Assembly: GCF_022843985.1 (NCBI RefSeq)
Contig: NZ_JALHMP010000027.1
Coordinates: 1 to 58,211, forward strand
DNA length: 58,211 nucleotides
Origin: Phreatobacter sp.
Lineage (GTDB): Bacteria; Pseudomonadota; Alphaproteobacteria; Rhizobiales; Phreatobacteraceae
Reading direction: 5' to 3'
In this document: piece after piece, positions 1-58,211 of the stretch
How positions within the stretch are numbered: position 1 is the first letter of the stretch
Layout: each line of letters opens with the position of its first letter
Position numbers and translations under genes: made by a program
Notes under the pieces: generated by a model
Told to the model about the DNA's origin: nothing
Databases searched by the model: none
The model's input: only the letters and a program-made list of their open reading frames with translations

Positions 1-1
1 C

Positions 2-502
2 TCGTCGGCCGCCGGCTCGGGCGCTGCCGGGACAACGGCTGCCTCCGCCGCCGGTTCTGCGGCAGCCCCGCCGCCGGTGCCGGCCGCGATGCCGCCGCCC
101 CCCGCCCCCGCCCCGGTTTGGCTGCCGCCGCCCGACTGCGCGACGATCATCCAGACCGCGCTCGAGGGCGACCGCATCCTCTTCGACTACTGGAAGGCCG
201 AACAGCGCGCCGAGCACGGACCGGTGCTCGACCGTCTCGCTGCCGGAATCAAGCGCTGCGGCGCCGGGGCGCGGATCGAGGTGGCGGGTCATACCGACAG
301 CCACAACTGGACGGGGCAGAACCAGAAGCTCTCCGAGGATCGCGCCGGGGTGATGCGCGCCGAACTCGTGCGGCGCGGCGTCGAGGCATCGGCGCTGGTC
401 GTGGTCGGCCATGCTGCGAACCGGCCCGTCGCCCCGAACGACTCGGAGGAGGGCCGGGCCCTCAACCGCCGGGTCGAGTTCCACGTCCTGCCGCGCAATT
501 GA
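2..502 (+). CDS. OmpA-family C-terminal domain protein (5' truncated by window edge)
   Basis: The frame is open to the left edge, so the start lies outside. The visible part begins with an Ala/Pro/Ser-rich low-complexity stretch of about 40 residues, followed by an OmpA/MotB-like peptidoglycan-binding domain: an ILFDYW strand, the VAGHTDS motif, LSEDRAGVMRAEL and a terminal NRRVEFHVLP. This domain normally binds the diaminopimelate of peptidoglycan in the periplasm. The Pro/Ala linker suggests a membrane-anchored or lipoprotein N-terminus that is not visible. It is followed after 10 bases by the helix-hairpin-helix membrane gene, probably in one operon. It could be a stand-alone OmpA-like lipoprotein or part of a larger envelope protein; the domain assignment itself is secure. 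Confidence 0.85.
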   Translation, partial: SSAAGSGAAGTTAASAAGSAAAPPPVPAAMPPPPAPAPVWLPPPDCATIIQTALEGDRILFDYWKAEQRAEHGPVLDRLAAGIKRCGAGARIEVAGHTDSHNWTGQNQKLSEDRAGVMRAELVRRGVEASALVVVGHAANRPVAPNDSEEGRALNRRVEFHVLPRN

Positions 503-512
503 GGAGAGGGTG

Positions 513-1256
513 ATGCTGTATCTCGTCCAGACCTTCGCCGCTCCCCTGCTCCTCGCCCTCGCCGGTGGTCTCGCCGTCGGTTGGGTTACCTCCGACCGGG
601 AGGATCAGGGGCCGAGCCCATGGGCCGCGCTTGCCATGACGGTCTTCGCGCTCATGGTGGTGGCTGCGGCCCTGAACTGGTTGCCGGGCCGCCCCGGCCT
701 GTGGCTCGACACGGTGGTGCTGTTCGGTGCCGCCTATCTCCTCGGATGTCTCGTCGGTGCCTTCGCCCGCGTCTTCACCGACAAGGCCGAGGAGGTCGCA
801 GATCCCCTGCAGCCCCTGGCTGCGGCGGGGCAGGCCTTGGCTGCAGGCACCGCGGCTGTCAAGGCGGTGGCCGGCTCGGCGGCTGCCGCATCGCCCCCGG
901 CGACGGCCAGCGCCCTGGCGGCGTCCGAGGCCATGGCCCAGGGCAGCAAGCCGCAGGGCGTCGTCGCGCCACGCTCCGGCAAGGCCGACGAACTCGAACT
1001 GATCCGCGGCATCGGACCGCAGAACGAGGCGCGCCTCCATGCGCTCGGGATCTACCATTTCGACCAGATCGCCGCCTGGACGGCGAAGGAGGCCCAGTGG
1101 GTCGGCGGCTATCTCGCCTTCCCCGGCCGCATCGAGCGCGAGGACTGGATCGGCCAGGCCAGGGTGCTGGCTGCCGGCGGAACCACGGCCCATGCCGACC
1201 GCGTCAAGCGCGGCGAGATCGCCAGCACGCCCGACGGAAAACCGCCGGCCACATGA
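513..1256 (+). CDS. Membrane protein with C-terminal helix-hairpin-helix domain
   Basis: 247 residues. The ATG is chosen because GAGGAG at 501-506 sits 6 bases upstream; a GTG one codon earlier is the alternative. Two or three hydrophobic segments occupy roughly residues 1-95, then an Ala-rich linker, then a C-terminal domain with DELELIRGIGPQNEARL and YHFDQIAAWTAKE. This resembles the helix-hairpin-helix domain found at the C-terminus of some alphaproteobacterial NuoE proteins and in many small envelope proteins. Such domains usually bind nucleic acid or proteins, but no role is established here. It starts just after the OmpA-domain stop, so the two are probably co-transcribed. A strong hairpin follows the stop codon. 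Confidence 0.75.
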   Translation: MLYLVQTFAAPLLLALAGGLAVGWVTSDREDQGPSPWAALAMTVFALMVVAAALNWLPGRPGLWLDTVVLFGAAYLLGCLVGAFARVFTDKAEEVADPLQPLAAAGQALAAGTAAVKAVAGSAAAASPPATASALAASEAMAQGSKPQGVVAPRSGKADELELIRGIGPQNEARLHALGIYHFDQIAAWTAKEAQWVGGYLAFPGRIEREDWIGQARVLAAGGTTAHADRVKRGEIASTPDGKPPAT

Positions 1257-1272
1257 GGATTGCCCTGCAACG

Positions 1273-1307
1273 CAGAGGGCCCCGGCTGTCGATGCCGGGG
1301 CCCTCTG
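1273..1307 (+). terminator. Perfect 14-bp hairpin after the HHH gene
   Basis: CAGAGGGCCCCGGC at 1273-1286 pairs perfectly with GCCGGGGCCCTCTG at 1294-1307 across a 7-base loop, 16 bases after the stop. There is no U-run, so intrinsic termination is inferred from position and stem strength only. It also separates this operon from the minus-strand small gene. Confidence 0.6.
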
Positions 1308-1325
1308 TCGTGGCGGTGACTGCCG

Positions 1326-1418
1326 TCAGATCAGGTAATGGACGCCGGCGGCGATGATCAGCGTCCAGACAACGAAATTGACGGTGATGGTGGCCAGAAC
1401 AGCCCTGGCTGGAGACAT
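1326..1418 (-). CDS. 30-residue single-span membrane peptide
   Basis: A short minus-strand frame encodes 30 residues (begins MSPARAVLATITVNF, ends VHYLI). The middle, from about residue 7 to 25, is almost entirely hydrophobic and would span the membrane once. An SD-like GAGG lies 7 bases before the ATG. An in-frame ATG at 1430, with its own GAGG, would add four residues (MRFH). No family is recognised. It lies 130 bases downstream of flhA on the same strand, so it may be read from the flagellar transcript or on its own. The coding call rests on RBS, hydrophobic pattern and clean boundaries. Confidence 0.45.
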   Translation of the reverse strand: MSPARAVLATITVNFVVWTLIIAAGVHYLI

Positions 1419-1548
1419 GTGGAACCTCATCGCAAAGCCTCGCCCCGATGGGACAGACCCCGTCCGTCGTCTGTTCTAGCGCAGGGCGGCCGGACGTCGA
1501 TGAAAGGATGAAGGCAGGGTTAACCGAGCGTCCCGGCGTGGGGCGCCG

Positions 1549-3675
1549 TCAGACACTGCCCACCGTCTTCAGGCGGACGCGCGGATGGATCTCCGCCTGG
1601 CTGAGGACCGGCGTCTGGGCGCGGAAGCGCTCGACGATGGAGCGCACGAAGGGCCGGATTCCGGGGCTGGTGAGCAGGACCGGCGCCTCGCCCATGCGTG
1701 CGGCATCCTCGAAGGAATCGCGCACCAGCATGATGAATTCCGACAGTTTGGACGGCTGCATGGCCAGCTGGCGGTCGTCGCCCTGGCCGACGATGGAATC
1801 GGCAAAGGCCTGTTCCCAGGTGGGCGACAGGGCGATGAGGGCGAGGCCGCCGTCATAACCGGCATATTGGGCGCAGAGCTGGCGGGCGAGGCGCGAACGC
1901 ACGTGCTCGGCGATCTGGGCCGGTGACCGGGTGAAGGCGACCGCTTCGGCGATGCCCTCGAGGATGGTCGGCAGGTCGCGGATGGAGACGCGCTCCGCCA
2001 GAAGCGTCTGCAGGACACGCTGGATGCCGGAAATGGTGATCTGGCCGGGCACCAGATCCTTGATGAGGTCGCCCTGGTCCTTGGGCATCTCCTTCATCAG
2101 CTTCTGCACCTCGGTATAGCTGAGGAGGTCGGAGACATTGGCCTTGAGGATCTCGGTGAGGTGCGTCGACAGCACGGTCGCGGCATCGACCACCGTGTAG
2201 CCGCGCACGCTCGCCTCTTCCTTCAGCGCCGCATCGACCCAGGTCGCCGGCAGCCCGAAGGTTGGCTCGGTCGTGTGGACGCCCGGGAGGTCGACCTGGC
2301 CGCCGGCCGGGTCCATGACCATGAACTGCATCGGCCAGATCTGGCCCTGGCCGGCATCCACCTCCTTGACGCGGATGATGTACTGGTTGGGCGGCAGCTG
2401 CACATTGTCGAGGATGCGCACCGAGGGCATGACAAAGCCCATGTCGGAGGCGAGCTGGCGGCGCAGCGCCTTGATCTGGTCGGTCAGGCGGTCCGAACCC
2501 CCTTCCGACTGGACGAGCGGCAGCAGGCCGTAGCCGAGCTCGATCTTCAGGTCATCGATCTTCAGGACGGAGGACATCGGCTCCTCCGCCGGGGGTGCGG
2601 CGGCTGCCGCCACCTCGGCGGCCTGGGCGACATCCGCGTCCCGGGCGATGCGCTTGGATTCCTCGCTGAGCGAATAGGCGGCCCAGCCCGCCAGGGCCGC
2701 GAGGCTGGCGAAGGGCAGGAAGGGGATGCCCGGCAGGAGCGCCATGGCGCCCATGACGCCGGCCGAAAGACCCAGCGCCTTCGGATAGCCGGTCAGCTGT
2801 TTCAGCATCGCCTGGTCGGCGGAGCCCTGGACGCCCGCCTTGGACACCAGGAGGCCGGCGGAGGTCGAGATGATGAGGGCAGGGATCTGGCTGACCAGGC
2901 CGTCGCCGACGGTGAGGATCGTGTAGGTCCGCGCCGCCTCGAGGAAGGGCATGCCCTGCTGGGCGACGCCGATGATGAGGCCGGCGATGATGTTGATGAA
3001 GGTGATGAGCAGGCCGGCGATGGCGTCGCCCTTCACGAATTTCGAGGCACCGTCCATGGCGCCGTAGAAGGCGCTCTCGTCTTCCAGATCCTTGCGGCGT
3101 GTCTTGGCGGTCTGCTCGTCGATCAGGCCGGCGGAGAGATCGGCGTCGATCGCCATCTGCTTGCCGGGCATGGCGTCGAGAGAGAAGCGCGCCGCGACCT
3201 CGGCAATGCGGCCCGAGCCCTTGGTGATGACGATGAAGTTCACGATCACCAGGATGGCGAAGACGATGATGCCGATGACGAAGGAGCCGCCCATCACGAA
3301 ATTGCCGAAGGCCTCGATGACATGGCCGGCAGCGGCGGTGCCCTCGTGTCCATGCGACAGGATCAGGCGGGTCGAGGCCAGATTCAGCGCCAGCCGCAGC
3401 ATCGTGGCGATGAGCAGCACGGTCGGGAAGGACGAGAATTCCAGCGGCTTGTGGATGAACAGCGCGGTCATGAGGATCATGACCGAGGAGATGATCGATA
3501 CCGCCAGCATCAGATCGAGGACGATCGCCGGCAGCGGGAAGATCAGGATGACCAGGATGCCGATGACGCCGACGGCCATCCACAGGTCGGGACGGCGCAG
3601 CCAGCCGGTCATCTGGCCAACCGACATGCCACTGGCCGTTGCGCGCTGTCTGTCGGCTAATGCCGTATCGCTCAT
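1549..3675 (-). CDS. flhA: Flagellar export gate protein FlhA
   Basis: 708 residues, normal for FlhA. The N-terminal half has the usual hydrophobic helices (from about residue 31). The conserved FHIPEP cytoplasmic loop lies at about 150-215, with TKGSGRIAEVAARFSLDAMPGKQ and IDADLSAGLIDE. The C-terminal cytoplasmic domain from about 360 docks export chaperones and substrates. FlhA forms the nonameric ring of the flagellar type III export gate. The gene stands alone on the minus strand, divergent from a small membrane gene and the fliF operon. A CtrA-type box lies 70 bases upstream of the ATG, which fits early-class flagellar control in alphaproteobacteria. Confidence 0.97.
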   Translation of the reverse strand: MSDTALADRQRATASGMSVGQMTGWLRRPDLWMAVGVIGILVILIFPLPAIVLDLMLAVSIISSVMILMTALFIHKPLEFSSFPTVLLIATMLRLALNLASTRLILSHGHEGTAAAGHVIEAFGNFVMGGSFVIGIIVFAILVIVNFIVITKGSGRIAEVAARFSLDAMPGKQMAIDADLSAGLIDEQTAKTRRKDLEDESAFYGAMDGASKFVKGDAIAGLLITFINIIAGLIIGVAQQGMPFLEAARTYTILTVGDGLVSQIPALIISTSAGLLVSKAGVQGSADQAMLKQLTGYPKALGLSAGVMGAMALLPGIPFLPFASLAALAGWAAYSLSEESKRIARDADVAQAAEVAAAAAPPAEEPMSSVLKIDDLKIELGYGLLPLVQSEGGSDRLTDQIKALRRQLASDMGFVMPSVRILDNVQLPPNQYIIRVKEVDAGQGQIWPMQFMVMDPAGGQVDLPGVHTTEPTFGLPATWVDAALKEEASVRGYTVVDAATVLSTHLTEILKANVSDLLSYTEVQKLMKEMPKDQGDLIKDLVPGQITISGIQRVLQTLLAERVSIRDLPTILEGIAEAVAFTRSPAQIAEHVRSRLARQLCAQYAGYDGGLALIALSPTWEQAFADSIVGQGDDRQLAMQPSKLSEFIMLVRDSFEDAARMGEAPVLLTSPGIRPFVRSIVERFRAQTPVLSQAEIHPRVRLKTVGSV

Positions 3676-3744
3676 GCCCGGTCCCCGGCCGCAAACACGC
3701 GCGGATTCGCTGAATCGTCCTGGGCAAGAATTGCCGGGCAGATG

Positions 3745-3760
3745 GTTAACGGGAGGTTAC
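3745..3760 (-). promoter_or_regulatory. CtrA-type box upstream of flhA
   Basis: Read on the minus strand this is GTAACCTCCCGTTAAC: GTAA, seven bases, TTAAC. It differs from the TTAA-N7-TTAAC consensus by one base. It lies 70 bases before the flhA start, a normal place for an activator overlapping a -35. CtrA control of class II flagellar genes is established in Caulobacter; binding here is inferred. Confidence 0.6.
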
Positions 3761-3847
3761 CCGGCGGCGCTGCGCCGGCGCTTGTTCCCGGCCTGGAGGA
3801 ATGGCAAAGCTCTGGACGGGCGACGCTGCCCTCTCATGGAGCCCGCG

Positions 3848-4225
3848 ATGGCCGATTTCCGTCTGTCCGGCGCCGGCGGCACGCCCGGTGGCCTGATCCC
3901 CTTCTTCGTCGGCCTCGGCATGACGGTCGCCGGGGCCTATCTCTTGACCAACCAGGTCTCCGTCCATGGGGGATCGTGGACTCTGGGCGGCTATTCGGCC
4001 TTCGGCCTGTCGCTTGTGCCCATTCTTTTCGGCATCGGCATGCTGTTCTTCGACGGCTCGTCGCGCTTCGGGTTCCTGCTCCTTTTCGCCGGCGTGGTCA
4101 TCATCGCCGCCGGTATCCTGGTCAACCTGACCATCTATTTCGTGCCCACCAGCCTCTTCAACACACTGATGATGCTCGGCCTGACAGCCGGCGGAATCGG
4201 GCTCGTCCTGCGCTCGCTGCGGTAA
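3848..4225 (+). CDS. Small multi-span membrane protein in the flagellar locus
   Basis: 125 residues, from the ATG preceded by GGAG at 3838-3841; an upstream ATG at 3836 would add four residues. Four hydrophobic segments are visible (about residues 13-35, 44-66, 69-92 and 97-120) with short polar loops, and there are no catalytic motifs. No family is recognised. It is divergent from flhA and lies 108 bases before fliF on the same strand, so it may share the region's flagellar control. Nothing in the sequence shows a flagellar function. Confidence 0.65.
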   Translation: MADFRLSGAGGTPGGLIPFFVGLGMTVAGAYLLTNQVSVHGGSWTLGGYSAFGLSLVPILFGIGMLFFDGSSRFGFLLLFAGVVIIAAGILVNLTIYFVPTSLFNTLMMLGLTAGGIGLVLRSLR

Positions 4226-4258
4226 AATCGTCAGTCCGCCCCAAAACGCACGGCCGCG

Positions 4259-4274
4259 TTAACCATCCGGTAAC
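4259..4274 (+). promoter_or_regulatory. CtrA-type box upstream of fliF
   Basis: TTAACCATCCGGTAAC: TTAA, seven bases, GTAAC, one mismatch to the CtrA consensus. It lies 59 bases before the chosen fliF ATG, in the short gap after the preceding gene. In Caulobacter the fliF operon is directly CtrA-controlled. Binding here is inferred from motif and position. Confidence 0.65.
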
Positions 4275-4332
4275 CACCCACCCGGCAAATCTTGCCCAGC
4301 GAACGGCGGCAGGCCGCGTCGCCTGGGACCGG

Positions 4333-6036
4333 ATGGCTGGTGGCGTCTTGAACGGCATGATGGAGTTCATGAAGAAGCTGGGAGCGCCCCGCCTCGCGGC
4401 GATGGGGGCGGTCTCGCTCGGCCTGGTCGGGTTCTTCGTCTACATCATCCTCAGGATGAGCCAGCCGCAGATGGCGCTGCTCTTCTCCGATCTCACGCTG
4501 GAGGATTCGGCGCAGGTCGTGAAGGAACTGGAGCGCCGGCAGGTAAAGTTCCAGCTGCGCAACGATGGCGCGCAGGTCTTCGTCCCGCAGGAACAGGTCG
4601 CCCGGGTCCGCCTTCAGCTCGCCGAGGGCGGGATGCCGCGCGGCGGCGGTGTCGGCTACGAGATTTTCGACAAGGGCGACGCGCTCTCCTCCACCTCCTT
4701 CGTCCAGAACATGAACCAGCTGCGGGCGCTGGAAGGCGAGCTCGCCCGGACCATTCGCGGCATCGAGCGGGTGCAGTCGGCGCGCGTCCACCTGGTTCTG
4801 CCCGAGCGCGCCCTGTTCTCGCGCGAGCGGAGCGAGCCCTCCGCCTCCATCGTTCTCCGAGTGCGCGGCGGGCTGGAGCCGCAGCAGATCCGCGCGGTGC
4901 GCCATCTCGTCGCCTCGGCGGTCAGGGGCCTGTCGCCGCAGCGCATCTCCATCGTCGACGAGGGCGGCCGGCTCCTCGCCGACGGGGCAGGCGATGCCAC
5001 GGGCATGATGGGGTCCACGGTCGACGAGCGGAAGGCCGGCCAGGAGCGCCGCCTGCGCGAGCAGGTCGAGAGCATCATCGCCTCGGTCGTCGGTCCCGGC
5101 CGGGCCCGCGTCCAGGTTGCCGCCGACATGGACTTCAACAGGGTCACGCAGACTTCCGACGATTTCGACCCGGAGCGCCGCGTGGTCCGCTCGACCCAGA
5201 CGCGCGAGGAACAGTCCAGCTCCAACGAGGGTCGTGGCGACGGGCAGGTGACGGTCGGCAACGAGCTTCCCGGCGCCAACCAGACCGGCGCCGGCGCCAA
5301 TCCATCGCGCGAGGCGAGCCGCAAGACCGAGGAAACGGTCAATTACGAGATCGCCCGCACCCAGCGCACCGAGGTGATCGAGGGCGGTCGCATCAGGCGC
5401 GTGTCCGTGGCGGTTCTGGTTGACGGCATCTATGCCCGCGACGCCCAGGGCAACGTCAACTATCAGCCCCGGTCGGCGGAGGAGCTGGAGCGGATCGGCG
5501 CGCTGGTCCGTTCGGCCATCGGCTTCGACCAGCGCCGCGGCGATCAGGTGGAGATCGTCAACCTGCGCTTCGCCGAGGCGCCGCAGCTGGCTGCGCCCGA
5601 GGCCGAGCGGCCCTGGTGGATGGTCTATGACTTCACCAAGGAGGACATCCGCTACGCCATCGAGCTCGTCGTGCTGCTGCTCGTGTCGCTGCTGGTCATG
5701 CTCTTCGTCGTCCGCCCGCTGCTCCGCCGCATCGTGGCGCCGGAGGAGACGCCAACGGCGGCCCTGCCGGCCGGCAGCACCGGCAACGCCGCGGTGCGGA
5801 CCGAGGCCGCCGCGGGGGGCGAGACCGGTGAACGCGGCGACGGCACGGTAGCGGTCAAGGCGCCGCCGCTGGCGCCGACCGCCGAGAGCCCCACGATGAA
5901 GATGATCGAGATCGCCCAGATCAAGGGCGAGGTGCACCAGGCCTCGCTCGCGAAGGTCGGCGAACTGGTCGAAAAGAACCCGCACGAGACGGTGTCGATC
6001 ATCCGCCAGTGGCTGAATGACGGGGAACCGAAATGA
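4333..6036 (+). CDS. fliF: Flagellar MS-ring protein FliF
   Basis: 567 residues, typical for FliF. One membrane span at about residues 21-40, a large periplasmic YscJ/FliF region with ring-building motifs ([32 protein letters not shown]), a low-complexity loop rich in Ser/Gly/Asn, a second span at about 440-460, and a cytoplasmic C-terminal tail that recruits FliG. FliF forms the MS ring in the inner membrane. ATG 4333 is chosen for length; ATGs at 4357, 4360 and 4369 are possible because the SD is weak. Its stop overlaps the fliG start (ATGA), showing translational coupling. Confidence 0.96.
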
Positions 6037-7118
6037 CCATCGCCCAGATGGAACGCGACGCGGAATTCGGCAAGGCCCTCGCCGCCCTGTCCGCTGAGGG
6101 CCGCGTCAACACGCTCGCCGCCAAGGGGCTGAATGGCCACCAGCGCGCCGCCATCCTGATGCTGACGCTGGGCGACAAGGTCTCCGCCCGGATCTGGAAA
6201 CTGCTCGACGACGACGAGATCCGCGTCCTGTCGATCGCCATGTCGCAGCTCGGCACGGTCGAGCCGGACGTCGTGGAAAGCCTGATGCTCGAATTCGTCG
6301 GCCGTCTGTCGGCCGCCGGCGGCCTGATGGGCAATTTCGACGCGACCGAACGCCTTCTCTCGCAATTCATGCCGTCGGACCGCGTCGCCAGCCTGATGGA
6401 GGAGATCCGCGGACCTGCCGGCCGCAACATGTGGGAGAAGCTCTCCAACGTGCAGGAGCAGGTGCTCGCCAACTACCTGAAGAACGAGTATCCGCAGACG
6501 GTTGCGGTGGTGCTGTCAAAGATCAAGCCGGAACATGCCGGCCGGGTCCTCGCCATCCTGCCGGAGGAATTCGCCCTCGATGTCGTCGGTCGCATGCTCA
6601 AGATGGAGGCGATCCAGAAGGACGTCCTCGAGCGCATCGAACAGACGCTGCGCACCGAGTTCATGTCGAACCTGTCGCAGACCTCCCGCCGCGACAGCCA
6701 CGAGGCCATGGCGGAGATCTTCAACTCCTTCGACCGGCAGACCGAGACGCGTTTCATCACCGCCCTGGAAGAGCAGAGCCGCGACTCGGCCGAGCGCATC
6801 AAGAGCCTGATGTTCACCTTCGACGACCTCGCCAAACTCGATGCCGGTTCGGCCCAGACGCTGGTCCGCCAGGTCGAGAAGGACAAGCTGGCCATTGCCC
6901 TCAAGGGTGCCAGCCAGACGATGCGCGACTTCTTCCTGGCGCAGATGTCGACCCGCGCCGCCAAGATGCTGCAGGACGACATGCAGGCGCTCGGACCGAT
7001 GCGCCTCAAGGACGTGGACGAGGCGCAGGGCGTTCTCGTCAACCTCGCCAAGGATCTGGCCGCCAAGGGCGAGATCATGATCTCCAAGAATCGTGCCGAC
7101 GACGAACTGGTCTTCTGA
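6033..7118 (+). CDS. fliG: Flagellar motor switch protein FliG
   Basis: 361 residues. FliG links the MS ring to the C-ring and carries the torque-generating charged helix that meets MotA. Visible hallmarks are [11 protein letters not shown] near residue 37 (N-domain), the middle-domain stretch [18 protein letters not shown] followed by the ILPEEF motif, and the C-terminal domain with [31 protein letters not shown]. The ATG overlaps the fliF stop by four bases. About 35 residues precede the usual FliG N-domain, as in other alphaproteobacteria. Confidence 0.96.
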
Positions 7119-7122
7119 GGGC

Positions 7123-7767
7123 ATGAACGTGGCAGCACCGGTCAAATATCTCTTCGAGACGGAGTTCGGGCAGGAGGCCAAGCGCGCCGCCGAGCCGCGG
7201 ATCGCGCTGTCCGAACACCAGCAGCTGGTCGCGCTGGCGCGCCAGGAAGGCGAGGCGGCCGGGTTCATCGCCGGCGAGACCAGGGCCATGGCCTCGGTCG
7301 AGCGCCAGCGCGCCATCGCCCTCGGCGATCTCGGTGACCGGCTGACCGTCGCCGCTGCCGCGCTGACCGCCCTGGAGGGGCGGCTGGAGGCAGAGGCCAT
7401 CGACATCGCGGTGGCGGTCGCACGGAAATTGTCCGAGGCTCTCGTCGCCCGCGAGCCGCTGGTCGCCATCCGCGATCTCGTGTCCGACTGCTTCGCCAAT
7501 CTGCGCAGCGCGCCGCATCTGGTCGTCCGCGTCAGCGACGAACTGCTTGAGGACGCCCGCACAGAACTGACAAGGCTCGCCGCCGAGCGCGGCTTCGACG
7601 GGCGCCTGGTGATCCTCGCCGAACCGGGCGTCCCGCTTGGCGACTGCCGCATCGAATGGTCGAGCGGCGGCGTCATGCTCGACCGTGACGAGACCGCCCG
7701 CCGCATCGCCGAGGCGGTCGGCCGCTATATCGCCTCCACTTCCGGTACCGCCGAGGCCCTGTCATGA
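7123..7767 (+). CDS. fliH: Flagellar assembly protein FliH (FlbE-like)
   Basis: 214 residues. The N-terminal two-thirds is Ala/Glu/Arg-rich and predicted helical or coiled-coil. The C-terminal third carries the FliH/YscL pattern ending in VPLGDCRIEWSSGGVMLDR. FliH binds the FliI ATPase and delivers export complexes to the basal body. The ATG lies 4 bases after the fliG stop; a TGAGG overlaps that stop, so translation is probably coupled. In Caulobacter the equivalent gene is called flbE and holds the same position. Family assignment is firm; divergence is high, as usual for FliH. Confidence 0.88.
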   Translation: MNVAAPVKYLFETEFGQEAKRAAEPRIALSEHQQLVALARQEGEAAGFIAGETRAMASVERQRAIALGDLGDRLTVAAAALTALEGRLEAEAIDIAVAVARKLSEALVAREPLVAIRDLVSDCFANLRSAPHLVVRVSDELLEDARTELTRLAAERGFDGRLVILAEPGVPLGDCRIEWSSGGVMLDRDETARRIAEAVGRYIASTSGTAEALS

Positions 7768-8129
7768 CCAACCCGACCGAAACCGGCATGCCGCTGCCCG
7801 ATCTCGAGAATGACGGCATGGACGTGGTGCCCGGCAGCAATGCCGGCATGGAGGTGGACGAGGGCGCCGACAACAGTTCCAAGGACGCCGCGGATCTGGA
7901 AGCCGTCTTCGACGTGCCGGTCAATGTCTCCGCCGTCCTCGGCCGCTCGCGGCTGGATGTCGGCGAACTCCTCAAGCTCGGCCCGGGCACGGTTCTCGAA
8001 CTCGACCGCAAGGTCGGCGAGGCCATCGATATCTATGTGAACGATCGTCTCGTCGCGCGTGGCGAAGTGGTTCTCGTCGAGGACCGCCTCGGCGTCACCA
8101 TGACCGAAATCATCAAAGCCGAGCGCTGA
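7764..8129 (+). CDS. fliN: Flagellar motor switch protein FliN
   Basis: 121 residues. An acidic N-terminal tail of about 45 residues rich in Asp, Asn and Gly is followed by the SpoA (surface presentation of antigens) domain: VFDVPVNVSAVLGRSRLDVGELLKL, then GEAIDIYVNDRLVARGEVVLVEDRLGVTMTEI. FliN builds the lower C-ring with FliM. The start overlaps the fliH stop (ATGA). No fliM is present in this window, so the switch genes are split, as in Caulobacter. Confidence 0.95.
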   Translation: MTNPTETGMPLPDLENDGMDVVPGSNAGMEVDEGADNSSKDAADLEAVFDVPVNVSAVLGRSRLDVGELLKLGPGTVLELDRKVGEAIDIYVNDRLVARGEVVLVEDRLGVTMTEIIKAER

Positions 8130-8142
8130 AGGAAACCGAACG

Positions 8143-9522
8143 ATGCGCCTCCTGATCGTCGGAACACTCAAGGGCCAGCTTTCCATCGCCACCAAGATGG
8201 CGGTGGACAAGGGTGCGGCCGTCACCAATGCCGAAGACATCGAGACGGCCTTGCGCGTCATGCGCGCGAAGGGGGCCGACCTTGTCATGGTCGAAGTGAC
8301 GATGGACGTCAGGGCGCTCGTCCAGGCCTTCGCCGACGAGATGATCGCGGTGCCGATCGTCGCCTGCGGGACCTCGAACGACGCCCGCGCGGCGGTGGCG
8401 GCGATCCATGCGGGTGCCAAAGAGTACATCCCGCTGCCGCCCGACCCGGAACTCATCGCCGCGGTGCTGGCGGCGGTCGCCGACGACGCCAAGCAGCTCA
8501 TCTACCGCGACGAATCCATGGCGCGCGTCGTCCAGCTCGCCAATCAGGTGGCGGGCTCGGATGCCTCCATCCTGATCACCGGCGAGAGCGGCACCGGCAA
8601 GGAGGTGCTGGCCCGCTATGTCCACACCAAGTCGAACCGGGCGAAGGCGCCCTTCGTGGCGGTGAACTGCGCCGCCATTCCCGACAATCTGCTGGAGAGC
8701 GAACTCTTTGGCCACGAGAAGGGCGCCTTTACCGGCGCCGTGGCCCGCCGCATCGGCAAGTTCGAGGAGGCCAATGGCGGCACGCTGCTTCTCGACGAAA
8801 TCTCTGAGATGGACATCCGCCTGCAGTCCAAGCTCCTGCGCGCCATCCAGGAGCGGGTCATTGACCGTGTCGGCGGCAACCGCCCGGTGCCGGTCGACAT
8901 CCGCATTCTCGCGACCTCCAACCGCACGCTGGCGGACGAGGTGCGCAAGGGCACGTTCCGCGAGGATCTGCTCTACCGGCTCAATGTCGTGAACCTGAAA
9001 CTCCCGCCGCTGCGCGAGCGGCCGGCCGACATCCTCGAACTCGCCGGGCATTTCGCCAAGAAATATGCCGAAGCCAACGGCATGGCACCCAAGCTGCTCT
9101 CGGCGGAGGCCCGACGCCAGCTCACGGTGGCCCGCTGGCCGGGCAATGTGCGCGAACTCGAGAACACGCTGCACCGCGCCGTGCTGCTCTCGACGGGCCC
9201 CGAGATCGGCGTCGACGCCATCCGCTCGCCTGACGGCGCGCGGCTCGACGAGCGCCGCGGTCCCGATCAGGTGGCGGCGCAGGCGGCGATCGCGGCGGAG
9301 GCGGTGACACGCGGTCTCGTCGGCCGCACCGTCGCCGATGTCGAGCGCGACCTCATCCTCGACACGCTCGGCCATACGCTCGGCAACCGCACCCATGCGG
9401 CCAATATCCTCGGCATCTCCATCCGCACGCTGCGCAACAAGCTGAACCAGTATGCCGACGAGGGCCATGCCATCCCGCCGCCGCCGCAGGGCGAGGCGCG
9501 CTACGAGGCCCGCTACGGCTGA
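8143..9522 (+). CDS. flbD: Sigma-54-dependent flagellar regulator FlbD
   Basis: 459 residues: a receiver-like domain (about 1-110), an AAA+ sigma-54 activator domain with Walker A GESGTGKE (147-154), the sigma-54-contacting GAFTGA loop (194-199) and LLLDEISE Walker B (Asp218), and a Fis-type helix-turn-helix at about 423-443. FlbD switches late flagellar genes on and early ones off. The receiver lacks the normal chemistry: Glu51 stands where the phosphorylated Asp should be, Leu98 replaces the conserved Lys, and the acidic pair is missing. An AAGGA lies before the ATG, 13 bases after fliN. It is the last gene of the fliF operon. Confidence 0.94.
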   Translation: MRLLIVGTLKGQLSIATKMAVDKGAAVTNAEDIETALRVMRAKGADLVMVEVTMDVRALVQAFADEMIAVPIVACGTSNDARAAVAAIHAGAKEYIPLPPDPELIAAVLAAVADDAKQLIYRDESMARVVQLANQVAGSDASILITGESGTGKEVLARYVHTKSNRAKAPFVAVNCAAIPDNLLESELFGHEKGAFTGAVARRIGKFEEANGGTLLLDEISEMDIRLQSKLLRAIQERVIDRVGGNRPVPVDIRILATSNRTLADEVRKGTFREDLLYRLNVVNLKLPPLRERPADILELAGHFAKKYAEANGMAPKLLSAEARRQLTVARWPGNVRELENTLHRAVLLSTGPEIGVDAIRSPDGARLDERRGPDQVAAQAAIAAEAVTRGLVGRTVADVERDLILDTLGHTLGNRTHAANILGISIRTLRNKLNQYADEGHAIPPPPQGEARYEARYG

Positions 9523-9555
9523 TCCGTCCGGATCGCCCGTCGGCAGCGCCCTTGG

Positions 9556-9711
9556 CTAGCCGGCCTGCTTCGGCCGGGCCGCGCGGCAGCGGTCGGAGCA
9601 ATAGCGGACCTCGTGCCAGACCCGTTCCCATTTCTTGCGCCAGGCGAAGGGGCGCCCGCAGGTCGCGCAGGTCTTCTGCGGCAGGTCTGCCTTGCGGATC
9701 ATCTTCGCCAT
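9556..9711 (-). CDS. DUF2256 zinc-ribbon-like protein
   Basis: 51 residues, starting [11 protein letters not shown]. It contains [18 protein letters not shown] and then CSDRC, four Cys arranged as CxxC and CxxxC that probably bind one zinc ion. This is the DUF2256 family, which commonly lies beside cryptochrome/photolyase-related genes; here the photolyase is 0.8 kb away across an SDR gene. Its biochemical role is unknown. ATG 9711 is chosen because the family begins there; the frame stays open further upstream but without conserved sequence. Confidence 0.85.
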
Positions 9712-9794
9712 CGCGCATCCGTCCCTGAACCGCCGCCCGGTGCCCGCCGTATCACGATGACCGGCCACAATGCCGGCAGCGGAACAGCGGCATC

Positions 9795-10526
9795 ATGGCG
9801 GATACCTTCCTCATCTACGGCGGCTCGGGCGGCATCGGATCGGCGCTGGCGCGCCGGCTGCACGGCCGCGGGCATCGGGTTCACCTGGTGGCGCGCGACC
9901 GTGAACGCCTGGTCGCGCTGGCAACCGAGATCGGCGCGAGCTTCTCGGTGGCCGACGTCGCCGATCGCGCCAGCATCGCGGCAGCCGCGGCCGAGGCCGG
10001 CGACAGGCTCGCGGGCCTTGCCTATTGCGTCGGCTCGATCAACCTGAAGCCCGTGGCGCGTCTCACCGATGCCGATTTCACCCGCGACTTCGAGATCAAC
10101 GCCCTCGGTGCCGTGCGTGCCGTCCAGGCGAGCCTCCCGGCCCTCAAGGCCCATGACGGGCCGACGGCTGCGATCCTTCTCGTCTCGACCGTGGCGGTGG
10201 CCCAGGGCTTTGCCGCCCATGCCTCCGTCTCCATGGCCAAGGGTGCGGTGGAAGGCCTGACCGTGGCGCTCGCCGCCGAACTCGCCCCGAAGATTCGCGT
10301 CAATTGCGTCGCGCCCTCGCTGACGCGGACGCCCCTGGCCAAGGCGCTGACCGGGTCGGAGACCATGGCCAATGCCATCGCCGCGCTGCATGCGGTCCCG
10401 CGGCTCGGCGAGCCGGACGACGTGGCGGCGCTCGGTGCACTTCTGCTCGACGCCGAAGCGGGCTGGATCACCGGCCAGATCATCGGCGTCGATGGTGGCC
10501 GCTCCATGCTGCGCACCAAGGGCTGA
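9795..10526 (+). CDS. SDR-family protein lacking the catalytic tyrosine
   Basis: 243 residues with a short-chain dehydrogenase fold: nucleotide-binding GGSGGIG at residues 9-15, INALGAVRAVQASLPAL, the serine-bearing VSTVAV (Ser131), the conserved Lys149, and the C-terminal cofactor motif GQIIGVDGGRSM. The Tyr of the YxxxK pair is replaced by Val145 (SVSMAK), so normal oxidoreductase chemistry is doubtful. It lies 8 bases before the photolyase start on the same strand, so the two are almost certainly co-transcribed. It may be a structural or flavin-linked partner; that is inference. Confidence 0.85.
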   Translation: MADTFLIYGGSGGIGSALARRLHGRGHRVHLVARDRERLVALATEIGASFSVADVADRASIAAAAAEAGDRLAGLAYCVGSINLKPVARLTDADFTRDFEINALGAVRAVQASLPALKAHDGPTAAILLVSTVAVAQGFAAHASVSMAKGAVEGLTVALAAELAPKIRVNCVAPSLTRTPLAKALTGSETMANAIAALHAVPRLGEPDDVAALGALLLDAEAGWITGQIIGVDGGRSMLRTKG

Positions 10527-10534
10527 GGCCGGTC

Positions 10535-12106
10535 TTGCCGACGCTGCGCCTCGTTCTCGGGGACCATCTGTCGCGTGACGTCGCCGCCCTCGACGGCTTG
10601 GACGCGGCCGGCGACGTCGTGCTCATGGTGGAGGTGGCGGCGGAGACAACCTATGTCCCGCATCACAAGCAGAAGATCGTCTTCATCCTCGCAGCGATGC
10701 GGCATTTCGCCGAGGCGCTGCGGGGGGAGGGGATCAACGTCGATTATGTGCGGCTCGACGACCCGGCCAATGGCGGCAGCTTCACCAGCGAGTTGATGCG
10801 GGCGCTGACGCGTCATGCCGTCGACCGCATCGTGGTGACCGAGCCCGGCGAGTGGCGGGTACGCGCCATGATGGAGGATTGGGCCGCGGCGACCGGGCTG
10901 CCGGTCGAGATCCGCGAGGACGACCGGTTCTTTTGCCCGCGCGGCCGCTTCGCCCGCTGGGCCGAGGGGCGCAAAGCATTCCGCATGGAGTTCTTCTATC
11001 GCGAGATGCGGCGCGAGACGGGGCTGCTGATGGAGGGCGGCCAGCCCGCCGGCGGGCAATGGAACTATGACGCCGAGAACCGCAAGGCCCTGCCGAAGGA
11101 CGCGCGGCTGCCGCGGCGCCTGCGTTTCGCACCGGACGCGATCACCCGGGCGGTGATGGATCTGGTGAGCACGCGTTTCGCCGGTCATTTCGGCGACCTC
11201 GAAGCTTTCGGCTGGGCGGTGACGCGGGCGGATGCCCTCATGGCGCTCGATCATTTCATCGCCGAGGCGCTGCCGGCCTTCGGCGACGTGCAGGACGCGA
11301 TGAAGCGCGGCGAGCCCTTCCTCTATCACGGTCTTCTCTCGCCCTATCTGAATGTCGGACTGCTGACGGCCCGGGAGGTCTGTCTGGCGGCCGAGACGGC
11401 CTGGCGCCGCGGCACCGCTCCGCTCAATGCCGTCGAGGGGTTCATCCGCCAGATCCTCGGCTGGCGCGAATATGTCCGCGGCATCTACTGGCACCAGATG
11501 CCCGCCTATGCCGAGACGAATGCGCTGAACGCCACGCGTCCGCTGCCCTGGTTCTACTGGTCCGGAGAGACCGATCTCGCCTGTCTGGCCGAGGTGGTCG
11601 GCGACACCCGCCGCAACGCCTATGCCCACCATATCCAGCGGCTGATGGTCACCGGCAATTTCGCCCTTCTCGCCGGCATCCGGCCGGCGGAGGTGGAGGC
11701 CTGGTATCTCGCCGTCTATGTCGATGCCTTCGAGTGGGTGGAACTGCCCAATGTCCACGGCATGGTGATGTTCGCCGATGGCGGGCTCCTCGCCTCCAAG
11801 CCCTATGCCGCGTCGGGCGCCTATATCGACCGGATGTCCGATTATTGCGCGGGCTGTGCCTATGATCCGAAGGTGAAGATCGGCAAGGGGGCCTGCCCGT
11901 TCAACCTGCTTTACTGGCGCTTCATCGCCGAGAATGCCGGCACGCTCAGCGGCAATCCGCGGATGGCCATGCCCTACCGGACCTGGGAAGGCATGGAGAG
12001 CGGCCGCAAGGTGCAGATCCTGACTGAGGCGCGCGCCTTCCTCGACGGGCTGGATGCACGCCCGGCGGGCCCATCGCGCGGGCGCCCGGCGATGCTCGAC
12101 CTCTAG
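10535..12106 (+). CDS. phrB: Iron-sulfur bacterial photolyase/cryptochrome (PhrB/FeS-BCP type)
   Basis: 523 residues from a TTG start with GAGG 6 bases upstream. The N-terminus (LRLVLGDHLS) is the antenna-binding Rossmann half. The C-terminal half is the FAD-binding domain with NAYAHHIQRLMVTGNFALL and ASGAYIDRMSDYC. With the TTG start, Cys fall at 350, 438, 441 and 454, the same numbers as the four [4Fe-4S] ligands of Agrobacterium PhrB, which also supports this start. These enzymes repair (6-4) photoproducts or act as cryptochromes. Partners are the SDR directly upstream and DUF2256. Confidence 0.93.
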   Translation: MPTLRLVLGDHLSRDVAALDGLDAAGDVVLMVEVAAETTYVPHHKQKIVFILAAMRHFAEALRGEGINVDYVRLDDPANGGSFTSELMRALTRHAVDRIVVTEPGEWRVRAMMEDWAAATGLPVEIREDDRFFCPRGRFARWAEGRKAFRMEFFYREMRRETGLLMEGGQPAGGQWNYDAENRKALPKDARLPRRLRFAPDAITRAVMDLVSTRFAGHFGDLEAFGWAVTRADALMALDHFIAEALPAFGDVQDAMKRGEPFLYHGLLSPYLNVGLLTAREVCLAAETAWRRGTAPLNAVEGFIRQILGWREYVRGIYWHQMPAYAETNALNATRPLPWFYWSGETDLACLAEVVGDTRRNAYAHHIQRLMVTGNFALLAGIRPAEVEAWYLAVYVDAFEWVELPNVHGMVMFADGGLLASKPYAASGAYIDRMSDYCAGCAYDPKVKIGKGACPFNLLYWRFIAENAGTLSGNPRMAMPYRTWEGMESGRKVQILTEARAFLDGLDARPAGPSRGRPAMLDL

Positions 12107-12215
12107 CTGCGTCACGCCATCCGCCGACCGGGAGGGCTTCCGCAAGGCGATCCGATCGGCTTTGATGCGACGTGTCGATACACGTCACGAAACAATTGGC
12201 CCCGGAACGCTCCCC

Positions 12216-13220
12216 ATGTCGCTTCCCGCTTCGCTCGCCAGCCGCCTGCAGCTCCCGGCCATCGGGTCGCCGCTGTTCATCGTGTCGAACCCCGACCTCG
12301 TCATCGCCCAGTGCAAGGCCGGCATCGTCGGCTCCTTCCCGGCGCTGAACGCGCGGCCGGGCCCGGTGCTGGAGGACTGGCTCAAGCGAATCACCGAGGA
12401 ACTGGGCGCCTATGACGAGGCCAACCCGCATGCGCCATCGGCGCCCTTCGCGGTCAACCAGATCGTCCACAAGTCCAACGACCGGCTCATGCACGATGTC
12501 GAGATGTGCGTGAAATACAAGGTGCCGGTGGTCATCACCTCGCTCGGCGCGCGCCCGGAACTGAACGACGCGATCCATTCCTATGGCGGCATCACGCTGC
12601 ACGACATCATCAACATCACCCATGCCAGGAAGGCGCTGGAGAAGGGCGCCGACGGGCTCATCGCCGTGGCCGCCGGGGCCGGTGGCCATGCCGGCACGCT
12701 CTCCCCCATCGCCCTGATCCAGGAGATCCGTGAGTTCTTCCAGGGGCCGCTGGTGCTGTCGGGCGCCATCGCGACGGGCCGTGCCATCCTCGCGGCCCAG
12801 GCGATGGGGGCCGATCTCGGCTATATCGGCTCGGCCTTCATCGCCACGAAGGAGGCCAATGCGACGGAGGCCTACAAGCAGGCGATCGTCGACGGGACCG
12901 CCGGCGACATCGTCTATTCGAACCTGTTCACCGGCGTGCACGGCAATTACCTGCGCGCTTCCATCGTCAATGCCGGTCTCGACCCGGACAACCTGCCGGA
13001 GAGCGATCCCTCCAAGATGAGCTTTGGCTCGGGTGGCTCGGAGAAGAGCAAGGCCTGGCGCGACATCTGGGGTTCGGGCCAGGGCATCGGCGCCGTCAAG
13101 GCGGTGGAGAGCGCCGGCGAGTTCATCGCGCGGCTCAAGCGGGACTATGCCGCGGCCTGCAAGGGCCTTGCCGGCGTGACCTCCTGGCCGCTGCGCGAGG
13201 CCCAGCGTCTCGCCGGCTGA
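12216..13220 (+). CDS. Nitronate monooxygenase family (NMO/2-nitropropane dioxygenase)
   Basis: 334 residues, an FMN-binding TIM barrel. Visible features are the N-terminal LPAIGSPLFIVSNPDLVIAQ, the FAVNQIVHKSNDR strand, the glycine-rich FMN loop VAAGAGGHAG, and LVLSGAIATGRAI followed by ADLGYIGSAFIATKEA. The family oxidises alkyl nitronates, though some members act as enoyl reductases. The SD is weak. It stands alone, about 110 bases after the photolyase, with no partner suggesting a pathway. The substrate is unknown. Confidence 0.9.
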   Translation: MSLPASLASRLQLPAIGSPLFIVSNPDLVIAQCKAGIVGSFPALNARPGPVLEDWLKRITEELGAYDEANPHAPSAPFAVNQIVHKSNDRLMHDVEMCVKYKVPVVITSLGARPELNDAIHSYGGITLHDIINITHARKALEKGADGLIAVAAGAGGHAGTLSPIALIQEIREFFQGPLVLSGAIATGRAILAAQAMGADLGYIGSAFIATKEANATEAYKQAIVDGTAGDIVYSNLFTGVHGNYLRASIVNAGLDPDNLPESDPSKMSFGSGGSEKSKAWRDIWGSGQGIGAVKAVESAGEFIARLKRDYAAACKGLAGVTSWPLREAQRLAG

Positions 13221-13330
13221 ACCACGGAACGGCTTGACGCGGCGCGCGAGCGCGTCATCCTCTCACCCGTCCCCCCGAAAGTCGCCGGCCACGAAGCCGG
13301 CCACGTCATGCCATGCGGGGAGGCACCATC

Positions 13331-14131
13331 ATGACCGATACATCGGCAGCGGGCATCGCGCCGCGACCGCCGCAGCCTGTGATCAAGATCGCCACGGTCG
13401 AGGACATCAAGGCGGCGCTGGAGGCGGCCTGGGGCGACCTGAGGGCCGCGCCGGCCTTTGGTCTGTTCTTCGGCGCCATCTACTGGCTCGGCGGGCTGAC
13501 GCTGCTGATACTGCCCGCCCGCTTCGGCTATGCCTGGGCGGTGTTTCCTCTCGCCGCCGGTTTCGCGCTGATCGGCCCCTTCGTTGCGGTCGGTCTCTAC
13601 CAGGTGTCGCGCCTGCGCGAACAGGGCATCCGGCCGAGCTGGGGGGCGGTGCTGGCCATGGTCTGGCGGCAGGGCGGGCGGGAGCTCTCCTGGCTCGCCT
13701 TCCTCACCATCTTCGTCTTCATCATCTGGATGTACCAGGTGCGCATGCTCTATGCGCTGTTCTTCGGCTTCGCCAGCCTCGACCCCGTGCTCTTCGCCAA
13801 AGCGCTGTTCCTGACCACCGACGGCTGGACCTTCCTGGCGATCGGCACCGCCGTGGGCGCGGTGATGGCGCTTTTCACCTTCTCCATCACCGTGGTCTCC
13901 TTTCCGCTGCTGCTCGATCGCGACCTCGACATCGTCACCGCCGTCATCACTTCGGTGCGGACCGTGCAGGCGAGCCCGGTGGTCATGCTCGGCTGGGGGG
14001 CGGTCACAGCGGTCGTCGTCTTCCTCGCCATGGCGCCGCTCTTTGCCGGCCTGCTGGTGGTGCTGCCGCTCTGGGGCCATGCGACCTGGCATCTCTACCG
14101 GCGGCTGGTCAGTTTCGGTCCGCCCGACTGA
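13331..14131 (+). CDS. DUF2189 integral membrane protein
   Basis: 266 residues, starting at the ATG with GGAGG 8 bases upstream. After a Pro-rich N-terminus come VIKIATVEDIKAALEAAWGDLRAAP and GLFFGAIYWLGG, typical of the DUF2189 family, then about six membrane helices including one around FIIWMYQVRMLYALFFGF. The family has no established function. The next gene, a periplasmic binding protein, follows after a hairpin, so the two are probably separate units. Confidence 0.85.
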   Translation: MTDTSAAGIAPRPPQPVIKIATVEDIKAALEAAWGDLRAAPAFGLFFGAIYWLGGLTLLILPARFGYAWAVFPLAAGFALIGPFVAVGLYQVSRLREQGIRPSWGAVLAMVWRQGGRELSWLAFLTIFVFIIWMYQVRMLYALFFGFASLDPVLFAKALFLTTDGWTFLAIGTAVGAVMALFTFSITVVSFPLLLDRDLDIVTAVITSVRTVQASPVVMLGWGAVTAVVVFLAMAPLFAGLLVVLPLWGHATWHLYRRLVSFGPPD

Positions 14132-14195
14132 GACGACGGCAACCTGTCTGGTCCTTATGGCAAAGTTCTTGCGTCGGTTCCCTCCGTGACTGTCC

Positions 14196-14217
14196 GGCCG
14201 CCATCGCGCGGCCTTTT
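14196..14217 (+). terminator. Terminator-like hairpin between DUF2189 and ABC binding protein
   Basis: GGCCGC (14196-14201) pairs with GCGGCC (14208-14213), followed by TTTT. It ends 17 bases before the next start codon, so it could also act as a leader attenuator for the binding-protein gene. Confidence 0.4.
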
Positions 14218-14233
14218 CCGCGGAGCCAGACCC

Positions 14234-15265
14234 ATGATCACCCGACGCGCAGCCACTGCCGGCCTCGGCCTCGCCCTGTTCGCCCCCGCGGTGCGGGCGC
14301 AGGCCCTGACGCCCATCAAGTTCACGCTGGGCTGGAAGACCCAGGGCTCCGATGCGCCCTATTTCGTTGCCCGCGACAAGGGCTACTTCCGCGAGGCAGG
14401 GCTCGACGTGACCATTGACCAGGGCGAGGGCTCGGGCGCCACGGTCACGCGCATCATGGGCGGTGCCTATGATGCAGGCTTCGGCGACATCAATGCGATC
14501 ATTCAGAATGCAGCGACCCGCCCGGCCGACACGCCGGTCATGGTCTACCAGATGTGGAACCAGCCGCCCTTCGCCATCGTGGCGAAGAAATCGACCGGCA
14601 TCGCCACGGTGAAGGACCTCGAGGGCCGCAAGCTCGGCGGTGCTCCCGGCACGCCGACGACCCGCCTCCTGCCGGTCTTCGCCAAGGCCAACAACCTCGA
14701 CATGGCCAAGCTCACTGTCACCAGCATGGCGCCGAACCTGCAGGAGCCGATGCTGATCCAGGGCCAGATCGATGCGGCGCTGGTCTTCAACATCACCAGC
14801 TATTTCAACCTGGTGCTGAATCGCCAGGACCCCGACAAGGATTTCGTCTGGTTCGCCTTCGGCGACCACGGTCTCGATCTCTATTCCAACGGCATGATGG
14901 TGTCGCAGAAGCTGCTCAGGGACAATCCGCGGGCCGTGGCCGGCCTGGTCAGGGCCGTCAACCGCGCCAATGTCGAGGTCGCCGCCGACCAGAATATGGG
15001 CATGGCCGCGGTGCGGGCCTTCGACGGGCTCGTCAACATCCCGGTCGAGAAACGCCGCCTGCAATATGCCTTCGACAAGCTGATCATGTCGCCCGAGCTG
15101 AAGGAGATCGGTGCCGGCGACGTGAAGGACGACCGGCTCGCGCGCGCCATCGGGATGGTGGTGACCGGCTATGGGCTGACGCGCACGCCGGCGCCGGCAG
15201 AGATCTTCAACCGTGCATTCCTGCCGGCCCGCGGCGAGCGCGAGATGACCTACACGATGACCTGA
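14234..15265 (+). CDS. ABC transporter substrate-binding protein, NMT1/THI5-like
   Basis: 343 residues. The N-terminus MITRRAATAGLGLALFAP is an export signal with a twin-arginine-like RR, cleaved near VRAQA. The mature part has the NMT1/SsuA fold: PIKFTLGWKTQGSDAPYFVARDKG, a GSGATVTRIMGG phosphate/sulfonate-type loop, and DAALVFNITSY. Such proteins bind pyrimidine precursors, sulfonates, nitriles or aromatic acids. No permease or ATPase gene lies next to it, so this is an orphan binding protein here. An upstream thiamine riboswitch was looked for and not seen. The ligand is unknown. Confidence 0.88.
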   Translation: MITRRAATAGLGLALFAPAVRAQALTPIKFTLGWKTQGSDAPYFVARDKGYFREAGLDVTIDQGEGSGATVTRIMGGAYDAGFGDINAIIQNAATRPADTPVMVYQMWNQPPFAIVAKKSTGIATVKDLEGRKLGGAPGTPTTRLLPVFAKANNLDMAKLTVTSMAPNLQEPMLIQGQIDAALVFNITSYFNLVLNRQDPDKDFVWFAFGDHGLDLYSNGMMVSQKLLRDNPRAVAGLVRAVNRANVEVAADQNMGMAAVRAFDGLVNIPVEKRRLQYAFDKLIMSPELKEIGAGDVKDDRLARAIGMVVTGYGLTRTPAPAEIFNRAFLPARGEREMTYTMT

Positions 15266-15274
15266 GGCGGGCGC

Positions 15275-15298
15275 CGCGGGGGGCTCAGGCCCCCCGCG
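15275..15298. terminator. Bidirectional hairpin between convergent genes
   Basis: CGCGGGGGGC (15275-15284) pairs perfectly with GCCCCCCGCG (15289-15298) around a TCAG loop. The loop contains the stop codon of the minus-strand deacetylase gene (15285-15287). There is no U-run on either side. Confidence 0.5.
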
Positions 15299-16211
15299 AC
15301 CCCGGAACGATCCCCTCCGGCAGGGCGGCGACATGGTCGGCGATGGCGCCGGCCGTGGCCAGCCAGACATCGTCGCGGCGCAGGGCGATATGGGCGAGGG
15401 CCCGGCGCAGCTGGCGCAGGCGGTAGGGCTGGCCGACGATATAGGGGTGGAGCGCGATGCCCATGACCAGCGGCATGGCGCGCGACTGGTCCAGCATCTC
15501 CTCGAACTGGTCGATGATCATGTCGGCGAACTGGCTCGCGGAATCCTTGCGCGCGACAATGGACGGGATGTCGTTGAGCTCCTGCGGATAGGGCATGGAG
15601 AGGATCCGCCCACCACCACGGGTCGCGAACCAGACCGGCTGGTCGTCCTGGCACCAGTCGAGCAGATAGGTATAGCCGCCCTCGGCGAGGAGATCGGGCG
15701 TCACCGGGCTCTGCGAGATCCAGGGGCCGAGCCAGCCCTTCGGGGCCTTGCCCTCGGCGGCGGCGATGACGGCCGTCGTCTCGCCGACCAGCGTGCGCTC
15801 ACCGGCCTCGTCGAGCAGGCCCTGACGCTCGGAATTGGTCCGGCCGTGGCCGAGGACCTCGTCGCCGCGCGCGCGAAAGGCGTCCATGACCTCCGGGCAA
15901 TAGCCGTAGATCGATGCATTGACGAGCACGGAGGCAGGCAGGGCGAGCGTGTCGAAGAGGTCGATCATCCGCCAGATGCCGACCCGGTTGCCATAGTCGC
16001 GCCAGGCGTAGTTGAGGACGTCTGGCTGCGGCCCGCCGGGGGCGAGTTCGGCGCCGAGCCCGGTACCGAAGGCGAAATGCTCGAGATTGACGCCGAGATA
16101 GACGGCGAGCCGCTTGCCCTCCGGCCAGTCATAGACCGGCCGGCGGGTGATGGCGCTGTAGGCATAGCGCCCGTGGGAGGGCAGGGTCGGCGGTATGGGT
16201 GGCTGGGTCAT
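15285..16211 (-). CDS. Polysaccharide deacetylase / allantoinase (PuuE)-like protein
   Basis: 308 residues in the carbohydrate esterase 4 (NodB) fold. Visible motifs are RLAVYLGVNLEHFAFGTG, YGNRVGIWRMIDLF, GHGRTNSE and LAEGGYTYLLDWCQDDQP, followed by the late motif GIALHPYIVGQPYRL. This arrangement matches PuuE-type allantoinases and related cyclic-amide hydrolases more closely than chitin deacetylases. The catalytic substrate cannot be told. The reading frame stays open upstream, antisense to the next gene, but homology starts at MTQPPIPPTLPSHGRY, so ATG 16211 is chosen despite a weak SD. It is divergent from the hydroxyacid dehydrogenase. Confidence 0.88.
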   Translation of the reverse strand: MTQPPIPPTLPSHGRYAYSAITRRPVYDWPEGKRLAVYLGVNLEHFAFGTGLGAELAPGGPQPDVLNYAWRDYGNRVGIWRMIDLFDTLALPASVLVNASIYGYCPEVMDAFRARGDEVLGHGRTNSERQGLLDEAGERTLVGETTAVIAAAEGKAPKGWLGPWISQSPVTPDLLAEGGYTYLLDWCQDDQPVWFATRGGGRILSMPYPQELNDIPSIVARKDSASQFADMIIDQFEEMLDQSRAMPLVMGIALHPYIVGQPYRLRQLRRALAHIALRRDDVWLATAGAIADHVAALPEGIVPGSRGA

Positions 16212-16391
16212 GATCGCAAGGGCATGAAAGGACTGGGAGAGCAGGGCAGCGTGCCGAAAGGCTGTGACGCTTTGCAAGCGCCGTACCGCGGCAGGCTCCA
16301 TGCGCGCCGGCCTGTGGACCGTCCCGCGCGCCGCCATTGCCTTCCCCGCGCTTCTGGGGATGATCGGCCGGCCCTTCATCCCGGATGATCC

Positions 16392-17363
16392 ATGACCGCC
16401 TTGCCCGCGCTTTCCGACCTGACCATCGGCTTCGGCCATTCCGCCTATCGCCTCGGGGAGGAGTTCGCCCGCCGGAACACCGGCATCCGCTTCGCGGAGT
16501 TCCGCTCCGCCGCGGAGTTTCACCAGCGCATCTGCGATTTCGACGTCGTCTGCGTCTCCGCCTTCTGGCGGGGCGCGCCGCTGGAACAGGCGGGGAAACT
16601 GCGATTCATCCAGTCGGTGAGCGCGGGGATCGACGTCTTCGCCCTCGACGCGCTGAAGGCCCGCGGCGTGCGTCTTGCCAGCGCCCAGGGCGCCAATGCC
16701 ATCGCGGTGGCCGAGCACGCCATGGGGCTGACGCTGGCGCTGTCGCGGATGATCCACACCGCCCGCGACAACCAGGCGCGCAAGCACTGGCGGGGCATGA
16801 TCTCGGATCCCCTCGCGCGCGAGGACGAACTCGCCGGCAAGACCATGCTGATTGTCGGGCTCGGCGGCATCGGCGGGCGCCTCGCGCGCTTCGCCAAGGC
16901 TTTCGACATGCGCGTCATCGGCCTCAAGCGGGACACCAGCGTCCGTGTGGACAATGTCGATGCGCTGGTCGGTTCTGCCGATCTGGACCGGGCGCTGGGC
17001 GAGGCCGACATCGTGGCGCTGACCTGCCCGCTGACGCCGGAGACGCAGGGGCTGATCAATGCCGAGCGGCTGAAGGCGATGAAGCCGACCGCCCATCTCA
17101 TCAATTGTGCGCGTGGCAAGGTCGTGGACGAGGATGCGCTGGTGGCTGCACTTCAGGCTGGCACGATCGCCGCGGCCGGCCTCGACGTGACGCGCGAGGA
17201 GCCGCTCCCCGAGGCCTCGCCGCTCTGGACGATGGAGAATGTGCTGATCACCCCGCATACGGGCGGCGAGACGGCGTCCTATGAGAGGCGCGTCGTCGAT
17301 CTGCTGGTGGAGAATCTCAGCCGCCTGTCGCGGGGCGAGCCGCTGGTGAACCAGATCCTCTGA
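16392..17363 (+). CDS. D-2-hydroxyacid dehydrogenase (NAD-binding)
   Basis: 323 residues. The N-terminal domain is short and variable. The NAD-binding domain has LIVGLGGIGGRLA at about residues 154-166, the INCARGKVVDEDAL segment with the substrate-binding Arg, the Glu in LDVTREEP, and the catalytic His in ITPHTGG. This is a glyoxylate/hydroxypyruvate-reductase-like or GhrA-like enzyme; the exact 2-oxoacid is not clear. It is divergent from the deacetylase across 180 bases. Confidence 0.92.
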   Translation: MTALPALSDLTIGFGHSAYRLGEEFARRNTGIRFAEFRSAAEFHQRICDFDVVCVSAFWRGAPLEQAGKLRFIQSVSAGIDVFALDALKARGVRLASAQGANAIAVAEHAMGLTLALSRMIHTARDNQARKHWRGMISDPLAREDELAGKTMLIVGLGGIGGRLARFAKAFDMRVIGLKRDTSVRVDNVDALVGSADLDRALGEADIVALTCPLTPETQGLINAERLKAMKPTAHLINCARGKVVDEDALVAALQAGTIAAAGLDVTREEPLPEASPLWTMENVLITPHTGGETASYERRVVDLLVENLSRLSRGEPLVNQIL

Positions 17364-17426
17364 CAGGACATCGCTCACCGCGGCCAGGTTGCCTTTCGTC
17401 CCCGGATACCTCCCAATCCGGATGTG

Positions 17427-18380
17427 ATGATTCGCTCCGGTGGTCGAGGTCGATGGCTGGCGACCGTGGCAGGGCTGGCGATGGCTCTCGTCGCCCTGGC
17501 CGGGGGCGTTCGGCCTGCCGCAGCGCAGGGCGCCGTCACGATCACCTACCAGATGCCGGGCGGCAATCGCACCGTGCTGATGACCGACTTCTCAGGCGGC
17601 CGCCGTGCGCCGCTGGTCATCGTCCTGCACGCGGCGGAAGGATCTGCCGACCAGATCAGGCGCTATCTCACCTGGGACGAGATCGGCAAGCGCGAGAAAC
17701 TGGTCGTCGTCTATCCCCAGGGCGTTCGCGGGTCATGGAACGACGGTCGTCCGGCCGATGGCCGCCGCTTCAACCCGCTGCAGCGCGTCGACGACGTCGC
17801 CTTCATCCGCAACCTCGTCGCCGATCTCAACAACAAGGGCCGCATCGACCGCCGGCGCGTCTATGTCGTCGGCATTTCTGCTGGCGGGCACATGACGAAC
17901 CGGTTGATCTGCGAGGCGAGCGACCTTTTCGCCGCCGCGGCGCCATTGCTCGCGACGCTGTCGGTCCGGTGGACACGGTTCTGCAGCGGCCAGCCGCTGC
18001 CGGTCCTGATGGTCGCCGGCACCGAGGATCCGATCACGCCCTTCGGCGGCCGGGCCGGTGGCGCCGACCCCGACAGTGCCCTCCACCCGGTGATGGACAC
18101 GTTCGCTTTCTTCCGCAGCCGCAACGGCTGTCTGTCAGCTGGTGAACGCGTGCTGCCCGAACAGGAAACCTCGGACAATTCGCGGGTCTTCCTCACCGAA
18201 GGCACGGGCTGCCAGCATGCGGTGCGCCTCTACCGAGTGGAAGGCGGCGGCCATCACACGCCGACCCAGCTGGACCGCCGGCAGAGGCCGCCGATCGGTG
18301 CCCTGCTGGGGCAGCAGAACCATGACATCGAGACGGACGAGGAGATCTGGGCTTTCTTCGCCGACAAGCGGCGGCCCTGA
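17427..18380 (+). CDS. Secreted alpha/beta-hydrolase esterase, PHB-depolymerase/LpqC-like
   Basis: 317 residues. The signal peptide spans about 1-34 and ends near PAAAQG. The mature protein has APLVIVLHAAEGSADQIRRYL, VVVYPQGVRGSWNDGR and the nucleophile elbow VGISAGGHMTNRL. Asp of GTEDPITPFGG and His of EGGGHHTP complete a Ser-Asp-His triad. The family includes secreted feruloyl and acetylxylan esterases and PHB depolymerase-like enzymes (LpqC). A GTG one codon earlier (17424) is an alternative start. It converges on the YHS gene with a shared hairpin. Confidence 0.88.
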   Translation: MIRSGGRGRWLATVAGLAMALVALAGGVRPAAAQGAVTITYQMPGGNRTVLMTDFSGGRRAPLVIVLHAAEGSADQIRRYLTWDEIGKREKLVVVYPQGVRGSWNDGRPADGRRFNPLQRVDDVAFIRNLVADLNNKGRIDRRRVYVVGISAGGHMTNRLICEASDLFAAAAPLLATLSVRWTRFCSGQPLPVLMVAGTEDPITPFGGRAGGADPDSALHPVMDTFAFFRSRNGCLSAGERVLPEQETSDNSRVFLTEGTGCQHAVRLYRVEGGGHHTPTQLDRRQRPPIGALLGQQNHDIETDEEIWAFFADKRRP

Positions 18381-18398
18381 CCCAGCCCCTGGTCAGGG
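18375..18398. terminator. Inverted repeat spanning two convergent stop codons
   Basis: CCCTGACC (18375-18382) pairs with GGTCAGGG (18391-18398). It contains the TGA of the plus-strand esterase (18378-18380) and the stop of the minus-strand YHS gene (18393-18395). It is probably a bidirectional terminator, without a U-run. Confidence 0.45.
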
Positions 18399-18905
18399 AA
18401 CGAGCAGCGCCTTCACGGCGGGCCAGCGCATCTCGGCGCGGTCGAGGGCCTGTTCCGGATCGGCGGAGAAGGCCTGCCGGTTGGCTTCGGAATGGAAGAC
18501 ATAGAGGCGATCGCGGTAGAGCGCCCAGACCGAGGGATGGCCGGCGGTCGGCAGGCCGTCGCCGATGGCGATGGGGTCGTGACCGCCGAAGCGCGGCTCG
18601 TAGATGGATGGGTCCTGCATGAAGGCCTCCCGGTTGCCTTCATTGATGAACCGCCAGGTGGCGCCGGCCCAGGACAGTTCATAGGTCGCTGAGCCCTGGC
18701 GCGGGGCCTGTTCGGTGAAATAGGCGACGGGGTCGAAGCCGAAGATGGCGAGGCCGGTCAGCCGGTCCGTGACGATGCGCTCGGTGGTGGCGGCGCGGGT
18801 CCCGGTCTCGCTGGTCATGGCGATCAGCACGGCGATGCCGGCATACAATCCCGTGATCGCCAGCGTCCAGGCGAGCGGGCGCAGAAACTGCCTCATCACC
18901 GACAT
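18393..18905 (-). CDS. Membrane-anchored YHS-domain protein
   Basis: 170 residues. One hydrophobic anchor lies at about residues 10-31, then a YHS domain: LAIFGFDPVAYF, the ATYELSWAGATWRFINEGNREAFMQDP core, and PRFGGHDP. The YHS domain is found in proteins linked to metal handling. The fused form with an N-terminal anchor and a C-terminal VWALYRDRLYVFHSEANRQAFSADP is common in alphaproteobacteria. The function is unknown. It is transcribed divergently from eipA across 174 bases. Confidence 0.85.
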   Translation of the reverse strand: MSVMRQFLRPLAWTLAITGLYAGIAVLIAMTSETGTRAATTERIVTDRLTGLAIFGFDPVAYFTEQAPRQGSATYELSWAGATWRFINEGNREAFMQDPSIYEPRFGGHDPIAIGDGLPTAGHPSVWALYRDRLYVFHSEANRQAFSADPEQALDRAEMRWPAVKALLVP

Positions 18906-19079
18906 GATCTCACCTGATTCTGAGGTCTCAACGTCTCTGGACCATGCTTTCTGAGGGTAACTTCTTCCTTACCGGTTCCGGTTAAATGCCGGTCTGGTGA
19001 CCAGATGGTTACCATCCGCGTTTAGCATGAGCCCCAATGATCCCTGGCTGATCGGGCCGGACCCATTCGAGAGGTGAGC

Positions 19080-19679
19080 ATGCGCCATCCCACGTCCTTC
19101 GACCGCCGTACGATCGTCGCCGGCCTCGGTGCTTCGTTCCTCGTCGGCCTCAACCAGAGCGCCCATGCCCAGCGCTCCTACAATGCGCAGTCGCCGCAGA
19201 CCTTCTCGGGCAACGAGGTGCTGACGGCCGGCCACCGCTTCTTTGGCGGTGCCAGCCGCGGCCTCGCCAATCTCGTCGAGCGGGCCACCCAGCAATGGGG
19301 CCGACCGAGTGCCTATATTCTCGGCCAGGAGGGCTCAGGGGCCTTTGTGGCCGGGCTGCGTTATGGCGAAGGCATGCTTTACACCAAGGGTGGCGGCGAT
19401 GCGAAGGTCTACTGGCAGGGCCCGACCCTCGGTCTCGATTTCGGCGGCGACGGCGCCCGCACGATGATGCTCGCCTATCGCGTCCGCGACGTTTCCGATC
19501 TCGAGCGCCGATTCATCGGGATCGACGGCTCGGCCTATCTGGTGGGCGGGCTCGGCATGACCGCGCTCGGCGCCGACAACATGCTCATCGTGCCCATCCG
19601 CACTGGTGTCGGTGCCCGGCTCGGGGTCAATGGCGGTTATCTGAAGTTCACGTCGCAGCCCACCTGGAACCCCTTCTGA
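19080..19679 (+). CDS. eipA: EipA family envelope-integrity protein (DUF1134)
   Basis: 199 residues. The ATG has GAGAGG 6 bases upstream. A signal peptide (residues 1-30, ending near AHAQRS) precedes the DUF1134 domain: FFGGASRGLANLVERA, YILGQEGSGAFVAGLRYGEG, KVYWQGPTLGLDFGGDGARTMMLAYRV, and a C-terminal VNGGYLKF. In Brucella, EipA is a small periplasmic beta-barrel protein needed for envelope integrity. The downstream coiled-coil membrane gene is on the same strand and may belong to the same envelope function, which is inference. No convincing CtrA box was found here. Confidence 0.9.
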   Translation: MRHPTSFDRRTIVAGLGASFLVGLNQSAHAQRSYNAQSPQTFSGNEVLTAGHRFFGGASRGLANLVERATQQWGRPSAYILGQEGSGAFVAGLRYGEGMLYTKGGGDAKVYWQGPTLGLDFGGDGARTMMLAYRVRDVSDLERRFIGIDGSAYLVGGLGMTALGADNMLIVPIRTGVGARLGVNGGYLKFTSQPTWNPF

Positions 19680-19797
19680 GCGGCAGCCGGCCGGGGCGGG
19701 CCTGCCCCTGCGTGATGTCTGACGACCTTGGCACTTTCCGCCGCAACGTCAGCGTGGCAGAAGGGGAATGGCCGGCCACCATGGGAGATGCGCCGTC

Positions 19798-21192
19798 GTG
19801 ACCATCGAGACCGCCATGGTCTTCGTCCTGGGCTTCGTAGTCGCCGCGCTCCTGTCGCTGGCGCTCATGGGGGCCGTGTGGCGACGGGCGGTGCGGCTCA
19901 CGACCCGGCGGGTTGAAAGCGCCGTCCCGCTGTCGATGGACGAGATCAAGGCGGACAAGGACCAGGTGCGAGCCGAATCCGCGCTGGCGATCCGCCGCGC
20001 GGAGATCGTCGCGGACAAGTTGCGCGAGGCGGCCAATCTGCAGACGATCGAGATCGCCCGCCGCGTCGAGACCATCCGCGATCTGAACAGCGAACTCGAC
20101 GCCCGGGCGGCGCGCATCGCCGGGCTGGAGGGCGACAGGACGCGCCTGGAGGCGCAGGTTGCCGCCACCGAGGCGACCGTTGTGGCGCGCACCGAGGAAC
20201 TGGCCGCGGCCAGGGCCGCGATCACCGCGGGTGAAACGGCCCTCGCGGCGCTGACCGCCGAACATGCAGCCAAGGTCGCCGAGAGCGACGGCCAGCGGGT
20301 GGAGATCGTGGCGCTGCGCACGCAGGTCGACAACCAGCGCAACCAGATCGGCACATTGTCTGCGGATCTCGCGACCGCCGAAGCCGATCTCGCCGGCCAT
20401 CGGCTCTCCTATGCCGAAACCTCCAACCTGCTCACCTCCGAGCGCCAGCGCATCGCCGACGTCCAGGCCGCGCTCAAGCGCGAGCAGGAGGGTGCCGCAG
20501 CGCTGCGCGCCGATCTCGCCGATACCGGCAAGAAGCTCGCGGAGACGGCGACGCTGCTCGCCGCCGAGCGCAAGCGCGCCACCGAGCAGGCCGGCGAGAT
20601 CAAGACCCTGCAGGGCCGGCTGGCAGCGGAAGAAAAGCGCGCCGCCAAGCTCGAGCGGGAGCGCGACAAGCTGCAGGTCTCGCTTGAGGGCGAGAAGGAC
20701 CGGGCGACGCGCGAGCAGACGGCGCGCGACGCCATCGAGCGCAGCCTCGCCCGCATTGAAGCCGATCGCGACCGCGCCCGCAAGGAGGTGGAGGAGGTGC
20801 GCGAACGCAGCGCCGAGGCCGCTCGCCGCCTGCAGATTGCGGCGGAAACCGCCATCGCCGAAAGGAATGTCCTGGAAGGTTCACTCGCCAATGTCCGCGC
20901 GGATCGCACCCGGATCCAGCGCGAGGTGGCTGCCCTGACCCGCTCGGCCGAGAACGCCCTGGTCCGGGAGACGGCTGACGGCAACGAATTGCGCAGCCGC
21001 ATCGACGACGTGGCTATCGAGGTGGCGCGGGTGACGGCCCTTCTCGAAGGACCAGGTTCGCAGATCGACCAGATTCTCGCCGCCGCCGCGCCGGCCGGTT
21101 CCGGCGGCCGCCGTCGCCGGAACGATCTGCCGCTCGCCGAGCGCATCCGGGCGGTTCTCGAGGCCAGCCGCGGCAACCAGGCCGCCGAATAG
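19798..21192 (+). CDS. Membrane-anchored long coiled-coil protein
   Basis: 464 residues from a GTG start (TIETAMVFVLGF follows); an ATG at 19768 would add ten residues but fits the hydrophobic start less well. One membrane helix at about residues 5-30 is followed by roughly 400 residues rich in Ala, Glu, Arg and Leu with heptad-like spacing, then a basic GGRRRRND patch and an LAERIRAVLEASRG tail. It resembles uncharacterised Hyphomicrobiales coiled-coil proteins. It lies 118 bases after eipA. A structural or scaffolding role at the inner membrane is plausible but not shown. Confidence 0.8.
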   Translation: MTIETAMVFVLGFVVAALLSLALMGAVWRRAVRLTTRRVESAVPLSMDEIKADKDQVRAESALAIRRAEIVADKLREAANLQTIEIARRVETIRDLNSELDARAARIAGLEGDRTRLEAQVAATEATVVARTEELAAARAAITAGETALAALTAEHAAKVAESDGQRVEIVALRTQVDNQRNQIGTLSADLATAEADLAGHRLSYAETSNLLTSERQRIADVQAALKREQEGAAALRADLADTGKKLAETATLLAAERKRATEQAGEIKTLQGRLAAEEKRAAKLERERDKLQVSLEGEKDRATREQTARDAIERSLARIEADRDRARKEVEEVRERSAEAARRLQIAAETAIAERNVLEGSLANVRADRTRIQREVAALTRSAENALVRETADGNELRSRIDDVAIEVARVTALLEGPGSQIDQILAAAAPAGSGGRRRRNDLPLAERIRAVLEASRGNQAAE

Positions 21193-21315
21193 GCCGATGG
21201 GGCGCGATCCCGCGCGCCCCGGATGGCAGCCTTCGCAGTCCTCACGGCCCATTCGTCCCCACGCCAAGCCGGGCATGCGGTTCTGGTTTGGACCGATCGA
21301 CGACGACCGTCCGGT

Positions 21316-21342
21316 CATCACCGCCCCGGCGGGGCGGTGATG
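21316..21342. terminator. Strong hairpin between convergent genes
   Basis: CATCACCGCCCC (21316-21327) and GGGGCGGTGATG (21331-21342) form a perfect 12-bp stem with a GGC loop. It lies 10 bases beyond the phasin stop on the minus strand and 123 bases beyond the coiled-coil gene. No U-run. Confidence 0.5.
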
Positions 21343-21352
21343 GGAGCCGGTT

Positions 21353-21775
21353 TCAGCGGCGCGTGAAGTTCTGGCGGATTTCCTCGAAGCTCTCCTTCAT
21401 GCGGTCCTGGATGACCCGCACGGCTTCGGCATTGGACTTCTGCATCAGTTCGGCCATGTCGCGGGTGTTCTTGACCGCGGCCTCCATGGCGCGCTTGGCG
21501 AACTCGGTCTGCGCCGCCATCATTTCCTGGGCGCTGCCCGGCAGCTTGAAACTCTCGGCCGCCGTCTGGATCTCTTTGACCGCCGTCTCGACGATCTCCT
21601 TCTGCTTGGCGGCGATGGCCGTCGCGCCTTCGGCGGCAGCCTTGCCGCTGGCGGCGAGCGCCTCGAGGTTCTTGCGGTGATGTTCGACGATCTTGTCCAT
21701 GTCGACCGCCGGGACCTTCATGTCCTCGCCGAGCTTCTTGAACATGTCGAGCAGCGCCTGAGGAGTCTGGGTCAT
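21353..21775 (-). CDS. Phasin family protein
   Basis: 140 residues, with GGAG 7 bases before the ATG. It is almost wholly helical, with the phasin pattern (LEALAASGKAAAEGATAIAAKQKEIVE followed by AQTEFAKRAMEAAVKNTRDMAEL). Phasins coat polyhydroxybutyrate granules. The N-terminal MTQTPQALLDMFKKLGEDMKVP is typical of Hyphomicrobiales phasins. Unlike the second phasin in this window it has no PhaR-type inverted repeat upstream. Confidence 0.85.
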   Translation of the reverse strand: MTQTPQALLDMFKKLGEDMKVPAVDMDKIVEHHRKNLEALAASGKAAAEGATAIAAKQKEIVETAVKEIQTAAESFKLPGSAQEMMAAQTEFAKRAMEAAVKNTRDMAELMQKSNAEAVRVIQDRMKESFEEIRQNFTRR

Positions 21776-21881
21776 CAATGGTCTCCACAACAAAGGACGT
21801 TTGAAAAAGGCGACGCGGCACCTGCGGCGGGCCGGACGAACCGGGGGAGCTTGCTGACACTAGGCCCAGCCGATGACCGTA

Positions 21882-23195
21882 TCAAGAAGCGCGCAGCAGC
21901 ACCTCGATCGTGTGGAGCACCAGGCCGGCGAGGCCGCCGATCAGCGTGCCGTTGAGCCGGATATATTGCAGGTCGCGGCCGATGTTCAGTTCGATCAGCC
22001 GGATCAGCTGCTGCATGTTCCAGGCCTTGACCTGGTCGGCGATGAAGCGGGAGGCCCCGCTCTTCTGCTGCTCGACGAGCGTCGACAGCGCCACGACGAA
22101 ACCCTCGTTCATCTCCGCCTTCATGCGCGGGTCGGAGGCGAGCTTGGCGCCGATCTCGGTCAGGATCGCGGTCATCTGCGCCTCGATCCGCGATTGGGGC
22201 GAGGCGACGTCCTTCTCGATATAGGCGATGATGTTGCGCCACAGCGCCTGGGCGACGTCACGCAGTTCCTGCCGGCCGAGGACATCGTGCTTGAGCTGCT
22301 CGGCGCGTGCCTCGTAGTCCGGGCTCTCGCGCAGGCCGACGATGAAGCTCTGGACGAAGCGGTCGAATTCCTGCCGCAGGGCATGGTCGGGATCCTGCTT
22401 CACCTCGTCGAGGAAGGTCCCCGTGGATTTCAGGATGCGGGAGAGCAGATAGGCGTCGGCCTTGAACAGGTTGAACAGCGTCGGCAGTTCCTTGCGGATC
22501 TTGTCGCGGATCCCCTCCACCGTTGCGGGGTCGTTGAGGATGCGCTCGACCGCGCCGATCAACTCGTCGAGCAGGCGCTGGTGGCGGCGGTCGGCGGTCA
22601 CGGCGCCGAGGAGCTGCGCCGCCAGCGGGCCGAGCTTGAGGGCATTGACCTGGTCGGTGAGCCGCTCGGCCAGGAACTCCTTCATCCGTGACTGGTCCAT
22701 GCCGGCGAGGGCGTTGGGCAGAAGGTTGACGGCAAAGCGGGACAGGCTGGCGCTTTTGGCGGGGTCGGCGAGCCAGGCGGCGATCAGCGCGGCGAAATCC
22801 ACCTCGCGCAGCTTGCTGCCGACGGGGCCCGGGGCAAGGAAATTTGTCTCGACGAACTTGCCGAGACTGTCGGCGATGCGCGCCTGGTTTTTCTGGATGA
22901 TGGCGGTGTGCGGAATCGGCAGGCCCATGGGATGCTTGAACAGCGCCACGACCGCATACCAGTCGGCGAGGCCGCCGATGGTGGCGGCCTCGGCGAAGGC
23001 GGCAATGAAGCCGAAGGCCGGGTGGCGGTGCTCAAGGAGCTTTGCCGCGATCATCACCGTAATGCTGCAGGCGAGCAGCGCGGTGGCCACAAGCTTGGCG
23101 CGGCGCAGGCCGGCCTCCTTCTCCAGGTCCCGGGCCGATAGCGGCGTCGCGTCGGTCTCGGGCCGGGTCTGTCCGGCAGGCGGGGATGAGGCCAT
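21882..23195 (-). CDS. DUF445 membrane protein
   Basis: 437 residues, ATG preceded by a GGAGA SD-like element. The frame remains open upstream, but homology begins after a polar N-terminus (MASSPPAGQ). A hydrophobic helix at about 34-53 is followed by the DUF445 signature FAEAATIGGLADWYAVVALFKHPMGLPIPHTAII and GKFVETNFL. A long helical middle and a C-terminal membrane hairpin (GTLIGGLAGLVLHTIEVLL) follow. Function is unknown in this family. It sits between the two phasin genes, but its start is 90 bases from the PhaR-type repeat, so it may share that control. Confidence 0.88.
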   Translation of the reverse strand: MASSPPAGQTRPETDATPLSARDLEKEAGLRRAKLVATALLACSITVMIAAKLLEHRHPAFGFIAAFAEAATIGGLADWYAVVALFKHPMGLPIPHTAIIQKNQARIADSLGKFVETNFLAPGPVGSKLREVDFAALIAAWLADPAKSASLSRFAVNLLPNALAGMDQSRMKEFLAERLTDQVNALKLGPLAAQLLGAVTADRRHQRLLDELIGAVERILNDPATVEGIRDKIRKELPTLFNLFKADAYLLSRILKSTGTFLDEVKQDPDHALRQEFDRFVQSFIVGLRESPDYEARAEQLKHDVLGRQELRDVAQALWRNIIAYIEKDVASPQSRIEAQMTAILTEIGAKLASDPRMKAEMNEGFVVALSTLVEQQKSGASRFIADQVKAWNMQQLIRLIELNIGRDLQYIRLNGTLIGGLAGLVLHTIEVLLRAS

Positions 23196-23284
23196 GCGAT
23201 CGGTCTCCTGCGGGGGCCATGCGTCAGATAGGCGGAACCCGTGCCGGGCAAAAGGGTTCAGGCCGCCGCGGACACCCATGACAA

Positions 23285-23318
23285 TGCTGCATTGCACAAT
23301 TAATGTTGCAATGCAGCA
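23285..23318. promoter_or_regulatory. PhaR-type operator upstream of phasin gene
   Basis: TGCTGCATTGCA (23285-23296) and TGCAATGCAGCA (23307-23318) form a perfect 12-bp inverted repeat with a 10-base AT-rich spacer. Each arm contains a CTGC-N3-GCA-type core, the pattern recognised by the PHB repressor PhaR in Rhodobacter and Paracoccus. It lies 79 bases before the phasin start and between two divergent genes. Confidence 0.7.
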
Positions 23319-23396
23319 AAAATTCGTCTAGAGGGAAGATCTCCACCGGGCCGTTCCGGACGGTGGACCATGGCTCACAAGAGAATGGAGACCCCT

Positions 23397-23885
23397 ATGT
23401 TCGACACGACGATGAAGACGGCCGCCGAGGCCACCCTGGCGCAGATGAAGCAGGCCATCCAGGGCTTCGCCACCGCGCCCGGCCCGTTCCAGGTTCCGCC
23501 CGCCGTCCAGGAATTCGCCGCCCACGGCGCACTGACGGCGAAGGCGCATTTCGCCGATGCCGAGGCTGCTGCCCGGAAGGCCACAGCCGGCGCCGAGACG
23601 CTGGCGACTTCCCTTGCCGGCGCCGGCGCCGATCTGGCCCGCACCGCCGTCGAAGGCACCATCGCCAATGCCACCATGACCATCGATGCGGTCCAGCACG
23701 TTCTCGCTGCACCGACCCTGCAGGAGGCGCTGCAGCGTCAGGGCGACTTCCTCAAGACCTTTGGCGAGGCAAACCTCGCCCGGGCCCAGGACGGTCTTGC
23801 CAGGGCGCGCGATGCCGCCACCGATGGCATCAAGGTGATACAGGCGGAAGCGGCGGCCTACACCGCCGGCTTCAAGGCCGCCTGA
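23397..23885 (+). CDS. phaP: Phasin family protein (PHB-granule associated)
   Basis: 162 residues. The ATG (MFDTTMKTAAEATL) has GGAG 6 bases upstream. It is Ala-rich and helical, with the phasin-2 pattern GPFQVPPAVQEFAAHGALTAKAHFADAEAAARKA and QRQGDFLKTFGEANLARAQDGL. It coats polyhydroxybutyrate granules and limits their coalescence. Control by PhaR is indicated by the upstream 12-bp inverted repeat, and a strong terminator follows. The symbol follows common usage. Confidence 0.88.
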   Translation: MFDTTMKTAAEATLAQMKQAIQGFATAPGPFQVPPAVQEFAAHGALTAKAHFADAEAAARKATAGAETLATSLAGAGADLARTAVEGTIANATMTIDAVQHVLAAPTLQEALQRQGDFLKTFGEANLARAQDGLARARDAATDGIKVIQAEAAAYTAGFKAA

Positions 23886-23919
23886 GCCGCTTTCTCCGCC
23901 CAACCGTTCCCCCGCATGC

Positions 23920-23953
23920 AAGAACCCGCCGGGATTCGTCCCGGCGGGTTCTT
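23920..23953 (+). terminator. 15-bp perfect stem with UUCG tetraloop after phasin gene
   Basis: AAGAACCCGCCGGGA (23920-23934) pairs with TCCCGGCGGGTTCTT (23939-23953) around a TTCG tetraloop. It lies 35 bases after the phasin stop and probably serves the convergent GNAT gene too. Confidence 0.85.
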
Positions 23954-23978
23954 CGTCGTCGCGATGGCAGGCGGTGGC

Positions 23979-24515
23979 TCAGAGCGCCGCCGCGCGTTCC
24001 TCGGCTTCCCGGTGCTGGCGGGGTACTGCGAGGGCCGGCTCGACGGGCAACGCCAGCAGGCCCGTGACATCGCCGCCTTCGAAGGTGAACCGCGCCCCGA
24101 ACTTGCGAGCCAGGGCGCGCATTGGCCGGTTGCCGGCGGTCGAGGTGATGCGCAGTTCGGGAAAGCGCGAGTAGCGCGCGGCGACCATCACCGTCTCGAA
24201 CAAAGCCGTCCCGATCCCGCCATTGCGGAAGTCCGGCTCGACGGAAAAAGCGATGTCGGCCGGATGATCGGCAGCCGGCGGATGGAGTTCGGCGGTGCCG
24301 CGCGCGATGCCGTCCTGGTCGATCCAGGCGAAGACACGGGTGCGCCCGGCAAAGCAGCGCGTCGAGTAGGCGGTGATGAAACGGTCGTCGGCGACACCGT
24401 TGAAGCGCTCACGCCGTCCCTGCGGGTCGAGACGCAGCAGGTGGTCGCGGTGCCATGCGGCATCCCGGCCGGAGAGTTCGCGAATCGTGCCGAGCGCGTT
24501 GGAGGCCCGTGCCAT
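23979..24515 (-). CDS. GNAT-family N-acetyltransferase
   Basis: 178 residues. ATG 24515 is chosen because GAGGAG lies 6 bases upstream; an in-frame ATG at 24536 lacks this. The fold shows the GNAT core: FAWIDQDGIARGTAELH, DIAFSVEPDFRNGGIGTALFETVM (the acetyl-CoA loop with RNGGIGTAL) and a following FGARFTFEGGDVTG. The N-terminal segment HLLRLDPQGRRERF is typical of a small alphaproteobacterial subgroup. The substrate cannot be told. Confidence 0.88.
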   Translation of the reverse strand: MARASNALGTIRELSGRDAAWHRDHLLRLDPQGRRERFNGVADDRFITAYSTRCFAGRTRVFAWIDQDGIARGTAELHPPAADHPADIAFSVEPDFRNGGIGTALFETVMVAARYSRFPELRITSTAGNRPMRALARKFGARFTFEGGDVTGLLALPVEPALAVPRQHREAEERAAAL

Positions 24516-24662
24516 GGTGATCTCCTCGTGAATCATCGTCCCGAGGCGTTCACATCCCTAGAGCTTTTAGATTGTGCGGTGCAGCATAGATGTCAATGGT
24601 CGTGGGCGGGAAGATGCCTGCTTTGCTGCAAGGGTTTAATGCGGAGCGGCAAGGGAACCTTT

Positions 24663-27600
24663 TCAGCGCGTGGTCTGGGCGCGCCGAGGCGTCGCCGGGC
24701 GGGCGGCGGCGGGAGGATCGCTCCACTCGGCCGGAGCGGCGACGCGGACGGCGGCGTCCGGTTCGGCCTTCGGCGCGAAGGTCTGCACGGCGAGCCGGGC
24801 TGCGACCAGCGTCTGGGCATCCAGGCGGGCTGCGACCTCGTCGCGCTTCTTGGCCGAGTCCTGATCGCCACCGGCGGCGGCGAGGGCGAACCACTTGTAG
24901 CTCTCGGCCAGGCTCTGGTCGACGCCGAGGCCGCGCGCATAGAGGATGCCGAGATTGTACTGGCTGTCGGTGACGCCGTGTTCAGCCGCGCGGCGGAACC
25001 ACTGGGCGGCGGTCTTGTAGTCCGGACGCGGCGTTGCCTGCCCCTGGGCAAACATGACCGCGAGGTTGTGCATGGCCTTGGCGTTGCCCGCTTCGCCGGC
25101 GCGCTCGTAAAGACGGCGGGCGCGCTCGAAGTCGCGCAGCACGCCGGTGCCCTTCTCGTACAGGCTTCCGAGGCGGTACTGCGCCGGGACGATGCCAGCA
25201 TCGGCGGCGCGCTGGTACCACCGCGCAGCCTCCGCAGCACTGACGGCGACGCCGCGGCCTTCCAGGTGGCGTGTGCCCATCTCGTGGGCGGCCAGGGGAT
25301 CGCCGGCATCGGCGGCGGCCTTCAGCGCGGCCGGAACCGATGCGGGGCGTCCAGTGCGGGTATCGACGGGCTGCCAGCCCGAGGGCGAGACGGTCATGCC
25401 CGGCGGCGGGGTGCGGCTGCCGCTCACCGAGCCGGTGGTCGCGGGGGCCGTGTCGCCGCCCGGCATGGCCGGCGTGGGATCGGTCGCCGACGGTCCCGCG
25501 GCAGGCGCGATCAGTTCGGCCGGGGTCGCACTGGTCGAGGCCGGCGAGAGGTTCGAGGCCGGGGCAGGGGCCGCGGGTGCGTCGGAGATGGGCGCCGCGG
25601 CAGGGGTCTCCACCGTGGCGGCCGGGATCGCCGTCTGCTGCGTCCCGGTGGCGTCAACCAGGCTGCGGATCTTCGGCACGGTGGCGATGCCGGCCGCCAG
25701 CACCAGCAGGGCCGCTGCGATGCCCATCAGGATGGTCTTGCGGTTGACCGCGAGAATCGGCTTCCTGGCCAGCTCTAGCTCGGCTTCCGCGGCCGGCTGG
25801 ATCGCGACGGGTTCCGGCGCCGGGATGACCGGAGCCGCATCCTCGCGTGCGGATTTGGCCAGCCAGCGGGGCTTCTTCGGCTGCGGCGCCGCAGGCTGGA
25901 CATCGTCCGGGTCCTTAGGCGCGCCGCGGAAACGCGCGAAGAAACCAGGCTTGGCATTCTCTTCCGGTTCCGGGCGAAGGGCCGGGTCGACGGCCGCCGC
26001 GCGCGCGGCCCGACGGGCGGCCGCGATGAAATCGGTCTTGGTGCCGCCGACGGGGGCAGCGCCCGGGGCTGGCGGGCGCACGCGGGGGGCGCCCGACCCC
26101 GGCTCCAGAGGCAGATCCACACTGCCCGGCGGACGGCCCGGCGCCGTCTGGCGGGAGACGGGCGCAGCGGGACGCTCGGCAACCAAGGGGGCCGAAGCTG
26201 ACTTGGGACGGGCGAGGGCCGGTTCCGGGTCGCGGGGAGCGAGCGGCGGCGAGGCGGCCACCGGCGGGGCCTCGGCAGGTTCGATCTCGGCGATGCGCTT
26301 GGCGACACGCTCGAAGGTCTGCTGCACGGCATCGACCGTGTCGGAACCCTTCTGGTCGATGGCGAGGCGGGAGCGGCGGACCTCGGCGATCTCGCGGCGC
26401 AGGGCCTCGATCTCGTCGTCCGTGCCGCTGCCCGGCGCTGCCGCAAGAGCCTTGCGCGCCGCCTGTTCGGCGGCCTCGATGGCGCCCGCCCGCATCTCTT
26501 CCATCTGGACGAAGAGGTCGGAGAGGCCGCGCTCGATGGTGCCGAGCTGGGCAAAGCGCCCGTCTGCGGCATCGATCTTGGCCGCGAGCGACAGGATGTG
26601 CCGCTCGATATCAGCCAGCGCCTTGGGGTCGTCGGGGCGGGCATGGCCGTCCTCCAGCTTGTCGGCGAGGCGATGAAGCGCCTCCTCCAGCTGGGGATTG
26701 GTGGCGGGCGCCGCGGCCGGGCGTGGCACAGCGGCAAGACGTTCGGCGATTTCCTCGATCCGCGCCTCGATGGCGGAGGTGATCGCGGCGACGTCGCTCG
26801 ACGTCTGGCGCGGCTGCGCGAGTTCGTCGATGCGGCGGCCGAGCGCGGCGATCTGGTCGCCGAGCGCGTCGATCGCGTCGCGTGACACGGTGTCGGCCAG
26901 CATGGCGCGGATGGCGCCGGTTTCCTGGGTGAGCCTGTCGAGCAGGCCGCCGCTCAGATCACGGCTAGCCAGGGTGTCGACACGATAGGACAGGGCCTTC
27001 AGCTCGTCGGCGATTCCCTCGGCGGGCATGAGCCGGGCGAGAGCCCGCTCGAATTCGTGAACCAGCTGTTCCAGAGGCTCGGCCGGCAGCCCCTGGGCGC
27101 GGGCCGCATCGAGCCTGGCGCCCAGTCCCTGCACTTCGGCCTCGAGGGAGGCGACGGCGCGGCGCGGCGCGAGATCGGAGAGCTGGTCGGCAATGGCGGC
27201 GATGTCGGAGCGCAGGTCGGCGACGGCGCGGTCATAGTGACCGGTCTCGCGCTCGGCGAGGTCGCGCCGCATCTGTTCGACCCGGCCGGACAGCGTCCGG
27301 ATCTCGCTCTGCAGCCCGTCGGAGGCGGGGACCGCCATGGCGTCGATCCGCTGGCTCAGCCGGCCGATCTCGCCGGCGAGCGCCGTGCTTTCGGGCGCAC
27401 GCGGCGCCGCGGAACGGGGCTGGTTCAGCACCGTCTCGATCTGGCGGGACAGGGCGTCGAGCCGTGCGGCAATGGGCGCCATGTCCGGCATGGCGAGCGG
27501 GTCGGCCGGTGCCGCGGCCATCGGCAACGGGGCCTCGCTGTGGCCGTGGGCGAGACTCTTCTGGCGCGCGGCAATCTCGGCCACGGCCATGTCGATGTCG

Positions 27601-28157
27601 CTGCGGAAGTTCTTTCGCGGTATCGATATACCATTAGTCACATCAACGTGGCGCGGGGCTGGCATGTCAAGACTGCGGATCGAGCGTGCGATCGCGTCCA
27701 TCTGGGCTGAGTGGTCGGCCCTTCCCGGAGTGGCAGCCGTCGCCATGGCCGGGGCCGATACGATGGACGGGGCTGGCCTCGTGCCACCCAGCCGCTCGAC
27801 TGCCTCGATGGCTGCGGCTGAACGCCGCTCGGAGATCTCTGCGAGCCGCGCCACGGCATCGAGGGCGCGGACGATGTCACTGTTGTCACTGCGAGCGGTG
27901 GGCAGTTTCGGGATCGCGGTCTCCGTTTCGCGCCGCGTCACCGCGTCGAGGCGCTGGGAAATCGATTCAAGCCGGCGGGTCACGGTGGACAGCCCCGTGT
28001 CGGTCACGGCAGCGGCGGAAACCTCCGCGGCCTGGTCAGCAATGGCGCTGTTCAGCCATTCCCCGAGCGACATGCCGGAGCGGCGGGCCGCTTCCTTGGC
28101 GGCCTCCCTTGCGTCCTGATCGACGCCTTTCACGCTCCAGGGGACAGTGTGTCGCAT
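24663..28157 (-). CDS. podJ: PodJ-like polar scaffold protein with SEL1 repeats
   Basis: 1164 residues. The N-terminus PWSVKGVDQDAREAAKEAARRSGMSLGEWLN is the conserved start of PodJ proteins. Several hundred residues of coiled-coil (about 60-620) follow, then an Ala/Pro-rich linker, one membrane span near 807-827, a Pro/Thr-rich periplasmic linker, and about four SEL1/TPR-like repeats at 945-1105 (GTRHLEGRGVA, LGSLYEKGTGV, LAVMFAQGQA, LGILYARGLGV). PodJ organises a cell pole and recruits division and polarity factors. A C-terminal peptidoglycan-binding domain, present in Caulobacter PodJ, is not visible here. It is divergent from merR. Confidence 0.85.
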   Translation of the reverse strand: MRHTVPWSVKGVDQDAREAAKEAARRSGMSLGEWLNSAIADQAAEVSAAAVTDTGLSTVTRRLESISQRLDAVTRRETETAIPKLPTARSDNSDIVRALDAVARLAEISERRSAAAIEAVERLGGTRPAPSIVSAPAMATAATPGRADHSAQMDAIARSIRSLDMPAPRHVDVTNGISIPRKNFRSDIDMAVAEIAARQKSLAHGHSEAPLPMAAAPADPLAMPDMAPIAARLDALSRQIETVLNQPRSAAPRAPESTALAGEIGRLSQRIDAMAVPASDGLQSEIRTLSGRVEQMRRDLAERETGHYDRAVADLRSDIAAIADQLSDLAPRRAVASLEAEVQGLGARLDAARAQGLPAEPLEQLVHEFERALARLMPAEGIADELKALSYRVDTLASRDLSGGLLDRLTQETGAIRAMLADTVSRDAIDALGDQIAALGRRIDELAQPRQTSSDVAAITSAIEARIEEIAERLAAVPRPAAAPATNPQLEEALHRLADKLEDGHARPDDPKALADIERHILSLAAKIDAADGRFAQLGTIERGLSDLFVQMEEMRAGAIEAAEQAARKALAAAPGSGTDDEIEALRREIAEVRRSRLAIDQKGSDTVDAVQQTFERVAKRIAEIEPAEAPPVAASPPLAPRDPEPALARPKSASAPLVAERPAAPVSRQTAPGRPPGSVDLPLEPGSGAPRVRPPAPGAAPVGGTKTDFIAAARRAARAAAVDPALRPEPEENAKPGFFARFRGAPKDPDDVQPAAPQPKKPRWLAKSAREDAAPVIPAPEPVAIQPAAEAELELARKPILAVNRKTILMGIAAALLVLAAGIATVPKIRSLVDATGTQQTAIPAATVETPAAAPISDAPAAPAPASNLSPASTSATPAELIAPAAGPSATDPTPAMPGGDTAPATTGSVSGSRTPPPGMTVSPSGWQPVDTRTGRPASVPAALKAAADAGDPLAAHEMGTRHLEGRGVAVSAAEAARWYQRAADAGIVPAQYRLGSLYEKGTGVLRDFERARRLYERAGEAGNAKAMHNLAVMFAQGQATPRPDYKTAAQWFRRAAEHGVTDSQYNLGILYARGLGVDQSLAESYKWFALAAAGGDQDSAKKRDEVAARLDAQTLVAARLAVQTFAPKAEPDAAVRVAAPAEWSDPPAAARPATPRRAQTTR

Positions 28158-28540
28158 CACGGGTCCACACGTTTGGCCAGATGGGACCGGGAACACCCAT
28201 TGCTAGACGGATGGTCGCGATCGGGGCATCCTCCAAGGCGAATCCACGATGCGCCATGCGAACACTCCCGTTCCGCAATCTTGGCCTTCATGGTAAATGG
28301 AGAGTTAACGGCGCGTTTTTTTGTTGCCCACGCCGCCGGTGCGTTAACCGTTAAGCTGATGGTAAGCGATTATAGGTGTTTCTGGATGGCCGGCGTGGAC
28401 CTGTCCTAACGGTAAGTAACAGATCGGTTTGTGTCGCACTCTCGCCTCGGGTGTGCAATTTCCGGTAAAGGGTGTCCCATCCACGAATGAGTGTTCCTCG
28501 GGCAGCGAGGATGGAGCAAATTATGGAACGGAAGGCATTT
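28158..28540. other. Divergent podJ/merR intergenic region
   Basis: 383 bases, AT-richer than the flanking genes, holding two divergent promoters. A CtrA-like site is at 28351-28366. A nearby GTTAACGG and a T-rich run (28315-28321) are visible. No further gene or RNA was recognised. Confidence 0.6.
28351..28366 (+). promoter_or_regulatory. CtrA-like site in podJ/merR region
   Basis: TTAAGCTGATGGTAAG: TTAA, seven bases, GTAA. One mismatch in the half sites and G instead of C at the end. It lies about 194 bases before podJ and 175-190 bases before merR. Weaker than the other CtrA-type boxes in this window. Confidence 0.4.
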
Positions 28541-28983
28541 ATGACTCGCAAGAACGACGATGACGTCTTTTGGATCGAGGACGATGCCGAGGCCGCCAAG
28601 GCAGGTCCGGCAGTCTACACCATCGGCGATTTGGCTCGCGAGTTCGACGTCACGCTTCGTGCGCTCAGGTTCTATGAGGCAAGGGCCTTCTTTCGCCGCG
28701 ACGCGAGGGGCTGGCGCGTCTCTACAGCGCCGCCGATCGCGTGCGTCTCCAACTGATCCTGAAGGGCAAGCGTCTTGGTTTCACCCTCGCCGAGATTGCC
28801 GAGATGGTCGAGGCCCACGAGCGCAACGATGCCGGTCCGGACCAGCAGCTCAAGCTGTCCCGCGAGAAGTGCATGGAGCAGATCGCCCATCTCGAGCAGC
28901 AGAAGCGCGAGATCGAGGAAGCGATTGTCGAGCTGAAGCGTACCCATGACACGCTGACCCAGATGATCGACCGGACCCGCTGA
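28541..28983 (+). pseudogene. MerR-family regulator interrupted by a single-base deletion
   Basis: The 5' frame encodes an acidic tail and then the MerR helix-turn-helix (YTIGDLAREFDVTLRALRFYE). After the GAG at 28676-28678 the text reads GCAAGG, whereas inserting one base (GACAAGG) restores EDKGLLSPRREGLARLYSAADRVRL. The rest continues open in the next frame to 28983 with the coiled-coil dimerisation region and TLTQMIDRTR. So one base is missing near 28679-28680. Both halves are otherwise well conserved, which suggests a sequencing/assembly error or a very recent mutation. ATGs at 28511, 28523 and 28541 all have plausible starts; GGAAGG precedes the last. Confidence 0.85.
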
Positions 28984-29142
28984 TGCGTCCGGCGGGAGTC
29001 GCCCCGGGCGGCTCCCCATACGTTTCGGCGGAGAAATGCCCGCAGCGGCCAAATTGGCGGTCCGTGACAGCGCACGCCCTTGCCCGGCTCCGCGGTTCCT
29101 GTCATTCGGTGTCCGCCTGAAGGCTCGCGTACGGACCATCTC

Positions 29143-30429
29143 ATGCCCACCAGCTCGAAATCTGCCGCAACCGGCACCCTCCGCCGGGCGGCCCTGTCGC
29201 TGTCCAAGAACCGCATCAAGATCCTGCTGCTCGAAGGCATTTCCGACACGGCGGTGGGCGTCCTCGAACAGGCCGGCTACACCAGTATCCAGCGACTGCC
29301 GAAAGCGCTCGATGCCGCCGCGCTCACCAAGGCGATCCGCGGTGTTCATCTGCTCGGCATCCGCTCCCGTACGCACATCACCCCCGAGATCCTCGCCGCC
29401 GCTGACCGCCTGATCGCCATCGGCTGCTTTTCCGTGGGGACCAACCAGGTCGACCTCGTCGCCGCCAACCGGGCCGGCGTGCCGGTCTTCAACGCGCCCT
29501 TCTCCAACACGCGCTCGGTGGCAGAACTGACCATCGCCGAGATCGTCATGCTGTTCCGGCGCATCTTCCCGAAATCCGGCGCGGCCCATGTCGGCGGGTG
29601 GGACAAGTCGGCGGTCGACAGCTACGAGATCCGCGGCAAGACGCTGGGCATTGTCGGCTACGGCAATATCGGTTCGCAACTCGCCGTGCTGGCCGAGGCC
29701 ATGGGCATGCGGGTCATCTATTTCGACCACACGGACAAGCTGCGCCATGGCAATGTCGAGCCGGCCGAGAGCCTGTTCGATCTCCTCGGACGCGCCGACG
29801 TCATCTCGCTGCACCTGCCGGAGACGCCGGCGACCCAGGGTATGATCGGTGCCCGCGAGATCGCGGCGATGAAGAAGGGCGCCTATCTCATCAACAATGC
29901 CCGCGGCACCATCCTCGATCTCGCGGCTCTCTCTGAGGCGCTGAAGTCCGGCCATCTGCGCGGTGCCGCGGTGGACGTCTTCCCGGTCGAGCCGTCCTCC
30001 AATGCCGACCCCTTCGTCAGCCCGCTGCAAGGCCTCGACAACGTCATCCTGACGCCGCATGTCGGCGGCTCGACGGAGGAGGCGCAGGAGCGCATCGGCG
30101 CCGAGGTGGCGCGCAAGTTCATCGAATATTCCGATGTCGGCTCGACGTCGGGCGCGGTCAATTTCCCGCCGGTGCAATTGCCCGTGCGCCCCGCCGGTAC
30201 CCGATTCATCCAGGTTCAGCGGAACCTGCCTGGCGAGTTGCGGCGGCTCAACGACGTCTTTGCCGGGCGTAGCATCAACATCGCCGCGCAGTACTACCAG
30301 ACCGACGGCGAGATCGGCTACGTGGTGCTGGACGCCGACGGGGCCGTGGCCGATGCGGAGGCCGTACTCGAGCAGATCCGCGAGCTTCCCGGCACCATCC
30401 GCGCCCGCCTCCTCTATCGCGGCGCCTGA
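29143..30429 (+). CDS. serA: D-3-phosphoglycerate dehydrogenase, short E. coli-type
   Basis: 428 residues. SLSKNRIKILLLEGISDTA, LIAIGCFSVGTNQVDL, VFNAPFSNTRSVAEL, LGIVGYGNIGSQL and ILTPHVGGSTEEAQ match E. coli SerA closely. An ACT domain ends the protein (SINIAAQYYQTDGEIGYVVLD, TIRARLLYRG). It catalyses the first committed step of serine synthesis with NAD. The catalytic Arg, Glu and His regions (INNARG, PVEP, TPHVGG) are intact. A second, unrelated-length SerA is at 43142. About 20 residues precede the usual start; the SD is weak. Its neighbours are merR and the atz-like cluster. Confidence 0.93.
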   Translation: MPTSSKSAATGTLRRAALSLSKNRIKILLLEGISDTAVGVLEQAGYTSIQRLPKALDAAALTKAIRGVHLLGIRSRTHITPEILAAADRLIAIGCFSVGTNQVDLVAANRAGVPVFNAPFSNTRSVAELTIAEIVMLFRRIFPKSGAAHVGGWDKSAVDSYEIRGKTLGIVGYGNIGSQLAVLAEAMGMRVIYFDHTDKLRHGNVEPAESLFDLLGRADVISLHLPETPATQGMIGAREIAAMKKGAYLINNARGTILDLAALSEALKSGHLRGAAVDVFPVEPSSNADPFVSPLQGLDNVILTPHVGGSTEEAQERIGAEVARKFIEYSDVGSTSGAVNFPPVQLPVRPAGTRFIQVQRNLPGELRRLNDVFAGRSINIAAQYYQTDGEIGYVVLDADGAVADAEAVLEQIRELPGTIRARLLYRGA

Positions 30430-30549
30430 TCCGCTCCACCCGCGATGGCTGGCCCCGGACTTGCTCTCCGGATGCCGAGATCGGTCGCGCGGGTGTTTCT
30501 GCCTGTTTTTTAGGCGGTAGCGCGGGCGGTCGTCTGCAGGGAGCGACCG

Positions 30550-30747
30550 ATGCCATCCAGCGAACTGACCGCCGAGGCCGCCGAGCGCTATCTTGACGCG
30601 GTGGCTTCCATGCTCGGCCTTGCCGTCGCTCCGGATTACCGTCCCGGCGTCGTCCTCAACCTGCAGATCGCCATGCGTCTGGTGCGGATCGCCGAGACGC
30701 TCGATCTCGGTGACCACGACGAACCCGCCGCGGTTTTCGAGGCCTGA
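30550..30747 (+). CDS. atzG: AtzG/HpxX-like DUF4089 subunit
   Basis: 65 residues with GGGAG 6 bases before the ATG. It carries the small helical DUF4089 domain (YLDAVASMLGLAVAPDYRPGVVLNLQIAMRLVRIAETL). Proteins of this family (AtzG, HpxX) bind an amidase like GatC binds GatA. Here the amidase follows one base after the stop, and the two are certainly co-translated. AtzG is known to stabilise AtzE in cyanuric acid catabolism. Confidence 0.85.
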   Translation: MPSSELTAEAAERYLDAVASMLGLAVAPDYRPGVVLNLQIAMRLVRIAETLDLGDHDEPAAVFEA

Positions 30748-30748
30748 C

Positions 30749-32146
30749 ATGACGGACCTGACCCAGTTCACGGCCGCCGCCCTCGCCGAGGGCGTCAAGG
30801 CAGGCGCCTTCACCGCGCGGGCCGTGGCCGAGGCGCATCTCGCCCGGATCGCCGCCCATGACGGCAGGGTCGGCGCCTTCACGGCGGTCACCACGGAACG
30901 GGCGCTGGCCGAAGCCGATGCGGTGGATGTGAAGCGGCGCAGCGGCGCGCCGCTCGGCCCCCTGGCGGGCGTGCCCTATGCCGTGAAGAACCTCTTCGAC
31001 GTTGTGGGCTTGCCGACCCTGGCGGGATCGAAGATCAACCGCGACCATCCGCCGGCGGCGCGCGATGCGGCGCTGATCGAGAAGCTCGCGGCAGCGGATG
31101 CCGTCCTCCTTGGTGCCCTCAACATGGGCGAATATGCCTATGACTTCACCGGCGAGAACGCTCATGTCGGTCCGTCGCGCAATCCGCACGACCTGATGCG
31201 CATGACCGGCGGCTCGTCCGGCGGCTCGGGGGCCGCCGCCGCCGCCGGCTTCGTGCCGGTGACGCTCGGCTCCGACACCAACGGCTCGATCCGGGTTCCG
31301 GCCTCGCTCTGCGGACTGTTCGGGCTGAAGCCGACCTTCGGGCGGCTGTCGCGGGCGCGCTCCTTTCCCTTCGTGACCAGCCTCGACCATCTGGGTCCGC
31401 TCGGCCGGTCGACTGCCGATTGCGCCGCCTTCTACGATGCCATGCGCGGCCACGATCCCGACGACCCGGTCTCGCAGGACCGGCCCGCTCCGCCGCTCGG
31501 CCCGGAGGTCGGCGCCGGGATCGGCGGCCTGAGGATCGCCCGCGCCACGGGCTATTTCAACGGCATGCAGGAGGCGGCGGCGCGGGACGCCACGGCCCTG
31601 GTGGCGGGGGCGCTCGGCGCCGGCGTGGTGGAGATCCCCCATGTCGCCGCGGCGCGGGCCGCCGCCTTCGTCCTGACCTGTTCGGAAGGCGGGGCGCTGC
31701 ATCTCGACCGGCTGCGGACCCGTGCCGCCGATTTCGACCCCGACACCCGCGACCGTCTCATCGCCGGGGCGCTCCTGCCGGCGGCCCATGTCGCCACTGC
31801 CCATCGTGTCCGCGCCAAATACCGCGACGCCATGCGGGCGCTGTTCCGGGATGTGGACGTGATCATCGCGCCGGCGACGCCGACGCGCGCGCCGGCGCTC
31901 GGCCAGAAGACCTTCGACCTTGACGGCCAGCGGGTGCCGGTGCGGGCCAATCTCGGACTCTTCACCCAACCCTTCTCGTTCATCGGCCTGCCGGTGATGA
32001 GCGTGCCGGTCTGGACCGCCGGCGAGACGCTGCCCATCGGCGTGCAGATCATCGCGCCGGCCTGGCGGGAGGATATCGTGGTGCGCGTCGCCGGCCATCT
32101 GGAGCGGGCCGGCCTGGTCGGCGCCAGGATTGCCCGGCTCGACTGA
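30749..32146 (+). CDS. atzE: AtzE/HpxY-like amidase-signature hydrolase
   Basis: 465 residues. Amidase-signature motifs: Lys80 (PYAVKN), the cis-Ser in TGGSSGGSGAA (Ser156), and the nucleophile in LGSDTNGS (Ser180), the same 24-residue spacing as AtzE. AtzE hydrolyses 1-carboxybiuret; HpxY acts in oxalurate breakdown. The ATG lies 1 base after the atzG stop. With atzG before and atzH after, this is a small ureide/carboxyurea hydrolase operon. Which ureide it uses is not decided by the sequence. Confidence 0.88.
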   Translation: MTDLTQFTAAALAEGVKAGAFTARAVAEAHLARIAAHDGRVGAFTAVTTERALAEADAVDVKRRSGAPLGPLAGVPYAVKNLFDVVGLPTLAGSKINRDHPPAARDAALIEKLAAADAVLLGALNMGEYAYDFTGENAHVGPSRNPHDLMRMTGGSSGGSGAAAAAGFVPVTLGSDTNGSIRVPASLCGLFGLKPTFGRLSRARSFPFVTSLDHLGPLGRSTADCAAFYDAMRGHDPDDPVSQDRPAPPLGPEVGAGIGGLRIARATGYFNGMQEAAARDATALVAGALGAGVVEIPHVAAARAAAFVLTCSEGGALHLDRLRTRAADFDPDTRDRLIAGALLPAAHVATAHRVRAKYRDAMRALFRDVDVIIAPATPTRAPALGQKTFDLDGQRVPVRANLGLFTQPFSFIGLPVMSVPVWTAGETLPIGVQIIAPAWREDIVVRVAGHLERAGLVGARIARLD

Positions 32147-32261
32147 CCCGCAGGATTCATGTTTCGTTGACCATGATCCCGACAATTGTCCGCAAGTCCG
32201 GCCCAGGCAGGGACCGTTTTCGCCGCCAGCGGGTTCGTCCCGCAGTCCCGGAGAGCGTGCC

Positions 32262-32393
32262 ATGCCCCGCCTGCTATTGTTCACCACGGCCCTTGTCACG
32301 GCCTGTGCCGTGGCCGCCATCGTTGCCGCAACCGATCCGTCGGGCGGTGCCGTCCTCGCCCATCTCGCGCCCGCTGTCGCGGCTCTGCCCTGA
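32262..32393 (+). CDS. 43-residue hydrophobic small protein between atzE and atzH
   Basis: Starts at the ATG with GGAG 8 bases upstream. MPRLLLFTTALVTACAVAAIVAA is one hydrophobic segment, followed by a short Ala/Leu tail. It could be a membrane peptide or an exported fragment. It sits in the atz-like operon with 115 bases before it and 27 bases after it to the atzH start. No homologue is recognised. The coding call is based on RBS and hydrophobicity only. Confidence 0.4.
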   Translation: MPRLLLFTTALVTACAVAAIVAATDPSGGAVLAHLAPAVAALP

Positions 32394-32420
32394 TCGCGGC
32401 GCCCCCTCAGGAGCCTTGCC

Positions 32421-32813
32421 GTGATCATCAACGACCCCGCCGTCCATGCCGAGGTGAGCGCCGCCTTCGCCACCTACGAGAAAGCGCTGACTGACAACGA
32501 TGTGGCGACGCTCGACGCGCTGTTCTGGGAGGCGGACCACACGATCCGCTACGGGATCGGCGAGAACCTCTACGGCTTCGGCGAGATCGCCGCTTTCCGG
32601 TCTGCCCGCTCGCCGGTCGGTCTGGAACGCCGGATCATGCGGACGGTGATCACGACCTATGGGCAGGACACGGCCACCGCCTCGACGCTGTTCCACCGGG
32701 AGAGCATGGGCACGGAGAAGATCGGCCGGCAGATGCAGACCTGGGCGCGCATGCCCGAGGGCTGGCGGGTGGTCGCCGCCCATGTCAGCATCATCTCGAC
32801 GCCGAAGGTCTGA
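32421..32813 (+). CDS. atzH: AtzH/HpxZ-like DUF3225 protein
   Basis: 130 residues from a GTG with AGGAG 7 bases upstream. NTF2-like fold with [53 protein letters not shown] and [23 protein letters not shown], the DUF3225 pattern. AtzH is an amidohydrolase acting on 1,3-dicarboxyurea; HpxZ belongs to oxalurate catabolism. It closes the atzG-atzE-atzH set, confirming the functional theme. Confidence 0.88.
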
Positions 32814-32933
32814 ACAGCACAGGGCCGTCTCGGCCCTTCGGCACATTTACAGCCCGTCCTCGCATGCTAGCGTTCCGGTGCATAAACGGCGGCGACCGAA
32901 CCAACGGGCGCGCCCCGCATCCGAGGACACGCC

Positions 32934-34022
32934 ATGGACATATTCTCGCCGGCCCGCACCACCCGCTCCTGGCGCCTCAACGTTTCCTGCGATCCGCTGG
33001 TCCTGACCGAGGAGGCGCGTCCCGTGCCAAAGGGTCGCGAGGTGCTGATGAAGGTCAGCCATTGCGGCGTCTGCCACTCGGACCTGCACATCCGCGAGGG
33101 CAAGTACAATATCGGCGGTGGCCGTTCGCTGAACCTTTCGGACCGCGGCCTGAAGCTGCCCCTCACCCTCGGCCACGAAATCCTCGGCACGGTCGAGGCC
33201 GTAGGCCCTGAAGTGACCAGTGTGAAGCCGGGCGATCGCCGCCTGCTGCACACCTGGATCGGTTGCGGCGATTGTCCGCTCTGCAAGTCCGGTGACGAAA
33301 ACCTCTGCGCCACGCCGCAGTTCCTCGGCGTGCAGGCGCGCGGCGGCTTCGCCGACCATGTGCTGGTGCGCGACGAGGAGTTCCTCGTCGATGTCGAGGG
33401 GCTCGATCCGGCGCTCGCCGCTACCTATGCCTGCTCCGGTGTCACCGTGTTCAGCGCGGTCAACAAGATCCGTCCGCATCGCGAGGGCGAGAAGATCGCC
33501 GTCTTCGGCATTGGCGGCCTCGGCCAGACGGCGCTGCAACTGCTCAAGGCGCTGGGGATGGGGCCGGTCATCGCCATCGATCCCTCGCCGGAGAAGCGCA
33601 GGATCGCCGAGAGCATCGGCGTCGCCGCGACCCTCGATCCGACGGCGCCGGACGCGGCCAAGCAGCTCTCCGCCTTCGCGGGCGGCCGGCTCGCCGCAGC
33701 GCTCGACTTCGTCGGGGCTGAAGACACGACGAGTCTGGCCATCAACGGCCTGCGCAAGGGCGGCCAGCTGGTCATCGTCGGCCTGTTCGGCGGCGAACTG
33801 CGCTATCCGCTGCCCTTCATCCCGATGCGCGCCATCTCCATCCGCGGCTCCTATGTCGGTTCGCTGAAGGAGCTGAAGGAGTTCGTCGCCCTCGTCCGCC
33901 AGGTGAAGCTGCCGGCCATTCCGATCGAGACGCGGCCGATGAACCAGGTCAACCAAGCCCTGCATGATCTGGAAGCGGGCAAGGTCGCCGGCCGCATCGT
34001 GCTGGAAGCCGTCCCGGCCTGA
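32934..34022 (+). CDS. Zinc-dependent alcohol dehydrogenase
   Basis: 362 residues. Catalytic zinc ligands: Cys in SHCGVCHSDLH and the GHEILGTVEAVG pair. The structural zinc loop GCGDCPLCKSGDENLC carries four Cys. The NAD(P)-binding domain has AVFGIGGLGQTALQLL. The C-terminus resembles class-III-like ADH. The insertion REGKYNIGGGRSLNLSDRGLKL before GHE is longer than usual. The substrate is unknown; the next gene is the thiolase-fold protein 9 bases later, so a shared catabolic route is likely. Confidence 0.88.
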   Translation: MDIFSPARTTRSWRLNVSCDPLVLTEEARPVPKGREVLMKVSHCGVCHSDLHIREGKYNIGGGRSLNLSDRGLKLPLTLGHEILGTVEAVGPEVTSVKPGDRRLLHTWIGCGDCPLCKSGDENLCATPQFLGVQARGGFADHVLVRDEEFLVDVEGLDPALAATYACSGVTVFSAVNKIRPHREGEKIAVFGIGGLGQTALQLLKALGMGPVIAIDPSPEKRRIAESIGVAATLDPTAPDAAKQLSAFAGGRLAAALDFVGAEDTTSLAINGLRKGGQLVIVGLFGGELRYPLPFIPMRAISIRGSYVGSLKELKEFVALVRQVKLPAIPIETRPMNQVNQALHDLEAGKVAGRIVLEAVPA

Positions 34023-34031
34023 TCCGGCGCG

Positions 34032-35168
34032 ATGGCCTATCTGAGCGGCATTGCCGTCACGGCCTTCGGCAAGCATCCGGGGCGCGGTCCCGTCGCACTG
34101 ATGGAGGAGGCGGCGCTCGCCGCGCTCGCCGATGCCGGCCTGCCGCGTCAGGCCGTCGACGGGTTGATTGCGGGCTATGCCACGACCTATCCGCATCTGA
34201 TGATGGGCACGGTCATGGCCGAGCGGCTTTCTCTCCGGCTGCGCCATGCTCATCAGGCCCAGGTCGGCGGGGCGACGGGCGCGGCGGCCATCATTCTCGC
34301 CCGGCACCTGATCGCCGCCGGAGCCTGCCGTCACGTGCTGGTGGTTGGCGGCGAGAACCGGCTCACGGGTCAGAGCCGCGACGATGCGCTGAAGATCCTT
34401 GCAGGCGTCGGCCATCCCGTCCACGAGGTGCCGCTGGGAGCCTCCATCCCCGCCTATTATGCTCTTGTCGCGGCGCGCTACCTGCATGAGACCGGGGCCA
34501 GCGAGGCCGACCTTGCCGAGCTCGCCGTGCTGATGCGCCGCCATGCGGCGGCCCATCCGGGCGCGCAATTGACAAAGCCGCTGACGGTGGCCGAGGTTCT
34601 CGCCTCGAAACCGATTGCCACGCCGCTGAAATTCCTCGACTGCTGCCCGATCTCCGACGGCGCCGCGGCGGTGATCGTCTCGGCTGAGCCGACGGGCGCG
34701 GCGGCCATCCGCCTCGCCGGCTGGGGCGAGGCCCATACCCACCAGCACGTCTCTGAAATGCCCGACGACCTCGGACTGGGTGCCAAGATCGCCGCCGCCC
34801 AGGCCTTCGCGACGGCCGGGCGCCAGGCGGAGGACATGCGTCTCCTTGGCCTCTACGACAGTTTCACGCCGACCCTCGCCATCTTCCTGGAGGTGCTCGG
34901 CTTTGCGAAGCCCGGCGAGGCGGGCGCCGCGGCGCGCGAGGGCCGCTTCTCGCGCGACGGCGCCCTGCCGCTCAACCTCCATGGCGGGCTGATGTCCTAT
35001 GGCCATCCTGGCGTCGCCGGCTTTCTCGCCCATGTGGTCGAGGTCGTCCGGCAGATGCGCGGCGCCGCGGGGCAGCGGCAGGTGAGAGATGCGCCGCTGG
35101 CCTATTGCCACGCCGATGGCGGGGTTTTCTCCAGCCATGCCGGCTTCGTCCTGGAGCGCGTCGCATGA
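34032..35168 (+). CDS. Thiolase-fold protein (Ltp2/SCP2-like), nucleophilic Cys absent
   Basis: 378 residues with the thiolase fold: GIAVTAFGKHPGRGP, EAALAALADAGL, HQAQVGGATGAAAI, LDCCPISDGAAAVIV, GLMSYGHPGVAG and CHADGGVFSSHAG. The acylated Cys position is Ala81 (GGATG). His325 in GHPG and Cys359 in CHA are present. This matches the lipid-transfer/Ltp2-like group, which pairs with DUF35 proteins and can catalyse retro-aldol cleavage instead of thiolysis. Its neighbour is just such a DUF35 protein with an ATGA overlap. The reaction is inferred. Confidence 0.85.
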   Translation: MAYLSGIAVTAFGKHPGRGPVALMEEAALAALADAGLPRQAVDGLIAGYATTYPHLMMGTVMAERLSLRLRHAHQAQVGGATGAAAIILARHLIAAGACRHVLVVGGENRLTGQSRDDALKILAGVGHPVHEVPLGASIPAYYALVAARYLHETGASEADLAELAVLMRRHAAAHPGAQLTKPLTVAEVLASKPIATPLKFLDCCPISDGAAAVIVSAEPTGAAAIRLAGWGEAHTHQHVSEMPDDLGLGAKIAAAQAFATAGRQAEDMRLLGLYDSFTPTLAIFLEVLGFAKPGEAGAAAREGRFSRDGALPLNLHGGLMSYGHPGVAGFLAHVVEVVRQMRGAAGQRQVRDAPLAYCHADGGVFSSHAGFVLERVA

Positions 35169-35509
35169 GCGGTCCCATGCTGCAATCCTGCCGCACCTGC
35201 CGACATGGCTGGCAGTTCCAGCGTGCGGCCTGCCCCGCCTGTGGCGCGCAGGACATCGTCGCGGCCGAGTCCGGGGGAGGGGGCACGGTCTGGTCGGTGA
35301 CGACGGTGCTGCGCGCCCCGTTGCCCGAACTGGACATGCCCGGCGGCTATGGCATCGCCCTCGTCACGTTGGACGAAGGCCCGCGGATCATGTGCCGGAG
35401 TGCGCCGGGCCTGGCGATCGGCGAGCGGGTGCAGGTTGCCGTGGAGGCTGACGGGATGCCGCGCGCCGTTCCCGCCGGGTCAGAACTTGAAGACGCTGGC
35501 AGCGGCTGA
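35165..35509 (+). CDS. DUF35 / OB-fold zinc-ribbon partner
   Basis: 114 residues. Zinc ribbon CRTCRHGWQFQRAACPACG (four Cys), then an OB-fold with GTVWSVTTVLRAPLPELDMPGGYGIALVTLDEGPRI. The start overlaps the thiolase stop (ATGA). DUF35 proteins bind thiolase-fold enzymes and often are needed for their activity. Its 3' end overlaps the minus-strand DUF1192 gene by 30 bases. Confidence 0.9.
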   Translation: MSGPMLQSCRTCRHGWQFQRAACPACGAQDIVAAESGGGGTVWSVTTVLRAPLPELDMPGGYGIALVTLDEGPRIMCRSAPGLAIGERVQVAVEADGMPRAVPAGSELEDAGSG

Positions 35510-35671
35510 TTTGCTCGCTTCCTTGGCACCCATATCCATCTCCAGACGGGCGATCTCGATCTTCAGCAGGGCGATCCGTTCGGCGAGTTCGTGCACCGAC
35601 AGGGCCGACAGATCCTGTCCCAGCACATGAGCGGGTGGCTTCGGGCGCGGCTTCGGGTCGTCGTCGAACAT
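35480..35671 (-). CDS. DUF1192 small protein
   Basis: 63 residues: MFDDDPKPRPKPPAHVLGQD, then LSALSVHELAERIALLKIEIARLEMDMGAKEASKSAA. The family is a short coiled-coil peptide common in alphaproteobacteria with no known function. ATG 35671 matches family length. Its stop lies inside the convergent DUF35 gene (30-base overlap). Confidence 0.85.
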   Translation of the reverse strand: MFDDDPKPRPKPPAHVLGQDLSALSVHELAERIALLKIEIARLEMDMGAKEASKSAAASVFKF

Positions 35672-35755
35672 CAGGGCCTCCTCCTCGCGGACTGGCATTG
35701 CCTCGCCGGCGAGGCTACACCGTCTCACCCCCCGCTGTCGAAACCGGACGCTCTC

Positions 35756-36754
35756 ATGACCGCTGTTCCCCCGACCATGACTGCCATTGCCATTCCCGTT
35801 CCCGGCGGCCCCGAGGCCCTGGTGCCGGAGACGCGGCCGGTGCCCGTGCCGGCCGCCGGCGAGCTGCTGGTGAGGATCGCCGCGGCCGGCGTCAACCGGC
35901 CCGACGTGCTGCAGCGGGCCGGCGGCTATCCGCCGCCGAAGGGCGCCTCCGACATTCCCGGCCTGGAGTTTTCCGGCGAGGTCGTCGCCTGCGGCGACGG
36001 CGTGACCCGTTTCCAGGCGGGCGACAAGGTCTGTGCACTGGTGACCGGCGGCGGCTATGCCGAATATGCCGTTGTCCACGAGAGCAATGCGCTGCCGGTC
36101 CCGGCCGGTCTGTCGATGGTCGAGGCGGCGGGCATCCCCGAGACCTTCTTCACGGTCTGGTCCAACGTCTTCGACCGCGGCGGTCTGAAATCCGGTGAGA
36201 CCATCCTGATCCATGGCGGTACGTCGGGCATCGGCGTCACCGCGATCCAGCTCGCCAAGGCCTTCGGCGCGACGGTGATCACCACTGCCGGCTCGGACGA
36301 GAAATGCGCCGCCGCCAGAGCGCTTGGCGCCGACCATGCGATCAATTACCGCACGACCGATTTCCCCGCCGCGGTGAACGAGATCACGGCCAAGCGCGGC
36401 GCCCATCTCATCCTCGACATGGTCGGCGGCGACTATGTGCAGAAGAACCTCGACTGCGTCGCGGCCGACGGGCGCATCGTGCAGATCGCTTTCCTGCACG
36501 GCTCGGAGATCAAGGCGGATATCCGCTGGATCATGCTGAAGCGCGTCACTTTCACAGGCTCGACGCTGCGCATCCGCGACATCGCCTTCAAGGCGGCTCT
36601 GGCCGACGCGCTGAAGGCGAAGGTCTGGCCATTGCTGGAGAGCGGCAAGGTCAAGGTGGTGATGGACTCCACCTTTCCGCTGGCTGAAGCCTCCAAGGCC
36701 CATGCCCGGATGGAGGGCAGCACCCATATCGGCAAGATCGTGCTGACGGTGTGA
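35756..36754 (+). CDS. NAD(P)H:quinone oxidoreductase (PIG3/QOR-type)
   Basis: 332 residues of the zinc-free MDR family: MTAIAIPVPGGPEAL, AAAGVNRPDVLQRAGGYPPPKGASDIPGLEFSGEVVA, then the NADPH loop ILIHGGTSGIGVTAIQLAKAFGATVI. No zinc-binding cysteines are present. Members reduce quinones by one electron. Start chosen at ATG 35756 by alignment length. It lies 84 bases from the divergent DUF1192 start. Confidence 0.9.
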   Translation: MTAVPPTMTAIAIPVPGGPEALVPETRPVPVPAAGELLVRIAAAGVNRPDVLQRAGGYPPPKGASDIPGLEFSGEVVACGDGVTRFQAGDKVCALVTGGGYAEYAVVHESNALPVPAGLSMVEAAGIPETFFTVWSNVFDRGGLKSGETILIHGGTSGIGVTAIQLAKAFGATVITTAGSDEKCAAARALGADHAINYRTTDFPAAVNEITAKRGAHLILDMVGGDYVQKNLDCVAADGRIVQIAFLHGSEIKADIRWIMLKRVTFTGSTLRIRDIAFKAALADALKAKVWPLLESGKVKVVMDSTFPLAEASKAHARMEGSTHIGKIVLTV

Positions 36755-36813
36755 GACAGGGCGCCGGGCGCCCGGCGCTGCGACCCAATCTCGCCCCCGG
36801 GGCGCGAGCGCCC

Positions 36814-38238
36814 TTACGCCCCCGCGGGAAGGGCGTAGGGGCTCTTGTCGCGGGCGAGGAAGGTGCCGGCCCCCATGGCGCCGACGACCTTGCCGTCCTC
36901 CACCACGGTCCTGCCCCGGGCGATGGTCATGACCGGCCAGCCGGTGACAGCGAAGCCCTCCCAGGGGGTGTAGTCCGACCCGTGGTGCAGGATCTCCTGG
37001 CGGATCGTCTCCTTGCGGTTCGGATCCCACAGGACGATGTCGGCATCGGCGCCAACGGCGATCGTGCCCTTCTTCGGATAGAGGCCGTAGAGCTTGGCGT
37101 GGTTGGTGGAGGTGAGCGCCACGAATTCGTTCATGGTGATGCGTCCCTTGGCGACGCCCTCCGACCAGAACACCGGCAGGCGCGTCTCGACGCCGGGCAG
37201 GCCGTTCGGCACCCATTTGAACGAGGTGCGGCCCTTGTCGTTGAGCTTGCCGCGCGGGCTGTCGTAGAAGAACGGGCAGTGGTCGGAGGAGAAGGTCTGG
37301 AAGACGCCCTGCTTGATCCCTTCCCAGATGGCCTGCTGGCTGTCGGTATCGCGCGGCGGCGGCGAGCAGACATATTTGGCGCCCGACATGTCCATGTTCA
37401 GGCCCTTCATGTCGTCCTCGGTGAGGGTGATGTATTGCGGGCAGGTCTCGGCATAGACCTTGAGGCCGCGCTGGCGGGCCCAGCGGATCTGTTCCATCGC
37501 CTCGCGCCCCGAGACGTGGACGATCATGATCGGCACGTCGAGCAGTTCGGCATGGCTGATGGCGCGGTGGGTGGCCTCGCGCTCGATCACCTGCGGGCGC
37601 GACGGCCCGTGATAGTAGGGCGCCGTCTTGCCGGCCGCTTCCAGCCGCTCGGTCAGGAACTTGATGTTGTCGTAGCCCTCGGCATGGACCATCACCAGCG
37701 CCTGTTCGCGGCGGGCCACCTCGAAGACCTCGAGCAGCTGCCGATCGGAAAGAACGAGGTCGTCATAGGTCATGAAAACCTTGAACGAGGTGCAGCCGTC
37801 GGCGAAGAGCGCCGGCAGTTCCTGGTTGAGGACGGTCGGCGTCGGGTCGGAGACGACGAGGTGGAAACCGTAGTCGATATAGGCCTTGCCCTCGGCCTTG
37901 CGGTGGTAGTCGCTGACGCAGGCCCGCAGGGATTCCCCCTTCACCTGCATGGCGAAGGGGATGATGGTGGTGTTGCCGCCGGCGGCGGCCGAGCGCGTGC
38001 CGCTCTCGAAGCCGTCGGCCATGGTGATGTCCGGCCCCGAGGGCTGGTCGAGATGGACGTGGCTGTCGATGCCGCCGGGCATGACGAGAAGGCCCGAGGC
38101 GTCGATGGTGCGGGCGGCCTCGTTGATGGTATCGGCGAGCAGGGCCACCTTGCCGTCCTTGATGCCGACGTCGCAGCGGATCGTGTCGGAAGCCGTGACG
38201 ACGGTGCCGCCGCGGATGGCGAGGTCGAGATCGAGCAT
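36814..38238 (-). CDS. hydA: Dihydropyrimidinase/hydantoinase-type amidohydrolase
   Basis: 474 residues, cyclic amidohydrolase fold. Metal ligands: HVH at 60-62 (DSHVHLD), carbamylated Lys153 (GCTSFKVFMTY), His185 (VMVHAEG), His in IVHVSG and Asp in SSDHCPF. It opens cyclic ureides such as dihydropyrimidines, hydantoins or similar compounds. A role in pyrimidine or hydantoin catabolism is inferred from family; no preA, preT or beta-ureidopropionase gene is nearby. A strong CtrA-type box lies 159 bases upstream but is oriented to read away. Confidence 0.9.
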   Translation of the reverse strand: MLDLDLAIRGGTVVTASDTIRCDVGIKDGKVALLADTINEAARTIDASGLLVMPGGIDSHVHLDQPSGPDITMADGFESGTRSAAAGGNTTIIPFAMQVKGESLRACVSDYHRKAEGKAYIDYGFHLVVSDPTPTVLNQELPALFADGCTSFKVFMTYDDLVLSDRQLLEVFEVARREQALVMVHAEGYDNIKFLTERLEAAGKTAPYYHGPSRPQVIEREATHRAISHAELLDVPIMIVHVSGREAMEQIRWARQRGLKVYAETCPQYITLTEDDMKGLNMDMSGAKYVCSPPPRDTDSQQAIWEGIKQGVFQTFSSDHCPFFYDSPRGKLNDKGRTSFKWVPNGLPGVETRLPVFWSEGVAKGRITMNEFVALTSTNHAKLYGLYPKKGTIAVGADADIVLWDPNRKETIRQEILHHGSDYTPWEGFAVTGWPVMTIARGRTVVEDGKVVGAMGAGTFLARDKSPYALPAGA

Positions 38239-38396
38239 GAGGGGTCCCCGGACAGTCTGGAAGGCAGCAGGATGGACTGCCGACGCACCGCATTTTCAGC
38301 CGCCCGTCAAGTCCGAGCCGCCGTACCCCGGTTCACCGCGCCACCTCCCGCCGTCTGTGCTGCACCGCGAAGAATCGGCGCCTGCAACGGACCGGG

Positions 38397-38412
38397 TTAA
38401 CTGGGGGTTAAC
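38397..38412 (+). promoter_or_regulatory. Perfect CtrA box
   Basis: TTAACTGGGGGTTAAC: TTAA, seven bases, TTAAC, an exact match to the CtrA consensus. A GANTC site (38372-38376) lies 21 bases upstream. Downstream is a ~90-base segment ending in a terminator and no open reading frame, so it appears to drive an RNA. Confidence 0.75.
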
Positions 38413-38433
38413 CTTTCTGCTTTAACAAGAAAA

Positions 38434-38527
38434 TCGTTCAGTTCGCTGGACGCGAGTGGCTCCTGTCCACTCTGTTTGACGCCTCCCTGTATTCCACTTC
38501 AAGGCCGCCTTCGGGCGGCCTTTTTTT
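38434..38527 (+). ncRNA. Candidate CtrA-controlled trans-acting small RNA
   Basis: No CDS fits. After the CtrA box the sequence contains hairpin GAGTGG-CTCCTGT-CCACTC (38454-38472), with CTCCT in the loop, then single-stranded GCCTCCCTG (38481-38489), then a rho-independent terminator (38501-38527). CUCC(U/C)-type unpaired motifs are the classical anti-Shine-Dalgarno element of alphaproteobacterial sRNAs. The 5' end is estimated from promoter spacing. No Rfam family is claimed. Confidence 0.55.
38501..38527 (+). terminator. Rho-independent terminator with UUCG tetraloop
   Basis: AAGGCCGCC (38501-38509), TTCG loop, GGCGGCCTT (38514-38522), then a T-run to 38527. Textbook intrinsic terminator with no gene upstream on this strand for 1.7 kb, which is the main evidence for the small RNA. 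Confidence 0.9.
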
Positions 38528-38775
38528 ACGCTGACCGGCCCTGTTTCCGGGCGCCCGCCTGCGCTGCATTTTCAGCCTTGGCACCGCCGCGTTTTCATCG
38601 TCTCATCATCGTCGTCGGATGCTCCCTGTCCCGTTGCGGGACGGATCGGACTGGCACCGGCCTTGCTGAATCAGATCCGAGACCGCATTTCCGCCGCCGT
38701 TTACCTTTCCTTAAGCAAACGCTTTACGCGGCGCGAGGACGGCGGCACACACGGGTTCTGAGGAGTTTTAGCGTG

Positions 38776-39306
38776 ATGTCGCATGAGAGCGTTTCGTCGA
38801 TCGCCGAGCCGACCGTCGCCTTCGGGGCGCGGCTCGCCAGCTCCCCCGCCTTCAAGGAGCTGTTCCGCGACGGGATGGGCCTCGTGGAGGAGACGGCAGC
38901 CTATCTCGATGGTCCCGGACGCGAGGAAAGCCGCGCTCTCGAGCGCGGAGCGGCGCTCGCCTATGCGACCGAGAGCATGCGTCTGACCACCCGCCTGATG
39001 CAACTCGCCTCGTGGCTGCTGCTGCAACGCGCCGTCAACGAGGGTGAACTGACGCAGGAGCAGGCGGCGCAGGAGAAGTCCAAGGTCCGCCTGTCGTCGG
39101 TCGGGGCGCCGACGCCGCTGTCGGTCATCGAGGAACTGCCCGAGGCGCTCGGCCTGCTGATCGGCAAGGCCATGCGGCTGCAGGAGCGGATCGTCCATAT
39201 CGACCGTCTGCTGTTCAACCCGCCGCCAGAAACGGCCGCGGCGCCGATCAACGCCATTTCCAGCCAGATCGATCTCCTGGCGAATGCCTTCGGCGCGCGG
39301 CGCTGA
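38776..39306 (+). CDS. rcdA: RcdA-like DUF1465 protein (CtrA proteolysis adaptor)
   Basis: 176 residues from the ATG (MSHESVSS); the GTG immediately before (38773) is an alternative. The DUF1465 domain spans FGARLASSPAFKELFRDGMGLVEETAAYLDGPGR, TESMRLTTRLMQLASWLLLQRAVNEGELT, and PLSVIEELPEALGLLIGKAMRLQERI. In Caulobacter RcdA links CtrA to ClpXP for degradation. Here it lies downstream of a CtrA-type box and the small RNA, so a feedback arrangement is possible. The assignment is by family; conserved residues known to bind CtrA were not checked. Confidence 0.8.
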   Translation: MSHESVSSIAEPTVAFGARLASSPAFKELFRDGMGLVEETAAYLDGPGREESRALERGAALAYATESMRLTTRLMQLASWLLLQRAVNEGELTQEQAAQEKSKVRLSSVGAPTPLSVIEELPEALGLLIGKAMRLQERIVHIDRLLFNPPPETAAAPINAISSQIDLLANAFGARR

Positions 39307-39434
39307 TCGCGGCCGGCCGCGCTGGATTTCGCGGCCCCACCCGCCTATAAGTCGCGCCGACCTGTAGCCGGCGCTCAGCGCGGCGCGTGAGTGCCTGCGC
39401 CCCTGCACCGGCTGTCCACCGCCGAGAGGGGCAT

Positions 39435-40181
39435 ATGGCCGGCCATTCACAGTTCAAGAACATCATGCACCGCAAGGGCCGCCAGGACGCGGCCCGCTCC
39501 AAGCTGTTCGGCAAGCTGGCGCGCGAGATCACCGTGGCGGCCAAGATGGGCCAGCCGGACCCGGCCATGAACCCGCGCCTGCGCGCCGCGATCCTCGCCG
39601 CCCGCGCCGAGAACATGACCAAGGACACGATCCAGCGCGCCATCAACAAGGCCACCGCCGGCGACGCGGAGAATTACGACGAGATCCGCTATGAGGGCTA
39701 TGGCCCCGGCGGCGTCGCCGTGATCGTCGAGGCTCTGACCGACAACCGCAACCGCACGGCCTCCGAGGTGCGCTCCTACTTCACAAAATCGGGCGGCAAC
39801 CTTGCCGAGACCGGTGCCGTCTCCTTCATGTTCGACCGGGTCGGCAGCATCGAGTTTTCCGCCGACAAGGCCTCGCCCGACGCCATGCTCGAGGCGGCCA
39901 TCGAGGCGGGCGCCGAGGATGTCGTCTCCTCCGAGAACGGCCACGAGATCACCACCGCCGCGGACGCCCTCGCCGAGGTGGCGAAGGCGCTGGAGGCGAA
40001 GTTCGGCGAGCCGAGCAAGACGGCCCTGACATGGAAGCCGCAGACCAATGTCGCCGTCGACGACGAGACCGGCGAGAAACTGCTGCGCTTGATGGACAAT
40101 CTCGACGAGAACGACGACGTGCAGAACGTCTATTCCAACTTCGAGCTCTCCGACGCGCTCATGGCCAGGATGGGCGGGTGA
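39435..40181 (+). CDS. yebC: YebC/PmpR family protein
   Basis: 248 residues, with GAGAGG upstream. [63 protein letters not shown] and a C-terminal [10 protein letters not shown] are hallmark YebC blocks. The family acts on transcription (PmpR) or on translation of polyproline motifs. It precedes ruvC with a permease gene on the opposite strand in between, a common yebC-ruvC neighbourhood. Confidence 0.96.
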
Positions 40182-40230
40182 GGCTTCGGCCGGAATTGTC
40201 CCGGACCGGCGTGCCTGCCGCGCGCCAGCC

Positions 40231-40989
40231 CTAGCGCAGGATCCGGTCGAGCAGCGGCAGGCTCGTCAGCGCGGCGATGGCGATCACCGCGAAGGCGACG
40301 GGCCGGAAGAGGCGCGGGTCGGCCCGTTCGAAGAGCAGAGCGCCGAGGCCAATGCCAACCGCATAGGGCAGGAGGGCCCAGGCCGCGACGCGGAAAACCT
40401 CCGACGTGAAGATGCCGGCGAAGGCCAGGAGGCTCATCGAGAGCAGGGAGGCCGGCACGAAAAAGGCGACGGAGGAGCCGCGGACGCCGGCATTGTGGCT
40501 CGGCCCCGCCAGCCAGAACAGCGACAGCACCATGCCGCCCAGGCTCGCCAGTCCCGAAATGATGCCGGAGACGGTGCCCGTCGCCAGCGTCGCCGGCAGG
40601 CCGGGTGAGCGCTCGATACGACCGGCCGTCAGCAGGATGGTCAGCACCAGCACGATGGACAGCGAGGTGACCCAGCGCACCGGCGTCGGGTCGATGGTGA
40701 CCAGCAGCCAGACGCCGATGGGCAGGCCGACAACGTAGCCGACGAAGAGCGGCCCGATCTCGCCCCAGCGGGCATGACGCCAGGTGGAGCGCAGCATGGC
40801 GAACTGCATCACCGCATCGATGATCGACATGATGCCGATGGCGGCCTTGGGACCGAGATAGGCGCCGGCCACCGGCATGAAGATCATGGCCGAGCCGAAG
40901 CCGGTATAGCCGCGCACGGTGCCGGCGAAGAAGGCGGCGACGAGGACGGCGATCGGCGGGGGAGAGCCGAGGGCGGCGATGAGGTCCAA
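40231..40989 (-). CDS. TauE/SafE-family anion permease
   Basis: 252 residues, eight or so membrane helices. Conserved FFAGTVRGYTGFGSAMIFMPV and the internal repeat TVSGIISGLASLGGMVL mark the TauE/SafE family of sulfite/organosulfonate or taurine-related exporters. The substrate is unknown. It is antisense-oriented relative to yebC and ruvC and lies between them. Confidence 0.88.
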   Translation of the reverse strand: MDLIAALGSPPPIAVLVAAFFAGTVRGYTGFGSAMIFMPVAGAYLGPKAAIGIMSIIDAVMQFAMLRSTWRHARWGEIGPLFVGYVVGLPIGVWLLVTIDPTPVRWVTSLSIVLVLTILLTAGRIERSPGLPATLATGTVSGIISGLASLGGMVLSLFWLAGPSHNAGVRGSSVAFFVPASLLSMSLLAFAGIFTSEVFRVAAWALLPYAVGIGLGALLFERADPRLFRPVAFAVIAIAALTSLPLLDRILR

Positions 40990-41105
40990 GGCAGGGGGCT
41001 TTCGGCGGAGCGTTTCCGGGCTTTTTGTTCCGCTTAGGGGGATTTCCGAGGGACGGGAACTGACGGCCGCGCGGGGCTCTCCTGCAAATGGGCTAGATTG
41101 CCGGC

Positions 41106-41600
41106 ATGAACGGCACGATTCGCATTCTCGGCATCGATCCCGGCCTCCGCCGAACCGGCTGGGGCGTCATTGATGTCACCGGCAACCGCCTCGCCTTCGT
41201 CGCCTGCGGCACGGTGACGTCGGACGACAAGGCCGAGCTCGGGCCGCGTCTCGCCCAGTTGCACCGCGGGATATCCGACGTCCTCGCGGCCTGGTCGCCG
41301 GAGGAGGTGGCGGTCGAGCAGACCTTCGTCAACAAGGATGCCGGGGCAACGCTGAAGCTCGGCCAGGCGCGCGGCATCGCCATGGTGGTGCCAGCGTTGG
41401 CGGGCCTGCCCGTCGCCGAATACGAGCCGAACAAGGTCAAGAAGTCGGTGGTGGGTGCCGGCCACGCCGAGAAGAACCAGATCCACATGATGATCGGCAT
41501 CCTCCTGCCCAAGGCCGATCCCAAGACCATGGACGCGGCGGATGCATTGGCCATCGCCATCACCCATGCGCATCACCGTGGCGGGCCGGGTCGGCGGTGA
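41106..41600 (+). CDS. ruvC: Holliday junction resolvase RuvC
   Basis: 164 residues. [17 protein letters not shown] carries the first catalytic Asp (Asp11), [23 protein letters not shown] the Glu, and the terminal [15 protein letters not shown] two more Asp. RuvC resolves Holliday junctions with RuvAB. ruvA and ruvB do not follow: the next gene is serC. Confidence 0.96.
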
Positions 41601-41636
41601 GCCCCAGCCCGCCGGTGCGGACCGCGCCCGGACGCT

Positions 41637-41741
41637 GGACGGACTCGATCGTCCTTGACCGCCGGGCCGCATGCGCCTATCCCGGTCGGCGGGACATGCC
41701 CCCCCAACGGGGCACGCCCATCTGTGAGGATGGAGATCCAA
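41637..41741 (+). promoter_or_regulatory. Structured serC leader, candidate serC-motif RNA
   Basis: Between ruvC and serC are GGACG-loop-CGTCC (41637-41654) and a stem TGCCCC-CCCAAC-GGGGCA (41697-41714), followed directly by the SD and the ATG. Two hairpins in front of serC fit the serC RNA motif reported in alphaproteobacteria (Rfam serC). Assignment is from memory of the motif, not from a model search. Confidence 0.45.
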
Positions 41742-42917
41742 ATGTCGACAACCGCCCCGACTGCGCGTCCGCGCGTGAATACCTTTTCGTCCGGCCCTTG
41801 CGCCAAGCGCCCTGGCTGGTCCCTCAAAGCTCTGGCTGACGCGCCCCTCGGGCGGTCGCACCGCGCCAAGATCGGCAAGGCGAAGCTGAAGCTTGCCATC
41901 GACCTGACGCGCGAGGTGCTGCAGGTCCCGGCCAGCTACCGGATCGGCATCGTGCCGGCCTCCGACACCGGCGCGGTCGAGATGGCCATGTGGTCGATGC
42001 TCGGCGTCCGCGGCGTCGACATGGTCTCCTGGGAGAGCTTCGGCGAGGGCTGGGTCACCGACGTGGTCAAGCAGCTGAAGCTTGCCGATGTCCGCACCAT
42101 CACCGCCCCCTATGGCGAGCTGCCGAACCTCAAGACGATCGACACCAAGACCCGTGACGTCGTCTTCACCTGGAACGGCACGACCTCCGGCGTGCGCGTT
42201 CCCAATGCCGACTGGATCGCCGCCGATCGCCAGGGCCTGACCATCTGCGACGCGACCTCGGCGGCCTTCGCCCAGCGTCTGGACTGGGACAAGCTCGATG
42301 TCGTCACCTTCTCCTGGCAGAAGGTGCTCGGCGGCGAGGCGGCCCACGGCATGCTGATCCTGTCGCCCCGTGCGGTCGAGCGGCTGGAGAGCTACAAGCC
42401 GGCCTGGCCGCTGCCCAAGATCTTCCGCATGACCAAGGGCGGCAAGCTCATCGAGGGCATTTTTGAAGGGGAGACCATCAATACGCCCTCGATGCTCTGC
42501 GTCGAGGACTATATCGATGCGCTGAAATGGGCGCAGAAGGTCGGCGGCCTCGACGGTCTGGTGAAGCGCGCGGATGCCAATACCCGGGTCATCGCAAAAT
42601 TCGTGAAAGACAACGACTGGATCGACTTCCTGGCCACCAAGCCGAAGACCCGCTCCAACACCTCGGTGTGCCTCAAGTTCACCGACCCGGCCGTGACGGC
42701 GCTGCCGGCCGATGCTCAGGCGGCCTTTGCCAAGGGCGTGGTGGCGGCGCTGGAGAAGGAGGGGGCCGGCCTCGATCTCGGGCATTACCGCGATGCGCCT
42801 CCCGGCCTCAGGATCTGGTGCGGCGCGACCGTTCAGGCGCGTGATCTCAAGGCGCTGATGCCTTGGATCGCCTATGCCTTCGCCGCCGAGAAGGCGAAAC
42901 TGAAGAAGGCGGCGTAA
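41742..42917 (+). CDS. serC: Phosphoserine aminotransferase SerC
   Basis: 391 residues. Start ATG 41742 with GGAG 6 bases upstream. The class V aminotransferase fold shows [33 protein letters not shown], the PLP lysine region [15 protein letters not shown], and a C-terminal [20 protein letters not shown]. It converts 3-phosphohydroxypyruvate to phosphoserine. The long serA gene follows on the same strand, giving the serine-synthesis pair serC-serA. Confidence 0.95.
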
Positions 42918-43141
42918 GCACCCACCGCCATCCCCGGCCTGCCGCGTGAGCGGCGAGGGAAGGGGATCCAGGCTTTTCGGGCATCGCCCTTCAGCGTCTG
43001 GACCCCCTTTCACCTCGCTATTGCTCGTCCGGGGGTGAAACGCGGAGCCATAGGGCTCCGCTCAGCCCTTTTCCCCATTCACCTGGCGCCCCACGGCGCC
43101 CCCTCTCCCCCCGAGGAGAGGCGCATGCGGAGCATGACCCC
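42918..43141. repeat. Palindrome-rich spacer between serC and serA
   Basis: Holds GGGG.TCCAG / CTGGA.CCCC (about 42962-43007) with an inner GGGC-ATC-GCCC, then GCGGAGCC-ATAG-GGCTCCGC (43042-43061) enclosed by GGTGAA / TTCACC arms, and a CTCTCC / GGAGAG pair near the serA start. It looks like a cluster of REP-type palindromes; a role in mRNA stability or termination is possible. Confidence 0.5.
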
Positions 43142-44734
43142 GTGACCAAACCCCGCGTTCTCATTTCCGACGCCCTCTCGCCCGCAGCCGTCCAGATCTT
43201 TCGGGATCGGGGCATCGATGTCGATTTCCAGCCGGCCCTCGGCAAGGACAAGGACAAGCTCGCCGCCATCATCGGCGACTATGACGGCCTCGCCATCCGC
43301 TCGGCCACCAAGGTGACGCCGGCGATCCTGGCCCATGCCACAAATCTGAAGGTGATCGGCCGCGCCGGCATCGGCGTCGACAATGTCGACATCCCCAACG
43401 CGACCTCCCGGGGCGTCATTGTGATGAACACGCCCTTCGGCAATTCGATCACGACCGCCGAGCACGCCATCGCGATGATGTTCGCCATCGCCCGCCAGAT
43501 CCCGGACGCCGACCGCACGACCCAGGCGGGACAGTGGGAGAAGAACAAGTATATGGGTGTCGAGCTGACCTCGAAGACGCTCGGCATCATCGGCTGCGGC
43601 AATATCGGCTCCATCGTCGCCGACCGGGCCCTCGGCCTGAAGATGAAGGTCATCGCTTTCGATCCCTACCTCTCGCCCGAGCGGGCCGTGTCCATCGGCG
43701 TGGAGAAGGTGGAGCTGGATGAGTTGCTGCGCCGCGCCGACTTCATCACGCTGCATGTGCCGATGACGGCGCAGACCAAGAACGTCCTCTCCCGCGAGGC
43801 GCTGGCCAAGACGAAGAAGGGCGTTCGCATCATCAACTGCGCCCGTGGCGGCCTGGTCGACGAGCGGGCTCTGCGCGATGCGCTCGATGCCGGCCATGTG
43901 GCGGGCGCGGCCTTCGATGTCTTCGCCGAGGAGCCGGCGACCGCCAATCCGCTCTTCGGCCATCCCAACGTCATCTGCACACCGCATCTCGGCGCCGCCA
44001 CGACCGAGGCCCAGGAAAACGTCGCCCTGCAGGTGGCCGAGCAGATGTCGGACTATCTCCTGTCGGGCGCCATCACCAATGCGGTGAACTTTCCATCGAT
44101 CTCGGCGGAGGATGCGCCGAAGCTCAGGCCCTTCGTGGCGCTCGCCGAGAAGCTCGGTTCCTTCCTCGGCCAGCTCACGGAAGCCCCGATCAAGGGCATT
44201 CGCATCGAATATGAGGGTAAGGTTGCCGACCTCAACGTGCGTCCGCTGACCGCCGCGGCGGTGACGGGCGTGCTCCGGCCCTTCCTGTCCGACATCAACA
44301 TGGTCAATGCCGTTGGTATCGCCAACGACAAGGGCATCACGGTTGACGAGGTGAAGCGCGAGGCGCCGGGCGGCAATCTAGAGAGCCGCATCATGATCAC
44401 GGTCGAGGCCGAGGACATGCCGCGGCACGCCGCCGGCACGGTGCTCGCCGACGGCAAGCCGCGCATCGTCGAGATCCGCGCCATCGCGATGGACGCGGAA
44501 TTCGCCCCGCACATGCTCTACGTGCGCAACGACGACAAGCCGGGCTTCATCGGCCGCTTCGGCTCGCTGCTGGGCGATGCCGGTGTCAATATCGCCACCT
44601 TCAACCTCGGTCGCGACAAGCCCGGCGGCGACGCCATCTGCTTCGTGGCGGTGGACGAGCGCATCTCCGACGATCTCCTGGCGAAGATCCACGAGATCCC
44701 GCAGGTGAAGCGCGCCCGCCGCCTGGCGTTCTGA
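43142..44734 (+). CDS. serA: D-3-phosphoglycerate dehydrogenase, long form
   Basis: 530 residues, GTG start. N-terminal substrate domain, NAD-binding domain (LGIIGCGNIGSIVADRALG), catalytic Arg (INCARGGLVD), Glu (AEEPAT) and His (CTPHLGAAT), then the ASB domain (about 310-450) and a C-terminal ACT domain (MLYVRNDDKPGFIGRFGSLLGDAGVNIATFNLGR). This is the type-1 SerA, normally feedback-inhibited by serine. It forms the serine pair with the preceding serC. A second SerA of the short type is at 29143. Confidence 0.95.
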   Translation: MTKPRVLISDALSPAAVQIFRDRGIDVDFQPALGKDKDKLAAIIGDYDGLAIRSATKVTPAILAHATNLKVIGRAGIGVDNVDIPNATSRGVIVMNTPFGNSITTAEHAIAMMFAIARQIPDADRTTQAGQWEKNKYMGVELTSKTLGIIGCGNIGSIVADRALGLKMKVIAFDPYLSPERAVSIGVEKVELDELLRRADFITLHVPMTAQTKNVLSREALAKTKKGVRIINCARGGLVDERALRDALDAGHVAGAAFDVFAEEPATANPLFGHPNVICTPHLGAATTEAQENVALQVAEQMSDYLLSGAITNAVNFPSISAEDAPKLRPFVALAEKLGSFLGQLTEAPIKGIRIEYEGKVADLNVRPLTAAAVTGVLRPFLSDINMVNAVGIANDKGITVDEVKREAPGGNLESRIMITVEAEDMPRHAAGTVLADGKPRIVEIRAIAMDAEFAPHMLYVRNDDKPGFIGRFGSLLGDAGVNIATFNLGRDKPGGDAICFVAVDERISDDLLAKIHEIPQVKRARRLAF

Positions 44735-44755
44735 CCGGCATCGCGCGCCGTCATT

Positions 44756-44908
44756 GGCCCCACCCTTACCCTCCCCTCGCTGCCGCGAGGGAAGGGGGCC
44801 TACCGCGTCGCGCCCGGCCTGCCCGGTCGAGCCTGGCGCAAGGTGCGAAACGAACTTGAGCGGCTGAAGCCCCCCTCCCCGCGCAGCGGGGAGGGTGAGG
44901 GTGGGGCC
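44756..44908. repeat. 21-bp inverted repeat pair around a 111-base spacer
   Basis: GGCCCCACCCTTACCCTCCC at 44756-44775 (plus one C) and GGGAGGGTGAGGGTGGGGCC at 44889-44908 (plus one G before) match as reverse complements with one mismatch. Each has a smaller internal palindrome on its inner side (CTCGCTGCCGCGAG and CCGCGCAGCGG). Typical intergenic REP/BIME-like element of Hyphomicrobiales. No transposase. Confidence 0.6.
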
Positions 44909-45000
44909 TTCCTTCACGATCGATCGCCCGGGCCCAATCCAGGTCCCGCCTGCCCCGGCCTGCGCTACACTCAGCCGTCCCGATTCGCCGGAACCCGCCC

Positions 45001-45450
45001 ATGTACGTCCTCGCTCGTCTGTCCTTCGGCTTCGTGGTCGGGGCGCTGGCCGTGATCCTCGCCCTGCAGGGGGCCGTCTGGCTGATGGGCCAGATCGGAA
45101 TGGCCGCAGTCCAGCTCTTCCCGATGCGCGCGCCGTTGCCGGCGACCCTGCCGGGCCTCACCCAGCCGGCGATCATCGGCGGGCTCTGGGGCCTGCTCTT
45201 CATCCTGATCTGGGACCGCTGGGGCCGCCAGGGCATCGTCAAAGGGGCCGGGTTCGGCACGCTCTTCGGCCTCGTCGGCCCCGGCATGGTGCTCTGGGTC
45301 GTCTGGCCGGCGCTCAGGGGCGCCGCACTGTTCGAGGGCGGCAATGCCAGTCGGGTCGCCGCCGGCGCCGCCTTGGCAGTGGCCTTCGGCATCGGCCTCG
45401 CCTGGATCGGCCAGATCCTCAATGGCTACATGCGCTACGCCGTACGCTGA
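45001..45450 (+). CDS. Conserved small membrane protein
   Basis: 149 residues with four or so hydrophobic segments (about residues 5-28, 56-70, 80-103 and 117-140) and few polar residues. No known domain recognised. It follows the repeat-rich spacer and converges on the DMT permease gene with one base between them. The SD is weak. Coding is supported by amino-acid bias and membrane pattern. Confidence 0.7.
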   Translation: MYVLARLSFGFVVGALAVILALQGAVWLMGQIGMAAVQLFPMRAPLPATLPGLTQPAIIGGLWGLLFILIWDRWGRQGIVKGAGFGTLFGLVGPGMVLWVVWPALRGAALFEGGNASRVAAGAALAVAFGIGLAWIGQILNGYMRYAVR

Positions 45451-45451
45451 A

Positions 45452-46336
45452 TCAGCGCTTGCCGCTCTCGGCTATGGCGATCCCGCCGAGCACCAGCAGC
45501 AGCGCCACGGCATGATACCAGGCGAAGATCTCGCCGAGGATCAGCGGCCCGAGAATGGCCGCCCAGACCGGCACGAGATTGACCCAGAGACCCGCCCGGC
45601 CCGGCCCGATCAGCTCGACGCCGCGCATGAAGAAGAGCTGGGCGACGAAGCCCGGCAACACCGCGACGTAGAGAATGATGAGCCAGCCGTTGAGGTCCGG
45701 CCATTGCGCCGTGCCATGGGCCACCTCGGCGGCAAGCAGCGGCAGCGACGAGATGAGGGCCACCAGCGCCAGCGCCATGAAGAAGGGGCGCGGGGAGATG
45801 GCGGGTCGGTTGCGCAGGGCGACCGTATAGGCGGCATAGCCCAGGCAGGCGACCAGCATCAGGACATCGCCGAAATTGAAGGCAAGACCGGTCAGCACGG
45901 CGAGGTCGCCCCGCGCCGCCAGGAGCGCAATGCCGGCAATGGTCACGACGATGCCGATGGCCTGCAGGGCGGTGACGGCGGTGCGATGGACGAGATAGGC
46001 GCCGGCCAGAACCATGACCGGGATCGAGCCCTGGATGATGCCGATATTGACGGCGGTGGTGTAGAGGGCGGCGAGATAGAAGAGGGCATTGAAGCCGGTG
46101 AAGCCGACGACGCCGAGGATGGCCAGCCATTTCCAGTGGGCGCGAATCTGCGGCCATTCCCGCAGGAAGGCCGGACCGGCAATGGCGATCATCAGCGACA
46201 GGGTCCCCACCCAGCGCAGCGTCGTCAGCATCATGGGTGACACATGGCCGATCGCCAGACGGCTGGCGATGGCATTGCCGGCCCAGATCAATGTCGTGGC
46301 GGCGAGAATGAGGTAAGGACGATCATAGAGGCGCAT
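45452..46336 (-). CDS. EamA/DMT-superfamily transporter
   Basis: 294 residues, ten predicted membrane helices in two EamA repeats (LILAATTLIWAGNAIASRLAIG opens the first; PRPFFMALALVALISSLPLL lies in the second). Start ATG 46336 (MRLYDRPYLIL) matches the family; the frame upstream lacks homology. DMT proteins export metabolites or amino acids; substrate unknown. It is divergent from pstS across 298 bases. Confidence 0.88.
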   Translation of the reverse strand: MRLYDRPYLILAATTLIWAGNAIASRLAIGHVSPMMLTTLRWVGTLSLMIAIAGPAFLREWPQIRAHWKWLAILGVVGFTGFNALFYLAALYTTAVNIGIIQGSIPVMVLAGAYLVHRTAVTALQAIGIVVTIAGIALLAARGDLAVLTGLAFNFGDVLMLVACLGYAAYTVALRNRPAISPRPFFMALALVALISSLPLLAAEVAHGTAQWPDLNGWLIILYVAVLPGFVAQLFFMRGVELIGPGRAGLWVNLVPVWAAILGPLILGEIFAWYHAVALLLVLGGIAIAESGKR

Positions 46337-46634
46337 GCGCTCGCAAAACCCTGATGGAGTCACACTATAGACGGCCCCGGGCAGTCGTGGCAGCCGGTCG
46401 CGGCGCAGCCGAGCAATGCCTTGCACGGAGGTTTGGACGGAGTCGTCCAGTCTTTGCGACAAATTGGATGATTATGCGCTAAGTAACTGATATCGCAGGG
46501 CATAGAATTTCATTTTTCTGTCAAGCAGTGGTCATAGAAGTATCGCGCAGCGGCCCTATCCAAAGGCTGCATCCCTTGTCCGACCCTGCGCACAGAAGCG
46601 CTGGACGAGGTCCCTCCAAGGACAGGAGCATCCT
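46337..46634. other. Divergent DMT/pstS intergenic region with Pho box
   Basis: 298 bases. It contains the Pho box at 46518-46535 and an AT-rich stretch (46470-46520) suited to the pstS promoter. No open reading frame of note. Confidence 0.6.
46518..46535 (+). promoter_or_regulatory. Pho box upstream of pstS
   Basis: CTGTCAAGCAGTGGTCAT: two 7-bp half-sites (CTGTCAA and TGGTCAT) separated by four bases, matching the PhoB direct-repeat consensus CTGTCAT-N4-CTGTCAT with three mismatches. It lies 100 bases before the pstS GTG. Phosphate-starvation induction by PhoB is inferred. Confidence 0.65.
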
Positions 46635-47666
46635 GTGAAGTTCTCTCTCTTCCTCTCTGCCGCGGTCGTCGCGATCGGCGGCACCGTTCTCGCCACGGCG
46701 CCGGCGAATGCCCAGGCCCGCGACCGCATCCAGATCACCGGTTCCTCGACCGTGTTCCCCTTCACCACCACGGTGGCCGAGCGCTTCTCGCAGCGCGGCG
46801 GCCGCGCCCCGATCGTCGAGTCGACCGGCACCGGCGGCGGCATGCGTCTGTTCTGCGCCGGCGTTGGCCTGAACACGCCCGACATCACCAATGCCTCGCG
46901 CCGCATCACGCAGAACGAGTTCAACACCTGCAAGACCAATGGCGTCGATATCGTCGAGCTGCAGATCGGCTTCGACGGCATCGTCTTTGCCAACGCCAAG
47001 GCGGGTCCGAAGGTGCAGCTCACCCTCGAGCAGATCTATCTCGCCCTCGCCGCCAAGGTCCCGAACGCCCAGGGCCAGCTCGTCGACAACCCGCACAAGA
47101 ACTGGTCGGATATCGCGCCGAACCTGCCGAACGTGAAGATCGAGGTCATCGGGCCGCCGCCGACGTCGGGCACCCGCGATTCGTTCAACGAGATGGCACT
47201 TCTTGGTGGGTGCCGAGAGCATGCCAAGCGTCGGAACGTTCAGATTGGCAGCCGTGAATGTCAGCAGATCCGCGCTGACGGCGCCTTCATCGAGGGCGGC
47301 GAGAACGACAACATCATCGTCCAGCGCCTTGTCGCCAACCCGACGGCCTTCGGCATCTTCGGCTACGCCAACCTCGAAGAGAACCAGGACAAGATCCAGG
47401 GCGCCGTCATCGGTGGTCATGAGCCTTCGGTCGAGGCCATCCAGAACGGCAAGTGGCCGATGGCCCGGTCCATGTTCGTCTACCTGAAGAAGAACCATAT
47501 CGGCACCGTTCCGGGCCTGCAGGACTTCTTCAACGAATATGCCTCGGAGCAGGCCATGGGCGAAGACGGCTATCTTGAGAGGAAGGGTCTCGTTCCGAGC
47601 CCGGCCGCCGATCGTGCACGCTTCCGTGCCGCTGTCGCCGCTGCCACTTCGATGGCGGGTCTCTGA
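46635..47666 (+). CDS. pstS: Phosphate ABC transporter binding protein PstS
   Basis: 343 residues, GTG start with AGGAG 6 bases upstream. Signal peptide about 1-27 (ends NAQA). Phosphate loop ITGSSTVFPF, STGTGGGMRLFCAG and PPPTSGTRDSFNEMAL are the binding motifs; FGIFGYANLEENQD follows. PstS captures phosphate in the periplasm for PstCAB. It belongs to the long alphaproteobacterial PstS subgroup. A strong hairpin separates it from pstC. Confidence 0.95.
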   Translation: MKFSLFLSAAVVAIGGTVLATAPANAQARDRIQITGSSTVFPFTTTVAERFSQRGGRAPIVESTGTGGGMRLFCAGVGLNTPDITNASRRITQNEFNTCKTNGVDIVELQIGFDGIVFANAKAGPKVQLTLEQIYLALAAKVPNAQGQLVDNPHKNWSDIAPNLPNVKIEVIGPPPTSGTRDSFNEMALLGGCREHAKRRNVQIGSRECQQIRADGAFIEGGENDNIIVQRLVANPTAFGIFGYANLEENQDKIQGAVIGGHEPSVEAIQNGKWPMARSMFVYLKKNHIGTVPGLQDFFNEYASEQAMGEDGYLERKGLVPSPAADRARFRAAVAAATSMAGL

Positions 47667-47688
47667 TCGCCGGTTGATAAGGCTTCTG

Positions 47689-47712
47689 GGGGTCCGGCTC
47701 CGGCCGGACCCC
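47689..47712 (+). terminator. Intra-operon hairpin between pstS and pstC
   Basis: GGGGTCCGG (47689-47697) pairs perfectly with CCGGACCCC (47704-47712) across CTCCGG. No U-run. It probably stabilises the pstS message or partly attenuates pstCAB, giving more binding protein than permease. Confidence 0.5.
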
Positions 47713-47758
47713 TCCGCCGGATGATCCGGCCTGCTTCGATCGCGTAAGGAAGGCTCTG

Positions 47759-49138
47759 ATGTTCCTGACCCTGTTCGGCCTCGTCCTCGCGGTTGCAGTC
47801 ATCTGTTTCGTCATGGGCCGGAGCCGCGCCGTCGCCGTCTCCGGAACCCAGTTCAGCGCGCTCCATTCCCTGCCGAGCTATCATGGCTGGTGGATGGTCC
47901 TGATGGCCGCGGGTCCGGCCTTCGCCGTCCTGGTACTCTGGTCGCTGATCAGTCCTTATCTGCTGCGGCCGATGATGCTTTCCCAGTTTGCGCCGCAACT
48001 GGCCGAGTTCAGTGCCGCGCAGCTCGACGGCTTCTGGCGCGACATCCAGGCCATCGCCGGCGGCGGAATGCCGGGCGTGCGCGACGCCTTCCGCGAAGAG
48101 GCGGCAGCTGCCTATCAGTCGACCAGCCGCATGTCGCTGATCGGGATGGTCACGCTCATGATCGCCCTCGGCGCGGCCGGGTTCTATTTTGGCTGGAACG
48201 CGATCGCCGTGAACTTCCGCGCCCGGCACCGGGTCGAGACCGCGGTCAAGGTCTTCCTGGCGGGGTCGGCGACGGTCGCGATCCTGACGACAGTCGGCAT
48301 TGTCATGTCGCTGCTGTTCGAATCGCTGCGCTTCTTCACCATGGTGAGCCCCCTCGATTTCCTGTTCGGGACGACGTGGACGCCTCAGCAGATGGCGTTC
48401 CGCGCAGACCAGGTCGGCGGCACCGCCGCTTTCGGCTTCATCCCGCTGCTGACCGGGACCCTGCTGATCACCTTCATTGCCATGATGGTGGCCGCACCGC
48501 TCGGCATCCTGGCGGCCATCTACCTGTCCGACTACGCCTCCCCCCAGGTGCGCGCAGTCGGCAAGCCGGTCCTGGAACTGCTCGCCGGCATCCCGACGGT
48601 GGTCTACGGCTTCTTCGCCGCGCTCACCGTCGCCCCCTTCATCCGCAATAGCGGCCAGGCCATGGGTCTTGACGTATCTTCGGAGAGCGCGCTTGCCGCC
48701 GGCGTCGTCATGGGCATCATGATCGTGCCGTTTGTATCCTCGCTGTCCGATGACGTCATCAGTGCCGTCCCCCAGTCACTGCGCGACGGCTCGGCGGGCC
48801 TCGGTGCCACCAAGTCGGAGACGATCCGGCGCGTGGTCCTGCCAGCGGCGCTTCCCGGTATTGTCTCGGCCCTGGTGCTCGCGGTGTCACGCGCCATGGG
48901 CGAGACGATGATCGTCGTCATGGCGGCCGGCATGGCTGCCAACCTGACCCTCAACCCGCTGGAGGCCGTGACGACCATTACCGTGCAGATCGGGACGCTT
49001 TTGACCGGCGACCAGGAATTCGACAGCCCGAAGACGCTGGCCGCCTTCGGTCTCGGCCTCTCGCTCTTCGTCATCACCCTGTCGCTCAATCTCGTCGCCC
49101 TGCGCGTCGTCAACAAGTATCGGGAACAGTATGACTGA
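47759..49138 (+). CDS. pstC: Phosphate permease subunit PstC
   Basis: 459 residues with a long N-terminal extension: one helix at about 3-22, a second near 41-66, a periplasmic segment and the permease domain. GTLLITFIAMMVAAPLGILAAIYLSDY, the EAA-type loop DGSAGLGATKSETIRRVVLPAALPGI and a final helix bundle are typical of PstC. AAGGA precedes the ATG. Its stop overlaps pstA by eight bases. Confidence 0.95.
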   Translation: MFLTLFGLVLAVAVICFVMGRSRAVAVSGTQFSALHSLPSYHGWWMVLMAAGPAFAVLVLWSLISPYLLRPMMLSQFAPQLAEFSAAQLDGFWRDIQAIAGGGMPGVRDAFREEAAAAYQSTSRMSLIGMVTLMIALGAAGFYFGWNAIAVNFRARHRVETAVKVFLAGSATVAILTTVGIVMSLLFESLRFFTMVSPLDFLFGTTWTPQQMAFRADQVGGTAAFGFIPLLTGTLLITFIAMMVAAPLGILAAIYLSDYASPQVRAVGKPVLELLAGIPTVVYGFFAALTVAPFIRNSGQAMGLDVSSESALAAGVVMGIMIVPFVSSLSDDVISAVPQSLRDGSAGLGATKSETIRRVVLPAALPGIVSALVLAVSRAMGETMIVVMAAGMAANLTLNPLEAVTTITVQIGTLLTGDQEFDSPKTLAAFGLGLSLFVITLSLNLVALRVVNKYREQYD

Positions 49139-50969
49139 CGCCTCGCTGCCTCGGATCGCCACCGATCTGCACACCAATGACGCGGCCCAGAAACGGCTCA
49201 AGGCCCGCTATCGCGGGGAGTTCATCTTCCAGGCGATGGGGATCAGTGCCCTCGCGATCGCCGCCGGTTTCCTCGTGCTCTTCCTGTCGACGATCGTCGG
49301 ACAGTCCCTTCCTGCCTTCACCCAGCATTATCTGAAGCTGGACGTGGAACTGAAGCGGGAAGAGCTCAATCCGCAGAATGCCACAGGAGCGGACCTCACC
49401 CGTGCCGTCGGGGCCGCCAATTTTGATGCCCTGGTCAATCAGTCTCTGCGGAGCTATTTCCCGTCGGTCACCGATCGGGCATCCCGCCGCGCGCTGGGCT
49501 CCATCATGTCGTCGGGCGCGCCGTCGATGGTTCGCAACGAGGTTGTCTCCGACCCCTCCACGATCGGCACGACTCGCCAGATCTATGTGCCGTTGCAGGC
49601 GAATTCCGACCTCTATCTCAAGGGTCTGGTATCACCGGTCGAAGTGACCAGGGGCGCGGGCGAACTGGGCGTATCCGGCACGTCCGGCCAGGTGCAGCTC
49701 TCCTCCACGGTCAACAATTTCGCGCCGCTCCTGGCTGCGGTCAAAGCCCAGCTTGTCGAGAAGGCGACGCGGCTTCGTGGCGATCTCGCCGGCAAGGAAC
49801 GGGTCCTCGTAGCCCTGGAGCGGGATGCAGGCGCGCTTCAGCGGGGCCTTGCGACTGTTGCCGAAGCCGATCGTGCTCGCCTTCAGGGCCGGGTCGAACA
49901 GGAAGCCCGTCAGGTTGCTGCGACGCGCTCGGAGATCGAACAGCTGCGCCAGGGCATTGCCGCCCTCGATGCGCGGATCACGGGCGCCGACCGGGCTGAG
50001 GCGCTGGACAATGCCCTGTCCAGCTATCTCATCCGCATCAATGGCGGTGTCATCAAGCTCACGTCGGTCCAAAGCGCCAATGCCGTCGGCCAGGTACTCT
50101 TGCCGCCGCGCAATACCGACGTGGCCAAGGCCGGCGACTGGGAAATCCTCCGCATCGTCCAGCCGGAGGCCAACCGGCGCATCGGCGACCGCGAGATCGC
50201 CTATCTCGAATCCCTCAAGGCGCGCGGCCTGATCGAACAGCGCCTCTCGCGTGAATTCTTCTTCGGCGGCGCGTCGCGCGAAGCCGAACTGGCGGGCGTC
50301 TGGGTGGCGGTCGTCGGCTCCTTCATGACCCTTGCCATCACCCTCTTGCTGAGCTTTCCCATCGGCGTGGCCGCGGCCATCTATCTTGAGGAGTTCGCGC
50401 CGAAAAACCGTCTGACCGAGATCATCGAGGTCAACATCAACAATCTCGCGGCCGTACCGTCGATCATCTTCGGCCTGCTCGGGCTGGCGGTCTTCCTCAA
50501 TGTCTTCGGCATGCCGCGGTCCGCGCCCGTGGTCGGCGGCGTGGTCCTCGCCCTGATGACGCTTCCGGTGATCATCATTGCCGCGCGCGCCGCCATCCGC
50601 GCCGTGCCGCCCTCCATTCGCGAGGCCGCCCTCGGCGTCGGTGCTTCGCACCAGCAGGCCGTGTTCCACCACGTGCTGCCGCTCGCCATGCCCGGTATTC
50701 TCACCGGTACGATCCTCGGCATGGCCTCGGCTCTCGGCGAGACCGCGCCGCTCCTCCTCATCGGCATGGTGGCCTTCGTCGTCGACGTGCCCAAGGGCGT
50801 TTCGGATGCGGCGACCGTCTTGCCGGTTCAGGTGTTCATGTGGGCCGACTTCCCCGAGGCCGCCTTCGTTAGCAAGACCGCCGCAGCCATCATCGTCTTG
50901 CTCGTTTTCCTGATGCTGATGAACGCGCTCGCCATTATTCTCCGCAAGAGGTTCGAGCGCCGCTGGTGA
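49131..50969 (+). CDS. pstA: Phosphate permease subunit PstA with large N-terminal domain
   Basis: 612 residues, about twice the length of E. coli PstA. The N-terminal region has a helix (about 36-60) followed by the DUF3333 segment, and a long periplasmic insertion with a coiled-coil-like stretch (about 200-290, [21 protein letters not shown] and similar). The permease domain starts at about 385 ([20 protein letters not shown]) with the EAA loop [25 protein letters not shown]. The start overlaps the pstC stop. This expanded PstA is typical of Hyphomicrobiales. Confidence 0.93.
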
Positions 50970-51003
50970 CAGTCCGGACGCCCACGACAAAAGGATCACG
51001 TCG

Positions 51004-51822
51004 ATGAACTCGCTTCCCAGCTTCGAGACGACGGCGGCCACGTCCGCCGTTCCGGCGGCGGCGGTGCACCCGAAGATCACGGGCCGCAACGTCAATGTCT
51101 TCTATGGCGAAAAGCACGCCATCAAGGACGTCAATGTCGACATCCCCGAGCGCTCGGTCATGGCCTTCATCGGACCGTCGGGCTGCGGAAAGTCGACTTT
51201 CCTGCGCTGCATCAACCGGATGAACGACACGATCTCGATCTGCCGTGTCACCGGCGACATCCGGATCGACGAGAGGGATATCTACGATCGCAGCCTCGAC
51301 GTCGTCCAGCTGCGCGCCCGTGTCGGCATGGTGTTCCAGAAGCCGAACCCGTTTCCGAAGTCGATCTACGAGAACGTTGCCTACGGCCCGCGCATCCATG
51401 GCCTGGTGAAGAGCAAGTCCGAACTGGACGAGGTCGTCGAGACCGCACTGACGAAGGCGAGCCTGTGGAACGAGGTCAAGGACCGCCTGCAGGAATCGGG
51501 AACCGGCCTGTCCGGCGGCCAGCAGCAGCGCCTGTGCATCGCCCGCGCCATCGCGGTGTCGCCGGAGGTGATCCTGATGGACGAGCCTTGCTCGGCGCTC
51601 GACCCGATCGCCACTGCCAAGATCGAGGAGCTGATCGACGAACTGAAGCAGAACTTCACCATCGTCATCGTCACTCACTCGATGCAGCAGGCGGCGCGCG
51701 TGTCGCAGCGCACTGCCTTCTTCCACCTTGGTGTTCTCGTCGAGGAAGGCACGACCGACCAGATCTTCACCAATCCGGTCGATACCCGGACGCGCGATTA
51801 TATCACCGGCCGTTTCGGCTGA
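51004..51822 (+). CDS. pstB: Phosphate transport ATPase PstB
   Basis: 272 residues. Walker [11 protein letters not shown]-loop [15 protein letters not shown], signature [14 protein letters not shown], Walker [14 protein letters not shown] and switch His in [11 protein letters not shown]. An N-terminal Ala-rich tail of about 25 residues precedes the ABC domain. ATP hydrolysis powers phosphate uptake. No phoU or phoB follows, so this pst operon is uncoupled from them in this window. Confidence 0.96.
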
Positions 51823-52000
51823 CGGCCTGCCGGGCGCCGCGCGCGACTTCCGGCCGATCCCTCCCACCGGTCTCGAAAGGCGCCTCCCGCCTTGGGGTGG
51901 CGCCTTCAACCGGCCCGGACCGTCGCCACGCGGTGGTGGAAGGCGGTCGGCTCCACACTTGCCACCCTCGTTCCGATCCATTATCCGCACAGTGCAAGGG

Positions 52001-52032
52001 CCCCGGGAGGACGCGCTAACGCGCTGCCGGGG
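52001..52032 (+). promoter_or_regulatory. Two-tier hairpin in purA leader
   Basis: CCCCGG (52001-52006) pairs with CCGGGG (52027-52032); inside, GCGC-TAAC-GCGC (52013-52024) forms a second stem. It lies 28 bases before the purA start, upstream of GGAGG. Could be a regulatory leader or a terminator remnant. Confidence 0.35.
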
Positions 52033-52060
52033 TTTGCCTTGCCGTGGAGGATGTTGGACC

Positions 52061-53350
<1,290 letters not shown>

Positions 53351-53377
53351 CAGTAGAGGGGCGAGAAGCGAGTTTCG

Positions 53378-54919
53378 ATGGCCGATTATACGCCCCTCAT
53401 CTCCCGCGCCGTTGGGGCACTGGCGGAGAACACCGGCGAAGCGCGGCGTGGCGTCTACGACCGCGCGCGAGCCGCGCTGCTGGCGCAACTGCGCAACATG
53501 AACCCTCCTTTGCCGGAGGAGCACATCACGCGCGAGCGGATGTCGCTTGAGGATGCGATCCGCAGGGTTGAACTCGACAATTCAGCCGACAGCCTGGATG
53601 CCATGCTGGAGCGCGAATTCGCCTCGCTGGGCAAAACGGCGCAGCGGCCCGAGGCCATCTCCATCGCCGGGGCGCGTACCGTCAGCGATGCGGCCCATGA
53701 CGCGGAGGGGCTGGGGGATGCCACCGCCCATGCCCACAAGTCCGCCCGCGACCAGTTGTCGCCTCCGGCGCCGGTCGCCGATGCCGCGCGGATCGAGCCC
53801 AGTGTCGGCCGGTCACGTCCTTTCACCGACGCTAACGAGGCCGGGCAGGCGCCGATCCGGCCGCGGGTGTCCGTCCTTGGCGAGGACGACGCCAAGCCGG
53901 CTCGCAAGAGTGGCGGCGCCATCGCCATCGTGCTGGTGATGCTGCTGCTGGCCGGAGCTGGCGGGCTCGGCTGGTACGTTGCCAACAACCATCCCGACCG
54001 CATGCCCTTCGCCACCGCACAGGCGCCGGCCCCGGTCGCCGTTCCGGTGCCGGCTCCGGCCGGCGATCCCGAGCGGCCGAAGGCGACCGACCGCGTCGGC
54101 GGCGATACACCCGCGACGCCCTCAGCCCAGCCGCCGGTGGCCGTGGTCCCCCCCGCCACCCCGCGCCAGATCGTCCCCGTCGATCCGCCCGTGACGGCCC
54201 TGCCGCCGGCCTCGGCCGATGCCTCCGATACCCCGCCACCCGCGGCGGGCACTCCCGACCCGGCTCCGGCTACCGCTGCGGAAGCGCCGCCCGTGGCGCC
54301 GGCCGCCCCGCCGGTGGCGGCACCTGTCGCACCGACTCCTCCGGTCGCAACCGTACCGGCGGCGCCGGTCCAGCCCGGCCAGGCCCACCGGGCCGCCCTC
54401 TTCGAGGAGACCCCTGGCAATGCCGCGGGCACGCTGATGCAGGGCTCCGTCGTCTGGCGAACCCAGACCGTCAGTGTCGGACCCGGCCAGCCACCGGATC
54501 TCGCCCTGCTGGGCGAGGTGTCGATTCCCGAGCGGCGGATGACGGTGACCATCACTATCCGTCGCAATCTGGATCAGACGCTGCCGGCCAGCCACACGAT
54601 CGAGGTGCTCTACGCGCTGCCGCGCGACTTCCAATTCGGCGGCGTCGCCGAGGTGCCGGGCGTGCTGATGAAAGTGTCCGAGCAGGCGCGGGGCGTGCCG
54701 CTCGTCGGGCAGGCAGTGCGGGTGACCAACGGATTCTTCTTCATCGGCCTGTCGGGTTTCGACATGGACCGCAATACCAATATCCAGGCGCTGAAGACGC
54801 GCCCGTTCTTCGATATTCCCATGCGCTACGATTCCGGCCGCCGCGCCATCCTCACCATCGAGAAGGGCGCGGCCGGCGATCGCGCCTTCGAAGAGGCGAT
54901 GCAGGCCTGGGGCCAGTAG
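53378..54919 (+). CDS. Membrane protein with Pro/Ala-rich periplasmic linker
   Basis: 513 residues. A cytoplasmic N-terminus of about 180 residues (YTPLISRAVGALAENTGEARRGVYDRARAALLAQL) ends at a single helix (about 188-207). A Pro/Ala/Val-rich linker of about 120 residues follows (54.02-54.37 kb), then a folded C-terminus with LMQGSVVWRTQTVSVGPGQPPDLALLGEVSIPERRMTVTITIRRNLD and FFFIGLSGFDMDRN. The conserved C-terminal domain follows purA in many Hyphomicrobiales. Function unknown. Confidence 0.8.
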   Translation: MADYTPLISRAVGALAENTGEARRGVYDRARAALLAQLRNMNPPLPEEHITRERMSLEDAIRRVELDNSADSLDAMLEREFASLGKTAQRPEAISIAGARTVSDAAHDAEGLGDATAHAHKSARDQLSPPAPVADAARIEPSVGRSRPFTDANEAGQAPIRPRVSVLGEDDAKPARKSGGAIAIVLVMLLLAGAGGLGWYVANNHPDRMPFATAQAPAPVAVPVPAPAGDPERPKATDRVGGDTPATPSAQPPVAVVPPATPRQIVPVDPPVTALPPASADASDTPPPAAGTPDPAPATAAEAPPVAPAAPPVAAPVAPTPPVATVPAAPVQPGQAHRAALFEETPGNAAGTLMQGSVVWRTQTVSVGPGQPPDLALLGEVSIPERRMTVTITIRRNLDQTLPASHTIEVLYALPRDFQFGGVAEVPGVLMKVSEQARGVPLVGQAVRVTNGFFFIGLSGFDMDRNTNIQALKTRPFFDIPMRYDSGRRAILTIEKGAAGDRAFEEAMQAWGQ

Positions 54920-54975
54920 CGGAGCGGGGCGACGCCGTGTTGAGGCCCAAGCTCCGGAGGACCCAAGAAAGAAAA

Positions 54976-54995
54976 GGGAGGCCTCGCGGCCTCCC
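54976..54995 (-). terminator. rpoH terminator
   Basis: GGGAGGCC (54976-54983) pairs with GGCCTCCC (54988-54995), loop TCGC. On the minus strand it is followed by TTTTCTTTCTT, so it terminates rpoH transcription 27 bases after the stop. It may also serve the convergent plus-strand gene. Confidence 0.8.
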
Positions 54996-55022
54996 TCATG
55001 CGTTCTGACCCGGCGGCTGTGG

Positions 55023-55931
55023 TCAGCCGGCAGCGATCTGTTGGGCCTGGGCTGCCGGGCGCTCGATCTCGCGGATCGACTTGACCACGGCCTCCTGCAC
55101 CTTCTCGAAGGCGCGGACCTCAATCTGGCGGACGCGCTCGCGCGAAACGCCGAAGCGCTCAGCCAGTTCTTCCAGGGTGATCGGGTCGTCCTTAAGGCGA
55201 CGCTCCTCGAAGATGATGCGCTCGCGATCGTTCAGCACGCCGAGGGCGCGGGTGAGGGCAAGGCGGCGGTTGTCGGTCTCCTCCTCGCGCGCCAGCACGG
55301 CCTCCTGGCTGTCGGAATCGTCGGCCAGCCAGTCCTGCCACTCGCCGTCGCCGTCCTCGCGGACGGGGGCGTTGAGGGAGGCGTCGCCGCCGAGGCGGCG
55401 GTTCATGTCGATGACGTCCTGCTTCTCGACGCCGAGCTTTGTGGCGATGATTTCCACCTGGTCAGGGCGCAGGTCGCCGTCCTCAAGCGCCGAGATCGAA
55501 CTCTTGGCCTTGCGCAGGTTGAAGAACAGCTTCTTCTGGTTCGCGGTGGTACCCATCTTCACCAGCGACCATGACCTCAGGATGTATTCCTGGATCGAGG
55601 CCTTGATCCACCACATGGCATAGGTGGCGAGGCGGAAACCCTTGTCGGGCTCGAACCGCTTGACCGCCTGCATCAGCCCGACATTGCCTTCGGACACGAC
55701 CTCGCCGATCGGCAGGCCATAGCCGCGATAGCCCATGGCGATCTTGGCGACCAGCCGGAGATGGGAGGTTACGAGCCTGTGGGCCGCCTTGCTGTCGCCG
55801 TGTTCGCGCCAGCGCTTGGCGAGCATGTACTCCTCCTGTGGCTGAAGCATGGGGAACTTGCGGATCTCGTCGAGATACCGCGACAGCCCCGCCTCGGCGG
55901 AGAGGATCGGCAGAGATGCAGCGTGAGCCAT
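55023..55931 (-). CDS. rpoH: Heat-shock sigma factor RpoH
   Basis: 302 residues. Sigma-70 regions 2 and 4 are clear: SHLRLVAKIAMGYRGYGLPIGEVVSEGNVGLMQAVKRFEPDKGFRLATYAMWWIKASIQEYILRSW, the RpoH-specific box KLFFNLRKAK, and the C-terminal VSRERVRQIEVRAFEKV. It directs heat-shock transcription. Only one rpoH is visible in the window; many Hyphomicrobiales carry two or three copies. Confidence 0.96.
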   Translation of the reverse strand: MAHAASLPILSAEAGLSRYLDEIRKFPMLQPQEEYMLAKRWREHGDSKAAHRLVTSHLRLVAKIAMGYRGYGLPIGEVVSEGNVGLMQAVKRFEPDKGFRLATYAMWWIKASIQEYILRSWSLVKMGTTANQKKLFFNLRKAKSSISALEDGDLRPDQVEIIATKLGVEKQDVIDMNRRLGGDASLNAPVREDGDGEWQDWLADDSDSQEAVLAREEETDNRRLALTRALGVLNDRERIIFEERRLKDDPITLEELAERFGVSRERVRQIEVRAFEKVQEAVVKSIREIERPAAQAQQIAAG

Positions 55932-56288
55932 GGGGCCCTCCTTGTCTTCGGCTCCCGGACCATCCGGCGAGCCCCGAATCGCCCACCCGGAAGCCCGGGC
56001 GATCCGTTGATCCGGTGACGCTCATCGCCCCGTGATCTGGTGATCATGCTGTGCAACAATCATGGCGGAACGTTGACAAATGCCCGCATCGATCGCAGGA
56101 AACCCCTTGCATCTTTGCAAATGCGCAAGTCAGCATTCTTATTCCCTTGTACGAGGATGATACCAAACCGGACGTCGTGTCATTACACGATGGAGTGAAA
56201 TCCGATCCTGCCCCTACGGTCGGGGTCCTCTGCGGCCGGCCCGGACACCCCCCCCCGGGGGGGCGCTGTTCGGATGGCCGCGGCCGGA
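55932..56288. other. Region upstream of rpoH
   Basis: 357 bases between rluD and rpoH. It carries a 24-bp imperfect palindrome (56106-56129) and a C9G7 tract (56248-56263). No gene or RNA was recognised. rluD read-through could also cover it. Confidence 0.5.
56106..56129. promoter_or_regulatory. 24-bp imperfect palindrome upstream of rpoH
   Basis: Outer arms CTTGC (56106-56110) and GCAAG (56125-56129) enclose the inner palindrome TTTGCAAA (56114-56121); the two share one centre. It is 175 bases before the rpoH start. Possible operator; the binding protein is unknown. Confidence 0.35.
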
Positions 56289-57275
56289 TCAGCCGCGCCG
56301 CAGCGCCGCGATCAGCCGCGCCAGATCGGCGGGCAGGGGGCTCTCGAAACGCATCGCGGCGCCGGTCGCCGGGTGGGCGAAACCGAGCACGGCGGCATGC
56401 AGCGCCTGGCGGCCGAGGGCGGCGAGGGCGTCGCGGGCCTCGTCCCCCAGCCTGGCGGCCTTGGTGCGGAAGCCGCGGGCATAGGTCTCGTCACCGAGGA
56501 GCGGGTGGCCCGCATGCGCCATGTGGACGCGGATCTGGTGGGTGCGCCCCGTCTCAAGCCGGCAGCGGACCTGCGACACCAGGTCGCCGGCGAAGGTCTC
56601 CTCCACTTCCACATGGGTGACGGCGTGGCGGCCGGAGGCGCGGACGGCGATCTTCTCGCGCGCGTGCGGGTCGCGGTCGAGTGGGGCGTCGATGGTGAAG
56701 GCCTCGCGCGCGGGCGCGTCCCAGACGAGGGCGACATAGGCGCGCACGAGCGGGCCCGTGCGCCCGTGGTCGGCGAACTGGGCGCTGAGCAGCGCATGGG
56801 CGCGGTCGGTCTTGGCGACGACCAGCAGCCCGCTCGTATCCTTGTCGAGGCGGTGGACGATACCGGGCCGGCGCACGCCGCCGATACCGGACAGGCTGTC
56901 GCCGCAATGGGCGATGAGGGCGTTGACCAGCGTGCCGGTCCAGTGGCCGGCGGCCGGGTGCACGACCAGTCCCGCGGGCTTGTCGATGACGATGAGATGC
57001 TCGTCCTCGAAGACGACGGCGAGGGGGATGTCCTCGCCCTTGGGGGTCGGATCCTCGGGCGCGGGAACGGCGATGCTTACCTGATCGCCCAGATTGACCC
57101 TGTGGCTCGCATCCGTCATGGTCCGCCCGCCGATCCGGACGTGCCCGGCCTCGATGAGCGCCTTGAGGCGCGAGCGCGACAGGTCGGCGAGGCGGCGTGC
57201 GAGCAGACGGTCGAGCCGCTCCCGCGCGACATCCGCCGTCACCACCGCGTCGGGCTCCCCCATCATGCCCGCCAT
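56289..57275 (-). CDS. rluD: RluD-type 23S rRNA pseudouridine synthase
   Basis: 328 residues. N-terminal S4-like RNA-binding domain (RLDRLLARRLADLSRSRLKALIEAGHVRIGG) and catalytic domain with IVIDKPAGLVVHP, the Asp motif IVHRLDKDTSGLLVVAK and GRTHQIRVHMAHAGHPLLGD. It probably makes pseudouridines at positions 1911/1915/1917 of 23S rRNA. MAGMM offers several start codons; ATG 57275 is chosen for length. Near rpoH and tRNA-Glu. Confidence 0.93.
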   Translation of the reverse strand: MAGMMGEPDAVVTADVARERLDRLLARRLADLSRSRLKALIEAGHVRIGGRTMTDASHRVNLGDQVSIAVPAPEDPTPKGEDIPLAVVFEDEHLIVIDKPAGLVVHPAAGHWTGTLVNALIAHCGDSLSGIGGVRRPGIVHRLDKDTSGLLVVAKTDRAHALLSAQFADHGRTGPLVRAYVALVWDAPAREAFTIDAPLDRDPHAREKIAVRASGRHAVTHVEVEETFAGDLVSQVRCRLETGRTHQIRVHMAHAGHPLLGDETYARGFRTKAARLGDEARDALAALGRQALHAAVLGFAHPATGAAMRFESPLPADLARLIAALRRG

Positions 57276-57308
57276 CCCATTGTCCCGTTCCGTGAATCCC
57301 AGCACCCG

Positions 57309-57656
57309 ATGACCAGCACGCCTCCCGAGACCGACCCGAACGCGGCCGCCAACGAAGCCGTCGTCGCCCGCATCCGCCGCATCTCGGTGGTCTCGTTCCT
57401 GGTCATGATCCTCGGCGTCGGCAGCGTGCTGGCGGTGATTGTCTTCCGGCTGATGACGGTTCCGGCGGCCGGACCGCTGATCTCCGGCAATGTGCCGTCC
57501 GAGGCCGGCCGGGTGGTGTCGGCTGTCGCCGCCGACAAGGGCCTGACCATCACCTATCAGCGCGATGACGGCGCCATCATCGTCATCTACGATCTCAGGA
57601 CGCTGAAGGAAACCCACCGCGTCACCGTCGGCGGGCCGCGGGTGCCGCGACCCTGA
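57309..57656 (+). CDS. Small single-span membrane protein
   Basis: 115 residues. A hydrophobic span at about 29-48 (VVSFLVMILGVGSVLAVIVF) follows an N-terminal polar segment; a C-terminal domain has GLTITYQRDDGAIIVIYDLRTLKETHRV. Conserved in Hyphomicrobiales beside rluD. Divergent from rluD across 33 bases, which leaves very little promoter space. Function unknown. Confidence 0.8.
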   Translation: MTSTPPETDPNAAANEAVVARIRRISVVSFLVMILGVGSVLAVIVFRLMTVPAAGPLISGNVPSEAGRVVSAVAADKGLTITYQRDDGAIIVIYDLRTLKETHRVTVGGPRVPRP

Positions 57657-57712
57657 CGGCGGCTGCACCGGCAGACCGCGCGGGATTGTGGCGCCAGGAC
57701 GACGCGGTCGGC

Positions 57713-57740
57713 TTGACCCGGCCGCAGCTTTGCGATTAAG
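57713..57740 (+). promoter_or_regulatory. Promoter for tRNA-Glu
   Basis: TTGACC (57713-57718), 16-base spacer, ATTAAG (57735-57740). It resembles a housekeeping sigma promoter. tRNA-Glu begins 30 bases after the -10, which fits a short processed leader. Confidence 0.55.
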
Positions 57741-57770
57741 AAGCGCCCTCCGCCGCGCAAGCGGTGGACC

Positions 57771-57846
57771 GCTCCCTTCGTCTAGCGGTCTAGGACGTCG
57801 CCCTCTCACGGCGAAAACAGGGGTTCGATTCCCCTAGGGAGCGCCA
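57771..57846 (+). tRNA. tRNA-Glu (anticodon CTC) with encoded CCA
   Basis: Cloverleaf by eye: acceptor GCTCCCT/AGGGAGC (7 bp), anticodon stem TCGCC/GGCGA with loop CTCTCAC, anticodon CTC at 57805-57807, T-arm around GGTTCGATTCC. The 3' CCA is encoded at 57844-57846. The 3' half could serve as an integration site for the DNA that follows. Confidence 0.93.
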
Positions 57847-57955
57847 GCTTTTTTTGGTAAAAATAATACTTAAAAATCATAGGGTTATTAGGTCAGAGAC
57901 GCTGCCCTATCCCCCAGGTTAAAGCCGATCTATCCCCCACCCGAATCGGGCTAAG

Positions 57956-58150
57956 CTACGGGCGTCGTTTGTTGCGTTGGGCTACCGCGTAGTGGAGCTC
58001 GGTTTCGACGCGCTTCGCAATCTGCTTTGAGTAACCCCGCATCTGCCGCTTTATCCGCACGCCATCGGTTCCAAAAATTTCCGCTGCTCGCTTAGAGCGC
58101 CATTCGATCAGGCTGCATCGTACCCTGCTGCGTTGAAGTAGTTCCGGCAT
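57956..58150 (-). CDS. Unrecognised short ORF in AT-richer DNA after tRNA-Glu
   Basis: 64 codons, rich in Arg/Lys. Its first part overlaps the end of the IS630-type transposase in another frame, so the front cannot be real as drawn; a shorter C-terminal piece (IFGTDGVRIKRQMRGYSKQ onward) could be a remnant of another gene. No family recognised. Confidence 0.2.
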   Translation of the reverse strand: MPELLQRSRVRCSLIEWRSKRAAEIFGTDGVRIKRQMRGYSKQIAKRVETELHYAVAQRNKRRP

Positions 58151-58211
58151 TCGGCGGGCGGGAAGTGGTCGATGAGGCGGCCGATCGCGGCCCAGAGCCC
58201 GTCCATGGTTC
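58108..58211 (-). mobile_element. IS630-type transposase C-terminus (5' end beyond window)
   Basis: The minus frame gives MDGLWAAIGRLIDHFPPAECRNYFNAAGYDAA and then a stop at 58108-58110. The FPPAECRNYFNAAGYD ending is characteristic of IS630-family DDE transposases. The frame continues to the right edge without a stop. The element's terminal repeat was not identified. Its location 260 bases after a tRNA gene suggests a mobile DNA boundary. Confidence 0.7.

Follow-up and report, generated by a model that had tools for sequence, protein, structure and literature searches.

The cell cycle of Alphaproteobacteria is controlled by the master regulator CtrA. The described small RNAs (sRNAs) to which the present locus can be compared are summarized here from excerpts of the papers cited. 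CcnA of Caulobacter crescentus has an upstream CtrA box and CtrA-tied expression, and its C-rich loop contacts G-rich 5' leaders; Loop A of CcnA contains CCCC, and ccnA is located at the origin of replication (PMC8959179). Six Caulobacter non-coding RNAs carry CtrA motifs (PMC4287350), and CtrA-motif predictions for non-coding RNAs of the same organism are given in a further study (PMC5988900). GspR and EcpR1 of Sinorhizobium, a member of the same order as the organism studied here, are both trans-acting sRNAs on cell-cycle regulators (PMC5928217, PMC4414408). GspR is reported from Sinorhizobium only, is encoded between SMc03844 and SMc03845 and, in the excerpt, has no known promoter signature in front of it (PMC5928217). 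EcpR1 is located downstream of divK-pleD and presents UCCGCCGCAUCU in the loop of its stem-loop 1 (PMC4414408). Anti-Shine-Dalgarno motifs in unpaired regions are found in alpha-r14 (NfeR1), alpha-r15 (AbcR) and alpha-r8 (MmgR), and NfeR1 displays the motif in all three of its hairpin loops (PMC7143759).

What is the RNA that is encoded ahead of rcdA in Phreatobacter sp.? The window, that is, the whole stretch of DNA that was analysed, comprises 58,211 nucleotides, and the elements that matter for this question are arranged as follows.

36814-38238, minus strand: dihydropyrimidinase gene, the upstream neighbour (reading frames and domain matches)
38397-38412, plus strand: CtrA box TTAACTGGGGGTTAAC, TTAA-N7-TTAAC, overlapping the -35 region of the putative sRNA promoter (motif conservation)
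38421-38426, plus strand: -10-like element TTTAAC, family consensus TTTATNAC (column conservation, 127 sequences)
38433-38527, plus strand: BjrC1505-family sRNA, predicted primary transcript of about 95 nt with a predicted 5' end (Rfam and the promoter-blind model R1)
38435-38452, plus strand: stem-loop 1, SL1 (fold; compensatory changes)
38454-38472, plus strand: stem-loop 2, SL2, with CUCCUGU (anti-Shine-Dalgarno) between the stem halves (fold; covariation in the 52-sequence set)
38460-38466, plus strand: CUCCUGU of SL2 (fold)
38478-38489, plus strand: unpaired core GACGCCUCCCUG, where conservation within the family is highest (alignment of 52 homologues)
38501-38527, plus strand: intrinsic terminator, stem 38501-38522 and U-run (terminator scan, fold, covariation)
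38700-38714, plus strand: second CtrA-like box, TTTA-N7-TTAA with one mismatch, before rcdA and belonging to rcdA, not to the sRNA
38776-39306, plus strand: rcdA, protease adaptor and syntenic neighbour (NF051867 RcdA at 211 bits, cut-off 170; DUF1465)

Judged by its covariance-model match, the segment is a member of the catalogued, uncharacterised BjrC1505 family, and the RNA itself is already known. The first-pass annotation had proposed a candidate sRNA here and an Rfam search among the checks, and this search returns RF02356 (BjrC1505, "Alphaproteobacterial sRNA") at 38390-38528 on the plus strand with 93.2 bits (E 1.5e-16), far above the gathering cut-off of 50; because of this match, the RNA cannot be called new. 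The match spans model positions 1-140, which is the full model, and RF02356 is the sole Rfam family over its curated threshold at this place, and the five other families listed for 38250-38800 at E values up to 1 all score below theirs. SL1, SL2, the C-rich core and the terminator are all present and conserved as well. A single copy is found in the source genome. RF02356 matches occur in 36 of the 41 genomes of the genus and order (33 exceed the cut-off) and in 40 of the 385 genomes across the class (17 exceed it). The same window contains a second RNA of a known family, the serC leader element RF00517 (41687-41738; 59.3 bits, with a gathering value of 35), which stands at the 5' end of a phosphoserine transaminase frame (41655-42914). 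No other Rfam RNA was found next to ctrA, gcrA or the outer-membrane protein gene discussed below.

The name BjrC1505 reportedly goes back to Madhugiri et al. (2012, RNA Biol). PMC4842269 cites that work for the BjrC sRNAs; BjrC1505 is not mentioned in the excerpts from this transcript study of Bradyrhizobium or from a second one (PMC5082802). An Rfam scan of transcribed non-coding units of Methylosinus sporium names EcpR1 and alpha-r45, not BjrC1505, in the excerpt of that study (PMC12403871). In the literature searched, BjrC1505 appears as a table entry only, without the CtrA box, the rcdA neighbourhood or a shorter RNA, and excerpts that deal with rcdA, sRNA and CtrA say nothing about this RNA. 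A literature search for RF02356 found no mention, and one with the core sequence returned unrelated papers only, as judged by title. No earlier statement of a CtrA-driven BjrC1505 was found; the naming paper lies outside this search, so priority is unproven.

The BjrC1505 RNA resembles CcnA in its upstream CtrA box and C-rich loop, but 38433-38527 contains no CCCC. RF02356 matches none of 14 control genomes, among which Caulobacter vibrioides is taken to be, and CcnA would therefore be a functional parallel and not a member of the BjrC1505 family, a distinction judged by RF02356. The EcpR1 loop sequence is likewise absent from 38433-38527. Unlike NfeR1, the present RNA carries the anti-Shine-Dalgarno motif (CUCCU) in the SL2 loop only. 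The suhB/mmgR model of Rfam shows weak similarity at 21.3 bits, well below its gathering value of 41.

The structure of the RNA is defined by energy, termination and covariation. The segment 38433-38527 folds at -35.7 kcal/mol (z -4.5), and none of 200 shuffles reaches so low a value. The textbook terminator that had been noted from the sequence alone is picked at the same stem (38501-38522, followed by the U-run) by both the fold and a terminator scan; terminator-like sites in 38240-38800 number two, compared with 0.7 in shuffles, and the second is the palindromic CtrA box itself. The statement that no gene on this strand needs this terminator also stands, because the nearest plausible upstream plus-strand gene ends at 36754 and the gene between, at 36814-38238, is on the minus strand. 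As for the roughly 90 bases said to have no reading frame, 38476-39306 with a TTG start is the only frame of at least 60 amino acids that overlaps the RNA, and it is not credible, as it crosses the terminator into rcdA.

An alignment of 52 diverse homologues, made from 70 diverse loci with L162, L168 and 16 others of the order left out, has the drawn structure paired in 90.5% of cells and contains 68 doubly changed cells, compared with 17.8 in shuffles. The terminator helix is paired in 97.8% of cells of this set and is the only element that RNAalifold alone recovers from the 52 sequences. Among 39 order-level sequences, SL1 varies with compensatory changes, the terminator varies too and SL2 is invariant, the latter because this set was chosen by a core pattern that fixes most of SL2; for two of the five covariation measures, the value of this set is frequently attained by shuffles (93 and 67 of 500). 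The core GACGCCUCCCUG is nearly invariant across the 52 homologues. The single-stranded CCTCCC segment of the earlier reading is borne out, its CCUCCC being kept also in distant homologues. The hairpin with CTCCT in its loop is present as well, with a refinement: CUCCUGU is conserved at the order level, but it has few counterparts in more distant homologues, where it is not kept.

How is this RNA expressed? The perfect CtrA box reported at 38397-38412 is the only perfect TTAA-N7-TTAA of the whole window, which contains seven boxes with no more than one mismatch, as against 0.35 expected; none of 100 shuffles reaches seven. These seven include one-mismatch sites at 3746-3760, just upstream of flhA (1552-3675, minus strand), at 4259-4273, upstream of a part that matches fliF, and at 1509-1523. 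A further pair, at 28294-28308 and 28351-28365, precedes the gene (24666-28196, minus strand) of a long SEL1-repeat-like protein with coiled coils, for which no NCBIfam model exceeds its cut-off and which may be PodJ-like. The conservation of the box ahead of the sRNA was assessed in a non-circular manner with homologues picked by the DNA pattern of SL2 and the core alone. This pattern yields at least 119 stretches; 114 of the 119 listed have enough upstream sequence, and 112 of these are non-identical. Among the matches listed, 111 of the 112 homologues carry a box with 7 or 8 of 8 bases at 55-67 bases before SL2 (8 bases in 35 and 7 in 76; the remaining homologue scores 6), whereas such a box occurs in 0.07% of 22593 windows of equal size from other parts of these loci. 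At 85-120 bases upstream of SL2, none of the 112 homologues among the matches listed reaches 7.

The box was also recovered with R1, a covariance model of the RNA without the promoter that was built from the 39 order-level sequences. R1 matches 60 of the 385 class genomes at E <= 0.001 (rough E-values), and among the best 30 of these 60 genomes, a box with 7 or 8 of 8 bases stands in 28 loci (the others score 6 and 5), compared with 0.42% of 960 background windows; the 30 loci are non-independent, since families are shared, four are from the order (the window's own included) and the window is in the model. Two loci that the structural alignment left out, L162 and L168, reappear in this promoter-blind set as L457 and L462 with boxes of 7 of 8 bases. 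Among the 28 boxed loci of the best 30, 23 boxes start 36-42 bases before the match. In the window, R1 matches 38433-38527 at 91.9 bits, the window sequence being among its 39 building sequences, and the box starts 36 bases before this match, from which we infer the start site. A column profile of 127 sequences reads TTWAC-N5-RTTAAGCTTTC, a variable spacer, the -10-like TTTATNAC and the hairpins, with flanks that drift on both sides. Thus, the pattern proposed as support in the first-pass annotation, conserved hairpins and CtrA box with drifting flanks, is what the homologues display. A sigma-70 consensus scan finds no promoter site at the sRNA. Such simple scans commonly miss activator-dependent promoters. 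In Caulobacter, full CtrA motifs near -35 are associated with activation, according to the excerpt of PMC4287350, and since the box starts 36 bases before the match, the predicted promoter geometry would fit CtrA activation by analogy.

Two other readings of the box have to be weighed. The box could be kept by chance or as a general effect of A+T-rich intergenic DNA, with no CtrA function, and this view draws on the fact that the background windows were drawn from whole loci, genes included, and not from intergenic DNA alone. We regard it as highly improbable, because the box frequencies exceed the background so widely in both homologue sets, because none of the 112 homologues reaches 7 bases at 85-120 bases upstream of SL2 and because other boxes of the window stand beside flhA, fliF and the SEL1-repeat coiled-coil gene. 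The second reading follows the Rfam model, in which 140 positions are counted from 38390 and positions 1-43 cover the box: the box would then be inside the RNA, and CtrA would repress a transcript that starts upstream. However, only 7 of the 14 pairs of this 5' domain are standard in the window, in contrast to 10 of 10 in SL1 and SL2 (terminator pairs uncounted), the domain is conserved like a DNA site with a -10 element at near-fixed spacing, and a model that lacks it still finds the RNA across the class. This arrangement therefore seems very unlikely. Given the poor pairing and a promoter-blind match that mostly starts 36-42 bases after the start of the box, model positions 1-43 (38390-38432) are probably promoter DNA with the CtrA box and the -10 element, and the RNA would be about 95 nt long.

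The third alternative concerns rcdA. The CtrA-driven transcript could be a 5' leader or attenuator that is mostly stopped at the terminator and expresses rcdA by readthrough. The position upstream of rcdA, noted from the start, is indeed the rule. The neighbourhood was counted in 178 loci, from which four without a recognizable core (L014, L160, L170 and L174) were dropped. Downstream sequence of 1000 bases or more is present for 144 loci, and 128 of these have rcdA on that side and in the same orientation. Moreover, a CtrA motif is described in the rcdA promoter of Caulobacter (PMC4287350), and CtrA motifs are reported upstream of rcdA in S. meliloti (PMC3616915) and agrobacteria (PMC10469942). 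The RNA, its terminator and the box nevertheless persist in the 16 of 144 loci without a downstream rcdA: in 15, no rcdA match to the window's RcdA as query (E 0.01) was found in the sequence covered, and in L058 rcdA is on the other side and the other strand of the sRNA. In each of these 16, the box retains 7 or 8 of its 8 bases. It was the Rfam model, which includes the box, that first identified the 15; 10 of them also appear among the loci of the best 30 genomes for the promoter-blind model, and the box is present in 10 of 10. Furthermore, a separate box with 7 of 8 bases precedes rcdA in 9 of the 11 loci of the genus (7 or 8 bases in 18 of 139 loci elsewhere, some of them possibly of the genus). 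The single-stranded core is conserved, in contrast to the drifting sequence behind the terminator and to the distance to rcdA, which differs between loci. Because rcdA mostly has its own box in the genus and the sRNA box is kept where rcdA was not found downstream, the genus seems to have the sRNA and rcdA as two distinct CtrA-linked units, which argues against a pure leader role, although some readthrough may occur. A leader of rcdA is thus an unlikely account of this RNA.

We consider it probable that BjrC1505 is instead a trans-acting sRNA with its own CtrA-box promoter, whose C-rich elements repress mRNAs at their ribosome-binding sites. The CtrA-driven sRNA that the first-pass annotation envisaged, now within a family already in Rfam, gains support from the conserved box and hairpins. 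The sRNA would be transcribed from its own promoter, and phosphorylated CtrA most likely turns it on in the predivisional phase because the -35 region of this promoter coincides with a CtrA box. The RNA of about 95 nt would terminate at its own terminator, and the CUCCUGU of the SL2 loop and the unpaired core would pair with ribosome-binding sites and thereby lower the translation of target mRNAs. In this genus, the best target candidate would be the mRNA of an outer-membrane beta-barrel protein.

Which mRNAs could be bound? The pairing of the sRNA with start regions was scored in 325 sampled genes (crude gene calls and start choices; the dnaA start was guessed). The anti-Shine-Dalgarno motifs that had been predicted are present in the SL2 loop and the core, but they do not favour the four cell-cycle mRNAs that were compared: ctrA, gcrA, dnaA and rcdA rank ordinary among the sampled genes, with ranks (lower is stronger) of 0.43, 0.36, 0.97 and 0.23 for the SL2 loop and 0.16, 0.34, 0.94 and 0.45 for the core, and are rejected as targets. 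The strongest pairing with the SL2 loop among the sampled genes is displayed by the start region GGACAGGAGCAUCCUGUG of a PBP-like substrate-binding protein (PF12849, 46635-47663).

The complement of the SL2 loop, as GGACAGGAG-N(2,9)-ATG, occurs 38 times in four genus genomes, versus 4 times for the reversed control. The sole gene preceded by GGACAGGAG in all four encodes an outer-membrane beta-barrel protein (PF13505; identified by eye), and its mRNA has a 9-base complement to the SL2 loop in 12 of 12 genus genomes (best match each). None of the 18 other matches to this protein that were read, out of 47, has a GGACAGGAG site; in three of these, L335, L336 and L352, the place read was not the gene start. 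In one genome, G006, GUCCUGUCC takes the place of CUCCUGUCC in the sRNA loop and the outer-membrane protein leader has UGGACAGGAG, so that the pairing shifts by one base and nine pairs are kept, in this one case only. No equivalent of the protein was found outside the genus in 19 genomes at E 1e-30, and none of 21 site-pattern matches in four genomes of other families stands, by eye, before such a protein. Conservation of the ribosome-binding site alone is not decisive, since within the genus the ctrA leader block shows good conservation too. The outer-membrane protein mRNA is thus the best target candidate, and it is a lead, not a result, because the shifted pairing is a single case and the protein has no equivalent found outside the genus. 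The GGACAGGAG site also occurs in two of the four genus genomes before a metallo-hydrolase-like protein (L288, L295), and in two of four before a small membrane protein (L317, at G000:C19 around 32669 on the minus strand, and L303 in G007), which is presumably DUF6468-like.

For the core, the complement AGGGAGGC-N(2,10)-ATG has 99 matches in the four genus genomes, of which 70 stretches were read (all those in G000, G006 and G008, and 14 of the 42 in G007). When frames of 80 amino acids or longer are compared, no gene is common to even two of G000, G006 and G008, and no target could be retained from this comparison. Orthologue pairs with G007 are an XdhC-like protein (L356/L421), an oxidoreductase-like protein (L370/L371) and a small protein (L399/L402), all named by eye.

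Two features of the BjrC1505 RNA are, as far as genome comparison goes, new and well supported: a CtrA box that is kept in several alphaproteobacterial families, and a position that is usually ahead of rcdA. They point to a likely regulator of this Rfam family, whose function was not found described in the literature, and they suggest that the RF02356 model includes a promoter. They also caution that the box before the sRNA could be misread in motif scans as a promoter site of rcdA. Taken with the kept box, BjrC1505 suggests an old, overlooked tie between cell-cycle timing and RNA-level control. On balance, we lean towards the view that BjrC1505 is an ancient core sRNA of the CtrA regulon, usually encoded before rcdA, that would give CtrA a post-transcriptional output beside the RcdA degradation route. 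The output proposed is pairing at ribosome-binding sites, including that of an outer-membrane protein. Kept across several families of the class, the CtrA box of BjrC1505 may thus mark a testable, general sRNA arm of the CtrA circuit.
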